Part shown: positions 1 to 64,000 of the stretch, piece by piece
How positions within the stretch are numbered: the first letter of the stretch is position 1
Layout: every line of letters begins with the position of its first letter
Origin: Arachidicoccus rhizosphaerae
Lineage (GTDB): Bacteria; Bacteroidota; Bacteroidia; Chitinophagales; Chitinophagaceae
Direction: 5' to 3'
DNA: 64,000 bases
NCBI RefSeq assembly: GCF_900107765.1
Contig: NZ_FNQY01000021.1
Coordinates: forward strand, 1-64,000
Made by a program: the position numbers and the translations under genes
Notes under the pieces: model-generated
The model's database searches: none
The model's input: the letters and a program-made list of their open reading frames with translations, nothing else
Told to the model about the DNA's origin: nothing

Positions 1-581
1 CCGATGACCAGACAAAAGGGCTTTGTCGTATCCCTGTTCTTTAACCAGTTCTCACTTAAATCGGTAATGACGTTGGTAATATATCCGTTTTTACGCGTCG
101 TATCATTATTCATATCAATAAAGTCCGGATTATAATAATAACCTTGTTCGGGTACAATATTAAAATAGGAAAAATGTTGTGGTAAACTACCCAGATGCCA
201 TTTACCAATCCAGGCCGTCTGATATCCGGCATCTGTCAGATAACTGGCAAAGGTTGGCTGAGCAGGATCAAATTTGGAAAAATTATCTTCAAAGCCATTT
301 AAATTGCTGTATTTACTCGTCAGTAGACAAGCTCTGCTGGGACCACAAAGAGAATTGGTAACAAACGCATTATAATAGGTGGCTCCCTCTGAAGCCAGTT
401 TATCAATGTGTGGAGTGGCTCCATAGGGAGATCCGTAGGTGCCAATGGATTGATAAGCATGGTCATCAGAGACGATAATCAGGATATTGGGACGACTATC
501 TGTCCTTGAACCAGTTTGTGCACTTAACCTAACAGCCCAAAAGGACATCAGCCCAAGTATTGCAAATAACGATCTTTTCAT
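1..581 (-). CDS. Sulfatase (arylsulfatase family), N-terminal part
   Basis: The protein starts with a signal peptide ending near residues 20-22 (LSAQ) and continues PNILIIVSDDH, the usual sulfatase opening with the metal-binding Asp pair at about residues 39-40. The signature CGPSRA follows; its Cys79 would be converted to formylglycine, the catalytic residue of type I sulfatases. GKWHLG, a typical second motif, is also present. The enzyme would hydrolyse sulfate esters in the periplasm or outside the cell. It is the third gene of a SusC-SusD-sulfatase series on this strand, 149 bases after susD, so the locus probably handles a sulfated glycan. The C-terminal part, including the rest of the active site, lies beyond the left edge; substrate cannot be told. 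Confidence 0.92.
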   Translation of the reverse strand, partial: MKRSLFAILGLMSFWAVRLSAQTGSRTDSRPNILIIVSDDHAYQSIGTYGSPYGATPHIDKLASEGATYYNAFVTNSLCGPSRACLLTSKYSNLNGFEDNFSKFDPAQPTFASYLTDAGYQTAWIGKWHLGSLPQHFSYFNIVPEQGYYYNPDFIDMNNDTTRKNGYITNVITDLSENWLKNRDTTKPFCLVI

Positions 582-730
582 AATAATAAATATTCTCTGT
601 TATACACTCAAAGCCTCGCCTGCATTCAGACAGCATTTGCCTGCCAGGCTGGACTTAAATCACCCGTTAATTAAATTATAAATAGTTGAAATACAATATA
701 TAATCTTGAAAATAAAATAATCCTTACTTA

Positions 731-2470
731 TTAATACCCGAAATTTTGATCACCTGCCGTAATCTGGGTATTCGTATTAAGTTCAGTTTGAGGAATAGGC
801 TCTAGTAAGTTCTTCTTTAAAAAGTCATCACTCAATGTACCATTATTAAAGAGGCGATCTTTATACGTATTTAAGGAAACAGCACTATTGCCAGCAAAAG
901 CTGCTGTAATATGGTCATTATTGTTTCTTTCCAGTACATGCTTAAAGTACTCCGTTCCTCGTCTTCTGACATCGTAAAAATTATCCGGTTCTCCTGCCAG
1001 TTCAAACAACCTTTCATTAAAAATCTTATCTCTTAAAGCGGTCTGAGAAATACTTCCACTCACATTTTCGGGATAAGTAGACGTTGGAGTTGCCGAATTC
1101 CTGGCCCGGGTCAAGACCTGATTAATCAAGGAAACAGCGACCGCTGTATTACCCAGCTCATTATTAACATCCGCCATCAGCAACAAAAAGTCTGCATACC
1201 GATACACCAATATCTGTTTATTGCCCAGCTGTGCCGTTGCATTAGGATCAATATATTTGGCATAAAACGGCCAACCTTCATTCGATCCGGTGGAGGCGGT
1301 CCAGACAGCGGCAAATTTTGCATTTTGCGCTGTAATCTCATCGATCGTCGGATTGGTCGGATCTGCCAATTTAGAATAATCCAAGGAATCGACAATTGTT
1401 TGCGCTACCCCATTCACCGTTGCTGAATAAGAAATATTCGGGTAAGCATAGCTCTTCTTACTATTAGACAGTGTTGTATAGCTATTTGAAAAAGCCACCT
1501 TTAATCTTGGATCATCGGGATAAGTACCTTTAAACCAGTTATAAAAAGCCTTGGAGGGTTTAAACCTTGCCCAGGAGATACCCGTTGTGGATCCATATGG
1601 AGCAAACAACCAGCTGAGCCGGCTGCCCATTCCACTTAAACTGGTAGATACGTTGAGTTTAAAAATGGATTCCTTTGTATCATTTTCTCCGGTCACAAAT
1701 AATTGGTTGTAATTGGACTGAAGCGCATAAACCCCTGCATTGATTACAGAATCACCATACGCTTTCGCTACCCCCCAATTGGAAGAGGAGCTGGCATTCT
1801 CCTTACTTCCCAGTGTCCAGTAAAGCTTAGCCAGATAAGCATAAGCCGTGTACTTTGTGGGCATAGAATAGGTGCTCTGATCGCTGGTAAGTTCCTCTGG
1901 CAGATACTGGGCCGCAAATTTCCAATCTGTTGCTACCTGGTTATATACCTCAGCCACCGGAGTGCGGGCCATATTTAAACTATCAACATCCGAGGCTGCT
2001 ATTCTCAAAGGAACATCTCCAAAGATGCCAGCTAAATTATAATAGCATAAGCCCCGGATAAACCGGGCCTGAGCGGCATAATAATTCTTCTGGTCAGTTG
2101 TAAGTGAGCCTCCCTCTATATTCTGTACAAATGAATTACACTCCCCGATCGTTTTATAAAAGCCTGTCCAGACCTGCCCTAAGGTACCATTGGAATTCAG
2201 GGTATTTAAGGAGACCAGGTAGTCCTGATCGCTCCCATTGGTCTGTGCCCAGCTAAGGCCTGAAGCGCCCAGGGTCAATTCAAAATAAGCCTGACCATAC
2301 CCATTCCAGTTTATTAAATAACCGTAGCATGCGTTCAGCGCTGTCTGTGTTGTCGTTGTATTATCAAAAACATTCGTACTATTGACGGAGTAGTCAGGAG
2401 ATTCGTCCAGTAGCTTATCACAAGAAGTGAACAGCATCCCGGCCAAAATTATAAACAATAACTTTTTCAT
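731..2470 (-). CDS. SusD/RagB-family outer-membrane glycan-binding lipoprotein
   Basis: The 579-residue product has a lipoprotein signal peptide with lipobox LFTSC (Cys at about residue 17). It has the SusD layout of an N-terminal helical SusD-like region (FIRGLCYYNLAGIFGDVPL is characteristic) and a C-terminal RagB/SusD region (FNERLFELAGE...RRRG). It would sit on the cell surface as the lid of the SusC pore and bind glycan. It begins 30 bases after the susC stop codon, so the two are co-transcribed. The length is normal for the family. The ligand is unknown; the sulfatase next in line suggests a sulfated saccharide. Confidence 0.95.
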   Translation of the reverse strand: MKKLLFIILAGMLFTSCDKLLDESPDYSVNSTNVFDNTTTTQTALNACYGYLINWNGYGQAYFELTLGASGLSWAQTNGSDQDYLVSLNTLNSNGTLGQVWTGFYKTIGECNSFVQNIEGGSLTTDQKNYYAAQARFIRGLCYYNLAGIFGDVPLRIAASDVDSLNMARTPVAEVYNQVATDWKFAAQYLPEELTSDQSTYSMPTKYTAYAYLAKLYWTLGSKENASSSSNWGVAKAYGDSVINAGVYALQSNYNQLFVTGENDTKESIFKLNVSTSLSGMGSRLSWLFAPYGSTTGISWARFKPSKAFYNWFKGTYPDDPRLKVAFSNSYTTLSNSKKSYAYPNISYSATVNGVAQTIVDSLDYSKLADPTNPTIDEITAQNAKFAAVWTASTGSNEGWPFYAKYIDPNATAQLGNKQILVYRYADFLLLMADVNNELGNTAVAVSLINQVLTRARNSATPTSTYPENVSGSISQTALRDKIFNERLFELAGEPDNFYDVRRRGTEYFKHVLERNNNDHITAAFAGNSAVSLNTYKDRLFNNGTLSDDFLKKNLLEPIPQTELNTNTQITAGDQNFGY

Positions 2471-2500
2471 AATTAATATTATTAGTTTAAACCGTTAGCA

Positions 2501-5500
2501 TTAAAAGTTGACATTTAGTCCAAGGATAAAGGTTCTGGAGTTGGGGAATGAGTTCATATCAATTCCAGGCCTCAAGCCATCAAAAGCAAATGAGTTTACT
2601 TCGGGATCAAAGCCGGAATATTTCGTGATCAAAAATAAATTCTGACCTGAAGCATAAATATTCAAGCGGCTAAGTCCTATTGATTTTGTCACTGCATCCG
2701 GGAAAGTATATCCAAGCGTAACACTCGATAACCTAAGGTAACTTCCACTTTCAATATACCTGTCCGTTACAACGTTATAAATTGCTTTAGTGACACTTGG
2801 ATAAATGTTGCTGGGGTTTTCTGTCGTCCACATATTTTCAAATGCCTCCGCACTAAAGTTACCAGATGAGGTGGATGGTGTCGCCAGGTCTCTTAAATTT
2901 GCATTTAAAATCTGATTCCCGTAGACGCCGGTAAAATTGGCACTCAAATTGAAATTTTTATAGGTTGTATTCAGGTTAAACCCATAGGTGAATTTCGGAT
3001 TCGGATTGCCTATAATGGTCATATCCTTGCTATCAATGACTCCATCACCATTTTGGTCGACAAATTTAATCGAACCCGGGGTCGGAACCGTATTATTCAG
3101 ATCCTGCGTAACCTTGATGTCATCGCCTGTCTGGTAGATACCATCTGTCTTATATCCCCAGAAAAGCCCGGGAGCCATCCCTTGGATAAATATATTGCCA
3201 ACTCCATAATGATCTCCCAGTGAATTACCCAGATATCCAACATAAGAACTACTGCCAAAGGTACTTTCAGGCAATCCTAATTGAATGATTTTTGATTTAT
3301 TAAAGCTGATATTACCACCCAAAGAGAAACTAAAATTATCTTTTTTAATAATATCTCCATTCAGGCTAATTTCAATCCCCTTATTGGACAGGGAGCCCTG
3401 GTTTAAAATCACGCTGCTGTAACCAGTGGACACCGGAATATTCTTATTAATCAACAGATCATCTGTTTGTTTTCTATATACATCCACAGTACCTGATAAT
3501 CTGGAATCAAACAAGGCAAAATCCACACCTGCATTATAAGAGGCAGTGCTTTCCCAGGTCAGGTCCTTATTGGACAGGCCGCCCGTATTAATACCTAATA
3601 GAATGCCACCTTCATTATCTGCATAATAAGAGCTTTGAGAATAAAAATCCAGTGTCTGATATGGACTGATGGACTGGCTACCTGTTTTACCGTAACCCAG
3701 ACGTAATTTTAACTGATTCACCCAGTCGACACTTTTCATGAACTTCGCCTTCTCCATTCTCCAGGCAATGGCTGTAGAAGGGAAATACCCCCAACGGTTA
3801 TCTTTGGCAAATTTACTGGAGCCATCCGCCCTGAAATTTGCGGTCAGCAGCAGTTGATCCTGTAAGAACGAAAGGTTCACACGGGCCAGGTAGGAAAGCA
3901 ACTGAAAATCACTTTGCGCCGGTTGATAGACTGTCACATTAGAGGCATAGTTCATTCCATTAACGGTCAGCAGGTAATTTTGAAAATCCGCACCAACGGT
4001 GATTTTATTTAAGGAGCTGTATTTATCATAAGTAACACCGGCAAGAGCCGATATATTGACAATGCCCCGTATATTTTTATTATAATTCAACAGGTTTTCT
4101 ACCGTAAAGTTATTTCTATTCATATTAGAAACACTCAGGTAACCGTTGTTATTAAAACCCTGGAACAGCTCAAGGCCAAACCATCTGGAGCGGTCCTGTA
4201 TGGTCTGATTCAATCCGCTTCTTAGATTATAAGAGAAAGAATTAGAGATCTTCCAACTAAGATTCATAGAGGCCCGAAAGGTCTTCTCCGTAGTCAAGTC
4301 CTCATAATCATTGATCCAGGACAGTGCCGTTGTCCTGGCATCCGTAGAGGAGGTAAGTGTAGGATCATCAGCAGGATATTCGAATGGAACGCCGTACAGG
4401 GCAGCATTCACTATGGAGCCTGTAGCCCCGCCTCTGGAGTCACCTCCATTCATCATATTGTTTTTACGAACACCCCCACTTAAGCTCGCTGCCAATTTAA
4501 GACGATCCGACAAGTCAGTATTCAGGTTCATTCTGAAATTACCCACCTTCATGCTGGTTGCGTCTATTACACCCTGAATATTCTTATAATCTGCGGAAAG
4601 GTAATAGGTTGTCTTACCTGCACCACCATTCACGGATAGATTATAGTTTTGGGAAATAGCGGTTCTAAAGGCTTCATCCTCCCAGTTCTTTTCCTGAATC
4701 ACCTTATAGCTGCTGGTGTCGGCCGGGTCATAAGTATTTCCAGCAAATACATACCTGGTCTCACCATCTACGTTATAGAATTGCTGCACACCTGATTTGG
4801 CATAAATCATTTCCCCATATTGTTCCAGATTGAGCATCTGTGGCAGGCCCACCGCCTGAGCCGTAGTAACATTAGAATTAAAGTTCACCTTAGCTTTGCC
4901 AACCTTTCCTTTTTTAGTGGTAATGATAATTACACCATTCGCACCTCTGGAACCATAAATAGCCGTAGCAGAGGCATCCTTTAATACCTGGACACTTTCA
5001 ATATCACTAGGGTTTAAAGTAGTCAGGGGATTTTCAGGAATCTGATTATCTCCTAATTTATTCGCGTCAAACTCACCGGTAGAAGGCTGAGGAACGTTAT
5101 CAATAATATACAGTGGCTGATTATCACCGCGAAGCGAGTTGGCGCCTCTGATAACTACAGACGAAGCAGCTCCTGGCCCTGAAGCCGAGTTGGTCACATT
5201 CACACCTGGCACTTTTCCTTGTAACATCTGATCCACGGAAACACTGGTGGCTGCTTCATTTTCCGTGGGGGTGTAAGAGGAAATAGCTCCTGTCAAATCG
5301 CCACGGCGAGCGGAGCCATAACCAATAGAAACCACATCGTCCAAAGTGCCGGCAACTTCCTTTAACCGGAAAAGTATGGAATTATGCTCTCCAGCATTAA
5401 TGGAAAAATGGGTTAAAGAGTCATCAGCATACCCCACATACGAGAAGTAAAAGTTATAGAAAGTGCCATTATTTAATTTGGCCTTAAATGCTCCATTCTC

Positions 5501-5683
5501 ATCGCTGACAGTAAAATCTGCAGCATGTGAAGATTCATTTACAACTTTCACGGTTACTCCAGGTAGGGACTTGCCATTTTGGGTCAGTACCGTTCCTTTT
5601 ACCTGTGTAGTATTTTGAGCGGCCCCCCTTATGGCAATCAGGCTTGCAAGCAGTAGCGTACCAATTCTGAGTTTAGATTGCAT
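2501..5683 (-). CDS. SusC/RagA-family TonB-dependent receptor without STN domain
   Basis: This is the outer-membrane transporter of the first glycan locus. I chose the start at 5683 (MQSKLRIG...), which begins a clear signal peptide ending AAQ; an in-frame ATG 12 codons upstream would spoil it. After the signal come a carboxypeptidase-regulatory-like domain (about residues 28-110), the plug with VLKDASATAIYGSRGANG typical of SusC, and a long beta-barrel ending in a terminal Phe, as outer-membrane proteins do. No STN domain lies before the regulatory-like domain, although a sigma/FecR pair is encoded just upstream. It is followed at 30 bases by susD. Confidence 0.95.
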   Translation of the reverse strand: MQSKLRIGTLLLASLIAIRGAAQNTTQVKGTVLTQNGKSLPGVTVKVVNESSHAADFTVSDENGAFKAKLNNGTFYNFYFSYVGYADDSLTHFSINAGEHNSILFRLKEVAGTLDDVVSIGYGSARRGDLTGAISSYTPTENEAATSVSVDQMLQGKVPGVNVTNSASGPGAASSVVIRGANSLRGDNQPLYIIDNVPQPSTGEFDANKLGDNQIPENPLTTLNPSDIESVQVLKDASATAIYGSRGANGVIIITTKKGKVGKAKVNFNSNVTTAQAVGLPQMLNLEQYGEMIYAKSGVQQFYNVDGETRYVFAGNTYDPADTSSYKVIQEKNWEDEAFRTAISQNYNLSVNGGAGKTTYYLSADYKNIQGVIDATSMKVGNFRMNLNTDLSDRLKLAASLSGGVRKNNMMNGGDSRGGATGSIVNAALYGVPFEYPADDPTLTSSTDARTTALSWINDYEDLTTEKTFRASMNLSWKISNSFSYNLRSGLNQTIQDRSRWFGLELFQGFNNNGYLSVSNMNRNNFTVENLLNYNKNIRGIVNISALAGVTYDKYSSLNKITVGADFQNYLLTVNGMNYASNVTVYQPAQSDFQLLSYLARVNLSFLQDQLLLTANFRADGSSKFAKDNRWGYFPSTAIAWRMEKAKFMKSVDWVNQLKLRLGYGKTGSQSISPYQTLDFYSQSSYYADNEGGILLGINTGGLSNKDLTWESTASYNAGVDFALFDSRLSGTVDVYRKQTDDLLINKNIPVSTGYSSVILNQGSLSNKGIEISLNGDIIKKDNFSFSLGGNISFNKSKIIQLGLPESTFGSSSYVGYLGNSLGDHYGVGNIFIQGMAPGLFWGYKTDGIYQTGDDIKVTQDLNNTVPTPGSIKFVDQNGDGVIDSKDMTIIGNPNPKFTYGFNLNTTYKNFNLSANFTGVYGNQILNANLRDLATPSTSSGNFSAEAFENMWTTENPSNIYPSVTKAIYNVVTDRYIESGSYLRLSSVTLGYTFPDAVTKSIGLSRLNIYASGQNLFLITKYSGFDPEVNSFAFDGLRPGIDMNSFPNSRTFILGLNVNF

Positions 5684-5759
5684 GTTTTTACATTTTTTTA
5701 GGCAATAAAATAGCTGCATCTTTAAAATATAAAGATGTAACTAAACCATTTATATGAAT

Positions 5760-6854
5760 TTATAGCTTAGTTTTTATGATAATATGATTTCCTTGTATCT
5801 GATAACGCAAATCATTCATGGAGCAGATTGTCTGTAGAATTGTTTCAATTGAATCCGAATAATAAATCGTTCCTGTAAACTGTAAATCCCTGATATCTGC
5901 GCTATCTGTGTCTATTGAAACTTTATATGTTTTCTCTAATTGCTTGAATGTGGAAGCCAGCGATGTCTTGAAAAAACGCACGGACTGGTTGCTCCATTCT
6001 ACAGAATTTACCGAATTTTGTTCAGCTAACAAAGAAGATTCACTATTTCCCTTGTCTGGTTCCGGTTTTTCTTTTCCAAATTCACTAACCAAGGCAGTCC
6101 CCCTTAGCTTATCAATCATAATCTGCTGACCGGGTTTTAAAACCCTTGTTTTCATAACAAATCCTTTGTCACTGGAGCCGACAGATACACTGCCTTCCAG
6201 GAGCCTAACTGTGACTTTATTAGACTGCTCTGGGCTTATCACCCAAAAGCAGGTGCCTAAGTCTTCAGTAATGATGCCCTTTGTATGAATGACAAAAGGA
6301 CGACTGATGTCATGCACAACCGTAAAGCGTGCCTCTCCCTTTAATTCCAACTGCCTGTTTGCATTAAAGTCACCTGTATACGCAACCTCTGCCCCCTTCA
6401 TCAATGTAACCTTAGTACCATCCGGAAGTAAAGCATCCTTTGGCTGCTGATGCAAATTTCTCACCATGGTAAATACAGTGCTTACAGTTGCAGTCACATC
6501 GGCTTTATTACGACCCAATAACTTTGAAAGATTGTTACCGAGATATCCATTGCTTAGCATGATTGCCAAAGTCAGGCTGGCGGCGACCCCTGCAATAATA
6601 AAGAACTTCTTAATGGGACTTTTTTTGCCTTTGTCCAGTACACCGGATGATATCTCGTCCCACATTTTTTCTAAAACAGATGCATCGACCGTTTCACCAG
6701 AATTAAAATCCTGCCAATCCTCATCTGGAAGATACTCAGCCAACTGTTCGGCATTAAGCGTCTTTAAATAAGAAGCGACAATAGCGGCCTGCTCCGTATC
6801 ACTTTTGCCGCTTAAAAAGCTTTCAATTTGTTCTTTTGTAACTTTTTGATCCAT
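5760..6854 (-). CDS. FecR-family anti-sigma factor
   Basis: The 364-residue protein has a cytoplasmic N-terminal part, one membrane segment at about residues 83-106 (FFIIAGVAASLTLAIML), a FecR domain with the typical DGTKVTLMKGAEV and GEARFTV stretches, and a C-terminal DUF4974-like domain (FKQLEKTYKVSI...). It would hold the sigma factor encoded upstream until a signal arrives across the envelope. It lies between the sigma factor gene (173-base gap) and susC (start 76 bases on), the standard arrangement in Bacteroidota glycan loci. Confidence 0.93.
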   Translation of the reverse strand: MDQKVTKEQIESFLSGKSDTEQAAIVASYLKTLNAEQLAEYLPDEDWQDFNSGETVDASVLEKMWDEISSGVLDKGKKSPIKKFFIIAGVAASLTLAIMLSNGYLGNNLSKLLGRNKADVTATVSTVFTMVRNLHQQPKDALLPDGTKVTLMKGAEVAYTGDFNANRQLELKGEARFTVVHDISRPFVIHTKGIITEDLGTCFWVISPEQSNKVTVRLLEGSVSVGSSDKGFVMKTRVLKPGQQIMIDKLRGTALVSEFGKEKPEPDKGNSESSLLAEQNSVNSVEWSNQSVRFFKTSLASTFKQLEKTYKVSIDTDSADIRDLQFTGTIYYSDSIETILQTICSMNDLRYQIQGNHIIIKTKL

Positions 6855-7027
6855 CTGTTAAATATATGTACGTATGACAAAGGGAAATTCCTTATTGAAT
6901 TAAAAAAAAATATAAAAAATTTTAGGGAAAAACGCCAGCAATTACGTAAATAGATGACAATGAAAACAATATGAATTTTTACAAAATTCCTTTGACGACC
7001 CAGTCATTTCTTTAAATGATAAAGAGA

Positions 7028-7546
7028 TTATAAAAAGATCAATGATAAAATACTGCGGAGTTGTTTAAGTGCCTGATAGACATGATTATCTACCGTTTTA
7101 CGGGAGATCTTTAATTGATGGGCAATTTCTTTATAGGCATAGCCTTCCATATGAGAGAGCTCGATCACTTTACGGCGTATCGGGGGGAGTTGCTCTAGAG
7201 CGGTCCTAAGCTGTTGTTTTTCTTCAAAGCTATTGCTACATTTATTACCGCTGTTAAGTTCATGATAACTTAATTCAGCTTCCTTTTGCTTCACCTTCGT
7301 GGCTGATTTTCTTAGAAAATCAATAAAGATGAGTTTGGCTTTTCTAAAAAGCTGCGCCTCCAGCGGATACTCGCTGGTTAAGGTCGAACGATATTCCCAA
7401 AATTTTATAAAAGTAAGCTGAGTTAGTTCCTGTGCACTTTGATCAACATGCGTCTTTTTAAGAAAATATAAATAGAGCCGCTCGCTCCAGTCGTCATAAA
7501 ACTGCCTGAACGTAACTTGATTCCCTATTTTGATTTCCTCCAACAC
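7028..7546 (-). CDS. ECF-type RNA polymerase sigma factor (SusC/D locus)
   Basis: The 172-residue protein has a sigma region 2 (QELTQLTFIKFWEYR) and a region 4 helix-turn-helix (YKEIAHQLKISRKTVDNHV) joined by a short linker, as in ECF sigma factors. The reading frame opens with GTG at 7546; no ATG lies in frame between it and an upstream stop 24 bases before, so GTG is the likely start. It would direct transcription of the adjacent susC/susD genes and be restrained by the FecR protein encoded next. Confidence 0.92.
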   Translation of the reverse strand: MLEEIKIGNQVTFRQFYDDWSERLYLYFLKKTHVDQSAQELTQLTFIKFWEYRSTLTSEYPLEAQLFRKAKLIFIDFLRKSATKVKQKEAELSYHELNSGNKCSNSFEEKQQLRTALEQLPPIRRKVIELSHMEGYAYKEIAHQLKISRKTVDNHVYQALKQLRSILSLIFL

Positions 7547-7991
7547 GTAGACTAAAATTTGAGTCTAAAGATAAGAGAAATTTAATGTTCCAAATTATAT
7601 TATGTATGACTTTTTCTAATTTTCAAACAATCACTTGATTTCTAATGGAAAGCAGGTATGGGCTAAAAATTGCAAAAACGATTCTTCTAACCAATACAGC
7701 GTAAATAGCTTTTCTGTATATCAGAAACTTTCAAGATTGAAGTAAGTTTCAGTACGGCCAGCACTACTGGCGGGTTGACAGATGAGATCCTTGTATCTGG
7801 TTACTATTTTTGAATTGCATCTTGCCAAAATCAGATCAGCTATCACGCTTGGGTCCGGCAGCATCCAGCATCCAGGCAAGAGCTCAGGTTCCGTACTTTT
7901 TATGCGACATAGTGGTTACAAATTAAGATAGTATGATAACAAGGCGACCAGCCTTCACTATAAATTTTATCCTGAGCCAAAAATTCTAATA
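7547..7991. other. Non-coding gap of about 445 bases
   Basis: No supported gene. On the minus strand, TATCTTTA (about 7567-7574) upstream of the sigma gene resembles the Bacteroidota TAnnTTTG box but is not an exact match. The rest shows no convincing ORF or repeat. Confidence 0.4.
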
Positions 7992-9519
7992 CTACTGTTC
8001 TTCTGTCAGAAATTCAGCCACTTCATGGTCTTTGGAGGAGAAAGTGATGCCGACTGCGATTTTCTGTCTGGGATCGGTTAAATATGGCTTAAGGTAACCT
8101 TTATCTTTAATCTGATGTAGCGCCTCGGCAGCAGTCCCGTCCAGCTTAAACTCCAGCACATATATATAATCTGCAGTTTTGACCAGTACATCACTTCTGC
8201 CCCTTGCACTGTGCACTTCAGTAAAGACGTCAACACCCGCCAGACGGAAGGTCAGAAAGACGATAATATTAAATATAGATTCCGTATCTGCTTTCCAGTG
8301 GTCATAGGCAATGGTTGAAATCAGAGTATTTAGCTGAGTGACAAGATGCTTAATATCGCAGCTATTCAGGGCTTTTTTGATACTAGCAATGATGGCCACT
8401 GAATCCTCCCAAGGGGCTTCCCGGTAGAGGCTCAGCAGGCCATCCAACAGGCTTGCCTTTACTTCCCGGTTCGGACAGCCAAGCTCATAGATCTGATCAT
8501 CAGAAGAAATATTTTTAATGGTCAGATACCCGGTCTGGAAAAGCAGGGAACCCGAATTGGGATTATCCGTGTCAAAGGTCGATAAAGCAAGGCTGCCCAT
8601 TTCTATGCCTTCAACATCATAAACCGCCCGCCTTTTAAGCTGCTGGATTAAAAAAGTCGGGGTTCCGGTAGTGAACCAATAATTACGAAAAACCGGGTCT
8701 TTCAAAAACTTAAGTAAAGAAAAAGGATTATACACCCATTCCTTCATATTCCAGGTATAGCCGTTATACCAATCTTTGATCTGGGGTAGTATGTCGGGCT
8801 TGTTTTTTTGTAGTTCCGTGATTTCCCGGGAGAAATTCTCCTCCAGTTCGGATTGAGTGATTCCTACCAACCCTCCGTAATGACTGGACAGGGTTATATT
8901 ATCCAGGTTATTCAAATCTGAAAAAATACTTACCTTACTGAACGGGGTTACCCCAATAATCAATAACAGTTGAATATACTTATCATTTCCTTTGAGAATA
9001 GAATAAAAGCTTTTTAAAATGGAACGGTTCGTTTCCACCATATCCCGGTCATCCAGAAAATCGATAATTGGTTTATCGTGCTCATCAATCAAGATTACCA
9101 CTTTACCTCTCTCTGCCAGCTTTTCTAATAACTCCCTTAACTGCAGCACAATACCTTTGCCTGTTAATTCAACTCCGTACTTTTTAGCATTTAAACTAAG
9201 GTCATAAATGATTGCTGCACTCATCCCTTCTTATTTGTAAGGTAACGCTGCAAGGTCAAAGTGAATTACCGGATTTGTCTTGGTCCAGTCCCATTTGTCA
9301 CGAATAAAAAGACCTTCAAACAGTTCTCTACTGCCTTCAAATAGCTCTTTAATGGGTACTGATTAGCAGACTTTTGCCAAAACGTCTGGGGTGAGTAAGA
9401 AAATAATATACGCCCGTTTCCACGAGCCTGTGGATGACTTCCGTCTTATCAATATAAACATAGCCACCCTCCCGGATTTCCCGGAAACTCTGCAAGCCAA
9501 TCGGATATTTGCGAATCAT
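7992..9519 (-). pseudogene. AAA-ATPase-like / PD-(D/E)XK nuclease family gene, inactivated
   Basis: Read as one frame from the ATG at 9519, this matches the intact paralogue at 30651-32177 end to end: an N-terminal [21 protein letters not shown] opening, the P-loop-like [10 protein letters not shown], the Walker B-like VVILIDEHDKP, and a C-terminal nuclease-like domain (DVLVKTADYIYVLEFKLDG). Two lesions break it. A CCC run at 9354-9356 has one base too many and shifts the frame, and a TAA at 9231-9233 stands in a conserved part, probably from GAA, AAA or CAA. The remaining 410-codon frame from ATG 9224 lacks the P-loop and so would not make a complete ATPase. The lesions could in principle be assembly errors, but two independent ones argue against that. 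Confidence 0.88.
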
Positions 9520-10037
9520 AATTCAAATATACAAAGGTTCCAGCTTATAATGTATTGATTTTGTATACCACTAAATTTCGAATCACCCTTTTGTTTTTGG
9601 GGAAATTCATTAAAATCAAATAAACATGAGATATAATCCTTACAGCAATCCGATTTTTACTAATACTGTTCTATTTTCTTGATTTTTGAAAGTCATAGTC
9701 ATTGGAGATATAGAAATTGTTTAAGCTACCAAACTCGTTCCGATGAGGATACTTCCTACACCTCACGCAATCGAAGTATCACAACTGGGCTGTTTTGTAA
9801 TCGAAAACTACCGTGGAATTAACCGGTTTAGATAAATCGTCTCTGAATACACCATTTACTCTGCGAATCAGCGTAGATCTAGAATTCACTGGTAATTAAT
9901 CCAAATTTGATCAACCCACTTTAAATTACACCTTACCTGTAGATGAGAACAACCCAAATGAGCACATGGCAATATAAGTAGGTTTAACTTCAGAATACCT
10001 TTTGTATACTAACTTTGCTAAAGTCTGGAACGAGGTA
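9520..10037. other. Non-coding gap of about 518 bases
   Basis: Short broken frames only. The plus-strand stretch near 9790-9830 reads as FVIENYRGINR and then meets a stop; it weakly recalls the opening of SMC/OLD-type ATPases but is too short to call. No terminator or repeat is clear. Confidence 0.3.
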
Positions 10038-10892
10038 TTACTCTTGTATGCCCCTTAGGAGGTTTTCCAAGATTACACAATTTGTTTCAATAGAATTCTC
10101 AAAATATTGTGTCATTATGCGAATCATTCGACTATTAATTGAATCCTTAATATTAAACCTAATAAGTTTCTGCAACCTGGTATAAATGTTCTGGTTTGTG
10201 TTGATAATCTTTTTGATTTCCCTTCCTAAGACCGTTGCGGAAACCTGAATTAATTCCACGTCCTCATCTGTAAACAAGTCAGAATGATTTTCCCATATTT
10301 CGTTATCGTTTATTTCGAAATAATGATTTAATATCTCACAAATGTCAATTAAATCTGTTTGACGGATTTCCGGGCGGTCTTCCCATGCCAAAAGTTTTAA
10401 AATGACAATTCCAGGCAGTGTGCAACATTTAAATTGATGTTTGTCCTCTAATTCGATCTTCGGCAGGCCTGATAGATATATTTCTTTAAATGCTGGCACG
10501 TCTATATTTGTAAAACCGGTACCAGTGACCGTCACACTTCCATCAAAATCCTCGATTGCCCCAAAAGGCATAAGGTCTATAATGATTCTGTCATTCCACA
10601 ATAATGCAAATGCATTGTCATGCGTGGGTATGAAATTTTCATTTTCAACGAGGTAAGCCCGCAATAATTCGAATTTACCTTTGTCATTTATCAACACCCC
10701 TAAGTCAATATCTTTAGTCGTTCTACTTGGTTTAATGTCATTAATAGCTTGTAACCAAATATCGCGAGCTACTGCGCCGACCAAATAGTAGTCTATTCCA
10801 AAATTCTTAAATCCTCTTTCTAATGCGTCAAGCATTTCGCAGTGATTACTGTCCCATCTGATTTGATTCAAATTGATTTTGAAGGTAGTCAT
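10038..10892 (-). CDS. Nucleotidyltransferase, AbiEii-like toxin of a type IV toxin-antitoxin pair
   Basis: The start at 10892 (MTTFKINLNQIRW) was chosen over the ATG at 10931 because it overlaps the upstream gene less (47 bases). The protein has a nucleotidyltransferase core: YLVGAVARDIWL, then RTTKDIDLGV with the metal-binding Asp61 and Asp63, and later IIIDLMPFG supplying a third acidic residue. AbiEii-type toxins transfer nucleotides to RNA and stop growth. The overlap with the upstream AbiEi-like gene indicates translational coupling, as expected for antitoxin-first pairs. It could also be a general nucleotidyltransferase of unknown target; the gene pairing favours AbiE. Confidence 0.8.
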   Translation of the reverse strand: MTTFKINLNQIRWDSNHCEMLDALERGFKNFGIDYYLVGAVARDIWLQAINDIKPSRTTKDIDLGVLINDKGKFELLRAYLVENENFIPTHDNAFALLWNDRIIIDLMPFGAIEDFDGSVTVTGTGFTNIDVPAFKEIYLSGLPKIELEDKHQFKCCTLPGIVILKLLAWEDRPEIRQTDLIDICEILNHYFEINDNEIWENHSDLFTDEDVELIQVSATVLGREIKKIINTNQNIYTRLQKLIRFNIKDSINSRMIRIMTQYFENSIETNCVILENLLRGIQE

Positions 10893-11868
10893 TATAAATT
10901 TTTTGAGCGGTGTCAAAGCTTCGCCTATCACCAGCGTTTATTAGATCCGTGTATACAAGTAATGGAGGTACTGTATTAGCCTCTGTGGCATTCTCCCAAA
11001 ATCTTTGGTATATCTTAATATTGCCATTGTTGTCTGGAATTAGCTTATAATTTTTCATCAGTTCAGCTTTTGTTTCGGTAGTATACATTGTCAATTCGCC
11101 AGGGTGCAGGTAATCAGTGAGTATATCGCCGGCAGGTTCTCCTCCCCAGGCTGTCTTTTCTATATTCAATTCCATGTTTTTCCAATTGCCGAAATCCTCC
11201 TTTCTGAGAAAACGAAACGTTCCAATGAGAAGTGTCGGTTTTAACCGTTCTTCGTAAGCAGTTACCCACTTTTGAAGCAGTTCCTTCTTATTATTCAATA
11301 CTAGCCTTTTATCATCAACACTTGTTATGAAATGTAGCTGCTTTAAACCTGTTATAACGTAATTAATATTTCCCAACGCTACGTTGGTGATTTTTGCGAT
11401 TTCTCTGTACGTAAGATTAAGTAGATCCTGATCGACTAAACAATTAAAAAGTACTTTAAGACCTGTTTTAGTGAATGCACGGTTCCCTTTTTCATTTTTA
11501 GCAGGGATGCTCCTTTGCCCATCCAACCAAAGTGTAACACCATTTCGCTTTAGAAAAATATTTCCGTTTGCTTCAAGATATGCTACTCCAGCCTGCCTTA
11601 ATGTATGCTTTATATTTGGAAAAAGACTGCGGGCAACTACGATGACAGGACTGCTTGTTAGATTGTTTGCTAGAATTGCAGGAATCTGAACGTTCCTAAT
11701 CGTGTCTCTTACAATGGCATTAAACAAAAACAGTTCACCATCCATGATAAAAGTAATTTTCCCATCTGTCTCATTTAGAGGAGTTGCTTCCCATTTACCA
11801 GTGATTCCGGCATTTTCCTTCAATATCTCAAGGGCATGGATTACTATTTTATCTCTATTATTGTTCAT
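10846..11868 (-). CDS. AbiEi-like transcriptional regulator, antitoxin of a type IV pair
   Basis: The 340-residue protein has a central winged-helix-like segment at about residues 140-200 (LLNLTYREIAKITNVALGNI, then VDDKRLVLNNKKELLQKW), which matches the layout of Bacteroidota proteins annotated as type IV toxin-antitoxin AbiEi family. Such antitoxins repress their own promoter and counter the AbiEii nucleotidyltransferase without binding it. The toxin-like gene overlaps its 3' end by 47 bases. Palindromes directly upstream of the start (11880-11916) are good candidates for its operator. The assignment rests on pattern and context. Confidence 0.75.
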   Translation of the reverse strand: MNNNRDKIVIHALEILKENAGITGKWEATPLNETDGKITFIMDGELFLFNAIVRDTIRNVQIPAILANNLTSSPVIVVARSLFPNIKHTLRQAGVAYLEANGNIFLKRNGVTLWLDGQRSIPAKNEKGNRAFTKTGLKVLFNCLVDQDLLNLTYREIAKITNVALGNINYVITGLKQLHFITSVDDKRLVLNNKKELLQKWVTAYEERLKPTLLIGTFRFLRKEDFGNWKNMELNIEKTAWGGEPAGDILTDYLHPGELTMYTTETKAELMKNYKLIPDNNGNIKIYQRFWENATEANTVPPLLVYTDLINAGDRRSFDTAQKIYNDYLQNQFESNQMGQ

Positions 11869-11879
11869 AAATATTAATC

Positions 11880-11916
11880 GTTCACGTTACGTGAACATAA
11901 CAAATTTGTGAACAAA
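11880..11916 (-). promoter_or_regulatory. Palindromic operator candidates of the AbiE-like pair
   Basis: GTTCACGT-T-ACGTGAAC (11880-11896) is a perfect 8-base inverted repeat with one central base, 11 bases before the antitoxin start codon. A second, TTTGT-GA-ACAAA (11905-11916), repeats the GTGAAC half site. Their place between promoter and start fits autorepression by the AbiEi-like protein. Confidence 0.6.
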
Positions 11917-11943
11917 GATAGTGATTAATGTTTAAAGGGCAAT
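11913..11943 (-). promoter_or_regulatory. Bacteroidota-type promoter of the AbiE-like pair
   Basis: On the minus strand TATCTTTG (11920 to 11913) fits the TAnnTTTG -7 box exactly. ATTG (11943 to 11940) lies 19 bases upstream and fits the -33 TTG element. Transcription would start a few bases later, inside the palindromes. Confidence 0.55.
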
Positions 11944-12039
11944 CAAAAAACAGTTTAAATCTTAGACTTTACATATCAAGGCATAGATTTAATAGCTAAA
12001 ATTCCATTGCGTAAGGCGTTTTAATATTTATCGGTTAGA

Positions 12040-12205
12040 CCGGTAAACATTAACATGGGGTATTGCCTGTTTCAATTATTGCTGAAATTGTATTCCAGTT
12101 TCAGATTGTTCACCTCAAAGAAAGACCCGTTATCTGCCATACTGGCCAGGAAACCAAGAGTTCCGTAACCGGGTTTGGCAATTGTAAAGCTGATACTGAT
12201 ATTAT
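12040..12205 (-). pseudogene. 3' fragment of a DUF5013-type gene, copy of the end of the gene at 15565
   Basis: The minus strand from about 12205 reads NNISISFTIAKPGYGTLGF and on through FFEVNNLKLEY to a TGA stop at 12072-12074. This is nearly the same as the last 45 residues of the protein encoded at 15565-16824. The match keeps a constant offset of 3493 bases without indels and runs past the stop codon into non-coding sequence (CCGGTAAACATTA at about 12040 and again at about 15533). There is no upstream remainder of the gene. It is the stump of a duplicated or recombined paralogue. Confidence 0.85.
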
Positions 12206-12360
12206 TATTTACTAGTGACCAATCCAGACCAGACTAAAAATTATTTTAAAAATGCCTTTTACCAGGATCAGATTCATTACACATTAAAGTATTTAGGATT
12301 TAATTAATACAGTAATTACTACGCATCCTTTAAGGCCAGCCTTCCTTTCATTCACAACTA

Positions 12361-12603
12361 TCAATGATTTTGATCTGAAGTAGGTTTAAACTTTTTAAAT
12401 ATAAAAAAAAGGAACATTAATCCAATTCCAATACCAAACAAAAAGCCTTTAACCATGTCAGGCAAATTTATCAATTGTGAAGCCATCAGTGTACCTACGA
12501 TTATAAAAATCCCAATCGGAATTAAGACCGTATTATTTATTAATTGCTTTCTCATTTTACTTTTTTTAATATTTCTTGATATGGCATCTGGTAAATCCTT
12601 CAT
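12361..12603 (-). CDS. Small two-helix membrane protein, unknown function
   Basis: From MKDLPDAISRN (start 12603) the 80-residue product has an N-terminal basic stretch and two hydrophobic segments (about residues 27-43 and 50-70) followed by a Lys-rich tail. I prefer this start to the ATG at 12639, because TATATTTG at about 12612-12619 on this strand looks like a promoter box and would lie inside the longer version. The family is not recognised. It stands alone among gene relics and could be a survivor of a lost operon. Confidence 0.5.
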   Translation of the reverse strand: MKDLPDAISRNIKKSKMRKQLINNTVLIPIGIFIIVGTLMASQLINLPDMVKGFLFGIGIGLMFLFFIFKKFKPTSDQNH

Positions 12604-12639
12604 ACCAAGAGTCAAATATAGACAATTAAAAATGTTCAC

Positions 12640-12997
12640 TTGATAAATAATTTCCTTCCTTACCGGATTTTGAACCAGCCTTTTATTACTAAATATATTC
12701 CATTTATACTATAATACAAAAACAGCCCGCAATTTATTGAATCTTATTAAATCCACTAAATGATGACCTTTTTTCGATTTTGCGGCAAAATCAGCAGTGA
12801 AAGACGCATTGTGCTGTAAAAAAATTGTTTTATGGCATACCTTAAATCTCCAAACAGTATTACAAAATAAAGATTCTGTTTGCGGTTAATACAGGGTTCA
12901 ATAGCTGGTCTTCTTGTCTTCACAACCTTATTATTGCCTTTTTATGATAGCAGGGACTCTTTTAATTTAAAACAGCAGAATTCGACACCTGAAGCAA
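12640..12997. other. Non-coding gap of about 358 bases
   Basis: AT-rich sequence without a supported gene or clear signal. It separates the small membrane protein from the RND relic. Confidence 0.35.
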
Positions 12998-13387
12998 CTG
13001 TCTATTGTTTTTTCTGAGGGTAGCCCGTTAAACGTCGGCAGCTATACAGGAATTATTATGGTGGTAGGCATCATTAATGAGAATGCCATATTTACCTATA
13101 TTCAGGTCAGCACTTCCCACAAAAAAATGAATAAGGTGAACTCCATTATCTATGCAATCAGCACAAGGCTGCGGCCCAAAATCATGACAGCCACCAGTAC
13201 AATGATCGCACTGATGCCACTGGCCCTTGGTACAGGAACAGGAACAGGTGCACTGCTCCATCAGCCGCTGGCAATTGCGGTTATTGGCGGCGTTCTGGTA
13301 GCGTTGCCGCTGCTTATAATGGTGTTACCAACCTTATTGAACCTGTTAGCTTTTAAAGAGGAAGTAAAAAACAAAAAAGCGGTCTAA
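12998..13387 (+). pseudogene. C-terminal fragment of an RND efflux transporter
   Basis: The frame reads SIVFSEGSPLNVGSYTGII, then MVVGIINENAIF, RLRPKIMTATSTMIALMPLA and GGVLVALPLLIMVLPTLLNLL. These are the conserved last transmembrane helices of AcrB/HAE1-type transporters, ending in a normal stop at 13387. About 900 upstream residues are missing, and no homologous sequence precedes position 12998. The ATG at 13058 lies within a helix and is not a real start. It is a deletion remnant, related in family to the transporter at the right edge of the window. Confidence 0.85.
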
Positions 13388-13468
13388 GCGGCCGCAAAAG
13401 TTACGGAACTTCCCGGAATTTCTACTTCTACTGACCAAAATCCATTTTACCTGATTGGATGATGAAAA

Positions 13469-15454
13469 ATCGGGTAGGAAGGTAGCGATTATTTCGCTAC
13501 CTGACCTCCCACACCACCGTACGTACGGTTCCGTATACGGCGGTTCTATTAACTTTTAGATTATAGGAGCCTCGAGTTTAGCGTGAAAGGCCTTAAGGGC
13601 AGTCACGAAGCTAAAGAGACCCAATTCGTCAAAATATTTCTTGGGGAATGCGAGATTCATGTGTGATGCCCCCGAATTGAACCACGGGCCGCGTTGATTA
13701 AAGGCTCTCCGAGCTGCATGCTGTTCGGAGAGCCCAGCTTTCCGAAGGTTGGTGAATCTTGTCCAGTTGCGTTTCCAGTGTCGCCAAAGGATGTTCCGCA
13801 AGCGATGTCGCAACCATTCGTCGAGTTCATGAGCCAGTTTCTTCATATCCGCGTAGCGGTAATAATTGAACCACCCCCTGATAGCAGGGTTAAGCGTTTT
13901 GGAAATAAACTTGGGCAGGTGTTTGCCTCTACCTCGTTGACACAACTCTTTAATGGATTCTTTTATGCGTGTCACGCTCTTCGGGGCAACCCTAAGACCA
14001 GTGCCACCTTTCTTGTAATAAAAGGAGTAACCAAGAAATTTGCCCTTTACGGGGCTATCCACCTTGCTTTTCTCCTTATTGACCTTTAACCTCATCTTGT
14101 TCTCTATAAAGTTTTGGATAGAAGCAAAGGCGCGCTCTCCGGCTCGGCGTGTCTTGACATACACATTACAATCATCGGCGTACCTCGTATGTCGATGACC
14201 TCGTTTCTCTAATTCCTTGTCCAGTTCATCGAGTACAATGTTTGATAAAATTGGACTAGCTGGGGAACCCTGCGGGGTTCCTTTTTCCCGGTCTTCTAGC
14301 ATTCCATCTTTCATCATTCCTGTAAGTAGGTATCGGTGGATGAGTTTGTGAATTTCCCACTCTCCGGGTGTTTTTAGCATGATTTTACTCATTAACCTTT
14401 GGTGAGGAACCTCATCAAAGAATTTTGAGAGGTCTATGTCGATAACAATCCGGTATCCCTCATCCTGATATTCCTTCGCACGGTTTATTGCATCTATTGC
14501 CTTTCTTTTAGGACGAAAGCCGAAGCTGTTGTCTGAGAAGATTGGCTCCCAGATTGGAGTAAGGACTTGTAATAGAGACTGTTGTATAAACCGGTCGAGT
14601 ACCGTAGGAATGCCAAGCATTCGGACCCCTCCATCAGGTTTTGGTATTTCTACCTTCTTGACTGGCTGTGGTTGATACTTCCCCTGTCTTAACTGTCCCT
14701 CAATTGCCTCCCAGTTTTTCCTTAGAAATAATTTTAAATCTCCTACTTCCATCCCGTCTGCTCCTGCGCTCCCTCTATTGTCAACAACTTTAATGAAAGC
14801 ATCGTTCAGATTGTCTACATTAAGGAGTCTGTCGATTAATCGGAGTTCGGGGGGATTACATCCTTTCTTTATGGGACCTACAGAAACGGCACCACCAAGG
14901 GCCCTTGTCTCTTCCGGAGATTTTGCCTCCCTTGATGATGAAGATGTTCCCACCTTCTTTTCTGCCTTTGACTGTTGATTCATAATGATGATTTTAATCC
15001 ATTCGTTAATAGTTCGGCCCTTCATCCTTTCCGTGAGTCTTCCTGCGTTTCCTTTTAGGTCGGTCGCCCAGCTCGTCTCGGGCTTACTATGGCCTCTGCT
15101 GACTTCTGATACCTTAATCTGATGTTGACATCAGGGTTGTCCCGGTGCAGAATACCTCGTGTTCCTTCCGCTGACAGGGTATCAGATCTCCCCGGGTAAG
15201 ATGCATTTCTGTCACGCTTATACATGCCGTATCTACTGCCTGTCTTTCCGTGTAAGTATCGGACTTTAGAGATAAATGCCTCCTGATCCAGACAAACAGC
15301 CTCATACGATTCCTGTACGTCATGTCAGCGCTTTGCCTACAGCTGCCTTCAGATTCCCAGTCACCCAGGACACCCTTGCCGTTCGGCTAATTGTTCCCCT
15401 TACCGGGCCAATAGAGGTCTCTCACCTCCTAGAAATGCACCATGCCGGGCGCAC
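13469..15454 (-). mobile_element. Group IIC (bacterial class C) intron, complete
   Basis: The minus strand from 15454 begins GTGCGCCCGGCATGG, the conserved 5' end of this intron class. It continues with GGTGAGAG and CAAGGGTGTCC elements of domain I, like the Oceanobacillus iheyensis group IIC intron. The 3' part has a domain V hairpin, AACCGCCGTATAC...GTACGTACGGTGG (about 13510-13545), with the CGC triad expected of group IIC. A domain VI hairpin with arms GGTAGCGA and TCGCTACC follows, and the intron ends ...CCCGAT at 13469. Its length of 1986 bases is normal for an ORF-bearing intron. The 5' end lies 2 bases after the T-run of a terminator, the preferred target of this class. Confidence 0.92.
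13556..15025 (-). CDS. ltrA: Group II intron reverse transcriptase/maturase
   Basis: The 489-codon frame holds a reverse transcriptase with palm motifs VIDIDLSKFFDEV (Asp196, Asp198) and RYADD (residues 281-285), followed by a maturase domain with NPAIRGWFNYYRY. There is no HNH endonuclease domain, as usual in group IIC proteins, which instead rely on single-stranded or hairpin targets. It promotes splicing of the intron RNA and its reverse-transcription-coupled insertion. The start is uncertain: ATG 15025 has a GGAAAGG very close upstream, while MNQQSKAEKK at 14983 is equally possible because similarity begins only around residue 58. The frame is intact, so the element may still be active. 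Confidence 0.93.
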   Translation of the reverse strand: MKGRTINEWIKIIIMNQQSKAEKKVGTSSSSREAKSPEETRALGGAVSVGPIKKGCNPPELRLIDRLLNVDNLNDAFIKVVDNRGSAGADGMEVGDLKLFLRKNWEAIEGQLRQGKYQPQPVKKVEIPKPDGGVRMLGIPTVLDRFIQQSLLQVLTPIWEPIFSDNSFGFRPKRKAIDAINRAKEYQDEGYRIVIDIDLSKFFDEVPHQRLMSKIMLKTPGEWEIHKLIHRYLLTGMMKDGMLEDREKGTPQGSPASPILSNIVLDELDKELEKRGHRHTRYADDCNVYVKTRRAGERAFASIQNFIENKMRLKVNKEKSKVDSPVKGKFLGYSFYYKKGGTGLRVAPKSVTRIKESIKELCQRGRGKHLPKFISKTLNPAIRGWFNYYRYADMKKLAHELDEWLRHRLRNILWRHWKRNWTRFTNLRKAGLSEQHAARRAFNQRGPWFNSGASHMNLAFPKKYFDELGLFSFVTALKAFHAKLEAPII

Positions 15455-15456
15455 AT

Positions 15457-15487
15457 AAAAAAAGGAGCCTGGTTTTATTCAGGCTCC
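15457..15487 (-). terminator. Rho-independent terminator of the glycan operon, intron target
   Basis: On the minus strand GGAGCCTG and CAGGCTCC form an 8-bp stem with an 8-base loop, followed by seven T. It ends the operon of the DUF5013 gene (stop at 15565). The group IIC intron starts two bases after the T-run. Confidence 0.93.
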
Positions 15488-15564
15488 CTTGTGTCAGCAG
15501 ATCATTATATTTTATTCGGTTTATGGGTTACCCCGGTAAACATTACCACCTGATATTAACTGCT

Positions 15565-16824
15565 TTAATTATTGCTGTAACTATATTCCAATTTCAGGTT
15601 GTTTACTTCAAAGAAGGATCCGTTATCTGTCATACTGGCTAGAAAACCAAGTGTTACATCACCTGGCTGGTCAATCGTAAAGCTGATACTGATATTATCC
15701 CCGCCGTGGTTGCCCGAAAATTCATAATAAGCCAGGCTTTGGTCTTCCGCATGGTCAATATCAGGGAACTGCTGACCCGCGGCCGCAAGGATGTATTTTC
15801 GGCCCTGATCATTCAGATCGTTCATATTGACGGTCATCCGCCACTTACCGCTATATGGCAGGTATACCGACTGATAAATCTTCCCATTGGTAATGGCTGA
15901 CTTGCCCCAGCCGGATTCCATGGCTATCATGGAGTGATTTTTTACTTCGTAGCCGCCGTAACCGCCTGCGTTTTTAACATTGGGTGTGGTAATCCACTGG
16001 TCCAGATCGCCCCAACGGCCGCCATCCCAGGTACTGTAGTAAAAAGGATTGCCCGGATTTTTCAGATATTTAGCCGTAAGATCCACCCATACATCCTGAA
16101 TCTGAGGCATATAGGTATCATAAGCGGTCTTAAAGGTGTCAATACTCAGGCTGTCAGGCCGGTAATAAGTTCTATAGACAACAGCGCTGCCCTTTTTATA
16201 ATCCATAAGCAACGTATCTGTTACGTCCAGCCCGATGGTAAGACGTACCGAATCATCATTTGTCGTCTCATAATGCAGTTCTGTAAGTATAGGTCCGGCA
16301 CTTTCGTCCATACTGGCAAAACTCAGATGTACCTGCAGCCCGGTGTCCAGAAAAGAGGAGGCAATGGGGCGGTTAATCAGTGAGGCACGGTATTTATCCC
16401 CGTAGACGACGCCAACCGCATAGACGGGCACGGAGCGGTTACCGCCGGCGTCTTCATTGACCACTTCAAAAGTATGCGACCCTTCCAGTAAATCCTTAAC
16501 GAGCAGGCTGACGGTATCAGCCCCCTGCGTTCTTTTGACATCTACCTCCATAGAGTCAGAACGGCTGTCCCAGTAAATATGTGATTTGACAATATTCGGA
16601 TCGGAAGTCAGTACCGAACTAAGCCGCACGCGGTAATCTCCGGAATATACCAGTATGGTATCCGGCTTTGCCGGATATATCAGATCACCTTTTACAAATT
16701 GCTTTTTATAATCATCCATCTTGGTGCAGCCGGTACTACCTGTCATAAAGAAGGCAATTGTCAACAAGCCAAAGAAAATACCTGCGACTCCCGGATACGT
16801 TTTTATTTTTAATTTACCCATCAT
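15565..16824 (-). CDS. DUF4998/DUF5013-type surface lipoprotein
   Basis: The start at 16824 (MMGKLKIKTYPG) lies 28 bases after the previous gene. An in-frame ATG at 16878 would overlap that gene and put extra residues before the signal peptide. The signal ends at a lipobox like GSTGC, so this is a lipoprotein. The N-terminal half (DYKKQFVKGDLIYPAKPDTILVY) resembles DUF4998 and the C-terminal half, ending in ISISFTIDQPGDVTLGF and FFEVNNLKLEY, resembles DUF5013. These are common in glycan-utilization loci and probably assist surface glycan binding. It is the last gene before the terminator at 15457-15487. Confidence 0.85.
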   Translation of the reverse strand: MMGKLKIKTYPGVAGIFFGLLTIAFFMTGSTGCTKMDDYKKQFVKGDLIYPAKPDTILVYSGDYRVRLSSVLTSDPNIVKSHIYWDSRSDSMEVDVKRTQGADTVSLLVKDLLEGSHTFEVVNEDAGGNRSVPVYAVGVVYGDKYRASLINRPIASSFLDTGLQVHLSFASMDESAGPILTELHYETTNDDSVRLTIGLDVTDTLLMDYKKGSAVVYRTYYRPDSLSIDTFKTAYDTYMPQIQDVWVDLTAKYLKNPGNPFYYSTWDGGRWGDLDQWITTPNVKNAGGYGGYEVKNHSMIAMESGWGKSAITNGKIYQSVYLPYSGKWRMTVNMNDLNDQGRKYILAAAGQQFPDIDHAEDQSLAYYEFSGNHGGDNISISFTIDQPGDVTLGFLASMTDNGSFFEVNNLKLEYSYSNN

Positions 16825-16852
16825 AACTATTTTTTTATTGCTTCTTTGAAGT

Positions 16853-18103
16853 TTAATTCCTTGGATCTCCGTACACATTGGTTTCCACCAGGGTCATATA
16901 AGTGGTACCCAGCCAGTTCTGCAGGCAGTTAATCCTGAGATAGCGGTATTTTTTATCGCCTGAATGAAAGGTGCAGTTAAAGCCGGCAGCGGCCTGATTA
17001 AAATCATCCTGCGTCAGGTACCCATAAGGCAGACCTGAAGGCTTTTTGACTTCATAGCTGCCCAGCAGGTCCCACTGGTTAAAACTACCGTCACTGGCAG
17101 GCTCGGTAGCGCCCCAGACTTCAAATTTTCTCAGATTGCCCCCGTAAAAATAATTTCTAAGGCCGCTGGAGCTCGGCGTAGCGTTCTCTGAGTACTCAAA
17201 GATGACCATACGACTGAGCTTGGTAGGCGTGCCGATGTCAATAGTTACATGTTGAGGGTCCATACTATTTGAATTGGTCCAGACGACGTCCGGCCATGCA
17301 TCTCCCCGGGTCTTGCCATCCCATAGCGAACTCAGGCCCTTGGAATTCTGATTATAGAAATCATAGGTAGGTTCGCCCGGCAGGCTGGTTCTCGCAAATT
17401 TACTTTTATCCAGCAACGCCTCATAAAGGGGCGATATCTCGGTAAATACCGTGTCTGTGGTATTTTGATACTTATCCCGGACAAATACAGCCACCTGAAT
17501 GGCATTTGTGTCCAACCCCCTTATGGAATTATCAATGGTATCTGTGGCAGTGTAAATACCGGAATAAAGCGCCCAGTCACCTTTTTGCCTCGTCAATAAC
17601 TGGATAGCCACATCGGCCTTTTCTTCATTCAGCGCTTTGATATTGATGCCCCCAAAATCCGGTGCCACTTTAAGGGAGTTATAGACTTCCCAGATAGGAC
17701 TGATCAGTGGATGCACCTTGATTTGCACGGGTTCAGATGCTTTTTCCCCGCGGTTGACCGTATAGATCTTTACCGTATGTTCCAGTGTATCGGCAAAACC
17801 GTCCAGCACCAGTTCGTTTTTATAATAAGATGCTTTTACGATGCGTTCGACCCCCTTTTTTGTTTCATAGACTGCCTTTACGTAATAGAGATTAGGATCT
17901 GCCGGAACTGTATAATGCAGGGTCGCCGTTCCCTTACCGTTATTTACGGTAATATCTGAAACCATCTGAGGCGTTTCATCATTGTTACTAAGCGAACTGT
18001 GTTCCATAGTCTCCTTTTTACAGTTTAAAAAGGACAGGGACATCACAGCTACCAGCACCGCAGAGCGGATAAACGGGTTTAATATATAAGTCTTGTATTT
18101 CAT
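16853..18103 (-). CDS. DUF4959/DUF5000-type lipoprotein with discoidin-like C-terminus
   Basis: The signal peptide ends SLSFLNCKK (lipobox Cys at about residue 28). The N-terminal half consists of fibronectin-like strands (DUF4959 and DUF5126-type). The C-terminal part (LWDGKTRGDAWPDVVWT, HVTIDIGTPTKLSRMVIFEY, FEVWGATEP, YRYLRINCLQNW) has the look of a discoidin/F5/8-type carbohydrate-binding domain (DUF5000). It starts 17 bases after susD and is followed by the DUF4998/5013 gene, so it is part of the same operon. It would bind glycan at the cell surface; the ligand is unknown. Confidence 0.85.
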   Translation of the reverse strand: MKYKTYILNPFIRSAVLVAVMSLSFLNCKKETMEHSSLSNNDETPQMVSDITVNNGKGTATLHYTVPADPNLYYVKAVYETKKGVERIVKASYYKNELVLDGFADTLEHTVKIYTVNRGEKASEPVQIKVHPLISPIWEVYNSLKVAPDFGGINIKALNEEKADVAIQLLTRQKGDWALYSGIYTATDTIDNSIRGLDTNAIQVAVFVRDKYQNTTDTVFTEISPLYEALLDKSKFARTSLPGEPTYDFYNQNSKGLSSLWDGKTRGDAWPDVVWTNSNSMDPQHVTIDIGTPTKLSRMVIFEYSENATPSSSGLRNYFYGGNLRKFEVWGATEPASDGSFNQWDLLGSYEVKKPSGLPYGYLTQDDFNQAAAGFNCTFHSGDKKYRYLRINCLQNWLGTTYMTLVETNVYGDPRN

Positions 18104-18120
18104 TGTGATTTGTTTTTTTA

Positions 18121-20088
18121 TTACTTAGGCCAGCCGGGGTTTTGTACTAAATTATTATTTGTCCTTAACTCATTAATCCACAGCGGCCACAGGTAATCTC
18201 TGGGGGCTACGAAGGATTGCTGAAAAAGTGTCCTTGGCTGATAATAAGAAATATCCGAGGCCTGGTTGGTGGTCCACCCCACCACTGGCGTATTATACTC
18301 GGCCGCGGCATCTTTCCACCTTCTCAGATCCCAGTAGGAGGATCCTTCGAAGGCCATTTCAATACGTCTTTCCTGTTTGATGATGGAGCGCATACCTGTC
18401 TTGGTCTTATATTTACCCGGATTTTTTGAGAAATTGCTCCAGGAGTCCGCCACTCCCTGTAGTCCTGCCCTCATCCGGACAGAGTCCACATACCGGTAGA
18501 CTTCTGCTGTGGGCTGAGGTAAGCTTTCATTCAGCGCTTCCGCGTAAAGCAGGTAGATATCCGAAACGCGGATCTCCGGCCACTCATATTCCCTGGTATT
18601 GACACCGTTACTGCTGTAAGAAAAATTATAATCCACAAATTTCTTGATATAATACCCGGTCTGGTTCTCATAACCAATCTCATTATTGCCGCCATACTGC
18701 CCCAGTTTAGCCTCCAAAGTATAGGTATTTTCATCGTTGCCCGAAGGACTGCTCAATAAATACCAGACACCGCCGTCAAAACACAGGTCCGCATAAAACC
18801 TGTTTTCTCTGTCAAAATTCAGGCGGGCCGTCGTATAGCCTTCCTTGACATTAAAGCGCTCATCATGGGTAGCGGTCCTGAGCGTATTGATATGACTGAA
18901 ATCAAGCGTCTTATCTTCCTGAATCGGCACTCCGTTGGCTGTGTAGAATAATTCGGCCATGCGTAGCGTAGCGCTGAACTGTCCCCTGGCCCCTGAAATA
19001 TTGGAATACTGGTCTGCCAGCTTCACCATGGTTACATTTTGCAGATAATTCACCCTGGAATTAGACAATCCCCAGATTTTCTCGCTGTTCCAGCGGTCGC
19101 ATATCGCCTGGCGGATATTTAACTGAGTCAATGTAGCATCAGAGAGATTGGTCAGCGAGGTCCTGGGATAATAATACAAATGAAAGCCGGCAGTCTCAGC
19201 CGTTTCAACGGCTGCCTTACAGGCCGCCGCTGCCCGGACCCATTTCTGATCCTCCTGCTGGCTATTGAATAAGTGAACACCTTTGTTATCCACCACATTT
19301 ACATAATCCGGATTACCGTTAAACAGGGGACTTGCCGCAAGGACCAGTAATTTGGCTTTGACAGCTGCTGCAATAGGCTTGGTTACCCTTCCCAGCTCCG
19401 TACCCCGGTTTAAAATGGTCATCGGTAATAAAGTCTGGGCAGAATCCAACAGCCCTGCGATATAATTGACACAGGAGTCAAAGGGTTGCCGGTATTCTTT
19501 TACTTCGGCAGGCGTTGCAGAAATCGGCAGGTTCTTGTCATTAATGGGTATGGGGCCAAAGGAGCGCAGCAAAAGAAAATTATAATAAGCCTTTAAAAAC
19601 AGCGCTTCCCCGATCCATCTGGCTCTTTCTGTGGCCGTCAGGTCTTTCACTTTATTGGTATCCGCCACATTTTCCAAAAAGATATTACAATTGGAGATGC
19701 CCTGAAAGAGTCTGATGCCGCCATTGCCGCCGCCCCAGTAATCACAGATCACGGTGGAAGAGGTCTGAAAACCTCTGGCAATATCCCAGGCAGGTACGGA
19801 TAGGTCTCTTTTGGAGGTGGACAACCAGATTTCGTTGCCAGCCAGCATGCCTATATTGCTATTGGGATCGCCGTCATGCGGAATATAGGAATAACAGGTA
19901 AACAGATACTTCTCCGCCTCATTTCTTAAGGTAAAGGCATTATTTATAGTAGCTACATTATCCGGCACCACATCCATAAATTTCTTGCAGCCCGCGAAAA
20001 GAAAAACCAGCAACCCAGTTACCAGCCCTGCAGGTGCAAGCCGTCTTTTTATATTTATATTTATTTTTATATTTATCTTGTTTATCAT
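18121..20088 (-). CDS. SusD/RagB-family outer-membrane glycan-binding lipoprotein
   Basis: The 655-residue protein has a signal peptide ending LFAGCKKFMD (lipobox) and SusD features: FLKAYYNFLLLRSFGPIP in the N-terminal helical region and IIKQERRIEMAFEGSSYWDLRRW near the C-terminus. It is longer than many SusDs but within range. It lies 87 bases downstream of the second susC and would form the surface lid of that transporter. With the adjacent beta-galactosidase, a galactose-containing glycan is a reasonable guess. Confidence 0.95.
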   Translation of the reverse strand: MINKINIKININIKRRLAPAGLVTGLLVFLFAGCKKFMDVVPDNVATINNAFTLRNEAEKYLFTCYSYIPHDGDPNSNIGMLAGNEIWLSTSKRDLSVPAWDIARGFQTSSTVICDYWGGGNGGIRLFQGISNCNIFLENVADTNKVKDLTATERARWIGEALFLKAYYNFLLLRSFGPIPINDKNLPISATPAEVKEYRQPFDSCVNYIAGLLDSAQTLLPMTILNRGTELGRVTKPIAAAVKAKLLVLAASPLFNGNPDYVNVVDNKGVHLFNSQQEDQKWVRAAAACKAAVETAETAGFHLYYYPRTSLTNLSDATLTQLNIRQAICDRWNSEKIWGLSNSRVNYLQNVTMVKLADQYSNISGARGQFSATLRMAELFYTANGVPIQEDKTLDFSHINTLRTATHDERFNVKEGYTTARLNFDRENRFYADLCFDGGVWYLLSSPSGNDENTYTLEAKLGQYGGNNEIGYENQTGYYIKKFVDYNFSYSSNGVNTREYEWPEIRVSDIYLLYAEALNESLPQPTAEVYRYVDSVRMRAGLQGVADSWSNFSKNPGKYKTKTGMRSIIKQERRIEMAFEGSSYWDLRRWKDAAAEYNTPVVGWTTNQASDISYYQPRTLFQQSFVAPRDYLWPLWINELRTNNNLVQNPGWPK

Positions 20089-20175
20089 GACGTTTATTTT
20101 CTTTAGGATTCAATGATAGTTTGCTGTTCCCGCAGCTGATTGAATGAGCTTATTCAATCAGCTTAATCATCCAGC

Positions 20176-23100
20176 CTATTCAATATTGAAATTGATACCG
20201 ATATTATAGGTTCGCTGTATGGGATATCCCAGGCCATTGCCACCCATTTCCGGATCCCAGAGTTTAAACTTACTCCATACAAACAGGTTGTTCCCGTTGG
20301 CGTAGACCCTGGCATTTTTAAAGCCGATGGATTTAAGTCCCGGAACGCCAAAGGAATAACCGAGCTCAAGGGTTTTCATCCGCAGAAAAGTCCCGTCCTC
20401 CATCCACCAGGTAGAGGTCTGGTTGTTATTGCCGATAAAGCGGTCACTGAGCCGGGGCCAGAAAGCATAGCTGTTGCGGTTGTTTTCAGACCAGTGATCC
20501 TCGGCAACCGCTTTAAGCAGGTTGTTCTGGTAACTGCCGTTAATAACAAAGGGAGAGATATTCTCGGGGTTAATCCAGAAGGAAGAACGGGCTGAACCCT
20601 GAAAAAAAGCGCTGATATCAATTTTCTTATAACCGAAGGAGAAACCGGCGCCATAGATGATTTCGGGGGTGAGCGGGTAGCCGATCGGGACCAGGTCATT
20701 TTGATTAATGGAACCGTCACCGTTTACGTCCCGGTACTTAAGATCGCCTGCCATATATTCTCCAAAGGTCTGTGTCGGGCTGTTTTTAACTTCCGCATCG
20801 TCGATAAAAAGATGATCGGCAATATAGCCGAATACCTGGTCCACAGGATAACCCACATGGGTAAGATAGGACAGGTTATCCGGATAGATCGGCTCGTCAT
20901 AGATCAGGGTCTTGGAAGTGGCATAGGTCAGGTTGACCCGGGTCTCCAGCCAACTATGTTTACCCAGCGTGGCCTTATAGCTGGCCAGAAAGTCTATCCC
21001 TCTGTTTTCCGCTTTGCCGGTATTGGCCTGAGGGGTAGACATAAGTCCCATGGAATTGGGTATATAGCTTCTTGTCATCAGGATATTGTCGGTACTTCTT
21101 TTATAGAGTTCAATGACCATATCCAGATTTTTAAACAAAGTCAAATCTACACCCAGATTATATTGTCTGGTATGCATCCAGGTGATGCTCTCATTAGGAT
21201 ACCGGTTGATATAAATACCCGGCCTGGAATACCCGTAATCCAGCCCAAAGGTGGAGCCATAGTCATTGTCATTCATATTGACATCAGAAAGATAGAAAAA
21301 CCGGTCGTCGGAGTTGCCGATCTGGTCGTTACCTGCTACCCCATAGGTAAAGCGTAGTTTCATCTTACTGATCACCGGAAGCAGTGGGTCAAAAAAAGCT
21401 TCTTTGGAGATATTATAAGCCAGGCCGATGGAAGGGAAAAAGCCAAAACGCTTGTTCCTCGCAAACCTTTCCGAACCGTTATAGCCAAAATTAAATTCTG
21501 CCAGGTATTTATCATTATAGCCATACGTAAAGCGGCCGGAAAGTCCTTCATTTTTATGGGGCAAGGACTTTGCCAGGCTGCCGCTGTTGCCTTCTGTCTG
21601 GCTCTGCAAAAGCCCGGTCAGCATGCCGGAAACACTGTGCGGGCCCCAGTTATGGGAATAATTGAGCGTGGCCTGCGCGTAATACATGGAACTGACGTCT
21701 TTGGACGACTCGTCATAGCTCAGGTACTCCGAGCCCACCGTACCAATGGAAGAAGCGCTGCCGTCATTGAGTACATACAGATCAGAAATCGTTCTGTTAT
21801 CCAGCGACTCGGCACTGTAATAAAAGGGGTTGTAGTTCCGGTTGATGGAATAATTAGAATATCTTTTCACATAGGCCATGAAGTTGAAATTCAGGCCGGG
21901 CAGGATAAAACGAAGATCCTGCGAAGCGTCAAACTGCACGTTGATGGTGGACGCGAAGCTCTGATAATAACCGGAGACCGAATAGGCGTATGGGTTCACA
22001 TATAAGCTCTGCGTTCCGGGGATAACTGCATTACCAAATAAAGGATGATTTACATAGGGCAGATACTCCGAAGGGTAGATGGCGGGGAAGGCTACCGGGT
22101 TGGAATAGGCGGCATTATTGAATATCCTGCCACCATCGCCATTATTAGGCCCGTTATAATCATCAAACTGCGCATAGACCCTCACCGCGGCCTTGGTGGT
22201 GGAGGTGACATTCAGATCCACATTGGAGCGTACATTATAGTTTTTGAGCTTGATGTTATTATTAAAGTTATTAATCGGATTGGATTTTAAGATCCCGTTA
22301 TCCACGTTATACGTGCCGGACAGATAGTATCTGGCTACCTTACCGCCACCTGTCACGTTCAGGTTATACCGCTGGTTATAGGTGTAGGACTTGATCATGG
22401 TATGAATCCAGTCATTACTCGGGTAGAGCAACGGATTAGTACCGGCCATGGTCTGGTCTATTTTATTTTGGCTGTAAGGAACGGCTGCCAGCGGATCCCT
22501 GGTGAGCGCCGCCTCATTGGCCAGCTGCATATAGGTGATATTATCTGCAAAATTAATATGCTCGGTATTGGAATTAATGGAGTTTTCCATCCGGAAGAAA
22601 AACTTGGCAGAACCTACCATGCCGGCCTTGGTGGTAATCAACAGCACGCCGTTGGCGCCCCGGGCACCGTATACGGCTACGGCCGTGGCATCCTTGAGTA
22701 CGGAGAACTTGGAGATGTCATCGGGCTGCAGTCTTGCCAGGTCATTGGTGGAGGACTCAATACCGTCGATCAGAATCAAGGGATCCTGCTTACCGGAGCC
22801 AAATGCACTCAGTCCCCGGATAAAAAAGGAGGCGTTATCCTTGCCGGGCTCGCCGGTCCTTTGATAAGCAATCATACCGGGGATCTGTCCGGCAAACATG
22901 GTAGTCAGATTACTGGAGGGCTGACGGATCTTCTGCACATCCACGGTCGTAATGGCACTTACCATGCTCTCCTTTTTCTGGGTGCCAAAACCGACGACGA
23001 CCACGTCATCCTTCTCAGCCGCGGCCGGCTGCAAGGTAATATCTATAATCCTTTTGCTGTCCACCTGGATCTCCTGTTGCTCATAACCGACATAACTGAA

Positions 23101-23679
23101 TATGAGCCGGTCATAACCCTCCGGCATTTTTATCTGATAGACGCCCTGGGCGTCTGTGGCAGTACCCTTGGATGTGCCTTTTATCACGACACTCACGCCT
23201 TCCAGGGCATGGCCCTGATCATCGGTGACCTTCCCGGTCACGATGACTTCCCGGACCTGGACACCGGCCGCATTACCCCCTGGAGCCCGGGTGATTTTTT
23301 CCACACCGGGTTCGGCCTTTTCGTTAGCCCGAAGGATAATGGACTTGCCTTTGATGGTATAGGAAAGACTCCGGCCTTTAAGGCACTGATCCAGCGCCGT
23401 TCTGATATCTGCATTTTGCAGGTCCAGATCCAGCTTATCTGAACTGCGAATAAGCGAAGCATTATAAAGGATATTATAACCACTTTGCTTACTGATACTT
23501 TTTATCGCATCAAACAGGCTGATGTCATTTTGTCGCAGATTAATGTTCTGCGATAGCCCTTTGGCATAGACCTGCATCATTGTTAATAACAGGAGCACCG
23601 AAACCAATCGCATCCTGGATCTCAAAACGGCTAGTTCCGGCCTTTTCTTTTTGTTTTTTTTCAAGCGTTTTAATTTCAT
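20176..23679 (-). CDS. SusC/RagA-family TonB-dependent receptor with STN signalling domain
   Basis: The 1167-residue protein has a basic N-terminus and signal peptide (to about residue 44), an STN domain (DISLFDAIKSISKQSGYNIL, about 50-118), a carboxypeptidase-regulatory-like domain (VTGKVTDDQGHALEGVSVVI, about 145-230), a plug with VLKDATAVAVYGARGANG, and a barrel. The STN domain can contact the FecR anti-sigma factor encoded upstream, so this receptor both imports glycan and signals its presence. A hairpin (CCGGCAAA/TTTGCCGG, 23765-23792) lies in the leader between fecR and this gene. On its antisense strand long open frames occur but look like shadows. Confidence 0.95.
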   Translation of the reverse strand: MKLKRLKKNKKKRPELAVLRSRMRLVSVLLLLTMMQVYAKGLSQNINLRQNDISLFDAIKSISKQSGYNILYNASLIRSSDKLDLDLQNADIRTALDQCLKGRSLSYTIKGKSIILRANEKAEPGVEKITRAPGGNAAGVQVREVIVTGKVTDDQGHALEGVSVVIKGTSKGTATDAQGVYQIKMPEGYDRLIFSYVGYEQQEIQVDSKRIIDITLQPAAAEKDDVVVVGFGTQKKESMVSAITTVDVQKIRQPSSNLTTMFAGQIPGMIAYQRTGEPGKDNASFFIRGLSAFGSGKQDPLILIDGIESSTNDLARLQPDDISKFSVLKDATAVAVYGARGANGVLLITTKAGMVGSAKFFFRMENSINSNTEHINFADNITYMQLANEAALTRDPLAAVPYSQNKIDQTMAGTNPLLYPSNDWIHTMIKSYTYNQRYNLNVTGGGKVARYYLSGTYNVDNGILKSNPINNFNNNIKLKNYNVRSNVDLNVTSTTKAAVRVYAQFDDYNGPNNGDGGRIFNNAAYSNPVAFPAIYPSEYLPYVNHPLFGNAVIPGTQSLYVNPYAYSVSGYYQSFASTINVQFDASQDLRFILPGLNFNFMAYVKRYSNYSINRNYNPFYYSAESLDNRTISDLYVLNDGSASSIGTVGSEYLSYDESSKDVSSMYYAQATLNYSHNWGPHSVSGMLTGLLQSQTEGNSGSLAKSLPHKNEGLSGRFTYGYNDKYLAEFNFGYNGSERFARNKRFGFFPSIGLAYNISKEAFFDPLLPVISKMKLRFTYGVAGNDQIGNSDDRFFYLSDVNMNDNDYGSTFGLDYGYSRPGIYINRYPNESITWMHTRQYNLGVDLTLFKNLDMVIELYKRSTDNILMTRSYIPNSMGLMSTPQANTGKAENRGIDFLASYKATLGKHSWLETRVNLTYATSKTLIYDEPIYPDNLSYLTHVGYPVDQVFGYIADHLFIDDAEVKNSPTQTFGEYMAGDLKYRDVNGDGSINQNDLVPIGYPLTPEIIYGAGFSFGYKKIDISAFFQGSARSSFWINPENISPFVINGSYQNNLLKAVAEDHWSENNRNSYAFWPRLSDRFIGNNNQTSTWWMEDGTFLRMKTLELGYSFGVPGLKSIGFKNARVYANGNNLFVWSKFKLWDPEMGGNGLGYPIQRTYNIGINFNIE

Positions 23680-23824
23680 TGTGGTAATTTATTTATGCGG
23701 ATAAGAAAACCCCCGGGGGCTGTTTTTACCAAACACTGCCTACGGCTATACAAACGACTCCCTCCCGGCAAACATTTTATTATTTTTGCCGGTCAGTTGT
23801 ATTTAAACCCTATAGTTTAGGTTA

Positions 23825-24952
23825 TTACTTTACGTATAAGACACTGCCTCTGATCTCAAATTGTATTTTATTGGTTGCACTGATCATGGATAACACTTCT
23901 GAGAGAACCGTGTTCTTGGAAATGATACCATCCAGCCGGACATTTTCCACATGACGCTCATAGACGATCTGTATATTATACCACCTGGCGACTTTGGTCA
24001 AAATATCTTGCAGCGTTTCTCCGTTAAAAATAAAATAGCCGTCCTTCCAGTCTATTACCGTCTCCGTATCTACACTACGCACCTGCAACCTATCCTTTAA
24101 TATGGACTGCTTACCCGGCACTAACAGACAGCTGTCCCCGCCTCTTACGCTTTTCACTTTCAGACTACCCTGCAACAGGGTCGTTTTAACGGCTTTGTTA
24201 TCGGGGTAGGCTTCTATATCGAAGTGTGTACCCAGAACACGCACTTCCTGCCGGTCTGTAGCTACATAAAACGGATGGGCCGGGTCATGGATCACTTCAA
24301 AATAACCTTCTCCCTGTAAAAAGACCCTGCGGTCATTAAGTCTGGCAAAAGAAACCGGGAACTTCAAACTGGAGCCCGCATTCAGCCATACTTTAGTACC
24401 ATCAGGCAGTGTCAGTTTATACTGACCGCCAAGCGGTACCTTAATCGTGTTATAGGCAGTTATGGCGGGCGTACCGGCCCCGGCAGCAGGCTGCCGGGTG
24501 GCATCATACCTGACGCTGCCACTGTCCAGCTTTACAACACTGCTGCCTGACTGAGCAGCGACTCTTCCCGTGCCGGCAGCGTCCAGATTCACGGAACTGC
24601 CGTCCTCGAGTATCAGCACTGCCTTATTGCCGCCCGGGGCGACGTCCGTGGCCAGTGCAGGCCCTCTGCTTTTCTCCACGAAAAACAAAATACTGCCGGT
24701 CAGCACTATCAGGGCAGCAATAGCTGCGGCCAGCATCCGGAAAGAAACCGGTTTGCCAGCGTCTCCATTCATTCGCTGCAAAACCGCCTTTTTTACCTTT
24801 TTACCCGCCTTTTGTATGTTTGCCTCTGAAAGAGGCTGACTCTCCCGTTCGTTTAACTGCGCATACCAGGATTCCAGATAGTCCTTCTCTACCGCTGTGG
24901 CAGTACCCTTCTGGTACTTTTCTATGAGTTTTCTCAGGTCCTTGTCCTCCAT
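23825..24952 (-). CDS. FecR-family anti-sigma factor
   Basis: The 375-residue protein has a cytoplasmic N-terminal domain of about 70 residues, a membrane helix at about residues 73-93 (LAAAIAALIVLTGSILFFV), a periplasmic FecR domain (LPDGTKVWLNAGSSLKFPVSF, EVIHDPAHPFYVAT) and a C-terminal DUF4974-like domain. It would pass the signal from the STN domain of the SusC protein to the sigma factor encoded 65 bases upstream. Its order sigma-fecR-susC-susD is the standard one. Confidence 0.94.
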   Translation of the reverse strand: MEDKDLRKLIEKYQKGTATAVEKDYLESWYAQLNERESQPLSEANIQKAGKKVKKAVLQRMNGDAGKPVSFRMLAAAIAALIVLTGSILFFVEKSRGPALATDVAPGGNKAVLILEDGSSVNLDAAGTGRVAAQSGSSVVKLDSGSVRYDATRQPAAGAGTPAITAYNTIKVPLGGQYKLTLPDGTKVWLNAGSSLKFPVSFARLNDRRVFLQGEGYFEVIHDPAHPFYVATDRQEVRVLGTHFDIEAYPDNKAVKTTLLQGSLKVKSVRGGDSCLLVPGKQSILKDRLQVRSVDTETVIDWKDGYFIFNGETLQDILTKVARWYNIQIVYERHVENVRLDGIISKNTVLSEVLSMISATNKIQFEIRGSVLYVK

Positions 24953-25017
24953 GGTATGGGTCTCCGGTTATAATAACAACTTAGCTTGGTACAGTAGGGA
25001 TAAAAAGATAAAAAAAA

Positions 25018-25605
25018 TTAAGGATTAAGATGACCGGTCCATAAAATAAGCAGAATAATCACCCCAATCTTGGCTTTAAGTATTCTTAAAGAAGCTTTTA
25101 TATGATCGTTGACCGTAAATTTGGTGATCCCCAGTTGGTCGGCGATCTGCTGATGACTCAGCTGTTCCTTACGACTCATCAAAAATACCTGTCGCATCCT
25201 GGGCGAAAGTTTTTTTATTTCCGCGTCCAAAATGGCTTCCAGTTCTTTTTTCTCCAGCTGGTGTTCTGTGGAGTTCATAGGGTGAGCGGCGGCAAATCGT
25301 TTAAAATCATTTTCATACTGGACAATTACCTGGCGGTGTTTTATTAGGTTCAGCACTTTATTGCGGGCAGCAGTAAAAAGATATCCCGCTATATTAGTAC
25401 AGGCAATCTCATTTCGTCTTTCCCATAGTTTAATAAATATATCCTGTACCACATCCTCCGCCTCAGAAATATCCCGGATTCTTTGATAAACATGGCTGAT
25501 GAGCAGGCCATTATAACGATCAAACAGTACTTCAAAAGCCGCCTGATCGTCATTTTTTATTTGCTCCATCAGGGTATGATCGTCATAAGCTTGCAGTATT
25601 CGCAT
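25018..25605 (-). CDS. ECF-type RNA polymerase sigma factor (SusC/D locus)
   Basis: The 195-residue protein shows region 2 (AFEVLFDRYNGLLI, SEAEDVVQDIFIKLWERR) and region 4 (MRQVFLMSRKEQLSHQQIADQLGI) of ECF sigma factors. It ends in a hydrophobic tail (IGVIILLILWTGHL) often seen in Bacteroidota SusC/D-linked members. It would activate the downstream glycan operon when released by the FecR protein. Confidence 0.94.
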   Translation of the reverse strand: MRILQAYDDHTLMEQIKNDDQAAFEVLFDRYNGLLISHVYQRIRDISEAEDVVQDIFIKLWERRNEIACTNIAGYLFTAARNKVLNLIKHRQVIVQYENDFKRFAAAHPMNSTEHQLEKKELEAILDAEIKKLSPRMRQVFLMSRKEQLSHQQIADQLGITKFTVNDHIKASLRILKAKIGVIILLILWTGHLNP

Positions 25606-29730
<4,125 letters not shown>

Positions 29731-29858
29731 CCTTTTTAAGGAGCTGAATGACCGGCAAGTCTGAGGCGTATATGTCTTCCCGTTAAAGACGGTAAGTTGA
29801 CTCAGCTTAATATGGCTGCAGCCCTCTGAAATCCGGGTAAAGCAGCCTAACCAATCAT

Positions 29859-29894
29859 GGACGGACCCTATGCTCCTCAGGTCCGTCCTTTTTT
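29859..29894 (+). terminator. Rho-independent terminator after beta-galactosidase
   Basis: GGACGGACC and GGTCCGTCC form a perfect 9-bp stem with an 11-base loop, followed by six T. It lies 128 bases after the beta-galactosidase stop codon. Confidence 0.9.
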
Positions 29895-30358
29895 ATGCTG
29901 CATACATATTATGAAGGTAAGACAACTCAATACGGGTCTATGCCTGGACAGGATACATTCAATTGATATAAAGGGAATCCGGCAGTATATTAAATCTTAT
30001 TACTTATCACCAAGGGAAAGCTCTTTTTCGACCGTGTTTTTGTAAGAATCTGTACCACTACCTATGCCTGGCAGGCAAAAGCAAGGCACAATACATACTG
30101 AATGGCGGTATGGAACCACCGCATATCTGAATGACTAAACCAGAAAATTAATATCCATTTAAAAGTAAGCCATTGCCAAAACATCATAAAGTAAAATCAG
30201 GGTTAGCCCGTTACAAAAGAATTCATATGTGCGAAGCCCACTGGTCTTTTGCACGCTATATACCCTAATTCACCCACTGCAAATTTTAAAAACATGATTA
30301 GCTAGTTCATTCTATAATCTGGGCAGGAATAAGATTTAATATTTGAGACAAAACCGGC

Positions 30359-30477
30359 TGTCCGGGAAATTCCTTAGATTTGCTCATGGTAAAATTGGTT
30401 TGTAGTTATCTCAAATTTACCAAATTTTGGGGTGGTTTTTCTAAATCACCCCTTTTTTCTTAAATTTTACCCGGACA
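30359..30477. mobile_element. MITE-like 119-bp element with terminal inverted repeats
   Basis: TGTCCGGG (30359-30366) and CCCGGACA (30470-30477) are perfect 8-base terminal inverted repeats, and similarity continues inward (GAAATT against TAAAATT on the other strand). No coding sequence lies between, and no obvious target-site duplication flanks it. It may be a miniature element or the joined ends of a deleted insertion sequence. Confidence 0.45.
30429..30458 (+). terminator. Hairpin with T-run inside the MITE-like element
   Basis: GGGGTG and CACCCC pair around a 12-base loop and are followed by six T. It would act as a terminator for plus-strand transcripts; there is no gene directly before it. 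Confidence 0.55.
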
Positions 30478-30650
30478 ATAGTGATAAGAAAAGTATGCTA
30501 ATAAATAGGCTACGTTCGACCATGGAGGCCCGCAAAGTTCATCTAAAGTCTAAATTGCAATCTAAACCGGATATAAATCACAATTTTATCACTTGAGGAG
30601 TACACGAATTAATTTTCATATAAGGCAGAACATCAAATAAAAGAGCCATT

Positions 30651-32177
30651 TTACAATTCTTCTGTTTTATAATCATTCACTGTACGTTGCGCTGAGGAAA
30701 AAGAAATCCCGACCGCTATTTTCTTTCTTAAATCGGACTCGTAAGGCTTTAAATATCCTTTATTCTTAATTTGATGCAGGGCATCCTCAGCGGTACCATT
30801 CAGCTTTAGTTCCATAACGTATATATAGAGCTCTGTTTTGACAAGAATATCGCATCTGCCCGTGGCACTATGAACCTCAGTATATACATCTACTCCGCTC
30901 AGTTTGAAGGTTAAATAGGTGAGGATATGAAAAATAGATTCAGTATCTCCCTTCCAATGGTCATAGGCTATTGATGAAGTCAACGCATTCAATTGGTTAA
31001 CCACTCCTTCTATATCAAATCCTCTAAGGCTCCTGTTTAACTTCTTGATTAACTGTAGAGTATCGCCTCCTGAGGTATTCCTATATGTACTAAGCAGGCC
31101 CCCTAAAAAACTAGACTTAACTTCCTTATTTGGAAAACCTAATTTATAGAGTTGACGGTCCGAGGAAATTTTTTTAATCGTCAGGTAACCCGTTTGAAAG
31201 AGTAGAGAACCAGGGTCGGGATTATCTGTATTAAAACTAGATAAATCCTGGCTGCTGGCCTCAATATCTTCCACATTGTAAATCGAATGCATTTTTAGTT
31301 GCTTCAACAAAAAAGTTGGAGTTCCAGTTTCAAACCAGAAATTCTGAAATATTTGATACTTCATGAATTTTAGTAATGAAAATGGATTATAAACCCAGGT
31401 GTTCATATTCCACGTATAACCATCATACCAGTCCTTGATCTGGGTAAGAATATTTGGGTTGCTCTTTTGCAGATCATCAATTTCTTCTGCAAAATTTTCT
31501 TCCAGCTCCTTTTGTGTGATCCCTATAATTCCGCCATATTGAGGTATTAAGCTAATGTTGTCCAAATTATTTAGATCGGAGAAAATACTTACTTTGCTAA
31601 ATTGGCTCACACCTGTAATCAGTAAAAAACGAATATACCCATCACTTGGTTTTAAGACAGAATAAAAACTCTTCATAATGGAGCGGTTTGCTTCCAATAG
31701 ATCCAGATCATCCATAAAATCAATAATAGGCTTATCATATTCATCGATCAGGATAACTACTTTGCCATTTAAAGAGGCCTTTTCTATCAATTCCCTAAAC
31801 ATTAGGTCATATTCCTTCCTGTGAAGCGAAATACCTAACCTATTCGCATTATCTTCCAATGCCCCTATAATAGCATTTTCCAAGCCTCTTGTCCTAAGGC
31901 CAATATTAGCAAAATCAAAATGAATTACCGGGTTTGTTTTCGCCCAGTCCCACTTCTCGTGTACCCAAAGGCCCTCAAAAAGTTTTTGGTTTCCGCTGAA
32001 AAGTTCGTCAATTGTATCCACTAAAAGGCTTTTGCCAAAGCGCCTGGGACGACTCAAAAAATAATACTTACCAGTATTTACCATTTGATAAATATCCTCG
32101 GTCTTATCTATGTAAACATAGCCTCCTTCTCGGATTTCCCGAAAACTTTGCATTCCAAGTGGATAAATTCTGGGCAT
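30651..32177 (-). CDS. AAA-ATPase-like / PD-(D/E)XK nuclease family protein
   Basis: The 508-residue protein begins [23 protein letters not shown], the characteristic opening of the AAA-ATPase_like family (PF09820 type). A P-loop-like [13 protein letters not shown] (about residues 43-55) and Walker B-like VVILIDEYDKPIIDF (about 140-154) follow. The C-terminal part has a PD-(D/E)XK-type nuclease core (GVDVYTEVHSATGRCDILVKTELYIYVMELKLNG, with Asp and the E-x-K pair). Such proteins are numerous in Bacteroidota; their role is unknown, and mobile-element control or defence has been suggested. It is intact, unlike its paralogue at 7992-9519, and is monocistronic. Confidence 0.9.
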   Translation of the reverse strand: MPRIYPLGMQSFREIREGGYVYIDKTEDIYQMVNTGKYYFLSRPRRFGKSLLVDTIDELFSGNQKLFEGLWVHEKWDWAKTNPVIHFDFANIGLRTRGLENAIIGALEDNANRLGISLHRKEYDLMFRELIEKASLNGKVVILIDEYDKPIIDFMDDLDLLEANRSIMKSFYSVLKPSDGYIRFLLITGVSQFSKVSIFSDLNNLDNISLIPQYGGIIGITQKELEENFAEEIDDLQKSNPNILTQIKDWYDGYTWNMNTWVYNPFSLLKFMKYQIFQNFWFETGTPTFLLKQLKMHSIYNVEDIEASSQDLSSFNTDNPDPGSLLFQTGYLTIKKISSDRQLYKLGFPNKEVKSSFLGGLLSTYRNTSGGDTLQLIKKLNRSLRGFDIEGVVNQLNALTSSIAYDHWKGDTESIFHILTYLTFKLSGVDVYTEVHSATGRCDILVKTELYIYVMELKLNGTAEDALHQIKNKGYLKPYESDLRKKIAVGISFSSAQRTVNDYKTEEL

Positions 32178-32294
32178 ATAGCAAATATACGAATATTTAT
32201 AGTAATCCGAAGGGGTAAAAAGCTAAATTAATTCCAATAAGAGCCTTTAAGTTACGAGTAAAAATATTATCTCAAACTGGACTGAACTTGAAAA

Positions 32295-32669
32295 GGAGAT
32301 GATGTATATGCCGCAGGTAATGACAAGGTGGCGCGGTACTGGGAAAACGGTGAAATGGTGAACCTGACCTGCCCTGATACTTGTACAGCCCGGGCAACCG
32401 GCATCTTCGTTCTGGGAGATGACATTTACGTTTCCGGCAGCGAGACACCTAACACCGGCGGCGGCATGCGTGCAGTCTACTGGAAAAGCGGCGTGACACA
32501 CATTCTTTTGGATGGTTCAGAATTTGCTCAGGCAAATAATATATGCGTCGTGGATGGAAAAGTCTATGTTGCAGGCATGGTGGACTATTATTCGCCTGCT
32601 TACTGGGTGGACGGCAAAATGGAGCGCATTATGTCTCTTGCGCACGTTACCGGCTTTGCAGTCAGATAA
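32295..32669 (+). pseudogene. Fragment of a beta-propeller-like repeat protein
   Basis: The frame reads DDVYAAGNDKVARYWENGEMV, then DDIYVSGSE...AVYWKSG and GKVYVAGMVDYYSPAYWVDGK. These are three copies of a D-x-[VI]-Y-x-[AS]-G...YW-x-x-G unit of about 45 residues, as found in extracellular propeller-like proteins. An in-frame stop at 32289 precedes it and there is no start codon or signal peptide, so it is the 3' remnant of a longer gene. The GTG at 32328 is not a plausible start because the first repeat begins before it. Confidence 0.65.
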
Positions 32670-32808
32670 TCCTTCCTGGCTCTATGCTGGACAATCCCGA
32701 CCATTCATAATTTGATTCTTCGGGCCTCTAAACAGCCAGGGTAAGATTAACCAAATCAGCATACCCGCCGCCGAGATCAAACAGCTTAATCAAACCATGC
32801 TCTTTCCA

Positions 32809-33492
32809 TCATTTAAGACGCGATTTAAAAACCTTTCTGAATTTATCAAGTTTGGGCTTAATAACTAACTGACAATAAGGAACGCCCTTGTTTTGATTAT
32901 AATAATCCTGATGATAATCCGCTGCTTTGTAAAACACGCTATAGGGAGTAACCTCTGTTACAATCGGGCTATCATAGACTTTTTGCTGATTTAACGCACG
33001 TATGACTGCTTCTGCCAACTGCTTTTGTGAGGGATTATGGTAAAATATGGCGGAACGATACTGCGTGCCGACATCTGCCCCCTGCCGGTCCAGGCTGGTA
33101 GGATCATGCGCCACGAAAAAGGCGGCCAGCAACTGTTTAAAGCTGATAACGGAAGGATCATATATGATATTACAGGCTTCCGCATGGCCTGTCAGGCCGG
33201 TGCAGACTTCCTTATAGCTGGGATTAGCCACTTTACCGCCCGTAAAACCTGAGATCACAGCCTTCACGCCTTTTAACTGACTGAATTGCGCCTCCACGCA
33301 CCAAAAGCAACCCGCCGCAAAAGTAGCGGTATCCCACCTGCCTCCAATGAACATTTCTTCTTCCTTGATTATATTATTTTTATGAATTATATCAGCGCTA
33401 GCCCGGACTGCAATAGTCAGCCCCGTTAGAATGATCACAAGTAAGACGGATAATGAACTAAATCCCTTTTTTGAATGCTGTATTTTATTCAT
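32809..33492 (-). CDS. msrA: Peptide-methionine (S)-S-oxide reductase MsrA, exported
   Basis: I chose MNKIQHSKKGF (33492) because it starts a signal peptide (hydrophobic residues 12-30); the longer frame from 33579 has no such feature. The mature part has the MsrA core: FAAGCFWCVEAQF with catalytic Cys62, GGKVANPSYKEVCTGLTGHAEA, and DVGTQYRSAIFYH. It reduces methionine-S-sulfoxide in envelope proteins. It lies 211 bases downstream of the AraC-type gene on the same strand, next to a peroxiredoxin and thioredoxin, so it belongs functionally to a periplasmic redox-repair group. Confidence 0.95.
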   Translation of the reverse strand: MNKIQHSKKGFSSLSVLLVIILTGLTIAVRASADIIHKNNIIKEEEMFIGGRWDTATFAAGCFWCVEAQFSQLKGVKAVISGFTGGKVANPSYKEVCTGLTGHAEACNIIYDPSVISFKQLLAAFFVAHDPTSLDRQGADVGTQYRSAIFYHNPSQKQLAEAVIRALNQQKVYDSPIVTEVTPYSVFYKAADYHQDYYNQNKGVPYCQLVIKPKLDKFRKVFKSRLK

Positions 33493-33703
33493 GCTAATAG
33501 TTTTAAATAGTATAGCTTCAAGATTTTTTGTATCCCCGGTTTTCTTATCACTCAGTCCAGGGCAGGGGCCATCCTGCAAGTGGTATCAGGGCTTGTTACC
33601 GCTAAAACCCGTAAAGCAAAAAAACTTTACAATACGCTGCATTTGACTAGTTAAAACAAGGCCCGTTTATTTTTTATAAAAAGCTGTGTACAACTATTCA
33701 TGC

Positions 33704-34603
33704 TCAGGAGCGCCTGAAGCTTGTTATATTAGTCTTTGTATAATTCTTGAAAAAACGGCTAAAATGTGCCGGACTGTCAAAACCCAGCTCGTAGGCGATT
33801 TCCTTGGCTGTCTTGTCTGTATAATTCAGGTACCGTTTAGCCTCCAGTAAGATCCTGCTCCGGATAATGACAGATGGAGCGGGCTGCTTGTATAATAAAA
33901 ATACATTGCTCAGGGTCTTGGGTGATTTATTGAGTAGCGACGCATAAAACCCGACGTCATGATGCGTTTTATAATTCCCTTCCAGCAGCAACGCAAACTT
34001 TCTGACCAGATCCATCTTTTCTTCGCTGGCAGCCTGATAACCCACGGACTGTCTTTTGGCGATCCTGGTCGTCTGGATAATGACTCTTTTTAATAAGGTG
34101 CGCAACATCTCCCCCTGAAAATGATCACTTAACAGCAGTTCCTCGGCAAAAACTTTTTTCAGGTGCGAGATTTCAGCGAGTTCTTCCTTACTTAAGGTTA
34201 TAAACATGGGATGTTGAATGCCGTAAAATAAAAAACCCACACAACCCACTTCTGCATCATGATCCACAATACAGTAGAACTCTCTGTTAAACTGCCAGGC
34301 CGTCAGGGTCTCCGGATGCTCAAAAACAAAATGCTGACCACCCACCAAAGGTAAAATACAGTTAGGCGGCATGGTATAGGCGACTTCATCTATCATTACT
34401 ATTTGAGCGCGCCCCTGGTTAAAAACAAAAGTATTGATAGGCTCGGGCTGCCCTCCCTGCATCCCTTTTCCTTTTAAAGATGGTTCCTGACTCAGCATGA
34501 CAAATTTTGCCGCTGTCTTATCTTCTATATATTCTCTGCGCATATATATGTTTAACCGTTCAAAGCCATCATTTTCTATCCATTTGACGCGCTGCCGTGT
34601 CAT
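33704..34603 (-). CDS. AraC-family transcriptional regulator
   Basis: The 299-residue protein has a cupin-like N-terminal domain (NTFVFNQGRAQIVMIDEVAYTMPPN) and a C-terminal double helix-turn-helix (YASLLNKSPKTLSNVF and KTAKEIAYELGFDSPAHFSRFFKNYT). Its ATG overlaps the thioredoxin stop by four bases (ATGA), so it is translated with that gene. It probably senses an oxidant or its product and controls the peroxiredoxin-thioredoxin operon in which it lies, possibly msrA too. Confidence 0.93.
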   Translation of the reverse strand: MTRQRVKWIENDGFERLNIYMRREYIEDKTAAKFVMLSQEPSLKGKGMQGGQPEPINTFVFNQGRAQIVMIDEVAYTMPPNCILPLVGGQHFVFEHPETLTAWQFNREFYCIVDHDAEVGCVGFLFYGIQHPMFITLSKEELAEISHLKKVFAEELLLSDHFQGEMLRTLLKRVIIQTTRIAKRQSVGYQAASEEKMDLVRKFALLLEGNYKTHHDVGFYASLLNKSPKTLSNVFLLYKQPAPSVIIRSRILLEAKRYLNYTDKTAKEIAYELGFDSPAHFSRFFKNYTKTNITSFRRS

Positions 34604-35121
34604 TCACTGGCCTTAATCCGGGAATGACTGATGAGCCCCTGGGCTTTTTTTGCTAATGCCAACAGTGAGTCACTACCTATAAAACCTTCATAGCGCATCA
34701 GCATTTTACCGGACACATCAAAAAACAGCAGCGTAGGATAAGTACTTACCTGCCAAAGGTCCACCAGTCCCGTCCCCTCCTTATTTTCAGCATCTAAGGT
34801 GATGGTTATAACATGTTTGTTCAAAAATTGGACAACCCCTGAATCTTTAAAGGTCTCCTGTTGTAATTGCCTGCACGGTAGGCACCAGCTTGCGCCCACT
34901 TCTGCTAAGACCGGCCGGTTTATCTTCCCTGCCTCCTGAAGGGCCTGCTGCCAGGTGCCCCTAAAAAAATCAATTTCCGGATGCGCTGCTGTTTGCGCAG
35001 TCAACACAGTGCCAGTCAACAGCCCTGTTAGTAAAATTACAAAAAATAAGGCTTTTTTCCTGTTAACTGCCCCACTCCTCACCACCCGATGCAGCCCTTT
35101 GATGAATAATAATTTAATCAT
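34600..35121 (-). CDS. Thioredoxin-like protein, membrane-anchored or exported
   Basis: The 173-residue protein has an N-terminal hydrophobic segment (about residues 24-42) preceded by basic residues, then a thioredoxin fold with the active site ASWCLPCRQLQ (Cys80 and Cys83) and STYPTLLFF containing the cis-proline. It would act in the periplasm as a reductant, perhaps of the peroxiredoxin encoded upstream or of MsrA. It overlaps both neighbours by ATGA, giving three translationally coupled genes. Confidence 0.93.
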   Translation of the reverse strand: MIKLLFIKGLHRVVRSGAVNRKKALFFVILLTGLLTGTVLTAQTAAHPEIDFFRGTWQQALQEAGKINRPVLAEVGASWCLPCRQLQQETFKDSGVVQFLNKHVITITLDAENKEGTGLVDLWQVSTYPTLLFFDVSGKMLMRYEGFIGSDSLLALAKKAQGLISHSRIKASE

Positions 35122-35849
35122 AGGAAAGGTTTCAGGCTAAGGGCGGCAGCTTTTAATAAATCCCCGTTTAACCTACGCCGAGAGTCCGGATTAATATATT
35201 CAAACTGTATACACCCAGTTTTATCAACAATATAGACAGCCGGAACGGGCAGCAACAGGTCCTTATCCATTCCACCTGTGGAAGTGGGAAGTAATTGCAG
35301 GTATTCCTTGGGGGCTTTATAGGCAATTCCCAGGCTCCTGGCAAAACTCAGATCCGCATCCGAGAGTAGTGTATATTTAAGTTCTTTTTTTTCCAGGGTG
35401 GTTCTTAACTGTTCAGGCGCATCTGTGCTGACAGCCACGAGTTGATACCCCAGAGCTATCAGTTCGGGCTCCAGCTCCTGAAGGCTGGACAACTGTTTTG
35501 AACAATAGGGGCACCAGCCTCCTCTGTACATCACCAGCACTGTCGGTTTGTTGTCAAAAACCTTTGCTAACTCCACTGACCTGCCATCTGCATCTTTCAG
35601 GCTGGCCTCTTCAATTTTCTCGCCTATCAGAAGCGGGCTGATATCATAGGGAGTCATGGGGTAGATCTCTTTTCCGGACCCTGCCTCAGTGGCAGTTGCT
35701 TTTAGCTTTGCATGCGTGGCTGCCTTGTCCGTTGGGCCTATTTGCTGCAGGTTCGCAGCCTGCTGTGCATACGCACCGCCAAAAACACCTGCGAATAATA
35801 AAAAACCGGTTAAAAACAGCCTGTATCTGTTATTTTTTACCATGATCAT
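35118..35849 (-). CDS. Peroxiredoxin-like AhpC/TSA-family protein, exported
   Basis: The 243-residue protein has a signal peptide (to about AYAQ, residue 29) and an AhpC/TSA fold with VMYRGGWCPYCSKQL (Cys113 and Cys116), AVSTDAPEQL and LLSDADLSFARSLGI. The CxxC in place of the usual single peroxidatic Cys puts it near the bacterioferritin-comigratory or PRX-like2 group. It would reduce peroxides in the periplasm, recharged by the thioredoxin that follows. Two starts are possible, ATG 35849 and ATG 35843. A terminator hairpin lies 19 bases upstream. Confidence 0.9.
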   Translation of the reverse strand: MIMVKNNRYRLFLTGFLLFAGVFGGAYAQQAANLQQIGPTDKAATHAKLKATATEAGSGKEIYPMTPYDISPLLIGEKIEEASLKDADGRSVELAKVFDNKPTVLVMYRGGWCPYCSKQLSSLQELEPELIALGYQLVAVSTDAPEQLRTTLEKKELKYTLLSDADLSFARSLGIAYKAPKEYLQLLPTSTGGMDKDLLLPVPAVYIVDKTGCIQFEYINPDSRRRLNGDLLKAAALSLKPFL

Positions 35850-35867
35850 TTTGCTTTTTTTAAGAAG

Positions 35868-35909
35868 AAAAAAACCGGCTGCCCTTAATCAACAAAATTA
35901 ACAGCCGGC
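35868..35909 (-). terminator. Terminator or attenuator between AhpD-like and peroxiredoxin genes
   Basis: On the minus strand CCGGCTG (35908 to 35902) and CAGCCGG (35881 to 35875), with extra inner TTAA pairing, form a stem followed by seven T. It ends only 19 bases before the peroxiredoxin start, leaving no room for a separate promoter after it. Confidence 0.8.
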
Positions 35910-35940
35910 TATCTATTATGTCACCTTTATACTTGCCTTT

Positions 35941-36483
35941 TTAATCCAGTGGTTCCGCCAGCGGGAATTCTACCGGGACCCGGGTAACCGCATGCAGCAG
36001 GTTACTGATGGTCCGGTCTCCAATTAACAGAATGAGATCCACTAACTGCCCCCTGGTATAGCCCGCCTCGAAAAATCTGTTTAATAACTCCGGATGGGGC
36101 ACTTTTCTTTTGAGCGTTAATGCATGTGTTAATTTTACCAGTGCGTCAAGCTGCGGATCAAAATCCGCATGTCCCGACCTGATCCGGCGTATTTCCTCTT
36201 TTGTAAAACCGGTCTTCTCTGCAACCACCACATGCGCGCTGGTACAATAAATACAGCCGTTGATTTCACTGACAACCAGGTTCACCGCCTCAGCCTGTTT
36301 ATCCGACAGCGATAGCTTAGTGGATTCCAGGTTAATATATGCTTCCAAAGCATTCTCGGAATAAGCGAGTGTTGAATATAGGTTAGGCACCGCACCGTAA
36401 CTTTTAGTTAACCGGTCAAAGACCTGCTGATTTTTTTGAGAGACTTCTGCTCTTTTGAGCACTTTAAAATTGCTGTTTTCCAC
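35941..36483 (-). CDS. AhpD/carboxymuconolactone decarboxylase-family peroxidase-like protein
   Basis: The 180-residue protein is a single all-helical AhpD-type domain with EINGCIYCTSAHVVVAEKTGF, giving the C-x-x-C-x-x-x-H motif (Cys77, Cys80, His84) of alkylhydroperoxidase AhpD. It has no signal peptide, so it acts in the cytoplasm. It lies 52 bases after the spondin-domain gene and is followed by the terminator at 35868-35909 and the peroxiredoxin operon. It probably disposes of organic peroxides. Confidence 0.9.
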   Translation of the reverse strand: MENSNFKVLKRAEVSQKNQQVFDRLTKSYGAVPNLYSTLAYSENALEAYINLESTKLSLSDKQAEAVNLVVSEINGCIYCTSAHVVVAEKTGFTKEEIRRIRSGHADFDPQLDALVKLTHALTLKRKVPHPELLNRFFEAGYTRGQLVDLILLIGDRTISNLLHAVTRVPVEFPLAEPLD

Positions 36484-36535
36484 TTTATCTTTTTTATTGT
36501 TTGTCGTCTTATTTGTCTTACCTATTTTCTGAGCA

Positions 36536-37834
36536 CTAGTTTATTGTCACCCGAATCATATCCTTGACATCCGGAAGTGTCGTAAACATATTTGGATTGG
36601 GCACTTCTGAAATTTCCTTATCTTCTCCCAACGGCGTTCCGGCCAGGTTGAACTGGGTGATTCCTGCACCTGGATACTGACTAATGGCCGTACCGTCGTC
36701 ATAGAGGCCAAGATCCGCGGCAACGTCTCCTCTTGTAGACCCGTCAATACCAGTTTGATTGGCAAAAAACCAGTCATTGGAAAAACCGTACATAGTGGCC
36801 ACTGCTATCTTGTCATTTTTATCCAGGGTCAGCTTTTGAGATACGCTGCCTCCCATATCCTCTCCCACTTTAGGTAATAATACGGTGGTGCCACTGGCGG
36901 CCAGCACATATACAGATTTGACGCCCGGCAGCTTTTTCAGATAGCCGGCAAGTGCGGTAGCGTCTCCCTTCTGGGCAATATCTGTCAGGCCATTTCCCGG
37001 ATCCTTCGCCCCCGGCATAAACACCGGATTTTCTATACCGTTATATACCACCACCAGAACAGGAGATAAAGGCGTAAATATGCCGGTTTGTCCGTCGATA
37101 TAAGCACTCAGCTGTTCAGGATTTCCCATTTCTGCTATGTCCGTCAGTCCATTCTGGCTGAGTTGACCTTCTTTATACAGCGGATCCGGGTTTAACAGTT
37201 TGCCTCCGGCGATATAGGATATCGCCCAAACGCCAGGACTAAATGGTGTCGGGTTACTCGTACTCCCTGATGTATTGGTTATCATTAAGGTAAAGGTGGA
37301 GTTACCGTCATAATGCAGTTTCGCCTCCATAAGATCCGAAGCAGCGGCGTAGCTGTTACCCTGATCGTCCATGCCTTTAATTTCCTTTATCACCGATGGC
37401 GCCGTTTCCGCTGTCCCCGGATGCATGAGCGCTTTACCCGGCTTGCCGTTAATCCTGGTGCCGTTATCCCAGAGCCGAATTTCAGATGAAACGTCCCCTT
37501 CTATAGGCGTTCCGTCACTATTGTATAATGCTATGCCCGGGCTGGCCGGAGCAAAGAACAGGTCATTAGACCAGCCATACATGGTCGCAAAGCTTAATGC
37601 CTGCCCCTTGGCCGCAGAAAATTGTATGGAAACGGACTGTCCCGGCATAATTAATGAAGAACTTCCCGTATTCATAAAGGTGCCCGATTCAACGAGCGGC
37701 CTGGAATCCAGCACATTTTCAACAGTGATGGTGGCAGAACCACCGGACATGTCACCATTGTCATCTTTTTTACAGCTGGCGGACATCAGTGCCATCAAGG
37801 CAACTGAGATCCAGGTTAAGTGTTTAGGCTTCAT
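36536..37834 (-). CDS. Lipoprotein with two spondin domains
   Basis: The 432-residue protein has a lipoprotein signal peptide (LMSASCKK, Cys at about residue 21). It carries two spondin_N-like domains (about 35-185 and 265-415), recognisable by the repeated ATMYGWSNDLFFAP and ATMYGFSNDWFFANQ stretches and by LYDDGT/LWDNGT. Its function in bacteria is not known; extracellular adhesion or carotenoid/stress-linked roles are speculative. It is the first gene of a same-strand group with the AhpD-like gene and may be co-regulated with the redox genes. Confidence 0.88.
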   Translation of the reverse strand: MKPKHLTWISVALMALMSASCKKDDNGDMSGGSATITVENVLDSRPLVESGTFMNTGSSSLIMPGQSVSIQFSAAKGQALSFATMYGWSNDLFFAPASPGIALYNSDGTPIEGDVSSEIRLWDNGTRINGKPGKALMHPGTAETAPSVIKEIKGMDDQGNSYAAASDLMEAKLHYDGNSTFTLMITNTSGSTSNPTPFSPGVWAISYIAGGKLLNPDPLYKEGQLSQNGLTDIAEMGNPEQLSAYIDGQTGIFTPLSPVLVVVYNGIENPVFMPGAKDPGNGLTDIAQKGDATALAGYLKKLPGVKSVYVLAASGTTVLLPKVGEDMGGSVSQKLTLDKNDKIAVATMYGFSNDWFFANQTGIDGSTRGDVAADLGLYDDGTAISQYPGAGITQFNLAGTPLGEDKEISEVPNPNMFTTLPDVKDMIRVTIN

Positions 37835-38421
37835 AATATTGATTTTTTATTGTACCACAAATGTAGCTGGCAGTCCCTCTTCCTTTGGTACCTCCATTTC
37901 CTTATCACTTACCAAAATTTCCCGAAAGGGACGACAAGACGTGTTTCATCTTTTTTGTGGTTTTAGGTAAAGCAACAGCAGGCATGGCAAACAAAAGCCG
38001 CAAGGAATCAAAGCCAACCAAGGCACACAGTGTTAGGTTCTTTTTGAAATTAAAAGATCCGCCAGATGGCTCACTGAAAAACAAATGGCTGGCTCACGCA
38101 GCTATTCAACAAAACAATTTCATCTGATTATCAATGAAATATACAATTATTTCAGCGCTAAGTGGATAGATCTGCCGCGCTTTGACCTGAAAGAAAAAAA
38201 AATGAGAAACCAATTAGTTGCGTATATTTACAACTGAACGGTTTCATAAAAAAGAATTTCGATATTGAGAGGAAATTTTATTTATGCAAGGATAAGTCCG
38301 AGACTTAGGCTATTTGGGCCTCCCTTCCGTTACAGTCGGATGATGTCCGGTGCCACAGGCCGAAAACTTCCCTGATCAGATCAGCGTAAAGCAATTATTT
38401 ACCCCTCTACAACTCGAAAAA
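37835..38421. other. Intergenic region of about 587 bases
   Basis: No gene is firmly supported. A short basic frame on the plus strand (from ATG 37984 to 38127, 47 codons, opening MANKSRKESKPTK) is possible but matches nothing I recognise. The remainder before 38422 contains pieces that fit a decaying ArsR-type regulator. Confidence 0.35.
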
Positions 38422-38496
38422 ATGAAAAAAGTAGACCTTTGCCTTAAACGATTCCGCAGGATATGGGAAACAAAATTTAATCAGTTAGATCAATGA
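38422..38496 (+). pseudogene. C-terminal remnant of an ArsR-like regulator
   Basis: The 24-codon frame reads MKKVDLCLKRFRRIWETKFN and ends QLDQ. This resembles the end of ArsR-type repressors that precede SRPBCC genes in many genomes (K-x-V-x-x-W-L-x-x-[FY]-R...W-x-x-[RK]-[FL]). Homologous-looking sequence continues upstream without a proper start or helix-turn-helix. The stop overlaps the ATG at 38493. It is probably a relic. Confidence 0.4.
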
Positions 38497-38522
38497 TTAA
38501 ACATTTAAAAAAAATCCAAAAA

Positions 38523-39023
38523 ATGAACAGCCACTTATTATTTGACTTTATCGTCGACAAAGAAAACAACACCATTCACATGACACGTGAATTCCAGGCA
38601 GACCTTCAGCAAGTATGGGCAGCATGGACCACTGCAACGCTACTCGATCAGTGGTGGGGCCCCAAACCATGGCGTGCCGAAACCAAATCAATGGACTTCC
38701 GGGAAGGAGGATACTGGCTGTACGCCATGGTGGGACCCGAAGGAGAAAAACATTGGGGTAAATGCACCTTTATCTCTATTGAAAAAGAGAAATCCTTCAC
38801 GCAAAAAGACAATTTTTGCGACGAAAACGCCGTAGAGAACCCAGCCTTCGCACCCAATATATGGGAAAATAAATTTGACCAAAAAGAAAATAAGGTTGAG
38901 GTTGATGTCCTGATCTCTTTTGAAACATTGGCGGATCTTGAAGCCGTTATTTCCATGGGCTTTAAAGAGGGCATGACGACGGACTTCAATCAACTGGATG
39001 AACTGCTGAAAGCCGCTAAATAA
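38523..39023 (+). CDS. SRPBCC/AHSA1-family protein
   Basis: From MNSHLLFDFIVDKEN (38523) the 166-residue protein has the START-like fold of the AHSA1 family: MTREFQADLQQVWAAWT, LLDQWWGPKPW, MDFREGGYWLYAMVGPEG, and a final helix GFKEGMTTDFNQLDELL. The ATG at 38493 in the same frame is less typical. Members bind small hydrophobic ligands or act as stress-linked factors; the specific role is unknown. A broken ArsR-like gene precedes it, so it may have lost its partner repressor. Confidence 0.88.
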   Translation: MNSHLLFDFIVDKENNTIHMTREFQADLQQVWAAWTTATLLDQWWGPKPWRAETKSMDFREGGYWLYAMVGPEGEKHWGKCTFISIEKEKSFTQKDNFCDENAVENPAFAPNIWENKFDQKENKVEVDVLISFETLADLEAVISMGFKEGMTTDFNQLDELLKAAK

Positions 39024-39071
39024 ATCCCGAAGTCCATTATCTGTATTCTTTCCCCTTAAAAGTTATATGTT

Positions 39072-39947
39072 ATGAAAACGACATTCCAACTACCTAAACC
39101 ATATAGGGCAGTTTTGCTGCTGGTCATCTTCCTGCAGGCAGCACTGCTTTCAACGGGGCAATCCATTAAGCCTTCTGAAAGCGGATATGCACCGGCTAAC
39201 GGCGCGAAAGTTTATTATGAAGTGTATGGAAAGGGCGAGCCCATCGTTTTAATCCACGGGGCCTTTTATACCATCGGATTAAACTGGGGCGCATTAATCC
39301 CGGAATTATCTAAAACAAGAAAAGTTATTGCCATCGAACTGCAGGGGCATGGCCATACGCCGTATTCTGAAAGGAAATTATCCATAAACACCCTGGCAGA
39401 CGATGTCAAAAGGGTTATGGATTACCTGAAAACTGACCGGGCCGATATCGCCGGATACAGCATGGGCGGTTCCGTAGCTTATCAGTTTGCCATTCAATAT
39501 CCTGAGCGGTTAAGAAAATTAGTTATTATATCTTCCACCTATAAAAGCAGTGGCTGGCTGCCCGTGGTCAACAGTGGGTTTGATAACCTTACACCAGAAA
39601 TCTTTGATGGCACGCCCATTAAAACAGCCTACGACGCTGTAGCACCGGATACAACCAAATGGAAAAGTTTCTTAAGTCAAATGTTCGCTTTTGCCAGGGA
39701 TACCTTTGACTGCGGGGATTCTAATATTGCCAAAATCCAAGCACCAGTATTGCTTATTTCTGGTGATAATGACGGCCTAGATAAGGTTGAACTGATGAAA
39801 ACATATGAGCTGTTAGGCGGTGGCATAAGCGCTGATTTGAGTCCCATGCCGAAATCCAGGCTAGCTATACTACCGGCTCAGAGCCATGTCAGCCTGATGA
39901 TGCAGACCGGGGCAATCCTGGGTTACCTGAATGACTTTTTGAAATAA
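39072..39947 (+). CDS. Alpha/beta hydrolase, exported
   Basis: The 291-residue protein has a signal peptide (to about STGQ, residue 30) and an alpha/beta hydrolase fold. The oxyanion-region motif is LIHGAF, the nucleophile elbow GYSMGG holds Ser130, the acid is probably in LISGDNDG, and the catalytic His is in PAQSHVSLM. It resembles proline-iminopeptidase/esterase-type enzymes. The substrate is unknown. It lies 48 bases after the SRPBCC gene and is probably co-transcribed. Confidence 0.88.
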   Translation: MKTTFQLPKPYRAVLLLVIFLQAALLSTGQSIKPSESGYAPANGAKVYYEVYGKGEPIVLIHGAFYTIGLNWGALIPELSKTRKVIAIELQGHGHTPYSERKLSINTLADDVKRVMDYLKTDRADIAGYSMGGSVAYQFAIQYPERLRKLVIISSTYKSSGWLPVVNSGFDNLTPEIFDGTPIKTAYDAVAPDTTKWKSFLSQMFAFARDTFDCGDSNIAKIQAPVLLISGDNDGLDKVELMKTYELLGGGISADLSPMPKSRLAILPAQSHVSLMMQTGAILGYLNDFLK

Positions 39948-39967
39948 TGCTACCTTTTGACAGAAGT

Positions 39968-40005
39968 CCTGCTTTTAAGCAAAATATATATCGCCTCAAA
40001 GCAGG
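39968..40005 (+). terminator. Hairpin downstream of the alpha/beta hydrolase
   Basis: CCTGCTTT and AAAGCAGG form a perfect 8-bp stem with a 22-base loop, and a second hairpin, CTGATT-AGCG-AATCAG, follows at 40011-40026. There is no strong T-run, so termination is only likely. Confidence 0.4.
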
Positions 40006-40149
40006 GCATTCTGATTAGCGAATCAGGATGGTTTATATTTCTGAAAACGACTAAATCTTCACATAAACCGCTATCATTTAGCAATCTTTTTTTGTCAACC
40101 TAATTTCTATCAGTAGGAAAACAGCTTTCAGCGGTGGCCTTTTTCCCAT

Positions 40150-40839
40150 TTAGTAAATAAAGGGAACCAGCATTTTTGTTTTACGGGCGTATTGGCTGTA
40201 CTGCGCTCCGTATTTCTCTTTCAGGTATTTGTCCAGTTTCGGGGCATTATAAAAAGCAAAAAAACAAAACAAAAATACCGGTATAGTTAGGGCGTAGTAG
40301 TTACGGGTTAGCACCGCATAGGCGCTCACCCAAAGAATATCACCAAAGTAGTTAATATGACGGGCGTAATGAAAAAATCCCCCTGTATAAATTTTCCCTT
40401 TATTTGCTGGATTTTTTTTCCACCGGTTTCTGAGAATCTCTCCGCCACTGTTCAGCACGCAACCGGCGACAAATAAAAGCACAGCAGAAATATCTACTCC
40501 GTCTACGGGCTTAGTGGTGGGCAGCACAAACAAACTGAATCCTATGTAATATAGCGAAAACGCAAACGGGACGCTTATACTTTCTTCCCAGGGTATTTTT
40601 CTTTTTAACAGAAAAAACATCATATAGCCTAATCGTAGAAAAGTAATGATATTAAAGATAAAAATAATAATTCTTCTCGCCGGAAACGCATTTTCATTAT
40701 TTACCTTGAATAAATTGGCAAACCAGTCACCTCCTTTCTGAAACAATATCCAAAAGGACAACCACAAAAGAAAAATTTCAATAACGTGAATGGTGATTTT
40801 CTGTGGAATACTTTTACTATTTGTACCGTATAAATCCAT
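40150..40839 (-). CDS. DUF1295/isoprenylcysteine methyltransferase-like membrane protein
   Basis: From MDLYGTNSKS (40839) the protein has about six hydrophobic segments. Its C-terminal part (GKIYTGGFFHYARHINYFGDILW, APKLDKYLKEKYGAQYSQY) is typical of the steroid-reductase/ICMT-like DUF1295 family. The ATG at 40869 would add ten residues and is less likely. It is a membrane enzyme or lipid-modifying protein of unknown substrate. It lies 82 bases after the M61-like peptidase gene on the same strand. Confidence 0.82.
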   Translation of the reverse strand: MDLYGTNSKSIPQKITIHVIEIFLLWLSFWILFQKGGDWFANLFKVNNENAFPARRIIIFIFNIITFLRLGYMMFFLLKRKIPWEESISVPFAFSLYYIGFSLFVLPTTKPVDGVDISAVLLFVAGCVLNSGGEILRNRWKKNPANKGKIYTGGFFHYARHINYFGDILWVSAYAVLTRNYYALTIPVFLFCFFAFYNAPKLDKYLKEKYGAQYSQYARKTKMLVPFIY

Positions 40840-40921
40840 TTTTGTTTTTCTGACCTGAAGGTACAACACCCGCAGGAATTATTGTGGGCTTTTATCATTG
40901 AAAAAGGCAATCTCTTTACGC

Positions 40922-42553
40922 TTACTTCAAAGCTTTCACTTGGGGTATGATTTTATCCACCTGTAAGACAGGAATATACCGGATAACCTTTTCTTTCCCT
41001 TTATCCACTACACCGATTTCGGCAGGTTTGCTGGTATTATTGAACCAGACAGATAGCCTGTCCGTCAGCTTCATCCCATTGGCAAGTCCCGCTTTGGCGG
41101 CGTTACTTGCTATTTCCAATCCTCTAATTTCACCTGCTTTTCTACTCGCCTGCCAGTCAAAACCAAGATCAAACACCTTGTCAACCTGTAAACTATCTGC
41201 CTGATAGATCCTTCCGATAAATAGCAGTTTCGTTAACCGGCTATTGTCCCCACCGTTCGCCTTATCTATGGCCATGGCCGTAGCCGCGTCACTGTAAGAA
41301 CGAACCAATCTGCTGAACAACACATTTGAAAAAATCATGGCAGGGCCGCTTTGTCTATATAGGTCACGCAGCAGATCATCCAGTGACCCTTGGCTTTTTT
41401 CCCTGATCCGGCTGTCAATGAGAAAAGCCAGTATCAAGCCCCTCCGGTAGGATAACAATTTAAGTTCACTGCTTTCCCAGTACCTGCCGATCAGCTTTTG
41501 AGCTGCCATATTAAAATAAGGCGATAAATAATAGTCTTTTAAATAGCCGTTGATCCTACCTAGGAACTCATCCTTTGAGATGAGTCCGGATTGAAAGAGG
41601 ATTTTAAAACTATAGTATTCTGTAAAACCCTCGCTGAACCATTTATAAGGCTCATCCGGCTCCGGCATTTTCAACCCGAGCCCCAGCCAGTTATGAAAAT
41701 ATTCATGGGCAATCATGGGCAGCAGATTGCTTTTCAGGTCAAGCCCAACACTTTGGAAAAGGCTGAAAGCATGATAATGCGCCGTGCCACCGGTATTGCC
41801 CTGGTCATACAGGGGTAGAAATAACGTAAAATAATATTCAGGCCCCTTTTCATTCCAAAAACGCCTTTCGGCCTGGATAATATTCGTTATGCTGGAAAAA
41901 GCAGTATCATCCGAAAACGCCAGTTTACCTGTAAGCGCTACCACAATCTGGTGTCCTGCAACCTTTGTCGTCCTGGATCTTAACTTACCTGCACAGAAAA
42001 CAGCATTCAAAAGGCTTTCCTGACTAACGGTGAATTTCCCGTCAGTAGCATTGGCATAAAAACTGTTGCCGAAAAAATCATCTTTTGAGAACCCTTCATA
42101 GCTCAGCCGACATTTTATATGTGCCGTATCCGCCAAACTTGGATAAACGAGACCGCTGTAACCTTCAAAGTAAAAATAATCCGCATTAATAACAGGCCTG
42201 AAATAAAGCGGGTACTTTAAAGGTCCTTCCCAGTCCTTATGTAGTAAATAACTAAATACGACATTCGTGCCCGGCTTGTATCGAACGGTATACTTATCCC
42301 GCCTATCCGTCGCACTGATAACTGTTGCAGGCGAAAGGGCAGTTAAACCGGATACCGCCTTATAAAGTGACTGCTGACTGGCCCATTTATCCGGTAAATG
42401 AAGCGTCGTCTCTCCGGTAGCGTTTCCGGTAAAAGCCACTTTAATTATCAGGGTCGTCGAATCTTTTCTCGACAAAGTGTAACTTAGATCCGGCTTCTGG
42501 CCGGAGCAAACCAAAGAAAAGCAAATGGAAATAAATAAAAATAAAGTCTTCAT
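40922..42553 (-). CDS. M61-family glycyl aminopeptidase-like metalloprotease
   Basis: The 543-residue protein has a signal peptide (CFSLVCSGQ), an N-terminal beta-rich domain, the zinc motif HEYFHNW (His293, Glu294, His297) with the third ligand Glu318 in WFSEGFTEY, and a C-terminal PDZ-like domain (RGLEIASNAAKAGLANGMKLTD). This is the M61 layout. It would cleave N-terminal residues from peptides in the periplasm. The start at 42553 gives a good signal peptide. Confidence 0.88.
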   Translation of the reverse strand: MKTLFLFISICFSLVCSGQKPDLSYTLSRKDSTTLIIKVAFTGNATGETTLHLPDKWASQQSLYKAVSGLTALSPATVISATDRRDKYTVRYKPGTNVVFSYLLHKDWEGPLKYPLYFRPVINADYFYFEGYSGLVYPSLADTAHIKCRLSYEGFSKDDFFGNSFYANATDGKFTVSQESLLNAVFCAGKLRSRTTKVAGHQIVVALTGKLAFSDDTAFSSITNIIQAERRFWNEKGPEYYFTLFLPLYDQGNTGGTAHYHAFSLFQSVGLDLKSNLLPMIAHEYFHNWLGLGLKMPEPDEPYKWFSEGFTEYYSFKILFQSGLISKDEFLGRINGYLKDYYLSPYFNMAAQKLIGRYWESSELKLLSYRRGLILAFLIDSRIREKSQGSLDDLLRDLYRQSGPAMIFSNVLFSRLVRSYSDAATAMAIDKANGGDNSRLTKLLFIGRIYQADSLQVDKVFDLGFDWQASRKAGEIRGLEIASNAAKAGLANGMKLTDRLSVWFNNTSKPAEIGVVDKGKEKVIRYIPVLQVDKIIPQVKALK

Positions 42554-42634
42554 ACGTTAGTTATCATCTCTATGCAAATTACTGTTTAATTGATTTATTG
42601 CAAAATCCTGCTTCTACCCAGCGCCTATTCTTTA

Positions 42635-42678
42635 AAAGACTGATGGAGCTGCCCTGAAGGGCAGCTCCATCAGTCTTT
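42635..42678. repeat. Perfect 20-bp inverted repeat
   Basis: AAAGACTGATGGAGCTGCCC is followed after TGAA by its exact reverse complement. The stem is longer and more perfect than most terminators. It lies 82 bases before (upstream of) the peptidase start and next to the dead insertion sequence. It may be a bidirectional terminator or the end of a mobile element. Confidence 0.85.
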
Positions 42679-42703
42679 AGTTTGGCCTTTTTCTAGATAA
42701 GGC

Positions 42704-42741
42704 AAAAAATAGCAATATAGTTAGTTATATTGCTATTTTTT
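42704..42741. repeat. Perfect 16-bp inverted repeat before the insertion-sequence relic
   Basis: AAAAAATAGCAATATA pairs with TATATTGCTATTTTTT around a 6-base loop. It ends in a T-run and starts in an A-run, so it could terminate transcripts from either side and shield the transposase genes from outside transcription. Confidence 0.8.
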
Positions 42742-42772
42742 ATTATATTAATATCTGATTAAACGACTAGAT

Positions 42773-43660
42773 ATGGGATATCCAACTAAAATTCAGATAA
42801 TAAAAAGAGCAAAGAGTCAGCAGTGGTATGTAAATTATCCAGCTGCCGTGGCTCAGGCAATAGAATTTAAGCAAGGATAGATTGGTGAGTGGGTGATAGA
42901 TGATCACCAGCGCCTGGTACTTCAGCGTAGTGATGAATCTGTAAAAGATCTTTTAAAAAAACTCCCCAAAAAGAAGGAGTAGTTGCTTGCTTTAATGAAT
43001 TATTCGATAGATGTATAACAGCTTTCAACCAATCCAGGACTTTTCACAGAGCTCAGGATTTGTCTCACGGAGTTATTTCATGTATTGGACGTTGTACGAT
43101 AACAGGGATGTTAACAGCAAGTGGGAATCAGTTTAAGACTGGAGTGCGGCCTATCGAATATTTAAGGGTGAAAGAATGGATATGAATGCCATTTTTTCTG
43201 AAGTTAGAAAGGAGATCGTGTATCAAAATAGAAAGACAGGCGATTTTATTTATGCATACATGGACGATACCCTGTTAAGGAACAGAGGGAAGAAAATATC
43301 AGGGACCGGATGGCAAAGGTATCCACTTGGCCCCCGTTTTGTAATAATTTCATTGGGGGCCAACGATTTGTTCAACTCTCTTTATCACTCATTGAAAAAG
43401 ACCTCTGCGGTCCATCAAGAGCTATCCCGGTAGACTTCAAACATTGTCCTCCCACCAAGAAGCCGTCAAAAAATGCGACCGACCAAGAACACCTGGCTGA
43501 CCAGCAATTTAAACGCAAGTTTGCCATAATAGGCACGGACATTTGCGGGTTAGGTATGCGTTCCTGTATTTGGTATGGGGGTGATAGGCGATCGAGATGC
43601 CCAGGTGCCAGTTATTCCCTTCTTAAAATACAGTGCTTCTTAAAACCGTGTACTTAGGGA
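42773..43660 (+). pseudogene. Degenerate insertion sequence, two ORFs, IS4/IS701-like transposase
   Basis: The first ORF (42773-42982) reads MGYPTKIQIIKRAKSQQWYV...KKE with one in-frame TAG at codon 36; it resembles small accessory ORFs found before transposases. The second begins MNYSIDV at about 42995 and continues across several frames: LSHGVISCIGRCTITGMLT, then MNAIFSEVRKEIVYQNR and GDFIYAYMDDTLLRNRGKKI, then FVQLSLSLIEKDLCGPSRAI. The IYAYMDDTLL stretch looks like the first catalytic Asp region of DDE transposases. Several stops and frameshifts make it inactive. The 3' end is unclear beyond about 43640. Confidence 0.75.
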
Positions 43661-44100
43661 GTATAATAGTGTTGGGTAATCATTTGATTTGGGCTGTCTT
43701 TTTTGTTTATAAATATGAATGGAGACCACAAATTTGCAAAAGATATTCAGTCCCCAGATGACAACTTACAGGAAGGTTGGTCAAATAATTAAAAAGGCAA
43801 AACCAGCTCTTTAAACCGGATATTTATATCCCGTGATTGACAGCAAGGCCTGTCTCACTAATTATTGCTATATTTATAGGGCGCAATATTTAGATATTGC
43901 GCTTCAATGGTTTTCTGACCTTTAATTAAAAGGACAAAAGGGAGCAGCAGGCACAGCTTCCAGTAATTTGTCTCTTTTTTTACTGATAAAGGCTTTTTAT
44001 TAAGAAATCATTGAATGGTGGCTTGGAAGCTGTCTATTTGGCAATATGGTAGCAGGATAATAGAAAGGTGGTTGATTTACATAATCTCAGATAACAATTT
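43661..44100. other. Intergenic region of about 440 bases
   Basis: No gene is supported. GCGCAATAT-TTAG-ATATTGCGC (43881-43902) is a perfect 9-bp hairpin without a strong T-run. The right end of the dead insertion sequence may lie here, but I could not find a partner inverted repeat. Confidence 0.4.
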
Positions 44101-45063
44101 ATGAAAGCAAAAGAAGTTTCAAAAAATGTAGTGACCGGTAGTATGGTTTCCCGCGGTGAATTTTTGAAAAGAAGCGCGCTCGCTTCCCTGGCAGTTTTAA
44201 CTGCCAGCCGTTCCTTACGTGCGGGATCCTTATTTTTACCAAGTCCACCTAATTCTAAATTTCATGGGGTGCAGGTTGGGGTTACCACTTATTCTTACCG
44301 CAGCATGGTGGACGAGATTCATCATGTTCTTCAATATATTGTAGAAAGTGGCATCAACGCTGTAGAACTCAAGGGACATGCGGTTGAAAAATATGCCGGG
44401 CTGCCGGAGGATAAATCAAAAATTGCGGAATGGCGCGCTACTGTCGGTATGGAAAAGTTTAAGGAGATCCGTCGTATGTTTGATAAGGCAGGGGTCCGTA
44501 TTTACGCATTTAAACCGGACAATGCCTTAGGAGTGAACAATACGGATGAAGAAATCGCTTATGCACTTAGGGTCACTAAGATCCTTGGAGCGCCGACTAC
44601 TACTACGGAATTACCGAAGGAATCTGCGCAAACGCTGCGGCTGGGTAAAATGGGAGAAAAGCATGGCGTATTTATCGGATATCATGCACACCTTCAGGCT
44701 ACAGATACGGTATGGGATACAGCATTAACGCAATCTCCCAATAACACGATGAATCTGGACTGTGGTCATTATATAGCCTCTGGTGGTGCAAATACCGCGC
44801 AGTCACTCTTGGCACTAATTCAACATAAACATGACCGTATTACCTCTCTTCATATAAAGGACCGTAAAACAAAGGCCCACGGCGGTGCCAACCTGGCCTG
44901 GGGTGAAGGAGATACACCCATTAAAGAGATCCTGCAACTATTAAAAAATAAGCAATATAAGTTCCCGGCCACGATTGAATTGGAATACCAGATTCCTGAA
45001 GGCTCAGATGCGGTTAAAGAGGTTAAAAAATGTGTGGAGTATTCAAAAGAGGCGTTGGGGTAA
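44101..45063 (+). CDS. Sugar phosphate isomerase/epimerase-like TIM-barrel protein, exported
   Basis: The 320-residue protein has an N-terminal export signal resembling a Tat signal (SRGEFLKRSALASLAVL) but with only one Arg of the pair, so the route is uncertain. The rest is an AP-endonuclease-2-type TIM barrel (GVQVGVTTYSYRSM, GINAVELKGHAVEKY, IGYHAHLQATD, NLDCGHYIASGG, SLHIKDRK, ATIELEYQI) with the metal-binding Glu, His, Asp and His residues in place. Such proteins act as sugar isomerases or epimerases, or are 3-keto-glycoside-processing partners in glycan loci. It stands alone. Confidence 0.87.
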   Translation: MKAKEVSKNVVTGSMVSRGEFLKRSALASLAVLTASRSLRAGSLFLPSPPNSKFHGVQVGVTTYSYRSMVDEIHHVLQYIVESGINAVELKGHAVEKYAGLPEDKSKIAEWRATVGMEKFKEIRRMFDKAGVRIYAFKPDNALGVNNTDEEIAYALRVTKILGAPTTTTELPKESAQTLRLGKMGEKHGVFIGYHAHLQATDTVWDTALTQSPNNTMNLDCGHYIASGGANTAQSLLALIQHKHDRITSLHIKDRKTKAHGGANLAWGEGDTPIKEILQLLKNKQYKFPATIELEYQIPEGSDAVKEVKKCVEYSKEALG

Positions 45064-45605
45064 AAAGGCTATAATGTGAAATATACCAGCCTAAGTATAA
45101 ATAAAACTATGATTAAGTGATGCAATGTCCCTTAGCAATTCTTCAATTATTTTTATCACATCTATCTGTAACTTATGGTTATAAGTAGAATCAAAAATTA
45201 CTACTTAATGCAGGTTGGGTAGTCCGATTTAAATAATTATCATTTAATTTTATACAAAATAACTTTCATTTTCCCACACTAATCATCATAGAGCCAATTT
45301 TTTGGGGCTATTTTGCGTAATAGCAATTTATTTATATCTCTGGCAGATAAAACCATTATTTAAGCAAAAACAATACAAAATAGACATTCTGATGGACGAA
45401 TGAAGCATGCCTGCTTTGCCGAAAAAACTGAAGCTGCACATACACTGCCCTCGTTGCAACAAACCTTCTTTCGCCAGTCGCTGCCCTCCTATTCACAAAG
45501 AATTGGACGCTCAGATGCTATTGCCTGTGGGCCCTGCCTGCTTTTATTTTTTTTGAGGGATCACTCGTAAATTCCTGTTTTAATAAAATTCAGACAAAAC
45601 TAAAA
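45064..45605. other. Intergenic region of about 542 bases between convergent genes
   Basis: No gene is supported. A weak stem, AGCC...GGCT, near 45293-45313 could be part of a terminator. Nothing else is clear. Confidence 0.35.
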
Positions 45606-48473
45606 TCAGTGAACAGTATATGTTTTAAGATCCATATTAATGGCGGATACCTGCAGTTTCATGGAAGACTTAATCTCCTTGGCATCCTGATCACTATATT
45701 CTATGGAAATCTCTCTGGATTCTCCAGGCAGTAAGCTGATAAAGTTATCTGTATAAAGTGCTCCTTTGACCGGTATGGCGTTATGATGAAGCAGCTGCAG
45801 CTGGATAAAAAAAGCAACGTGACTGCCCGTATTTTTTAAGTTCACCCGTACTATAGCGCCGTTTTTTGTAGCCCTTTTCTTTTTGACCCTCACCTTTACT
45901 ACAGCCTTCGGCAGTTGGGCCGCTCCCTTAAAACCGCCTACGGCAGGCCCCGTTACGGTCCAGGCGCCTTTATAGACATCTGTTGAGCGCCAGTAAAAAG
46001 AGCTGGCCACTTCTCTACCTTTGTTATCCAGTAATCGCAGTTTCAAAAAATGCACCGGGGAGATATCCCTTGGAAAAGCTATAGTCATTATCTTACCAGC
46101 CAGGCCGTCTGCAGGGATATCGGTCTTTTTTTCACCTTTATTCAACAGTCTGCTATTCATATCATACAATTCATAGCGGACCGTGTATCCGCTGAAGGCT
46201 TTTCTATAATCATTATAGACCGACACCGTGCTGTTTAGGTAATCAAACTGAACATGCAGGGGTTCAAGACCGTTTTTAGCATAATAGAGCGCAGCGGTAG
46301 GCTCCAGACTCCAGTCGTATAAACGACTGGCCACCTGCGGCTCCGGACTATTTATATACCAAAATAGGAACCCTGAGGCGAAGCGGTCGCCGTAGCCGAA
46401 CTTATTGGCATTCCAGACTTCCATGATAGAGCGGTAGTTCATGGCCCCTACGAGCTGGGCTTTACGGACATAGTCTGCTATGGATGCAGACGGCCCCCAC
46501 TCTTCTACCGCCTTATGATAATCCGTGGTCATCTTATGAAACCCACCTCCGTCCATATAATCCCAGACTTTTTTATCAATGGGCCATAGGTCTTTTTGGG
46601 GCATCATCTCTTTTAAGGAAGACAGGATGGGCAGGCAGGGAGCGCCATACTCCGGATTAAACCCGTCAATCCTGCTGCCTCTTTTGGACGCCGTATTTTC
46701 AAAATACTGCATGGGGTTGACATAGGTATATGGGCTGCCGTCATGTACGCCGCAGCATTCGGATTGCTTTTGATAGTTGGTAGCGCTGTCCAGCGCGTAA
46801 ATCACCTGACCTGCCCCTGGCAGCTCCGTGGACTCATTGGCGGAGACATAATAGGCTACCGATGCATGAGACCGGATCCTTTGGATGGTACTGCGCAGGT
46901 TGTGCATGTAAATAGCTGTATCTTCCGGAAACCGGGTGTTACCGGTAATCCAGAACTCACTCCAGACCATGAGACCTAAAGAGTCACACAGATGATAAAA
47001 ATAATCGGATTCTGCGATCCCCCCACCCCAAAGCCTTAACAGGTTAAAGCCTGCCTGATGAATATAGCGGAGCTCGGTAAAAGTCCTCTCCACTGAGTTT
47101 TTAAGCGTGGCTTCCGGAATCCAGTTGGCTCCACGGATAAAGATGGGCACCCCGTTCACTAAAAACCGCCTGGAGGAGTCCGGCGTCTGCCGGTCGGTAG
47201 AGATATCCCGGACACCAAAATAACTGGTCAGCTGATGGCTGACATTTTGCTGGACATTGCGGCCAGCGTCATGAGATCTGTCATCCCTATTATTAGCACC
47301 TTCAGGGTTATCCCCCTTGTCATTACTTACAAAACTGAGGTCCAGCTGATATAAATGCTGCTCCCCTTTATGTATGGGCCACCAAAGCCTGGGACGCCGG
47401 ATATTAAGTTCCGGGAAATCCTCCGCACTCAGAACAATCTGCCGGGTTTCCCGGGCTTTAAGGGTAACCGGCTTTTGTATATAAACCCCCAGTTCCTTTA
47501 TACCTATCCGTACCTCTCCCTTTTGAATAACATCCGAGCTGTTTTGCAAATCCAGCGATATGGTTTCTCTGCTGCTGGTAGTATCTGGCAATGGGAGCTT
47601 TGACTGTACATAAGGATTTTGAATCTGAACAGGACCGGTAGCATAGAGTTCCACATCTTTCCAGATACCGGTATTGCGGTCTCTGACTCCGTCAGGGAAG
47701 GTAAAATCCCAGCCCACACTCATGAGCATGGTGGTATTTTTTCCAATTTCTCCATCGCCGCCATTTTGCCCCTCCCCCTTGGCGCCAGGCATGGCGGTTT
47801 TTGGAGGCAGATTAGAACCGGTATAGTCGACTGGCAATATATCCACCGCCAGGGCATTTACCCCATTTTTGTCTACTATACCTGTAATGTCAAAAGCCTG
47901 ACTATTGAACATACCGGCCATACTGCCCAGTTTATGTCCATTTAACCAGATAACGGATCTGTAATTGATTCCATGGAATTTTAACCAGATGCGCTGCTGG
48001 TGGAAGCTTCGGGGTACTTCAAAAGTGGTCCGAAACCAATAATGATAGAATTCCCGGCCGGCCGAGGCAATGTCCGGAATCAGTCCCCGGCTGATGCGGT
48101 TATTATCCCCATAATAAGGATCAGGAAACTTACCGTCTGCTACAAGGGAGTTTAAAACGGTGCCTGGAACAACTGCTTTTTTCCACCCTTGCTGCTTATC
48201 ATCATAATCAACCTGGGAGATTTCCTGACCGTTAGCCGCACCCAGTAAGTCAGCACGCTGCATAACCCAGGGACTGCCTGGTACACCTAAGCCCTTGGCG
48301 GCCTTCTTATCCGAAGATCTTAAAAAGACCGACTCGTTAGCTGAGGGCTTGCTTAATGACGCGGTTACTAACTGCGCTTTTATTAGCCCTGGCAAAAGCG
48401 TCGCTGTCGTCAACACTGCGATTATTAAGCTTGCGACCTGGCATTTCTTGCTATTTCCCTGTTTAAGAATCAT
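45606..48473 (-). CDS. GH2 exo-beta-glycosidase (mannosidase/glucosaminidase type)
   Basis: The 955-residue protein has a signal peptide and the GH2 domain order: jelly-roll sugar-binding domain (FRTTFEVPRSFHQQRIWLKFHG), immunoglobulin-like domains, a TIM barrel (GFNLLRLWGGGIAESDYFYHLCDSLGLMVW), and C-terminal immunoglobulin-like domains. The acid/base is Glu547 in SANEST and the nucleophile Glu608 in FNPEYGAP. The RLWGGG motif and long C-terminal domains point to the beta-mannosidase/exo-beta-D-glucosaminidase branch rather than LacZ. It would act in the periplasm on oligosaccharide ends. No transporter genes are adjacent. Confidence 0.92.
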   Translation of the reverse strand: MILKQGNSKKCQVASLIIAVLTTATLLPGLIKAQLVTASLSKPSANESVFLRSSDKKAAKGLGVPGSPWVMQRADLLGAANGQEISQVDYDDKQQGWKKAVVPGTVLNSLVADGKFPDPYYGDNNRISRGLIPDIASAGREFYHYWFRTTFEVPRSFHQQRIWLKFHGINYRSVIWLNGHKLGSMAGMFNSQAFDITGIVDKNGVNALAVDILPVDYTGSNLPPKTAMPGAKGEGQNGGDGEIGKNTTMLMSVGWDFTFPDGVRDRNTGIWKDVELYATGPVQIQNPYVQSKLPLPDTTSSRETISLDLQNSSDVIQKGEVRIGIKELGVYIQKPVTLKARETRQIVLSAEDFPELNIRRPRLWWPIHKGEQHLYQLDLSFVSNDKGDNPEGANNRDDRSHDAGRNVQQNVSHQLTSYFGVRDISTDRQTPDSSRRFLVNGVPIFIRGANWIPEATLKNSVERTFTELRYIHQAGFNLLRLWGGGIAESDYFYHLCDSLGLMVWSEFWITGNTRFPEDTAIYMHNLRSTIQRIRSHASVAYYVSANESTELPGAGQVIYALDSATNYQKQSECCGVHDGSPYTYVNPMQYFENTASKRGSRIDGFNPEYGAPCLPILSSLKEMMPQKDLWPIDKKVWDYMDGGGFHKMTTDYHKAVEEWGPSASIADYVRKAQLVGAMNYRSIMEVWNANKFGYGDRFASGFLFWYINSPEPQVASRLYDWSLEPTAALYYAKNGLEPLHVQFDYLNSTVSVYNDYRKAFSGYTVRYELYDMNSRLLNKGEKKTDIPADGLAGKIMTIAFPRDISPVHFLKLRLLDNKGREVASSFYWRSTDVYKGAWTVTGPAVGGFKGAAQLPKAVVKVRVKKKRATKNGAIVRVNLKNTGSHVAFFIQLQLLHHNAIPVKGALYTDNFISLLPGESREISIEYSDQDAKEIKSSMKLQVSAINMDLKTYTVH

Positions 48474-49182
48474 GGTAATGATCTGTTTTTGTTCCTTTTC
48501 TTATAATTAATTGAATCATAAGTAGATACAACTCCGCCTCTGCCTCAACTTCAGTCCCGTCTTATCTCCTTGCCGGATTTTTTAAAATAAATGCTTCATT
48601 AAGTCGACATGTCTTGTATAACAGTCAGTAATTCCTCAGTGTTATTCAGTGTTATTTCATGACTGTTTTGCTTTTGATAAGCCTGAGCATAGAGTTGAAG
48701 TTGTAGTAGCAATAGACCTAAAAGCAGAAGTTAATCTACTTGTCAGTTTGGTTCTTGCATTTCCCTACCTAATTGAGACTAATATTCTGGCTACTCTACA
48801 AATTTCTATTAACTAGGCAGAAAAGACCCGACAAATCCTTTCAAATAATCGATGTTTTCTATCATTCTGACGGCATCAGTAATCATACCCGCGACAGCCA
48901 CCCCAATACTTAATATTTAAAATAAATTTTCAGTAAAAAAACATCAAAGATTAATAACAGGTAAAACGATTGTAAATAAAGGCTTTGCAATCGTTTTTTA
49001 ATTTTTTGGTAATGAGGTAAAAAGCAGAAAAAAGCGAGGTTAGGCAAAAGTAAGGTTACTAAAACGTTACTTTCAAGCATTAGAAACAACCGATTTAAAA
49101 TGCTGTATTTCAGCTTTCTGCATGGTTTTTCATATTGTTCGTAGCTCACATAGATTTAATTTTATCATTAAGAATTGCGAGT
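48474..49182. other. Region of about 709 bases before the integrase relic, with a terminator
   Basis: No gene is supported. AAAACGATTG (48963-48972) and CAATCGTTTT (48988-48997) form a 10-bp stem followed by T, a plus-strand terminator just outside or at the left end of the island. The exact island boundary and attachment site were not found. Confidence 0.45.
48963..48999 (+). terminator. Terminator at the left end of the island
   Basis: A perfect 10-bp stem with a 15-base loop ends in a run of six T. It precedes the integrase relic by about 180 bases and would insulate the island. Confidence 0.7.
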
Positions 49183-50113
49183 ATGGAAACGACAAAAAAT
49201 CAACATTTAAGGTACTATTCTACCTTAAAAAGAACGCCCCGAAGAAAATCGGAAAAGTTACGGTTATGTGCAGGATTACCGTAAACGGCAAACAGTCTGC
49301 ATTCAGTACCAAGCTGGATATTTCCGCAACAAATTGGGATTTGAAGCACGGCAGGGTTTTAGGTAAAAGCCGGGAAGCCCAAAAAACAAACAGCAAACTT
49401 GACAAAATCCATTCAGGTATTGAGGAATGCTATTCCAAAATTCCGAAGAACGAGGGGGCTGTAAACAGTACTAAATTTAAAAATTCCTTCCTCGGTATGG
49501 AAAGCGGAGAACTGACCTTTTTCAAATTCTATGAACAGTTCTTATCCGAAAATGAGAAAAAGGTCGATAGCGGACTTCGAGTAAATGGAACACGAAGTAA
49601 GTATAAAACACTATTAAGACATCTTCGCAACTTTGCACTTACAAAATACGGATACTCTGATGTGTCTTTTAACAACCTTACTCCTGATTTTGCACAGGAC
49701 TTTGATTACTAACTGCGTGACGACCAAAGCTTGACACATAACACCATTTGGCTGCATATGATTGGATTAACCACGCTTTTTCGTTTGGCAATGAGCAGAA
49801 AGCATCTTGCTTTCAATCCGTTCAGCGAGAATAAGAAAACCAAAAAGGACAGAGACCGTGGTTACCTGTTGCGGAATGAGCTGGAACAGCTTGTAATGTT
49901 CAACTGCGACTTAAGGAAGGACGAGTTAGTAAAAGACATGTTTGTTATCAGTTGCTTTACTGGTCTTTCCTATTCAGATATGAAAGGAACATTGCCCCTA
50001 CGCAGATTTATGCCAAGATACTCAACGAGAAAGTTGGTAAGGATATGCAAAAGGTACCGCATAAATTTAAAGGGTTGGAACGGTCTTTTGTTTCGCAACT
50101 TTTAAACCAATAA
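49183..50113 (+). pseudogene. Tyrosine-type site-specific integrase, inactivated
   Basis: The reading KKSTFKVLFYLKKNAPKK, then RITVNGKQSAFSTKLDIS and LTFFKFYEQFL, is the arm-binding and SAM-like N-terminal part of Bacteroidota tyrosine integrases. A TAA (about 49711-49713) interrupts FDY-LRDD; the frame then continues to VISCFTGLSYSDMKG. Most of the catalytic domain is deleted there, and the C-terminal IYAKILNEKVGKDMQ with the Tyr nucleophile follows in another frame to 50113. The likely start ATG at 49183 is itself out of frame by one base. At least three lesions make it dead. Confidence 0.9.
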
Positions 50114-50129
50114 AGCGATTAAAGAAAGT

Positions 50130-50157
50130 CAATGCAGGTTTTGCATTGGCTTTTTTT
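50130..50157 (+). terminator. Terminator between integrase relic and PLD operon
   Basis: CAATGCA and TGCATTG form a 7-bp stem with a 5-base loop followed by GC and seven T. It separates the integrase relic from the three-gene operon that starts 54 bases later. Confidence 0.8.
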
Positions 50158-50210
50158 GTACTTTAGAGCACAATAAAGCGTATACTTATCATAAAGACAA
50201 TATAAAGTCA

Positions 50211-51779
50211 ATGATTCAAAAACTGCAACCATACTATAAAAAAGCTATTAGGACATCCTTATTGACTCAAGATAGATTATCTAAAAAATGGTACCATTTA
50301 TTTTCTGTAATAGAATTATTCACAGAGGATGAATATGTTTATAAGATTCCAAACAGTGATTGGATAGAAGGGTGTATAAGAGCCAAACAGTCAAAATTAG
50401 AAGAATATTCATTGTATCTTTCAATTGATGAAATAGTTTCTTTTGATGAGGCTTTAAAGGCTTTTGAAAAACCGTTTGAAAACTTTTTCATTGACGGACA
50501 AAAAATATCTTTCGTTAATTCATCTTTTGTAAAAGAACCATCTGGAAATTATCCTTTAGTTTTCGCTTCTAACTTCTACACAGACAAAGGTATTGCTTCA
50601 ATCCTTCCAAAAAGAAAGTCAGGTTTATTGGTTTGGTGTCAAATTGACAACCAACGAAAAACCGACAATAAATTTATTTCTGCAAGTGTAACAAAGGAAA
50701 TGTCAGCAATGCAAGAGCTAACTATGGAGTGGTTAGGTTTTGACATTTTACAAAAAAGAGAGCACATAGGAAACATCTACCTATCTGCACCAAATCCATA
50801 TTTCAGAGAAGTAGAAATGTCTCTTTCTACCGACCCAATGGGTGTGTTTTATAAAATACTAACGCGCAAAAATAATTTTGAGCCACTAAAATTCAGAATT
50901 ATAGATAAGCATGGAGGTGCAATAGCATTGGACAAAACCATTGAAATAACAAAGCAAGTAGACCTTATTGAACTTCCGCACGAACCTCACTTATTTGAAC
51001 TAAGAATATACAATCAAGATAATGACTTGATTGCTATTCACGAGCCTGCGACTTTTCTACGAAGCATTCAATTTGGAATGTCTATAAAACAAGCTGATTT
51101 TCAGGTCAAAGTAGAAACAGAAAAAGGAAACAAAGAATTTATGGTAGAAAAATTTTCTAAACAGAAGCCTAATATTATAGGTAAAACAAAGGATTTCGCC
51201 CCTGAATATTATTTCCAAAACGCAGACAAAGAGAGACAACACATAGAACTTGCCCAACGCAAAGAATTCATTTTTTATCCGGGAGCAAAAGAGGAAGCCG
51301 AAAAAACAAAACTGAAAGAAAATGCAAAATCTATAATTAGAGAAATCATAAACAACGCTAACGATACTTGCTATTTATGTGACCCATATTTTAGCAGTAT
51401 GGACATTGTTGAATTTGCATTTCAAATTAAAAATTCAGGAGTTAAAATAAATATACTTAACAGTAAAGAAGCCGTTTCAAAAGAAGAAGCTAAAAAAATA
51501 GCAACCGTAATAAACGAATACAACAGCAAACCATTTGGAAAAATTGAAGTTCGAATTCTTAGAGGCAACAGCATTCTCCACGATCGATTTATAGTTACTG
51601 ATAAAAACGTCTGGTTCATAGGAAGTTCATTCAATGAGTTTGGAAATAGAGCATCATGCATAGCCAAAATTCCAGACTCTTCAGGTAAACTCATCATCAA
51701 AGAGATTGAAAAATGGTATAATTCAGATGAGTTTTCTCAAAATATTATAGACTTTACAAAAGAAACAGAAAATGGCTAA
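50211..51779 (+). CDS. Large protein with C-terminal PLD-like HDR domain, possible nuclease
   Basis: The 522-residue protein is AT-rich in its coding sequence. Residues 1 to about 340 are of a type I cannot place firmly; from memory they recall proteins annotated as VPA1262 family (GNIYLSAPNPYFRE). The C-terminal part has CDPYFSSMDIVEF (Asp391) and LHDRFIVTDKNVWFIGSSFN: His457, Arg459 and Asp464 give H-x-R-x4-D, a variant of the H-x-K-x4-D phospholipase D motif with Lys replaced by Arg. Only one such motif is present, so a dimer would be needed to form one active site, as in single-motif PLD nucleases. It overlaps the next gene by eight bases. No signal peptide. The nuclease role is inference. 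Confidence 0.85.
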   Translation: MIQKLQPYYKKAIRTSLLTQDRLSKKWYHLFSVIELFTEDEYVYKIPNSDWIEGCIRAKQSKLEEYSLYLSIDEIVSFDEALKAFEKPFENFFIDGQKISFVNSSFVKEPSGNYPLVFASNFYTDKGIASILPKRKSGLLVWCQIDNQRKTDNKFISASVTKEMSAMQELTMEWLGFDILQKREHIGNIYLSAPNPYFREVEMSLSTDPMGVFYKILTRKNNFEPLKFRIIDKHGGAIALDKTIEITKQVDLIELPHEPHLFELRIYNQDNDLIAIHEPATFLRSIQFGMSIKQADFQVKVETEKGNKEFMVEKFSKQKPNIIGKTKDFAPEYYFQNADKERQHIELAQRKEFIFYPGAKEEAEKTKLKENAKSIIREIINNANDTCYLCDPYFSSMDIVEFAFQIKNSGVKINILNSKEAVSKEEAKKIATVINEYNSKPFGKIEVRILRGNSILHDRFIVTDKNVWFIGSSFNEFGNRASCIAKIPDSSGKLIIKEIEKWYNSDEFSQNIIDFTKETENG

Positions 51780-52368
51780 TATTTTTTTGACAAATTCTGA
51801 AAATACCGCACTTAGAATGCACGAGTGTGGGGAGGGTGAATACTGGTTTTACCATAAAGGTTCTTTCCCAAATGACAATCCTCTTTTGTATCAAGAGTTG
51901 ATTGATAACGCCAATAGTCAAATAGTTATTTGGGATCCGTATTTTAATGTAAATCCTCCAAAAAATGAAGACCAAAATATCTTTGCTAATATAAAAAATG
52001 ATATTACTATTAAAATATTAGTTTATAGGTCATTTCAAAATAATAGGAATTATTTGAACGATGTTAAAAATACTTTAAAAGTCGTTATTCCACCTGATAA
52101 GGATTGTAGGTTTGGTATGAGATTTATAAATGGCGATGACACTCATAATCAAGGAGGTCGCTTTTTTCATGACAGATTTTTAATTATTGATAACAATGAT
52201 GTTTTTTTAATTGGAAGTTCTGTTGGTTATCATATTAAGCCGGAACTATCAACAGGAATCTTTAAAGTGTCTAACAATGAAACAAAAGGTTTCATTAAAT
52301 CAATTTTCAAACACTATTGGGATAATTCTACAAAGCACGAAATTCCACTGACCTTTTTACACCTTTAA
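51772..52368 (+). CDS. Small PLD-like HDR protein
   Basis: The 198-residue protein has the same two signatures as its upstream neighbour: IVIWDPYFNVNP (Asp55) and FFHDRFLIIDNNDVFLIGSSVGY, with His133, Arg135 and Asp140 as H-x-R-x4-D. The rest matches only in general layout. Its start overlaps the stop of the upstream gene (ATGGCTAA), so the two are translated together and could form a heterodimer in which each supplies half of a PLD-type active site. It lacks the long N-terminal part of the neighbour. No signal peptide or membrane segment. Confidence 0.83.
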   Translation: MANIFLTNSENTALRMHECGEGEYWFYHKGSFPNDNPLLYQELIDNANSQIVIWDPYFNVNPPKNEDQNIFANIKNDITIKILVYRSFQNNRNYLNDVKNTLKVVIPPDKDCRFGMRFINGDDTHNQGGRFFHDRFLIIDNNDVFLIGSSVGYHIKPELSTGIFKVSNNETKGFIKSIFKHYWDNSTKHEIPLTFLHL

Positions 52369-52371
52369 ATA

Positions 52372-54339
52372 ATGAATAAAGAAATTTTTTATAATTATGA
52401 TTGTTACGCTCTTGAGCGAATATACCCTGAACGCAAATTTGTTGAAATTTTAGAACAAATTTCATCGCTGAATGACTCTATAAAGCCATTCATAAGTAAT
52501 GTTACCGACTTGTTGCACACATCAATCAAAGATGATAAAAATATAGAAATTACAGAAATTGTTTCACCAAACATAGACGAAGAATTAGAAAAAAAATTAG
52601 CAGACAGTCCACTTTATACTTCGTATAAATCTCATTCAGAAAAAAGCTTATCGAAATTTGTTTTCAATAAATTTTTAAGAAGAATATTCAAAAAGGACGG
52701 TCACAATAACGAAACTCACGTTATTCAAGATTACATTCATTCGTGGTTAGAGAAAAATTTAGCTATAAACATTGTTCAAGATTCACGCTTTAGTTCTTTA
52801 GAGGTACTAAAATCGTTATTGGATAAAACCGAAATGCTTCACGGTTTTTATGTTGACTTAATTAAAAATATCCCAACTGAATGGATTTTAAGTAACAAAG
52901 ACGAATGGATAAATGTAAATGTTAGTCCTGATAAATTGCTTGATAATATTAGGACGTTTGACAAAGAATTTGTCAATGGATATGAGAGTTCTTTATCAAA
53001 ACTATCAAAAGAAAATCTTTGGAATTTTGTTCAAGAAGCAACAGGTAATTCGGATTATATGATGTTGAACCGCGAGTTTAGCTTTATATCTTCCGTTCTG
53101 ATTAGAAAAGACATTTCTCTTTGGATTGAATTTTGGGATAATCTGAAACTTCCCGCAATTCAAGATTGTGTGTTTATGTCCTCGTTGAATTTTGTACCAC
53201 AAGAATATTTACAATTGGTTTCTATACTTACAGATGAAAAAACATCTGTAAAATCTGACTTGAAAGTTCTCTTGTTTATTGTTGCTCAAAATTATTTTGA
53301 AGCATCAAATAAATTGACGGAACGCTTTTCTATCTATGAAGATTTAGAAAGAAAAAATGAAAGAAACCAACAGTTTTTTGAGAAAGGAATTAAGCAACAA
53401 AAAAAATGGCTTGAAGAAAAGAAAAAGAACTATAAGGCTCTAATCCAATCTTTGAAGAAAAAGCTATCAAATTCGGAAATTGAAGATTGGATTTTTAGTT
53501 ACCGACCAAGAACAAATAACTGTCAATATAGACCAAACGATATTTACAATTTAGAAATAAAGTTATTGACGGAGGTTTACAAAGAAAAATGTGTTGAATT
53601 TTTGAGTTTAGATTTGCAATCATTCAATTTACAAAAGTTCAATTTTTATGTAGAAGTAATCAAAGACAAAGAAGACAAAAAAAATGCGTCAACTTTACTT
53701 GGGGCAATGGTAATTTATATCTCCTCCGATAAATTCTATTGGGATAAAACTTATGTAGAGCCATATTGGTCTGCATTAAAAGGCTTAGGATTTATAATAG
53801 GTCAACAAGAAAAACCTATTGAAAAGGCAAAAGAGTTAATAAATAAATTTAAAATAATTCATCAAGGTTGGAATCCATATAAAATTGACTATAAGCTATT
53901 AACGAAGGAAACTTTTATTTATTCGGGTATTTCATTGCTGCTTGAAAATGAATCAGCATTCAATAACAACAATGATAAAGAAATCTTTTTCAAAGAATTA
54001 TTAAGTCATATTTTAATCCAAGACAGATATTCTCAGGTCGACAATTCAGAATATTATCAAATGCCATTACATTTATTATTTTTAGTTGCCAATCAAATAC
54101 TTCCATCTATTAAAGAATATTATGAGTTAGAACTTATTAATAATTATGATAACCTGTATTCTCTTTTATCTGTTTTATCAAGTGAAGAAAAACCTATTTG
54201 TGATACCTCTAAAAAATTAATAAGTGAACGGCTTGATAAAGAATTTTTTGTAGAAAAAAAGCAGTTCAGTAATCGTAGCCAAAAAGATAAAGTACAAGAG
54301 TTAGAGAAGATGATAGAGCTGTTAAACATTGAAAATTAA
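52372..54339 (+). CDS. Large protein of unknown function, third gene of the PLD operon
   Basis: The 655-residue protein starts three bases after the previous stop, so it belongs to the same operon. It is not recognised. It is mostly helical by composition, without signal peptide or membrane segments. A Lys/Glu-rich, probably coiled-coil stretch lies at about residues 335-385 (KNERNQQFFEKGIKQQ, KKNYKALIQSLKKKL). No P-loop, nuclease or HTH motif was seen. Fixed partnership with two PLD-like proteins suggests a sensor, scaffold or target-recognition role. The coding sequence is AT-rich like its neighbours, unlike the genes outside the island. Confidence 0.85.
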   Translation: MNKEIFYNYDCYALERIYPERKFVEILEQISSLNDSIKPFISNVTDLLHTSIKDDKNIEITEIVSPNIDEELEKKLADSPLYTSYKSHSEKSLSKFVFNKFLRRIFKKDGHNNETHVIQDYIHSWLEKNLAINIVQDSRFSSLEVLKSLLDKTEMLHGFYVDLIKNIPTEWILSNKDEWINVNVSPDKLLDNIRTFDKEFVNGYESSLSKLSKENLWNFVQEATGNSDYMMLNREFSFISSVLIRKDISLWIEFWDNLKLPAIQDCVFMSSLNFVPQEYLQLVSILTDEKTSVKSDLKVLLFIVAQNYFEASNKLTERFSIYEDLERKNERNQQFFEKGIKQQKKWLEEKKKNYKALIQSLKKKLSNSEIEDWIFSYRPRTNNCQYRPNDIYNLEIKLLTEVYKEKCVEFLSLDLQSFNLQKFNFYVEVIKDKEDKKNASTLLGAMVIYISSDKFYWDKTYVEPYWSALKGLGFIIGQQEKPIEKAKELINKFKIIHQGWNPYKIDYKLLTKETFIYSGISLLLENESAFNNNNDKEIFFKELLSHILIQDRYSQVDNSEYYQMPLHLLFLVANQILPSIKEYYELELINNYDNLYSLLSVLSSEEKPICDTSKKLISERLDKEFFVEKKQFSNRSQKDKVQELEKMIELLNIEN

Positions 54340-54378
54340 CAGTTTTTGATAAGAAATATTAAAAAGAAATTTCTTATT

Positions 54379-54416
54379 AAGAAACAGCCAACTGTTTTAG
54401 CAGTGGGCTGTTTCTT
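54379..54416 (+). terminator. Terminator of the PLD operon
   Basis: AAGAAACAGCC and GGCTGTTTCTT form a perfect 11-bp stem with a 16-base loop, 40 bases after the last stop codon of the operon. The symmetric A and T flanks could let it act in both directions. Confidence 0.85.
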
Positions 54417-54451
54417 TAATTGACGATACGGTTACAGTTTCACACAATCAG

Positions 54452-54522
54452 CTAACACTGATAGTTATATTCCAACACCTTGCGAATATCGCTTTCACGG
54501 AAAAGGATTTTCCGTTTTCGTT
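54452..54522 (-). pseudogene. C-terminal remnant of an excisionase-like HTH protein
   Basis: The minus strand reads RKRKILFRESDIRKVLEYNY and ends QC-stop at 54452. This is the typical end of the small helix-turn-helix proteins (HTH_17/excisionase type) carried by Bacteroidota integrative elements. An in-frame stop lies immediately upstream, so only about 22 codons survive. It marks the right part of the same island as the broken integrase. Confidence 0.55.
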
Positions 54523-54844
54523 ACCTGACTTTTTTGATAATCTTTATAAAAGCTTCGTATTCAGTCGATACAGCTTTTCCCTGAAAACTTTAAAATAAAA
54601 TCAGGGATTTTGCTTCATCTTAAAGAGATTCTGTTTATAAAAGTCATTGCTTCTAAAGGACCTTTGCCCTGAAAATGATGCCGCTAAAACCCTGCTGCCC
54701 GCAACCGGCTTATCTGTCAGTGATATTTGCCTGTAGCTTAGGATTCCAATATCCCCAGTCCTTCCTGCAGCTCTTTAAAAACCGGACTAAAACCTCTCCT
54801 GCTAACGCTAGAGACTCCTTTATAAAAGCGAAGTTTCTACGGTT
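54523..54844. other. Non-coding gap of about 322 bases
   Basis: No gene is supported. The stretch lies between the HTH remnant and the response regulator gene (both minus strand). The right boundary of the island is probably here, but no direct repeat with the left side was found by eye. Confidence 0.35.
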
Positions 54845-55552
54845 TTATATATTCCAGTACCGGTCTAAAAAGTCATTGCGGTAGATGTCTCCCAGCGGTA
54901 TGGCTGTATTTGCTATATAGACATTATGGTTGTCAAAGGAGTCTACATGTTCCAGATTGACAATAAAAGACTTACTGACCCTGATGAAGGATTCTGAGGG
55001 CATTTTCAGATGGATATTTTTCAGGTTCAAAGCCGTAATCAGCTTTTGATGGGGTGTAAAGATCATGGTATAGTCTTTCAGGCCTTCTATATAAAGTATA
55101 TCCCGGAATTTTACTTTATGGTACCTTCTGTCTGCCTTGATAAAAAGATAATCGCTGTTATTGCCTTCCACGGTGTTCTGCAGGGCAGCATCTGACAACA
55201 TTTTCTTATAGAGCGTGGCCTTGCGGATGGCTTTTTCCAGCCGGAGTTTATCAATGGGTTTTAACAGATAATCAATGGCGTCCAGCTCATAGCTTTTAAG
55301 GGCATACTGAGGGTAGGCGGTCGTAAAGATTACCAGGCTTTCTTTGGGAATATGGCTGGCAAATTCCAGCCCGGTTAAACCGGGCATCTGTATATCTAAA
55401 AACAGCAGGTCTGCCTGGTGCGTTTTAAGGAACTCCATGGCACTATTGGCATTGGAGAACTTGCCGGTGACTTCAAGGGTAGATACCTCCCGAATCAGGC
55501 TCTCCATTTCATCTCGGGCCAGCGGTTCATCGTCTATTATAATGCAGTTCAT
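54845..55552 (-). CDS. LytTR-family response regulator
   Basis: The 235-residue protein has a receiver domain (IIIDDEPLARDEM, phosphoacceptor Asp53 in LLFLDIQMPGLTG, a Thr-containing TTAYPQYAL, Lys in LKPIDKLRL) and a C-terminal LytTR DNA-binding domain (DRRYHKVKFRDILYIEGLKDY, FIRVSKSFIVNLEHVDSF). Its start overlaps the histidine kinase stop by four bases. It probably controls the outer-membrane protein gene divergent from the kinase, through the CTACCAA repeats at 56653-56761. Confidence 0.95.
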   Translation of the reverse strand: MNCIIIDDEPLARDEMESLIREVSTLEVTGKFSNANSAMEFLKTHQADLLFLDIQMPGLTGLEFASHIPKESLVIFTTAYPQYALKSYELDAIDYLLKPIDKLRLEKAIRKATLYKKMLSDAALQNTVEGNNSDYLFIKADRRYHKVKFRDILYIEGLKDYTMIFTPHQKLITALNLKNIHLKMPSESFIRVSKSFIVNLEHVDSFDNHNVYIANTAIPLGDIYRNDFLDRYWNI

Positions 55553-56634
55553 AAGGGAATGGTTAAGTCTACTAAAAACTCGGTGGCAGTGGAGGTGATC
55601 TGAAGGGTATGCCTGTCCTGATAGAGCAGGCTGAGCCTTCTTTTTATATTGGCCAGCCCGAGCCCGCCATATTTGCCCCGGCTGGGCATATTGCCTAAAT
55701 CATGGGTATTCAGGCAAATAAAATGGAGCTGCTCCTGATCTTTTTGTGTAATATGTATGGTGATGCGCTCCGGGCGCCCTTGGATATCCGCACTGTATTT
55801 GATGGCATTTTCTATAAAGGTGGTAAACAGATTGGGCGGCAGTTGAATGCTATTTTGGGCCTTTAGGGGGATATCCGTCTGTAAATCAATATTCAGATGG
55901 TCCCGGCGGAGCTTTTCCAGTTCGGATAGATTAGACAGAAAATGAAGCTCCGAGCTCAGCGTGGTCTTATTATCTCCGTTTTCGTAGAGCTGGTATCTCA
56001 GAAAATCGGAAAGCTTAAGTATCACCGTGGAGGCTTTGGCCGGATCAATCCTGATTAAAGCCTTCACGTTATTGAGCATATTAAAGAGGAAATGGGGATT
56101 GATCTGATTTCTGAGTTCACTCAGCTCCATTTGCAGGGTCAGATTGCTGAGCTCCGTAATCGTTTCCCGGTCTTGGGTCCACCGGCCGAATAACTTGATG
56201 GTGGTCGTCATAAAAATAATGGAAATGGTAATAATTATACCGGTGCCGATGCTCATATCGCTGTTTTCCGGATAATACCGCTGAGCAGCCTCCATATAGG
56301 TGTTGGCGATATAGGAAATGGCCAGAAGCGTTGTGACTACCATAATGGTCAGCAGCAAGAGATAGAGAAAATATCTGGCTTTAAAAAAGAACCGGGGCAC
56401 TAACACATAAATATTGGTATAAATCATTGCCACAAACCAAAAATAGATCAAAAACAACCGCCCGTTATTGAAAATGCCGGGGGCTTTGGGAATCTGCTTT
56501 GCGGTGTAGACAAAAATAAAGAGCATGACCAGAAATAAGGCGTGCCTGAGCACCCTAAACCGCTTGCTGATGATCAGTCGAATGATCTGCTCATTTTTTT
56601 GTTTCTCCGTGTATTGGTAATGGGGTTGAACCAA
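55549..56634 (-). CDS. LytS/YehU-type sensor histidine kinase
   Basis: The 361-residue protein has four hydrophobic membrane segments in the first 150 residues, then the His_kinase domain with LRNQINPHFLFNMLNNVKAL (His181) and an HATPase-type domain (LPPNLFTTFIENAIKYS, GGLGLANIKRRL). It has no separate sensor domain, so the membrane segments probably sense the signal. It phosphorylates the LytTR regulator encoded downstream with a four-base overlap. Confidence 0.94.
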   Translation of the reverse strand: MVQPHYQYTEKQKNEQIIRLIISKRFRVLRHALFLVMLFIFVYTAKQIPKAPGIFNNGRLFLIYFWFVAMIYTNIYVLVPRFFFKARYFLYLLLLTIMVVTTLLAISYIANTYMEAAQRYYPENSDMSIGTGIIITISIIFMTTTIKLFGRWTQDRETITELSNLTLQMELSELRNQINPHFLFNMLNNVKALIRIDPAKASTVILKLSDFLRYQLYENGDNKTTLSSELHFLSNLSELEKLRRDHLNIDLQTDIPLKAQNSIQLPPNLFTTFIENAIKYSADIQGRPERITIHITQKDQEQLHFICLNTHDLGNMPSRGKYGGLGLANIKRRLSLLYQDRHTLQITSTATEFLVDLTIPL

Positions 56635-56652
56635 CTCTGATTTTTTTTGATC

Positions 56653-56761
56653 CTACAAAATTAGGCTATTTACCTGCCCGGGACGGCTAAATTCTACCAA
56701 GTACGGCCTTTTTCCTACCAAAACGCCGAAAAAAAACCTCCGAAACGACGCTTGGTAGAAT
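56653..56761. promoter_or_regulatory. CTACCAA repeats, candidate LytTR binding sites
   Basis: CTACAAA (56653-56659), CTACCAA (56694-56700) and CTACCAA (56715-56721) are direct repeats spaced 41 and 21 bases apart, that is about four and two helical turns. ATTCTACCAAG (56691-56701) also recurs inverted as CTTGGTAGAAT at 56751-56761. LytTR proteins bind paired repeats about two turns apart. Confidence 0.6.
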
Positions 56762-56855
56762 TTCTAATGGCTTTAGTCTAAAACCCGCCGTAAAAGCTGC
56801 GGGATAGGATTGTTTTGCATGCTGAAATCTGTACCTCATCCATTAAACATATCGT

Positions 56856-57848
56856 ATGAAACCATTTTTTTTCCTTTTAGCCTTACTACTATTGTCGCCG
56901 TCGGCCTTTCCGCAGTCCAGAGACTCGTCTTCTGCTACGCAGAAATTCACAGCTTACCAGGCGGATAAATTTACCACCAGGCGGACCCTTAATCTTGAAT
57001 TTACCCAGCTGGGCGCCTATGACTTTACGTCCAGGCTCAGGAGCGGCGCAGCGGCGCTCCTGAGAGGCAGGGTCAGCCATATGAGTCAGGCCTCGGCTAA
57101 TATCAATATTAATTTTATCCAGACCAGAAAATGGATCCTTGGCGCCAGTTTTAACTATCATTATACCGGCCTGAAAGCTGACTTTAGTGAACCCGTCACC
57201 GGACCTGATCAAACCGGTAGCATAAGTAATGACTACCACTACCATAACTCCTCTTTGAACCTGACCCGGATTTCCAGGCTATGGAATAAGCCCATGGTCT
57301 ACTACGGCAGTATAGCCGTGGATGGCAGTGAAAAAGGCTTTGAAAGGGTCAAAGGGCTGGCCTCTGCCTCTATGGTCCTAAAAAGTAATGCTGAGACAAA
57401 AATAGCGGTGGGTCTATTTGTAACGGTTGACCGTAGCTCCCAGATTCCGGTCATGCCCGTATTCAGCTATGAGCACAAGTTAGGTGACGGTTACTTGCTG
57501 GATATCGCGCTGCCCAGAAATGTCCTGATCCGTAAACATGTCTTTGGCAATGGCAGGATTTCTCTCGGAACAGAAATCAGCCGTACCAATTTCTATCTCT
57601 ATCATCTGGACAATACCGGTAAAATTTATGAATATAATCAGGGAGATATTAACAACGGCTTTATTTATGAACACCTCCTGTTCAAAGACTTTATACTGAG
57701 TCTCAAAGGCGGTGTCAGAATCAGCCCCAATGCCAGAATCTTTGATCGGGATAAAAGCGTGAGTGATTATATTTTTGAAACGAAACCGGACCCTACCGCT
57801 TATCTGAACCTTGGTATTTCTTTGAATCCTTTTAGGAAAAAAAGGTAG
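56856..57848 (+). CDS. DUF6268-type outer-membrane beta-barrel protein
   Basis: The 330-residue protein has a signal peptide (to about FPQS, residue 21) and alternating hydrophobic strands typical of a barrel (ININFIQTRKWILGASFNYHY, FVTVDRSSQIPVMPVFSYEH, LNLGISLNPF). It matches the DUF6268 family in general layout. Its function is unknown. It is divergent from the LytS/LytTR pair and is the obvious target of that system. Confidence 0.75.
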   Translation: MKPFFFLLALLLLSPSAFPQSRDSSSATQKFTAYQADKFTTRRTLNLEFTQLGAYDFTSRLRSGAAALLRGRVSHMSQASANININFIQTRKWILGASFNYHYTGLKADFSEPVTGPDQTGSISNDYHYHNSSLNLTRISRLWNKPMVYYGSIAVDGSEKGFERVKGLASASMVLKSNAETKIAVGLFVTVDRSSQIPVMPVFSYEHKLGDGYLLDIALPRNVLIRKHVFGNGRISLGTEISRTNFYLYHLDNTGKIYEYNQGDINNGFIYEHLLFKDFILSLKGGVRISPNARIFDRDKSVSDYIFETKPDPTAYLNLGISLNPFRKKR

Positions 57849-57852
57849 AGGG

Positions 57853-57889
57853 CTCTATTTTTATAACAGCTGAATAGAGTAGTCTTTTT
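57853..57889 (+). terminator. Probable terminator after the barrel protein gene
   Basis: CTCTATT and AATAGAG form a 7-bp stem with a 13-base loop, and TCTTTTT follows three bases later. A second A/T-rich inverted repeat directly after it may serve the convergent gene. Confidence 0.5.
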
Positions 57890-57928
57890 ATAAAAAAGGC
57901 TTGGTTTAAAACCTGAACGTAAACCTCA

Positions 57929-58651
57929 TTAATTGAATTTCACCGACCGTTTACCCCATTTATAATGATGGGTCCAGTAGGCAACTTTCATGGATAAAAC
58001 ACCCAGGCCTGCTCCTACCAGGACGTCGCCTAAATAGTGCTTATTATTGGCTATTCGTAGCAGGCCTACGCCGGAGGCAAAGCCGTATGCCGCATAAGGC
58101 ATCCAGGAAAACCGGTCTTTATATTCCTCACTCAGCATGGTCGCGGTAGCGAAAACCTGCAGACTGTGGCCGGAAGGGAATGAATAGTGATTGGAATGAT
58201 CCGGCCGCCATTCATGTATGCTATGTTTGAGGGCAAAACCCGTGGCTGCCACCAGCACTTCCGCCTTGATCAATATAGCGGTACGGTTAAGGATATCCGT
58301 TTTGGATGGTATGCCCACCATATCCAGGCCGTAAGGGATTACGGCCGGAACATATAACAGGTAATTATCTGCAGCTGTCTGAAAATGGGTGAGATGATCC
58401 TTATGAAAGCTAAGCTGCGTATTTTTCATCCCGGAACTTAGATCCAGCAGTACGCCTGAGCCTATCATAGCAGCCGGCGCGTAGAGCTCCTCCATGGAGA
58501 AATCAATCTTAGGTTGTAGGGCCTGTAGGGTTCTACCTGAACCCTGAACCGTGCTATCCTGCGCTGAGAACTGCGCGGATACCGGCAAATAACCAACCAT
58601 AAAAAAACAGACCACCAACCACACCCTTCTGACCATAAAGACTTTTTGCAA
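57929..58651 (-). CDS. PAP2-family phosphatase (membrane or periplasmic), copy 1
   Basis: The 240-residue protein has a signal peptide (PVSAQ) and the three PAP2 motifs: KHSIHEWRP (Lys142, Arg149, Pro150), FPSGHS (159-163) and LRIANNKHYLGD with the catalytic His and Asp. It would dephosphorylate lipid pyrophosphates or phosphatidic acid. It is paralogous to the next gene over its whole length (YAAYGFASGVGLLRIANNKHY against YAAYSLASGTGLLRMANNKHY), so the pair arose by tandem duplication. Alternative start: ATG 58636. Confidence 0.92.
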   Translation of the reverse strand: MQKVFMVRRVWLVVCFFMVGYLPVSAQFSAQDSTVQGSGRTLQALQPKIDFSMEELYAPAAMIGSGVLLDLSSGMKNTQLSFHKDHLTHFQTAADNYLLYVPAVIPYGLDMVGIPSKTDILNRTAILIKAEVLVAATGFALKHSIHEWRPDHSNHYSFPSGHSLQVFATATMLSEEYKDRFSWMPYAAYGFASGVGLLRIANNKHYLGDVLVGAGLGVLSMKVAYWTHHYKWGKRSVKFN

Positions 58652-58723
58652 AGATGCCCCGCTATTATGAAAATAACCTGAACAGACTCTGAATGAAAAA
58701 TGAAGGGGGCAAACAAATTCCTG

Positions 58724-59419
58724 TTACCTGGCTCTATGTTTACCCCATTTATAATGATGAGTCCAATAGGCCAGCTTTACGGATAAAATGCCAACGGCGG
58801 CACCTACAAATACATCACAGATATAATGCTTATTATTGGCCATTCTAAGCAGACCGGTACCGGAGGCAAGGCTGTAGGCTGCATAGGGTAACCACTTATA
58901 CCGGTAACCATATTCCTGACTTAAAAAAGTCGCCGCCATAAATGCCTGAGCCGTATGGCCGGAAGGAAAAGACATATCATTACTGCCATCCGGCCTTTGC
59001 TCCCTGACGCTGCTTTTTAATAAATAAGTCACTCCCAGCATCAGCCCCTCGCTTTTTATCATGAGCGCAGTCTGGTTGGCAAAGTCCGTCTTTGCCGGGA
59101 TACCCAGGCCTTCTAATGCATAGGTTGCCATCAGCGGTGAGAACTGCAGATAGTTATCAATTTGCGTCCTGAAACTGGAGAAATGGTTCTGCCTGAATTC
59201 TGCGAGTTCATTTTTCAGTCCCTCCTTCTTATTAAAGAAAGTGGACATCCCTGCCACGAGTAAGGCCCCCGGCACATAGAGCTGCTTTTGCGAATAGCGA
59301 AGAACCGGTAAAGGCATAGCCATAGAGTCTCCTGTATAGGTAAGAGAATCAAGGTCTTGCCCCTGTACACTCATAAAACAAAAAGATAACAGCATAATAA
59401 AAAGCCTGCGAATAAACAT
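58724..59419 (-). CDS. PAP2-family phosphatase, copy 2
   Basis: From MFIRRLFIMLLSF (59419) the protein has a signal peptide (SVQGQ) and PAP2 motifs KSSVREQRP, FPSGHT and LRMANNKHYICD. The ATG at 59449 would place ten non-hydrophobic residues before the signal and is unlikely. It is the upstream member of the tandem pair, 73 bases from the other, and probably co-transcribed with it. Substrate unknown; undecaprenyl pyrophosphate or lipid A phosphate are possible. Confidence 0.92.
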   Translation of the reverse strand: MFIRRLFIMLLSFCFMSVQGQDLDSLTYTGDSMAMPLPVLRYSQKQLYVPGALLVAGMSTFFNKKEGLKNELAEFRQNHFSSFRTQIDNYLQFSPLMATYALEGLGIPAKTDFANQTALMIKSEGLMLGVTYLLKSSVREQRPDGSNDMSFPSGHTAQAFMAATFLSQEYGYRYKWLPYAAYSLASGTGLLRMANNKHYICDVFVGAAVGILSVKLAYWTHHYKWGKHRAR

Positions 59420-59527
59420 AATGATAATATCTGGTCCTATAAATCCCAAGTAAAAAAACTACGTGGGCAGTCAACATTTCTATATAATTATGGGTCGCTA
59501 TTTAAGCTTTAACGCTCCCATTTTAAA

Positions 59528-59968
59528 CTAGTCTGCTTTAGCCGTTTTTATAAACTTCCCCTCGTGATCAAATATATAGGCCACGCCTTTTACGTCCGCT
59601 TCATAGGTCCATACACCCGCTGCATCCTTGTTTTCGGAAGCCTCTTTGATTTTTTTATGCACCTGCTCTCTCATATAGCTTTTTACCCCGTCCGGTAATT
59701 TCTCTACCTCAATATCCGCTTCTGACTGGATAAATTTTCCATCAGCAGCATATAACTCAGCGTGGTCCTGTCCGTTTCCCTTCCAGTTACTTTCAAAATT
59801 TCCATTTTCTTTCTCCCACTTAGCATTAAGCGCAGCTGGATGCGCTTTTACAAAAGCGTCCTTTACCTTTTGAGGTACAGCTATCTGCGCCTGGGCGGTT
59901 AAGAAAAAAAACGGAGCTGATAGTAAGACGGACATTGTTTTCATTTTCGCGTTCATTTGCGTTTTCAT
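59528..59968 (-). CDS. PepSY-like (beta-lactamase-inhibitor-like) exported protein
   Basis: The 146-residue protein has a signal peptide (LTAQAQ) and repeated units with W...E..G...E and A-E-L-Y-A-A-D-G-K-F-I (AKWEKENGNFESNWKG, ELYAADGKFIQSE, YIFDHEGKFIKT), typical of PepSY-like domains found in Bacteroidota periplasmic proteins. Function unknown; such proteins often accompany two-component systems. It lies 108 bases upstream of the PAP2 pair on the same strand. Confidence 0.85.
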   Translation of the reverse strand: MKTQMNAKMKTMSVLLSAPFFFLTAQAQIAVPQKVKDAFVKAHPAALNAKWEKENGNFESNWKGNGQDHAELYAADGKFIQSEADIEVEKLPDGVKSYMREQVHKKIKEASENKDAAGVWTYEADVKGVAYIFDHEGKFIKTAKAD

Positions 59969-60170
59969 TTTAATTATCTTTTTTAAGGTTAAAAGTCAGG
60001 GCAAACATATCTTCCGTTACTGAATTAAATTTGAAAAAACGGCCATTTTCATAGGATCATTTGGTTAAAATATTTTTAAAAAAATCTTTTTTGCAGATAG
60101 TCCTTTACACCGGTGCACAACCGCAGCCATGCTTCTGAATTTATTCAGATTCAGGTAACATCTTTGTATC

Positions 60171-61415
60171 ATGAAAAGATATCTTCCCTTTATCTTATTA
60201 CTTCTTACTTTCCTGACTAAAAAAGCATTGGCGCAAAAAAAGGATCTGCATTACTATTTATCTCAGGCAACCAGTAATGCCCCTGCGCTTTTCTTAGCAG
60301 AAAATCAGATAAAATCATTAGGGATAGATAGCCTGAAACTAAGAGCTACTTACGGACCGCAGTTATCCGCAAACAGCAACCTATTATATGCACCTGTTAT
60401 CAAAGGATGGGGTTATGATGAAGCCATCACCAACGGACAAAATGTTTCTGCAGTGATTACCGTCAGTAAAGAAATAGGGAGTAAAAATAATCTTGAGACC
60501 AGGCTTGCGAGTTTTTCCATTCAGCAGCAGCAATTAAGCAACCAGGCAATGCTTTCCAAAAAGACCTTGGAACAAGCAGTCATTCAACAATACATTATCA
60601 GCTACGGCAGTCAGCAGACATACCGTCTGGCTGTGGAAATCGATACCTTTTTGCAAAATGAGGATCAGGTGCTGTTGCAGCTTACGCGTTCAGCTGTCTT
60701 TAAACAGACGGATTATCTGACTTTTAAAGTCGCCCTGCTGCAGCAGCATCTTGCGGTAGCGCAGAGCAAAACGCAACTTTTAAATGATTTGGGAAACTTA
60801 AATTATCTGTGTGGCTTAGACGGCTCCAGCTGGGCAGAGCTTCAAAGGCCCGTGCTGGAAGATAGCGCGCTTCTCCCCTTTGAACAGACGGTCTATTATA
60901 AAGCAAGCCTGCTGGATAGTCTGAAAAACGAAAATGATGCAGCGCTGACAAAACTGAACTACAAAGCTAAAATCAATGTATTTGCTGATGGCGGTTATCA
61001 GTCCTCCTTCATATATCAGGCGGAGAAAAACTTCGGGGGCAGTATAGGTCTCGCCCTGACGCTTCCACTTTATGATGGCCATCAAAAAAAATATGCGCTC
61101 CTGCAAAATAAGTTACTGGAAGCCTCCCGAAGTAAAGCCACCGGTTTTTATCATCAGCAGTATAATCAACAAATCAGGCAGCTGACAGAGCAACTCAGTC
61201 AGTATGAACAATTAATGAAGCGAGCCAGTGAGCAGCTCTTATATGCCAGAACCCTGGTGGAGGCGAACCGAAAACAACTCAGTACGGGCGATGTCCGTAT
61301 TACGGATTATCTGTTGTCTGTCAATAATTATTTGAATCTCAGAACAGTGGTGATTCAAAATGATATGAACCGGCTTTCCTTATTCAATCAAATACACCAT
61401 ATTATTTTAAAATGA
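60171..61415 (+). CDS. TolC-family outer-membrane efflux channel
   Basis: The 414-residue protein has a signal peptide (KKALAQ) and the paired helical hairpins of TolC-type channels (LRATYGPQLSANSNLLYAP, IGLALTLPLYDGHQKKY, ANRKQLSTGDVRITDYLLSV). It forms the outer-membrane exit duct of the tripartite pump. Its stop overlaps the start of the adaptor gene by four bases, so the pump genes form one operon in the order TolC-HlyD-RND. Confidence 0.92.
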   Translation: MKRYLPFILLLLTFLTKKALAQKKDLHYYLSQATSNAPALFLAENQIKSLGIDSLKLRATYGPQLSANSNLLYAPVIKGWGYDEAITNGQNVSAVITVSKEIGSKNNLETRLASFSIQQQQLSNQAMLSKKTLEQAVIQQYIISYGSQQTYRLAVEIDTFLQNEDQVLLQLTRSAVFKQTDYLTFKVALLQQHLAVAQSKTQLLNDLGNLNYLCGLDGSSWAELQRPVLEDSALLPFEQTVYYKASLLDSLKNENDAALTKLNYKAKINVFADGGYQSSFIYQAEKNFGGSIGLALTLPLYDGHQKKYALLQNKLLEASRSKATGFYHQQYNQQIRQLTEQLSQYEQLMKRASEQLLYARTLVEANRKQLSTGDVRITDYLLSVNNYLNLRTVVIQNDMNRLSLFNQIHHIILK

Positions 61416-62347
61416 GTCAACCACTTTTGATAATCCTCTCGGCTGCGGCTCTGCTTATGGCAGGGTGTACAAATACCGCTGCCACGGATGACGGAGACAA
61501 CTCCGGTGCCGCTAAGATAACGACGCCAGTAACGGTTAGTACGGGAAGCACTGGGACCTTGAAAGACAGTCTTATACTACCCGCCGTTTCCATCTATTTA
61601 CTGAGCGCCGATATAAAAACCAATATCAACGGTTATATCAACCAGGTAGATTTTAATCTGGGAGACGCTGTCACAAAGGGACAGCTGCTTTTTGAACTGG
61701 AGACCAAAGAAGCCAAAAGCCTGGGTAATACCATCGACAAGCTGGATTCATCCTTTAAATTTTCCGGGATCAGCCGGATTAAAAGCAGCACCAGCGGTTA
61801 CATCACCATGCTAAATCATCAGAAGGGCGATTATGTCCAGGACGGCGAAATCCTTGCCAGCATCACGGATAAAAACAGCTTTGGATTTATACTGAATCTG
61901 CCTTTTGAAAACAGGGCGCTCGTCCACCTACATCAAAAGGTGGATATTCAGTTGCCGGACGGTTCCAGATTAACCGGCACCGTAACCAGGTTCATGCCCC
62001 AAATGGACAGTGCTTCCCAAACGCAGCAGGTCTTTTTAAAAATATCCGGCGGCAATACGCAGTTAAATGTACCCAGTGGCCTGATCGCAAACGTGGTATT
62101 AACCAGGGAGCTTGCCACTTGCTTTACCCTGCCCAAAGGCTGTGTTTTTGCAGATGACAGCCAGGATAGTTTTTGGGTAATGCAACTGATTAATGATTCC
62201 ACTGCGGTTAAAATACCCGTTAAAAAAGGGCTGGAAAATAACCAGCGCGTTTTGATCCTGTCACCTTCTTTCAGCGCGCAGGACAGATTTATCCTGGAAG
62301 GCGGATACGGGTTAACAGATACGGCAAAAGTAGAGCTGCAGCGCTAA
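61412..62347 (+). CDS. RND efflux periplasmic adaptor (HlyD/MFP family)
   Basis: The 311-residue protein is a lipoprotein (LLMAGCTN, Cys at about residue 19). It has a biotinyl-lipoyl-like region split by a very short hairpin (IKTNINGYINQVDFNLGDAVTKGQLLFELE, then SGYITMLNHQKGDYVQDGEIL) and beta-barrel and membrane-proximal domains. The alpha-hairpin is unusually short, about 25 residues. It links the TolC channel to the RND permease encoded 110 bases downstream. Confidence 0.92.
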   Translation: MSQPLLIILSAAALLMAGCTNTAATDDGDNSGAAKITTPVTVSTGSTGTLKDSLILPAVSIYLLSADIKTNINGYINQVDFNLGDAVTKGQLLFELETKEAKSLGNTIDKLDSSFKFSGISRIKSSTSGYITMLNHQKGDYVQDGEILASITDKNSFGFILNLPFENRALVHLHQKVDIQLPDGSRLTGTVTRFMPQMDSASQTQQVFLKISGGNTQLNVPSGLIANVVLTRELATCFTLPKGCVFADDSQDSFWVMQLINDSTAVKIPVKKGLENNQRVLILSPSFSAQDRFILEGGYGLTDTAKVELQR

Positions 62348-62457
62348 GGCTGCACGGTTGCTGCACTTTGACAGTACAGTGACAGCTCCGTGATAGCTCT
62401 GTGCCCTTTGAAGCTTTGGCCTCTGGATAACTATTTCATTTTCAACAATAAGACACC

Positions 62458-64000
62458 ATGAAGCGCGATTTTTTTTCTACTTTTAAATACCCGCTACTCA
62501 TTTTAGCGGTGATCACACTGATCGCCGGCGGTTATAGCTTTACGAAAATGAAAGTGGCGCTTTTTCCGGAAATCACTTTTCCAAAAATAAAAGTGATTGT
62601 AGACGCCGGACAAAGACCCGTCAGTCAGATGGCGGTCAGTGTCACGAGGCCTTTAGAAAACGCCATAAAGCAGGTGCCGGACCTGGCTACCATAAGGAGC
62701 ACGACCAGTAGGGGGAGTTGCGAGATTTCAGCTTTTATGAACTGGAGTGCAGACATTGACCTGTCTAAGCAGCAAATAGAATCCCGCATCAATGAGATCC
62801 GCAATCAGTTGCCCGCTGATGCCAGCATAAGCGTTGAAAAAATGAATCCCTCTATCCTGCCGGTCATGGGCTACTCTCTGACTAGCAATAAGTTAAATCC
62901 CATTGCTTTAAAGCAACTTGCGTTATATACCATCAAACCCTATTTGTCCCAGGTGGCAGGGGTTAGTGATGTCCGGATTATTGGTGGTCAGGACAAAGAA
63001 TACTGGATACAGCTCAACCAGGTTAAAATGAGCGCCCTTGGCATCACACCACAGCTGGTTGCACAGAGCTTCTCGAGTACGAATTTTATTCTTTCCAATG
63101 GATATTTGTCTGATTACAGATCAATGTATCTGACACTCACAGATGCGCAGTTAACCAGCATGCAACAGATTGAATCAATGGTAGTGAAGGGCAGTGGCAA
63201 GCGGGTGGTACAGTTAAGAGATATAGCGGATGTGATGATTCATCCGGCCAAACAATATATTAAGGTCAATGCCAACGGGAAAGAGAGTATCCTCATTGCT
63301 ATTGTCAAACAACCAAGTGCCAATGTCGTGGAACTATCGAGGGCCATGCAGGCAAAAATCAGTCAATTAAAGAAAATCCTGCCTAAGGGCGTTCAGATCC
63401 GCTCCTATTATAACCAGGCAGACTTTGTAAATAATACGGTACATAGCGTAATGGACTGCCTGTGGATTGGTCTCTTGTTAGCTGTCATAGTGGCTGTTAT
63501 TTTTTTAAAGTCTCTAAAACCCAGTATCACCTTATTACTGACCCTGCCTCTCACCTTGAGCCTTACCCTTATTGTTTTAAAGCTAACCGGCCAGGATCTG
63601 AATATTATGACGCTCGGAGCCCTGGCAGCCGCTACCGGGCTGATTATTGATGATGCGATCGTAGTCGTTGAACAAATACAACGCTTCCATGAACAGTCTG
63701 AAAATCAGCCGGCTGGATCTGTCGCCCGTGAGGCTATCCGGTATCTGTTTAAAGCCATGCTGGGCTCTTCCATCAGCACCGTTGTTATTTTCATCCCTTT
63801 TGTGCTGATGTCCGGGGTAGCGGGCGCTTATTTTAAGGTGATGACCTCCACTATGATTATCACCCTGATCTGTTCCTTTTTTATCACCTGGATTTTTTTA
63901 CCGGTTATTTATTTGATTTTATCTACATCTAATAAGGTTGTTAGCAATTATATACCTTCACATCCTGTGCAGGAGAAAAAATGGGTCCGGTTCTTTATCC
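62458..64000 (+). CDS. RND efflux permease (AcrB/HAE1 type), N-terminal part
   Basis: The frame opens MKRDFFSTFKYPLLILAVIT and stays open for 514 codons to the window edge. It shows the first transmembrane helix, the porter domain (QMAVSVTRPLENAIKQVPDL, IESRINEIRNQLPADA), and helices with GLIIDDAIVVVEQIQ, which has the paired Asp proton-relay residues of RND pumps. It would drive export of drugs or other compounds by proton motive force, using the adaptor and channel encoded upstream. The C-terminal half is beyond the edge. The relic at 12998-13387 is the tail of a related transporter. Confidence 0.94.
   Translation, partial: MKRDFFSTFKYPLLILAVITLIAGGYSFTKMKVALFPEITFPKIKVIVDAGQRPVSQMAVSVTRPLENAIKQVPDLATIRSTTSRGSCEISAFMNWSADIDLSKQQIESRINEIRNQLPADASISVEKMNPSILPVMGYSLTSNKLNPIALKQLALYTIKPYLSQVAGVSDVRIIGGQDKEYWIQLNQVKMSALGITPQLVAQSFSSTNFILSNGYLSDYRSMYLTLTDAQLTSMQQIESMVVKGSGKRVVQLRDIADVMIHPAKQYIKVNANGKESILIAIVKQPSANVVELSRAMQAKISQLKKILPKGVQIRSYYNQADFVNNTVHSVMDCLWIGLLLAVIVAVIFLKSLKPSITLLLTLPLTLSLTLIVLKLTGQDLNIMTLGALAAATGLIIDDAIVVVEQIQRFHEQSENQPAGSVAREAIRYLFKAMLGSSISTVVIFIPFVLMSGVAGAYFKVMTSTMIITLICSFFITWIFLPVIYLILSTSNKVVSNYIPSHPVQEKKWVRFFI

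Follow-up and report, generated by a model that had tools for sequence, protein, structure and literature searches.

The family name VPA1262 is already in NCBIfam, although no system of the make-up described here was found in print. Named VPA1262 proteins, such as those of loci L051 and L052, consist of one fused chain of about 1,100 amino acids (aa), in which the VPA1262 part is joined to a further half of about 480 to 540 aa. Phospholipase D (PLD) domains occur in DrmC of DISARM and in the single-motif PLD nucleases Nuc, NucT and Zucchini. JetD, the known nuclease of Wadjet (JetABCD), is in contrast a Toprim protein and not a PLD protein (PMC10586767).

The locus reported here lies in a 64,000-nucleotide stretch of the genome of Arachidicoccus rhizosphaerae (the window) and consists of three genes, A, B and C. 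The product of gene A matches the N-terminal VPA1262 model over its whole length, but C is a separate gene and B is an additional one, and C has no detectable similarity to the downstream half of the fused proteins. Relatives of A and C are found directly behind Wadjet or Mks (MksBEFG) operons in two other genomes, whereas none of A, B and C is itself a Jet or Mks protein. A shares a PLD domain with DrmC, Nuc, NucT and Zucchini and differs from them in having HxR for HxK, a large N-terminal region, a predicted solenoid partner (C) and no DISARM partners. DISARM was rejected as an identification, as the DrmC profile matched only residues 371 to 473 of A (E = 3.1e-7) and inspection of the neighbouring open reading frames (ORFs) revealed no DrmA, DrmB or methylase. 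The PLD part of A also matched the PADLOC candidate PDC-S05 (E = 9.5e-13), which is listed as a candidate of one gene only. This identity was likewise rejected, as only profile positions 182 to 302 of 306 aligned and the N-terminal 180 were unmatched.

The literature searched, which excluded most subscription papers and bioRxiv so that a description elsewhere is possible, contained nothing relevant on the VPA1262 family, on a link between PLD proteins and Wadjet or on a PLD-solenoid pair. The preliminary description had likewise named no system composed of such genes, and none with the A-B-C make-up was found. It had reported no familiar motif in the third protein, and C has no family match. 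A belongs to a family that already has a name in NCBIfam.

Layout and genomic setting of the A-B-C locus

The three ORFs were confirmed at the positions first given for them, with an overlap of 8 bases between A and B and a gap of 3 bases between the stop of B and the start of C. The features of the locus are as follows.

49122-50105, + strand: broken tyrosine-integrase gene with arm-binding and SAM-like domains; the catalytic part is missing
50129-50160, + strand: probable terminator hairpin at the boundary of the integrase remnant and A (CAATGC..GCATTG, then a T-run; read from the sequence)
50211-51779, + strand: gene A, 522 aa; VPA1262-family protein with a C-terminal PLD domain
51772-52368, + strand: gene B, 198 aa; PLD paralogue of A that lacks its N-terminal region
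52372-54339, + strand: gene C, 655 aa; all-alpha protein with a predicted HEAT-like solenoid at about residues 195-655
54379-54416, + strand: inverted repeat (I23) directly 3' of C, a probable transcription terminator

The integrase remnant just upstream of A consists of two ORFs (196 and 124 aa) on either side of a stop codon at 49710-49712, with matches to Arm-DNA-bind_5 (E = 3e-16) and Phage_int_SAM_5 (E = 2e-7). The base composition is unlike that of the neighbours, as first noted. GC content decreased from about 0.44 to 0.28-0.33 over A-B-C, and third-position GC was 0.25-0.26, compared with 0.52-0.54 in two neighbouring genes. A repeat search around the locus found no att-like direct repeats bordering the module, and an empty insertion site was not demonstrable; the nearest relative (G945) has only two-component genes in common. 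The hairpin at 50129-50160 appears in the repeat listing on the other strand only, and repeat I23 has 16-nt arms that are 94% complementary and a 6-nt loop.

A, B and C are 84, 80 and 79% identical, respectively, to their counterparts in a distant Bacteroidota relative (L003), with dN/dS values of 0.11, 0.11 and 0.19. All three genes are thus under purifying selection between these two genomes. As L003 keeps the complete set at 79-84% identity and dN/dS of 0.11-0.19, they are real genes and not chance ORFs.

Domain composition of the encoded proteins

The product of gene A matched the NCBIfam model NF040700 (VPA1262_N_dom) with 260.4 bits (E = 2.9e-77; curated cut-off, 80) over model positions 2 to 477 of 478. 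The full-length VPA1262 model NF040699 (1,026 positions; cut-off, 325 bits) gave no match to this protein at E values up to 1; A homologues of Azospirillum and L054 reached only 27 to 30 bits, and the proteins of L051 and L052 scored 1181 to 1188 bits. The PLD domain of A spans approximately residues 353 to 503, and the N-terminal region is without an assigned fold. The domain matched PLDc_2 (Pfam) above the cut-off (E = 3.8e-10) and carries the motifs D391-P-Y-F, H457-D-R459-x4-D464 and G471-S-S-x-N475. The AF2 model of A was poor (pLDDT 43.5), and use of it was confined to the PLD part; a Foldseek search with this low-confidence model returned the PLD structures TrmBL2, Zucchini, NucT and Nuc with a probability of 1.0, and the closest structural matches also included the pseudo-PLD protein FAM83. 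When the PDB was searched with a profile of A, the single match, to MITD1, was weak (E = 0.35). On the PLDc_2 match and the Foldseek result with the low-confidence model, A belongs to the PLD superfamily by fold, and the HDR motif falls within that fold, as had been anticipated.

Residues D391, P392, H457, D458, R459 and S473 were invariant in 15 diverse A homologues, with identities down to 12%. Both A and B read HxRx4D instead of the HxKx4D of the PLD superfamily. With the catalytic Lys replaced by Arg in every member and the motif Asp lost from A of L044, L048 and L050, catalysis by A is not certain from its sequence.

Gene B encodes the same series of motifs (D55-P-Y-F and H133-D-R-x4-D, then IGSS). 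As first noted, the distance from DPYF to HDRF is 66 residues in A (D391 to H457) and 78 in B (D55 to H133), and HDRFxxxD is followed by IGSS in both. PLDc_2 matched B below the cut-off (E = 2.3e-4). B shares 25% identity with the PLD part of A over 191 aligned residues, and profile-profile comparison of the two gave an E value of 4e-6.

No match to C was found in Pfam, NCBIfam or PADLOC. Its AF2 model is all-helical (pLDDT 64.8), and residues 195 to 655 structurally resemble karyopherins, SF3B1 and cohesin SA2 with Z scores of about 10 to 11, values that are common for helical repeats. Condensin was the top Foldseek match, at a non-significant E value of 0.0076. C is therefore predicted to be an alpha-solenoid, and this modeled similarity is generic and implies no relationship. 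A coiled-coil-like stretch had been proposed for C; it corresponds to one long helix (residues 330 to 362) in this moderate-confidence model, but the protein as a whole is a predicted alpha-solenoid and not mainly coiled coil. A plain coiled-coil sensor was accordingly rejected, the model being all-helical and solenoid-like. With C, the PDB profile search found nothing but ETV6-fusion constructs, of which the best had E = 0.001 and none a domain that passed individually, and a weak kinase match; these were treated as noise.

Conserved gene order and defence neighbourhood

All 14 loci read, which span Bacteroidota and Pseudomonadota, have a gene of 490 to 690 aa behind A. The set is made up of the Bacteroidota and plasmid loci with L048, L050 and L054 included. 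The homologues thus occur together elsewhere, which was the co-occurrence check set for the operon at the outset. Relatives of C were found in four genome contigs, with the arrangements A-B-C in L003, A-C without B in L004 and A-B-C with B in two frames in L005 (Salibacter); the contig of L006 begins inside C. On plasmids, VPA1262 genes followed by a 490- to 660-aa gene were found in Azospirillum, Burkholderia, Klebsiella, Methylorubrum, Bradyrhizobium, Rhizobium and Gluconobacter; in three of these seven loci a small B-like gene separates the two. The family is rare and patchily distributed. It occurs in 3 of the 395 Bacteroidota genomes sampled and in 2 of 197 from the taxonomic family of the window, and both counts include the window genome. 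Searches by tblastn of plasmids with C and of phages with A, scans of viral contigs with A and C profiles, and a search of Escherichia coli genomes with the Klebsiella operon DNA all returned nothing.

B was present in 6 of the 14 loci, in two of which (L005 and L036) it is frame-shifted, and absent from the other 8. Judging from these 8 loci, A must be capable of functioning in the absence of B. B is thus optional, with A and C forming the core. The heterodimer of A and B initially proposed is, as an obligatory arrangement, unlikely for the family, and it is possible for the loci that carry B.

Homologues of C were found at 79, 67, 61 and 23% identity, and the C proteins of the window and L054 are related (23%; E = 2e-16). 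Profile-profile comparisons of the Bacteroidota C proteins with the other C groups (proteobacterial, L050 and the fused halves) detected no relationship, and a single origin of C in the different phyla is therefore not claimed. Judging from gene order, any role of C shared between Bacteroidota and Pseudomonadota would be positional only.

The preliminary description had guessed at a defence cassette, and the neighbourhoods of the relatives make a stronger case for defence than it did. In two divergent Bacteroidota loci, L054 and L050, A and C stand right behind complete operons of SMC type directed against plasmids. In L054, which belongs to the window's own taxonomic family, a complete type I Wadjet operon is followed by A and C in the order JetA-JetB-JetC-JetD-A-C (PADLOC E values of 4e-135, 2e-66, 0 and 3e-120 for JetA to JetD). 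This locus is part of a conjugative element, and a conjugation coupling protein (TraG/TraD type) and Thoeris ThsB and ThsA are encoded downstream. In L050, A and C follow an Mks/Wadjet-like set in which a protein of 398 aa occupies the place of MksB. MksE (E = 3.5e-45), an SMC protein containing DUF3584 (E = 2e-59) and a protein similar to JetD come next, and the stop of the last overlaps the start of A (TAATG). As the A proteins of L054 and L050 are only about 21% identical, the association of A-C with SMC operons either originated or was retained in branches that are far apart. Furthermore, an SMC-like ATPase gene lies 32 bp before A in L036.

Neighbours of further copies included Dsr2 (E = 2e-180), SoFic (E = 3e-42), an LmuA-like protein, an E1-like protein and a helicase-methylase, and AbiU (E = 5e-110) adjoins an orphan VPA1262-type PLD gene. 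As a rough control, stretches on the opposite side of the eight plasmids concerned were inspected, and 8 of 8 contained only toxin-antitoxin-type genes and no anti-phage gene; the comparison is indicative only, the control stretches having been judged by annotation names and the test loci also scanned with PADLOC. Three of the seven proteobacterial A-C neighbourhoods (L037, L039 and L043) contained no clear defence gene.

The JetA, JetB, JetC and JetD genes in one operon that identify Wadjet are present in L054, and none of A, B and C is one of them. Indeed, the window genome (99.99% complete) gave no match to JetA DUF3375, JetC DUF3584, JetD_C or MksE. Barring a type missed by these models, A-B-C cannot be a Wadjet arm in this organism.

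Proposed function of A-B-C and alternative explanations

We favour, with a probability of roughly 0.6, the explanation that A-B-C is a stand-alone nuclease module against mobile elements that is sometimes wired to Wadjet, which makes it a defence candidate. The module would have been acquired horizontally, be co-transcribed and be aimed at mobile DNA of phages or plasmids. A would be the effector, a single-motif PLD-type nuclease needing two motif copies per active site, supplied by a homodimer or by A together with B, which would serve as an optional extra PLD subunit. C may be a helical-solenoid partner that recruits, senses or restrains A, encoded either by a gene directly downstream or within fused VPA1262 proteins, where it makes up the C-terminal half. 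In the window genome the module would act alone; in some relatives, A-C would be transcribed with a Wadjet/Mks SMC complex, probably with the same invading DNA as target. In favour of this explanation are the gene order conserved in two phyla, the SMC operons and other defence genes beside relatives, the invariant motif residues of A, the low dN/dS values and the patchy distribution. Against it count the doubt about catalysis, the lack of detectable similarity between C of Bacteroidota and of Pseudomonadota, and the three proteobacterial neighbourhoods that have no clear defence gene.

The uncertainty about catalysis allows for a degenerate PLD site, with A-B-C as a non-enzymatic nucleic-acid-binding complex for regulation or repair on mobile elements. 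The change of Lys to Arg throughout the family, the proximity of the A model to TrmBL2 (which binds DNA and has a PLD-like domain) and to FAM83, and the absence of the Ser/Asn motif from B of proteobacteria all agree with this. However, the site keeps its His, Arg and Ser without exception at 12 to 20% identity, which is unusual for a dead site, and we regard this explanation as unlikely. The genes could also be a toxin-antitoxin or abortive-infection pair, with A killing or stalling infected cells and C (or B) holding A inactive. Such a pair would fit the two-gene core with overlapping or adjacent frames and the frequent loss of B from loci that retain A and C. It is quite unlikely, though, given that C exceeds A in size and does not resemble an antitoxin, and that fused one-chain versions exist.

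A-C could also be an accessory part of Wadjet/Mks, with C as a HEAT-type subunit that resembles eukaryotic HAWKs in role and brings A to extruded plasmid DNA, and with stand-alone copies either detached or served by another SMC partner. Two independent operon linkages to different Wadjet types, together with the ATPase gene of L036, point in this direction, as do the solenoid-like model of C and its top, if non-significant, match to condensin. Set against this, the solenoid similarity is generic, most A-C loci are without Wadjet, and the window genome has none of the Jet and MksE domains searched for; we consider the accessory role distinctly improbable. Very doubtful in our estimate is a more specific proposal, in which A-C is a second nuclease arm of SMC defence, the solenoid C docking the PLD nuclease A on Wadjet/Mks in a HAWK-like role, and lineages such as that of the window have re-used the arm without Wadjet and with a duplicated nuclease subunit, B.

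VPA1262 has been a curated but uncharacterised family, and it now gains a partner gene, a predicted PLD active site and a recurrent link to Wadjet operons, which makes a direct laboratory test feasible. Should A-C supply Wadjet with another nuclease, models that assign plasmid cutting to JetD alone would have to be extended. Should A-C act by itself, it would be a new defence system whose PLD motif departs from the standard form.

Split B genes

At two unrelated loci, the gene encoding B, the PLD paralogue of the VPA1262-family protein A, is broken by a -1 frame change immediately 5' of the PLD-type HDRF motif:

L005:9340-9995, split B of Salibacter, frame change at T TTT TTC
L036:9494-10178, split B of an Azospirillum plasmid, frame change at a poly-A run

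In both genes the remainder is intact in the other frame, and programmed frameshifting, phase variation and decay are all possible explanations.

Other ORFs in the window

By eye, two neighbouring ORFs (10041-11868) resemble an AbiEii-like nucleotidyltransferase toxin together with its partner, and two others (7995-9224 and 30654-32177) resemble an AAA-ATPase-like family that is common in Bacteroidota.

Genomic surroundings of VPA1262-type genes

L040:7662-8408, orphan gene (248 aa) limited to the PLD half of VPA1262 (E 1e-13)
L042:601-3433, multiubiquitin, ThiF-type and DUF6527 genes in the vicinity of a VPA1262 pair
L036:2638-7854, CorA-like protein and 1314-aa SMC/AAA_23 ATPase upstream of VPA1262 A-B-C

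The orphan adjoins AbiU as well as a type I restriction system, and no gene for the predicted all-helical partner C is adjacent to it at this locus. On a conjugative element from the window's taxonomic family (L054:1857-19344), Wadjet type I, a VPA1262-C pair and Thoeris occur together. The multiubiquitin, ThiF-type and DUF6527 genes may constitute a ubiquitin-like defence operon. On the Azospirillum plasmid, the CorA-like and ATPase genes apparently form a single operon with A-B-C, possibly representing a larger undescribed system.
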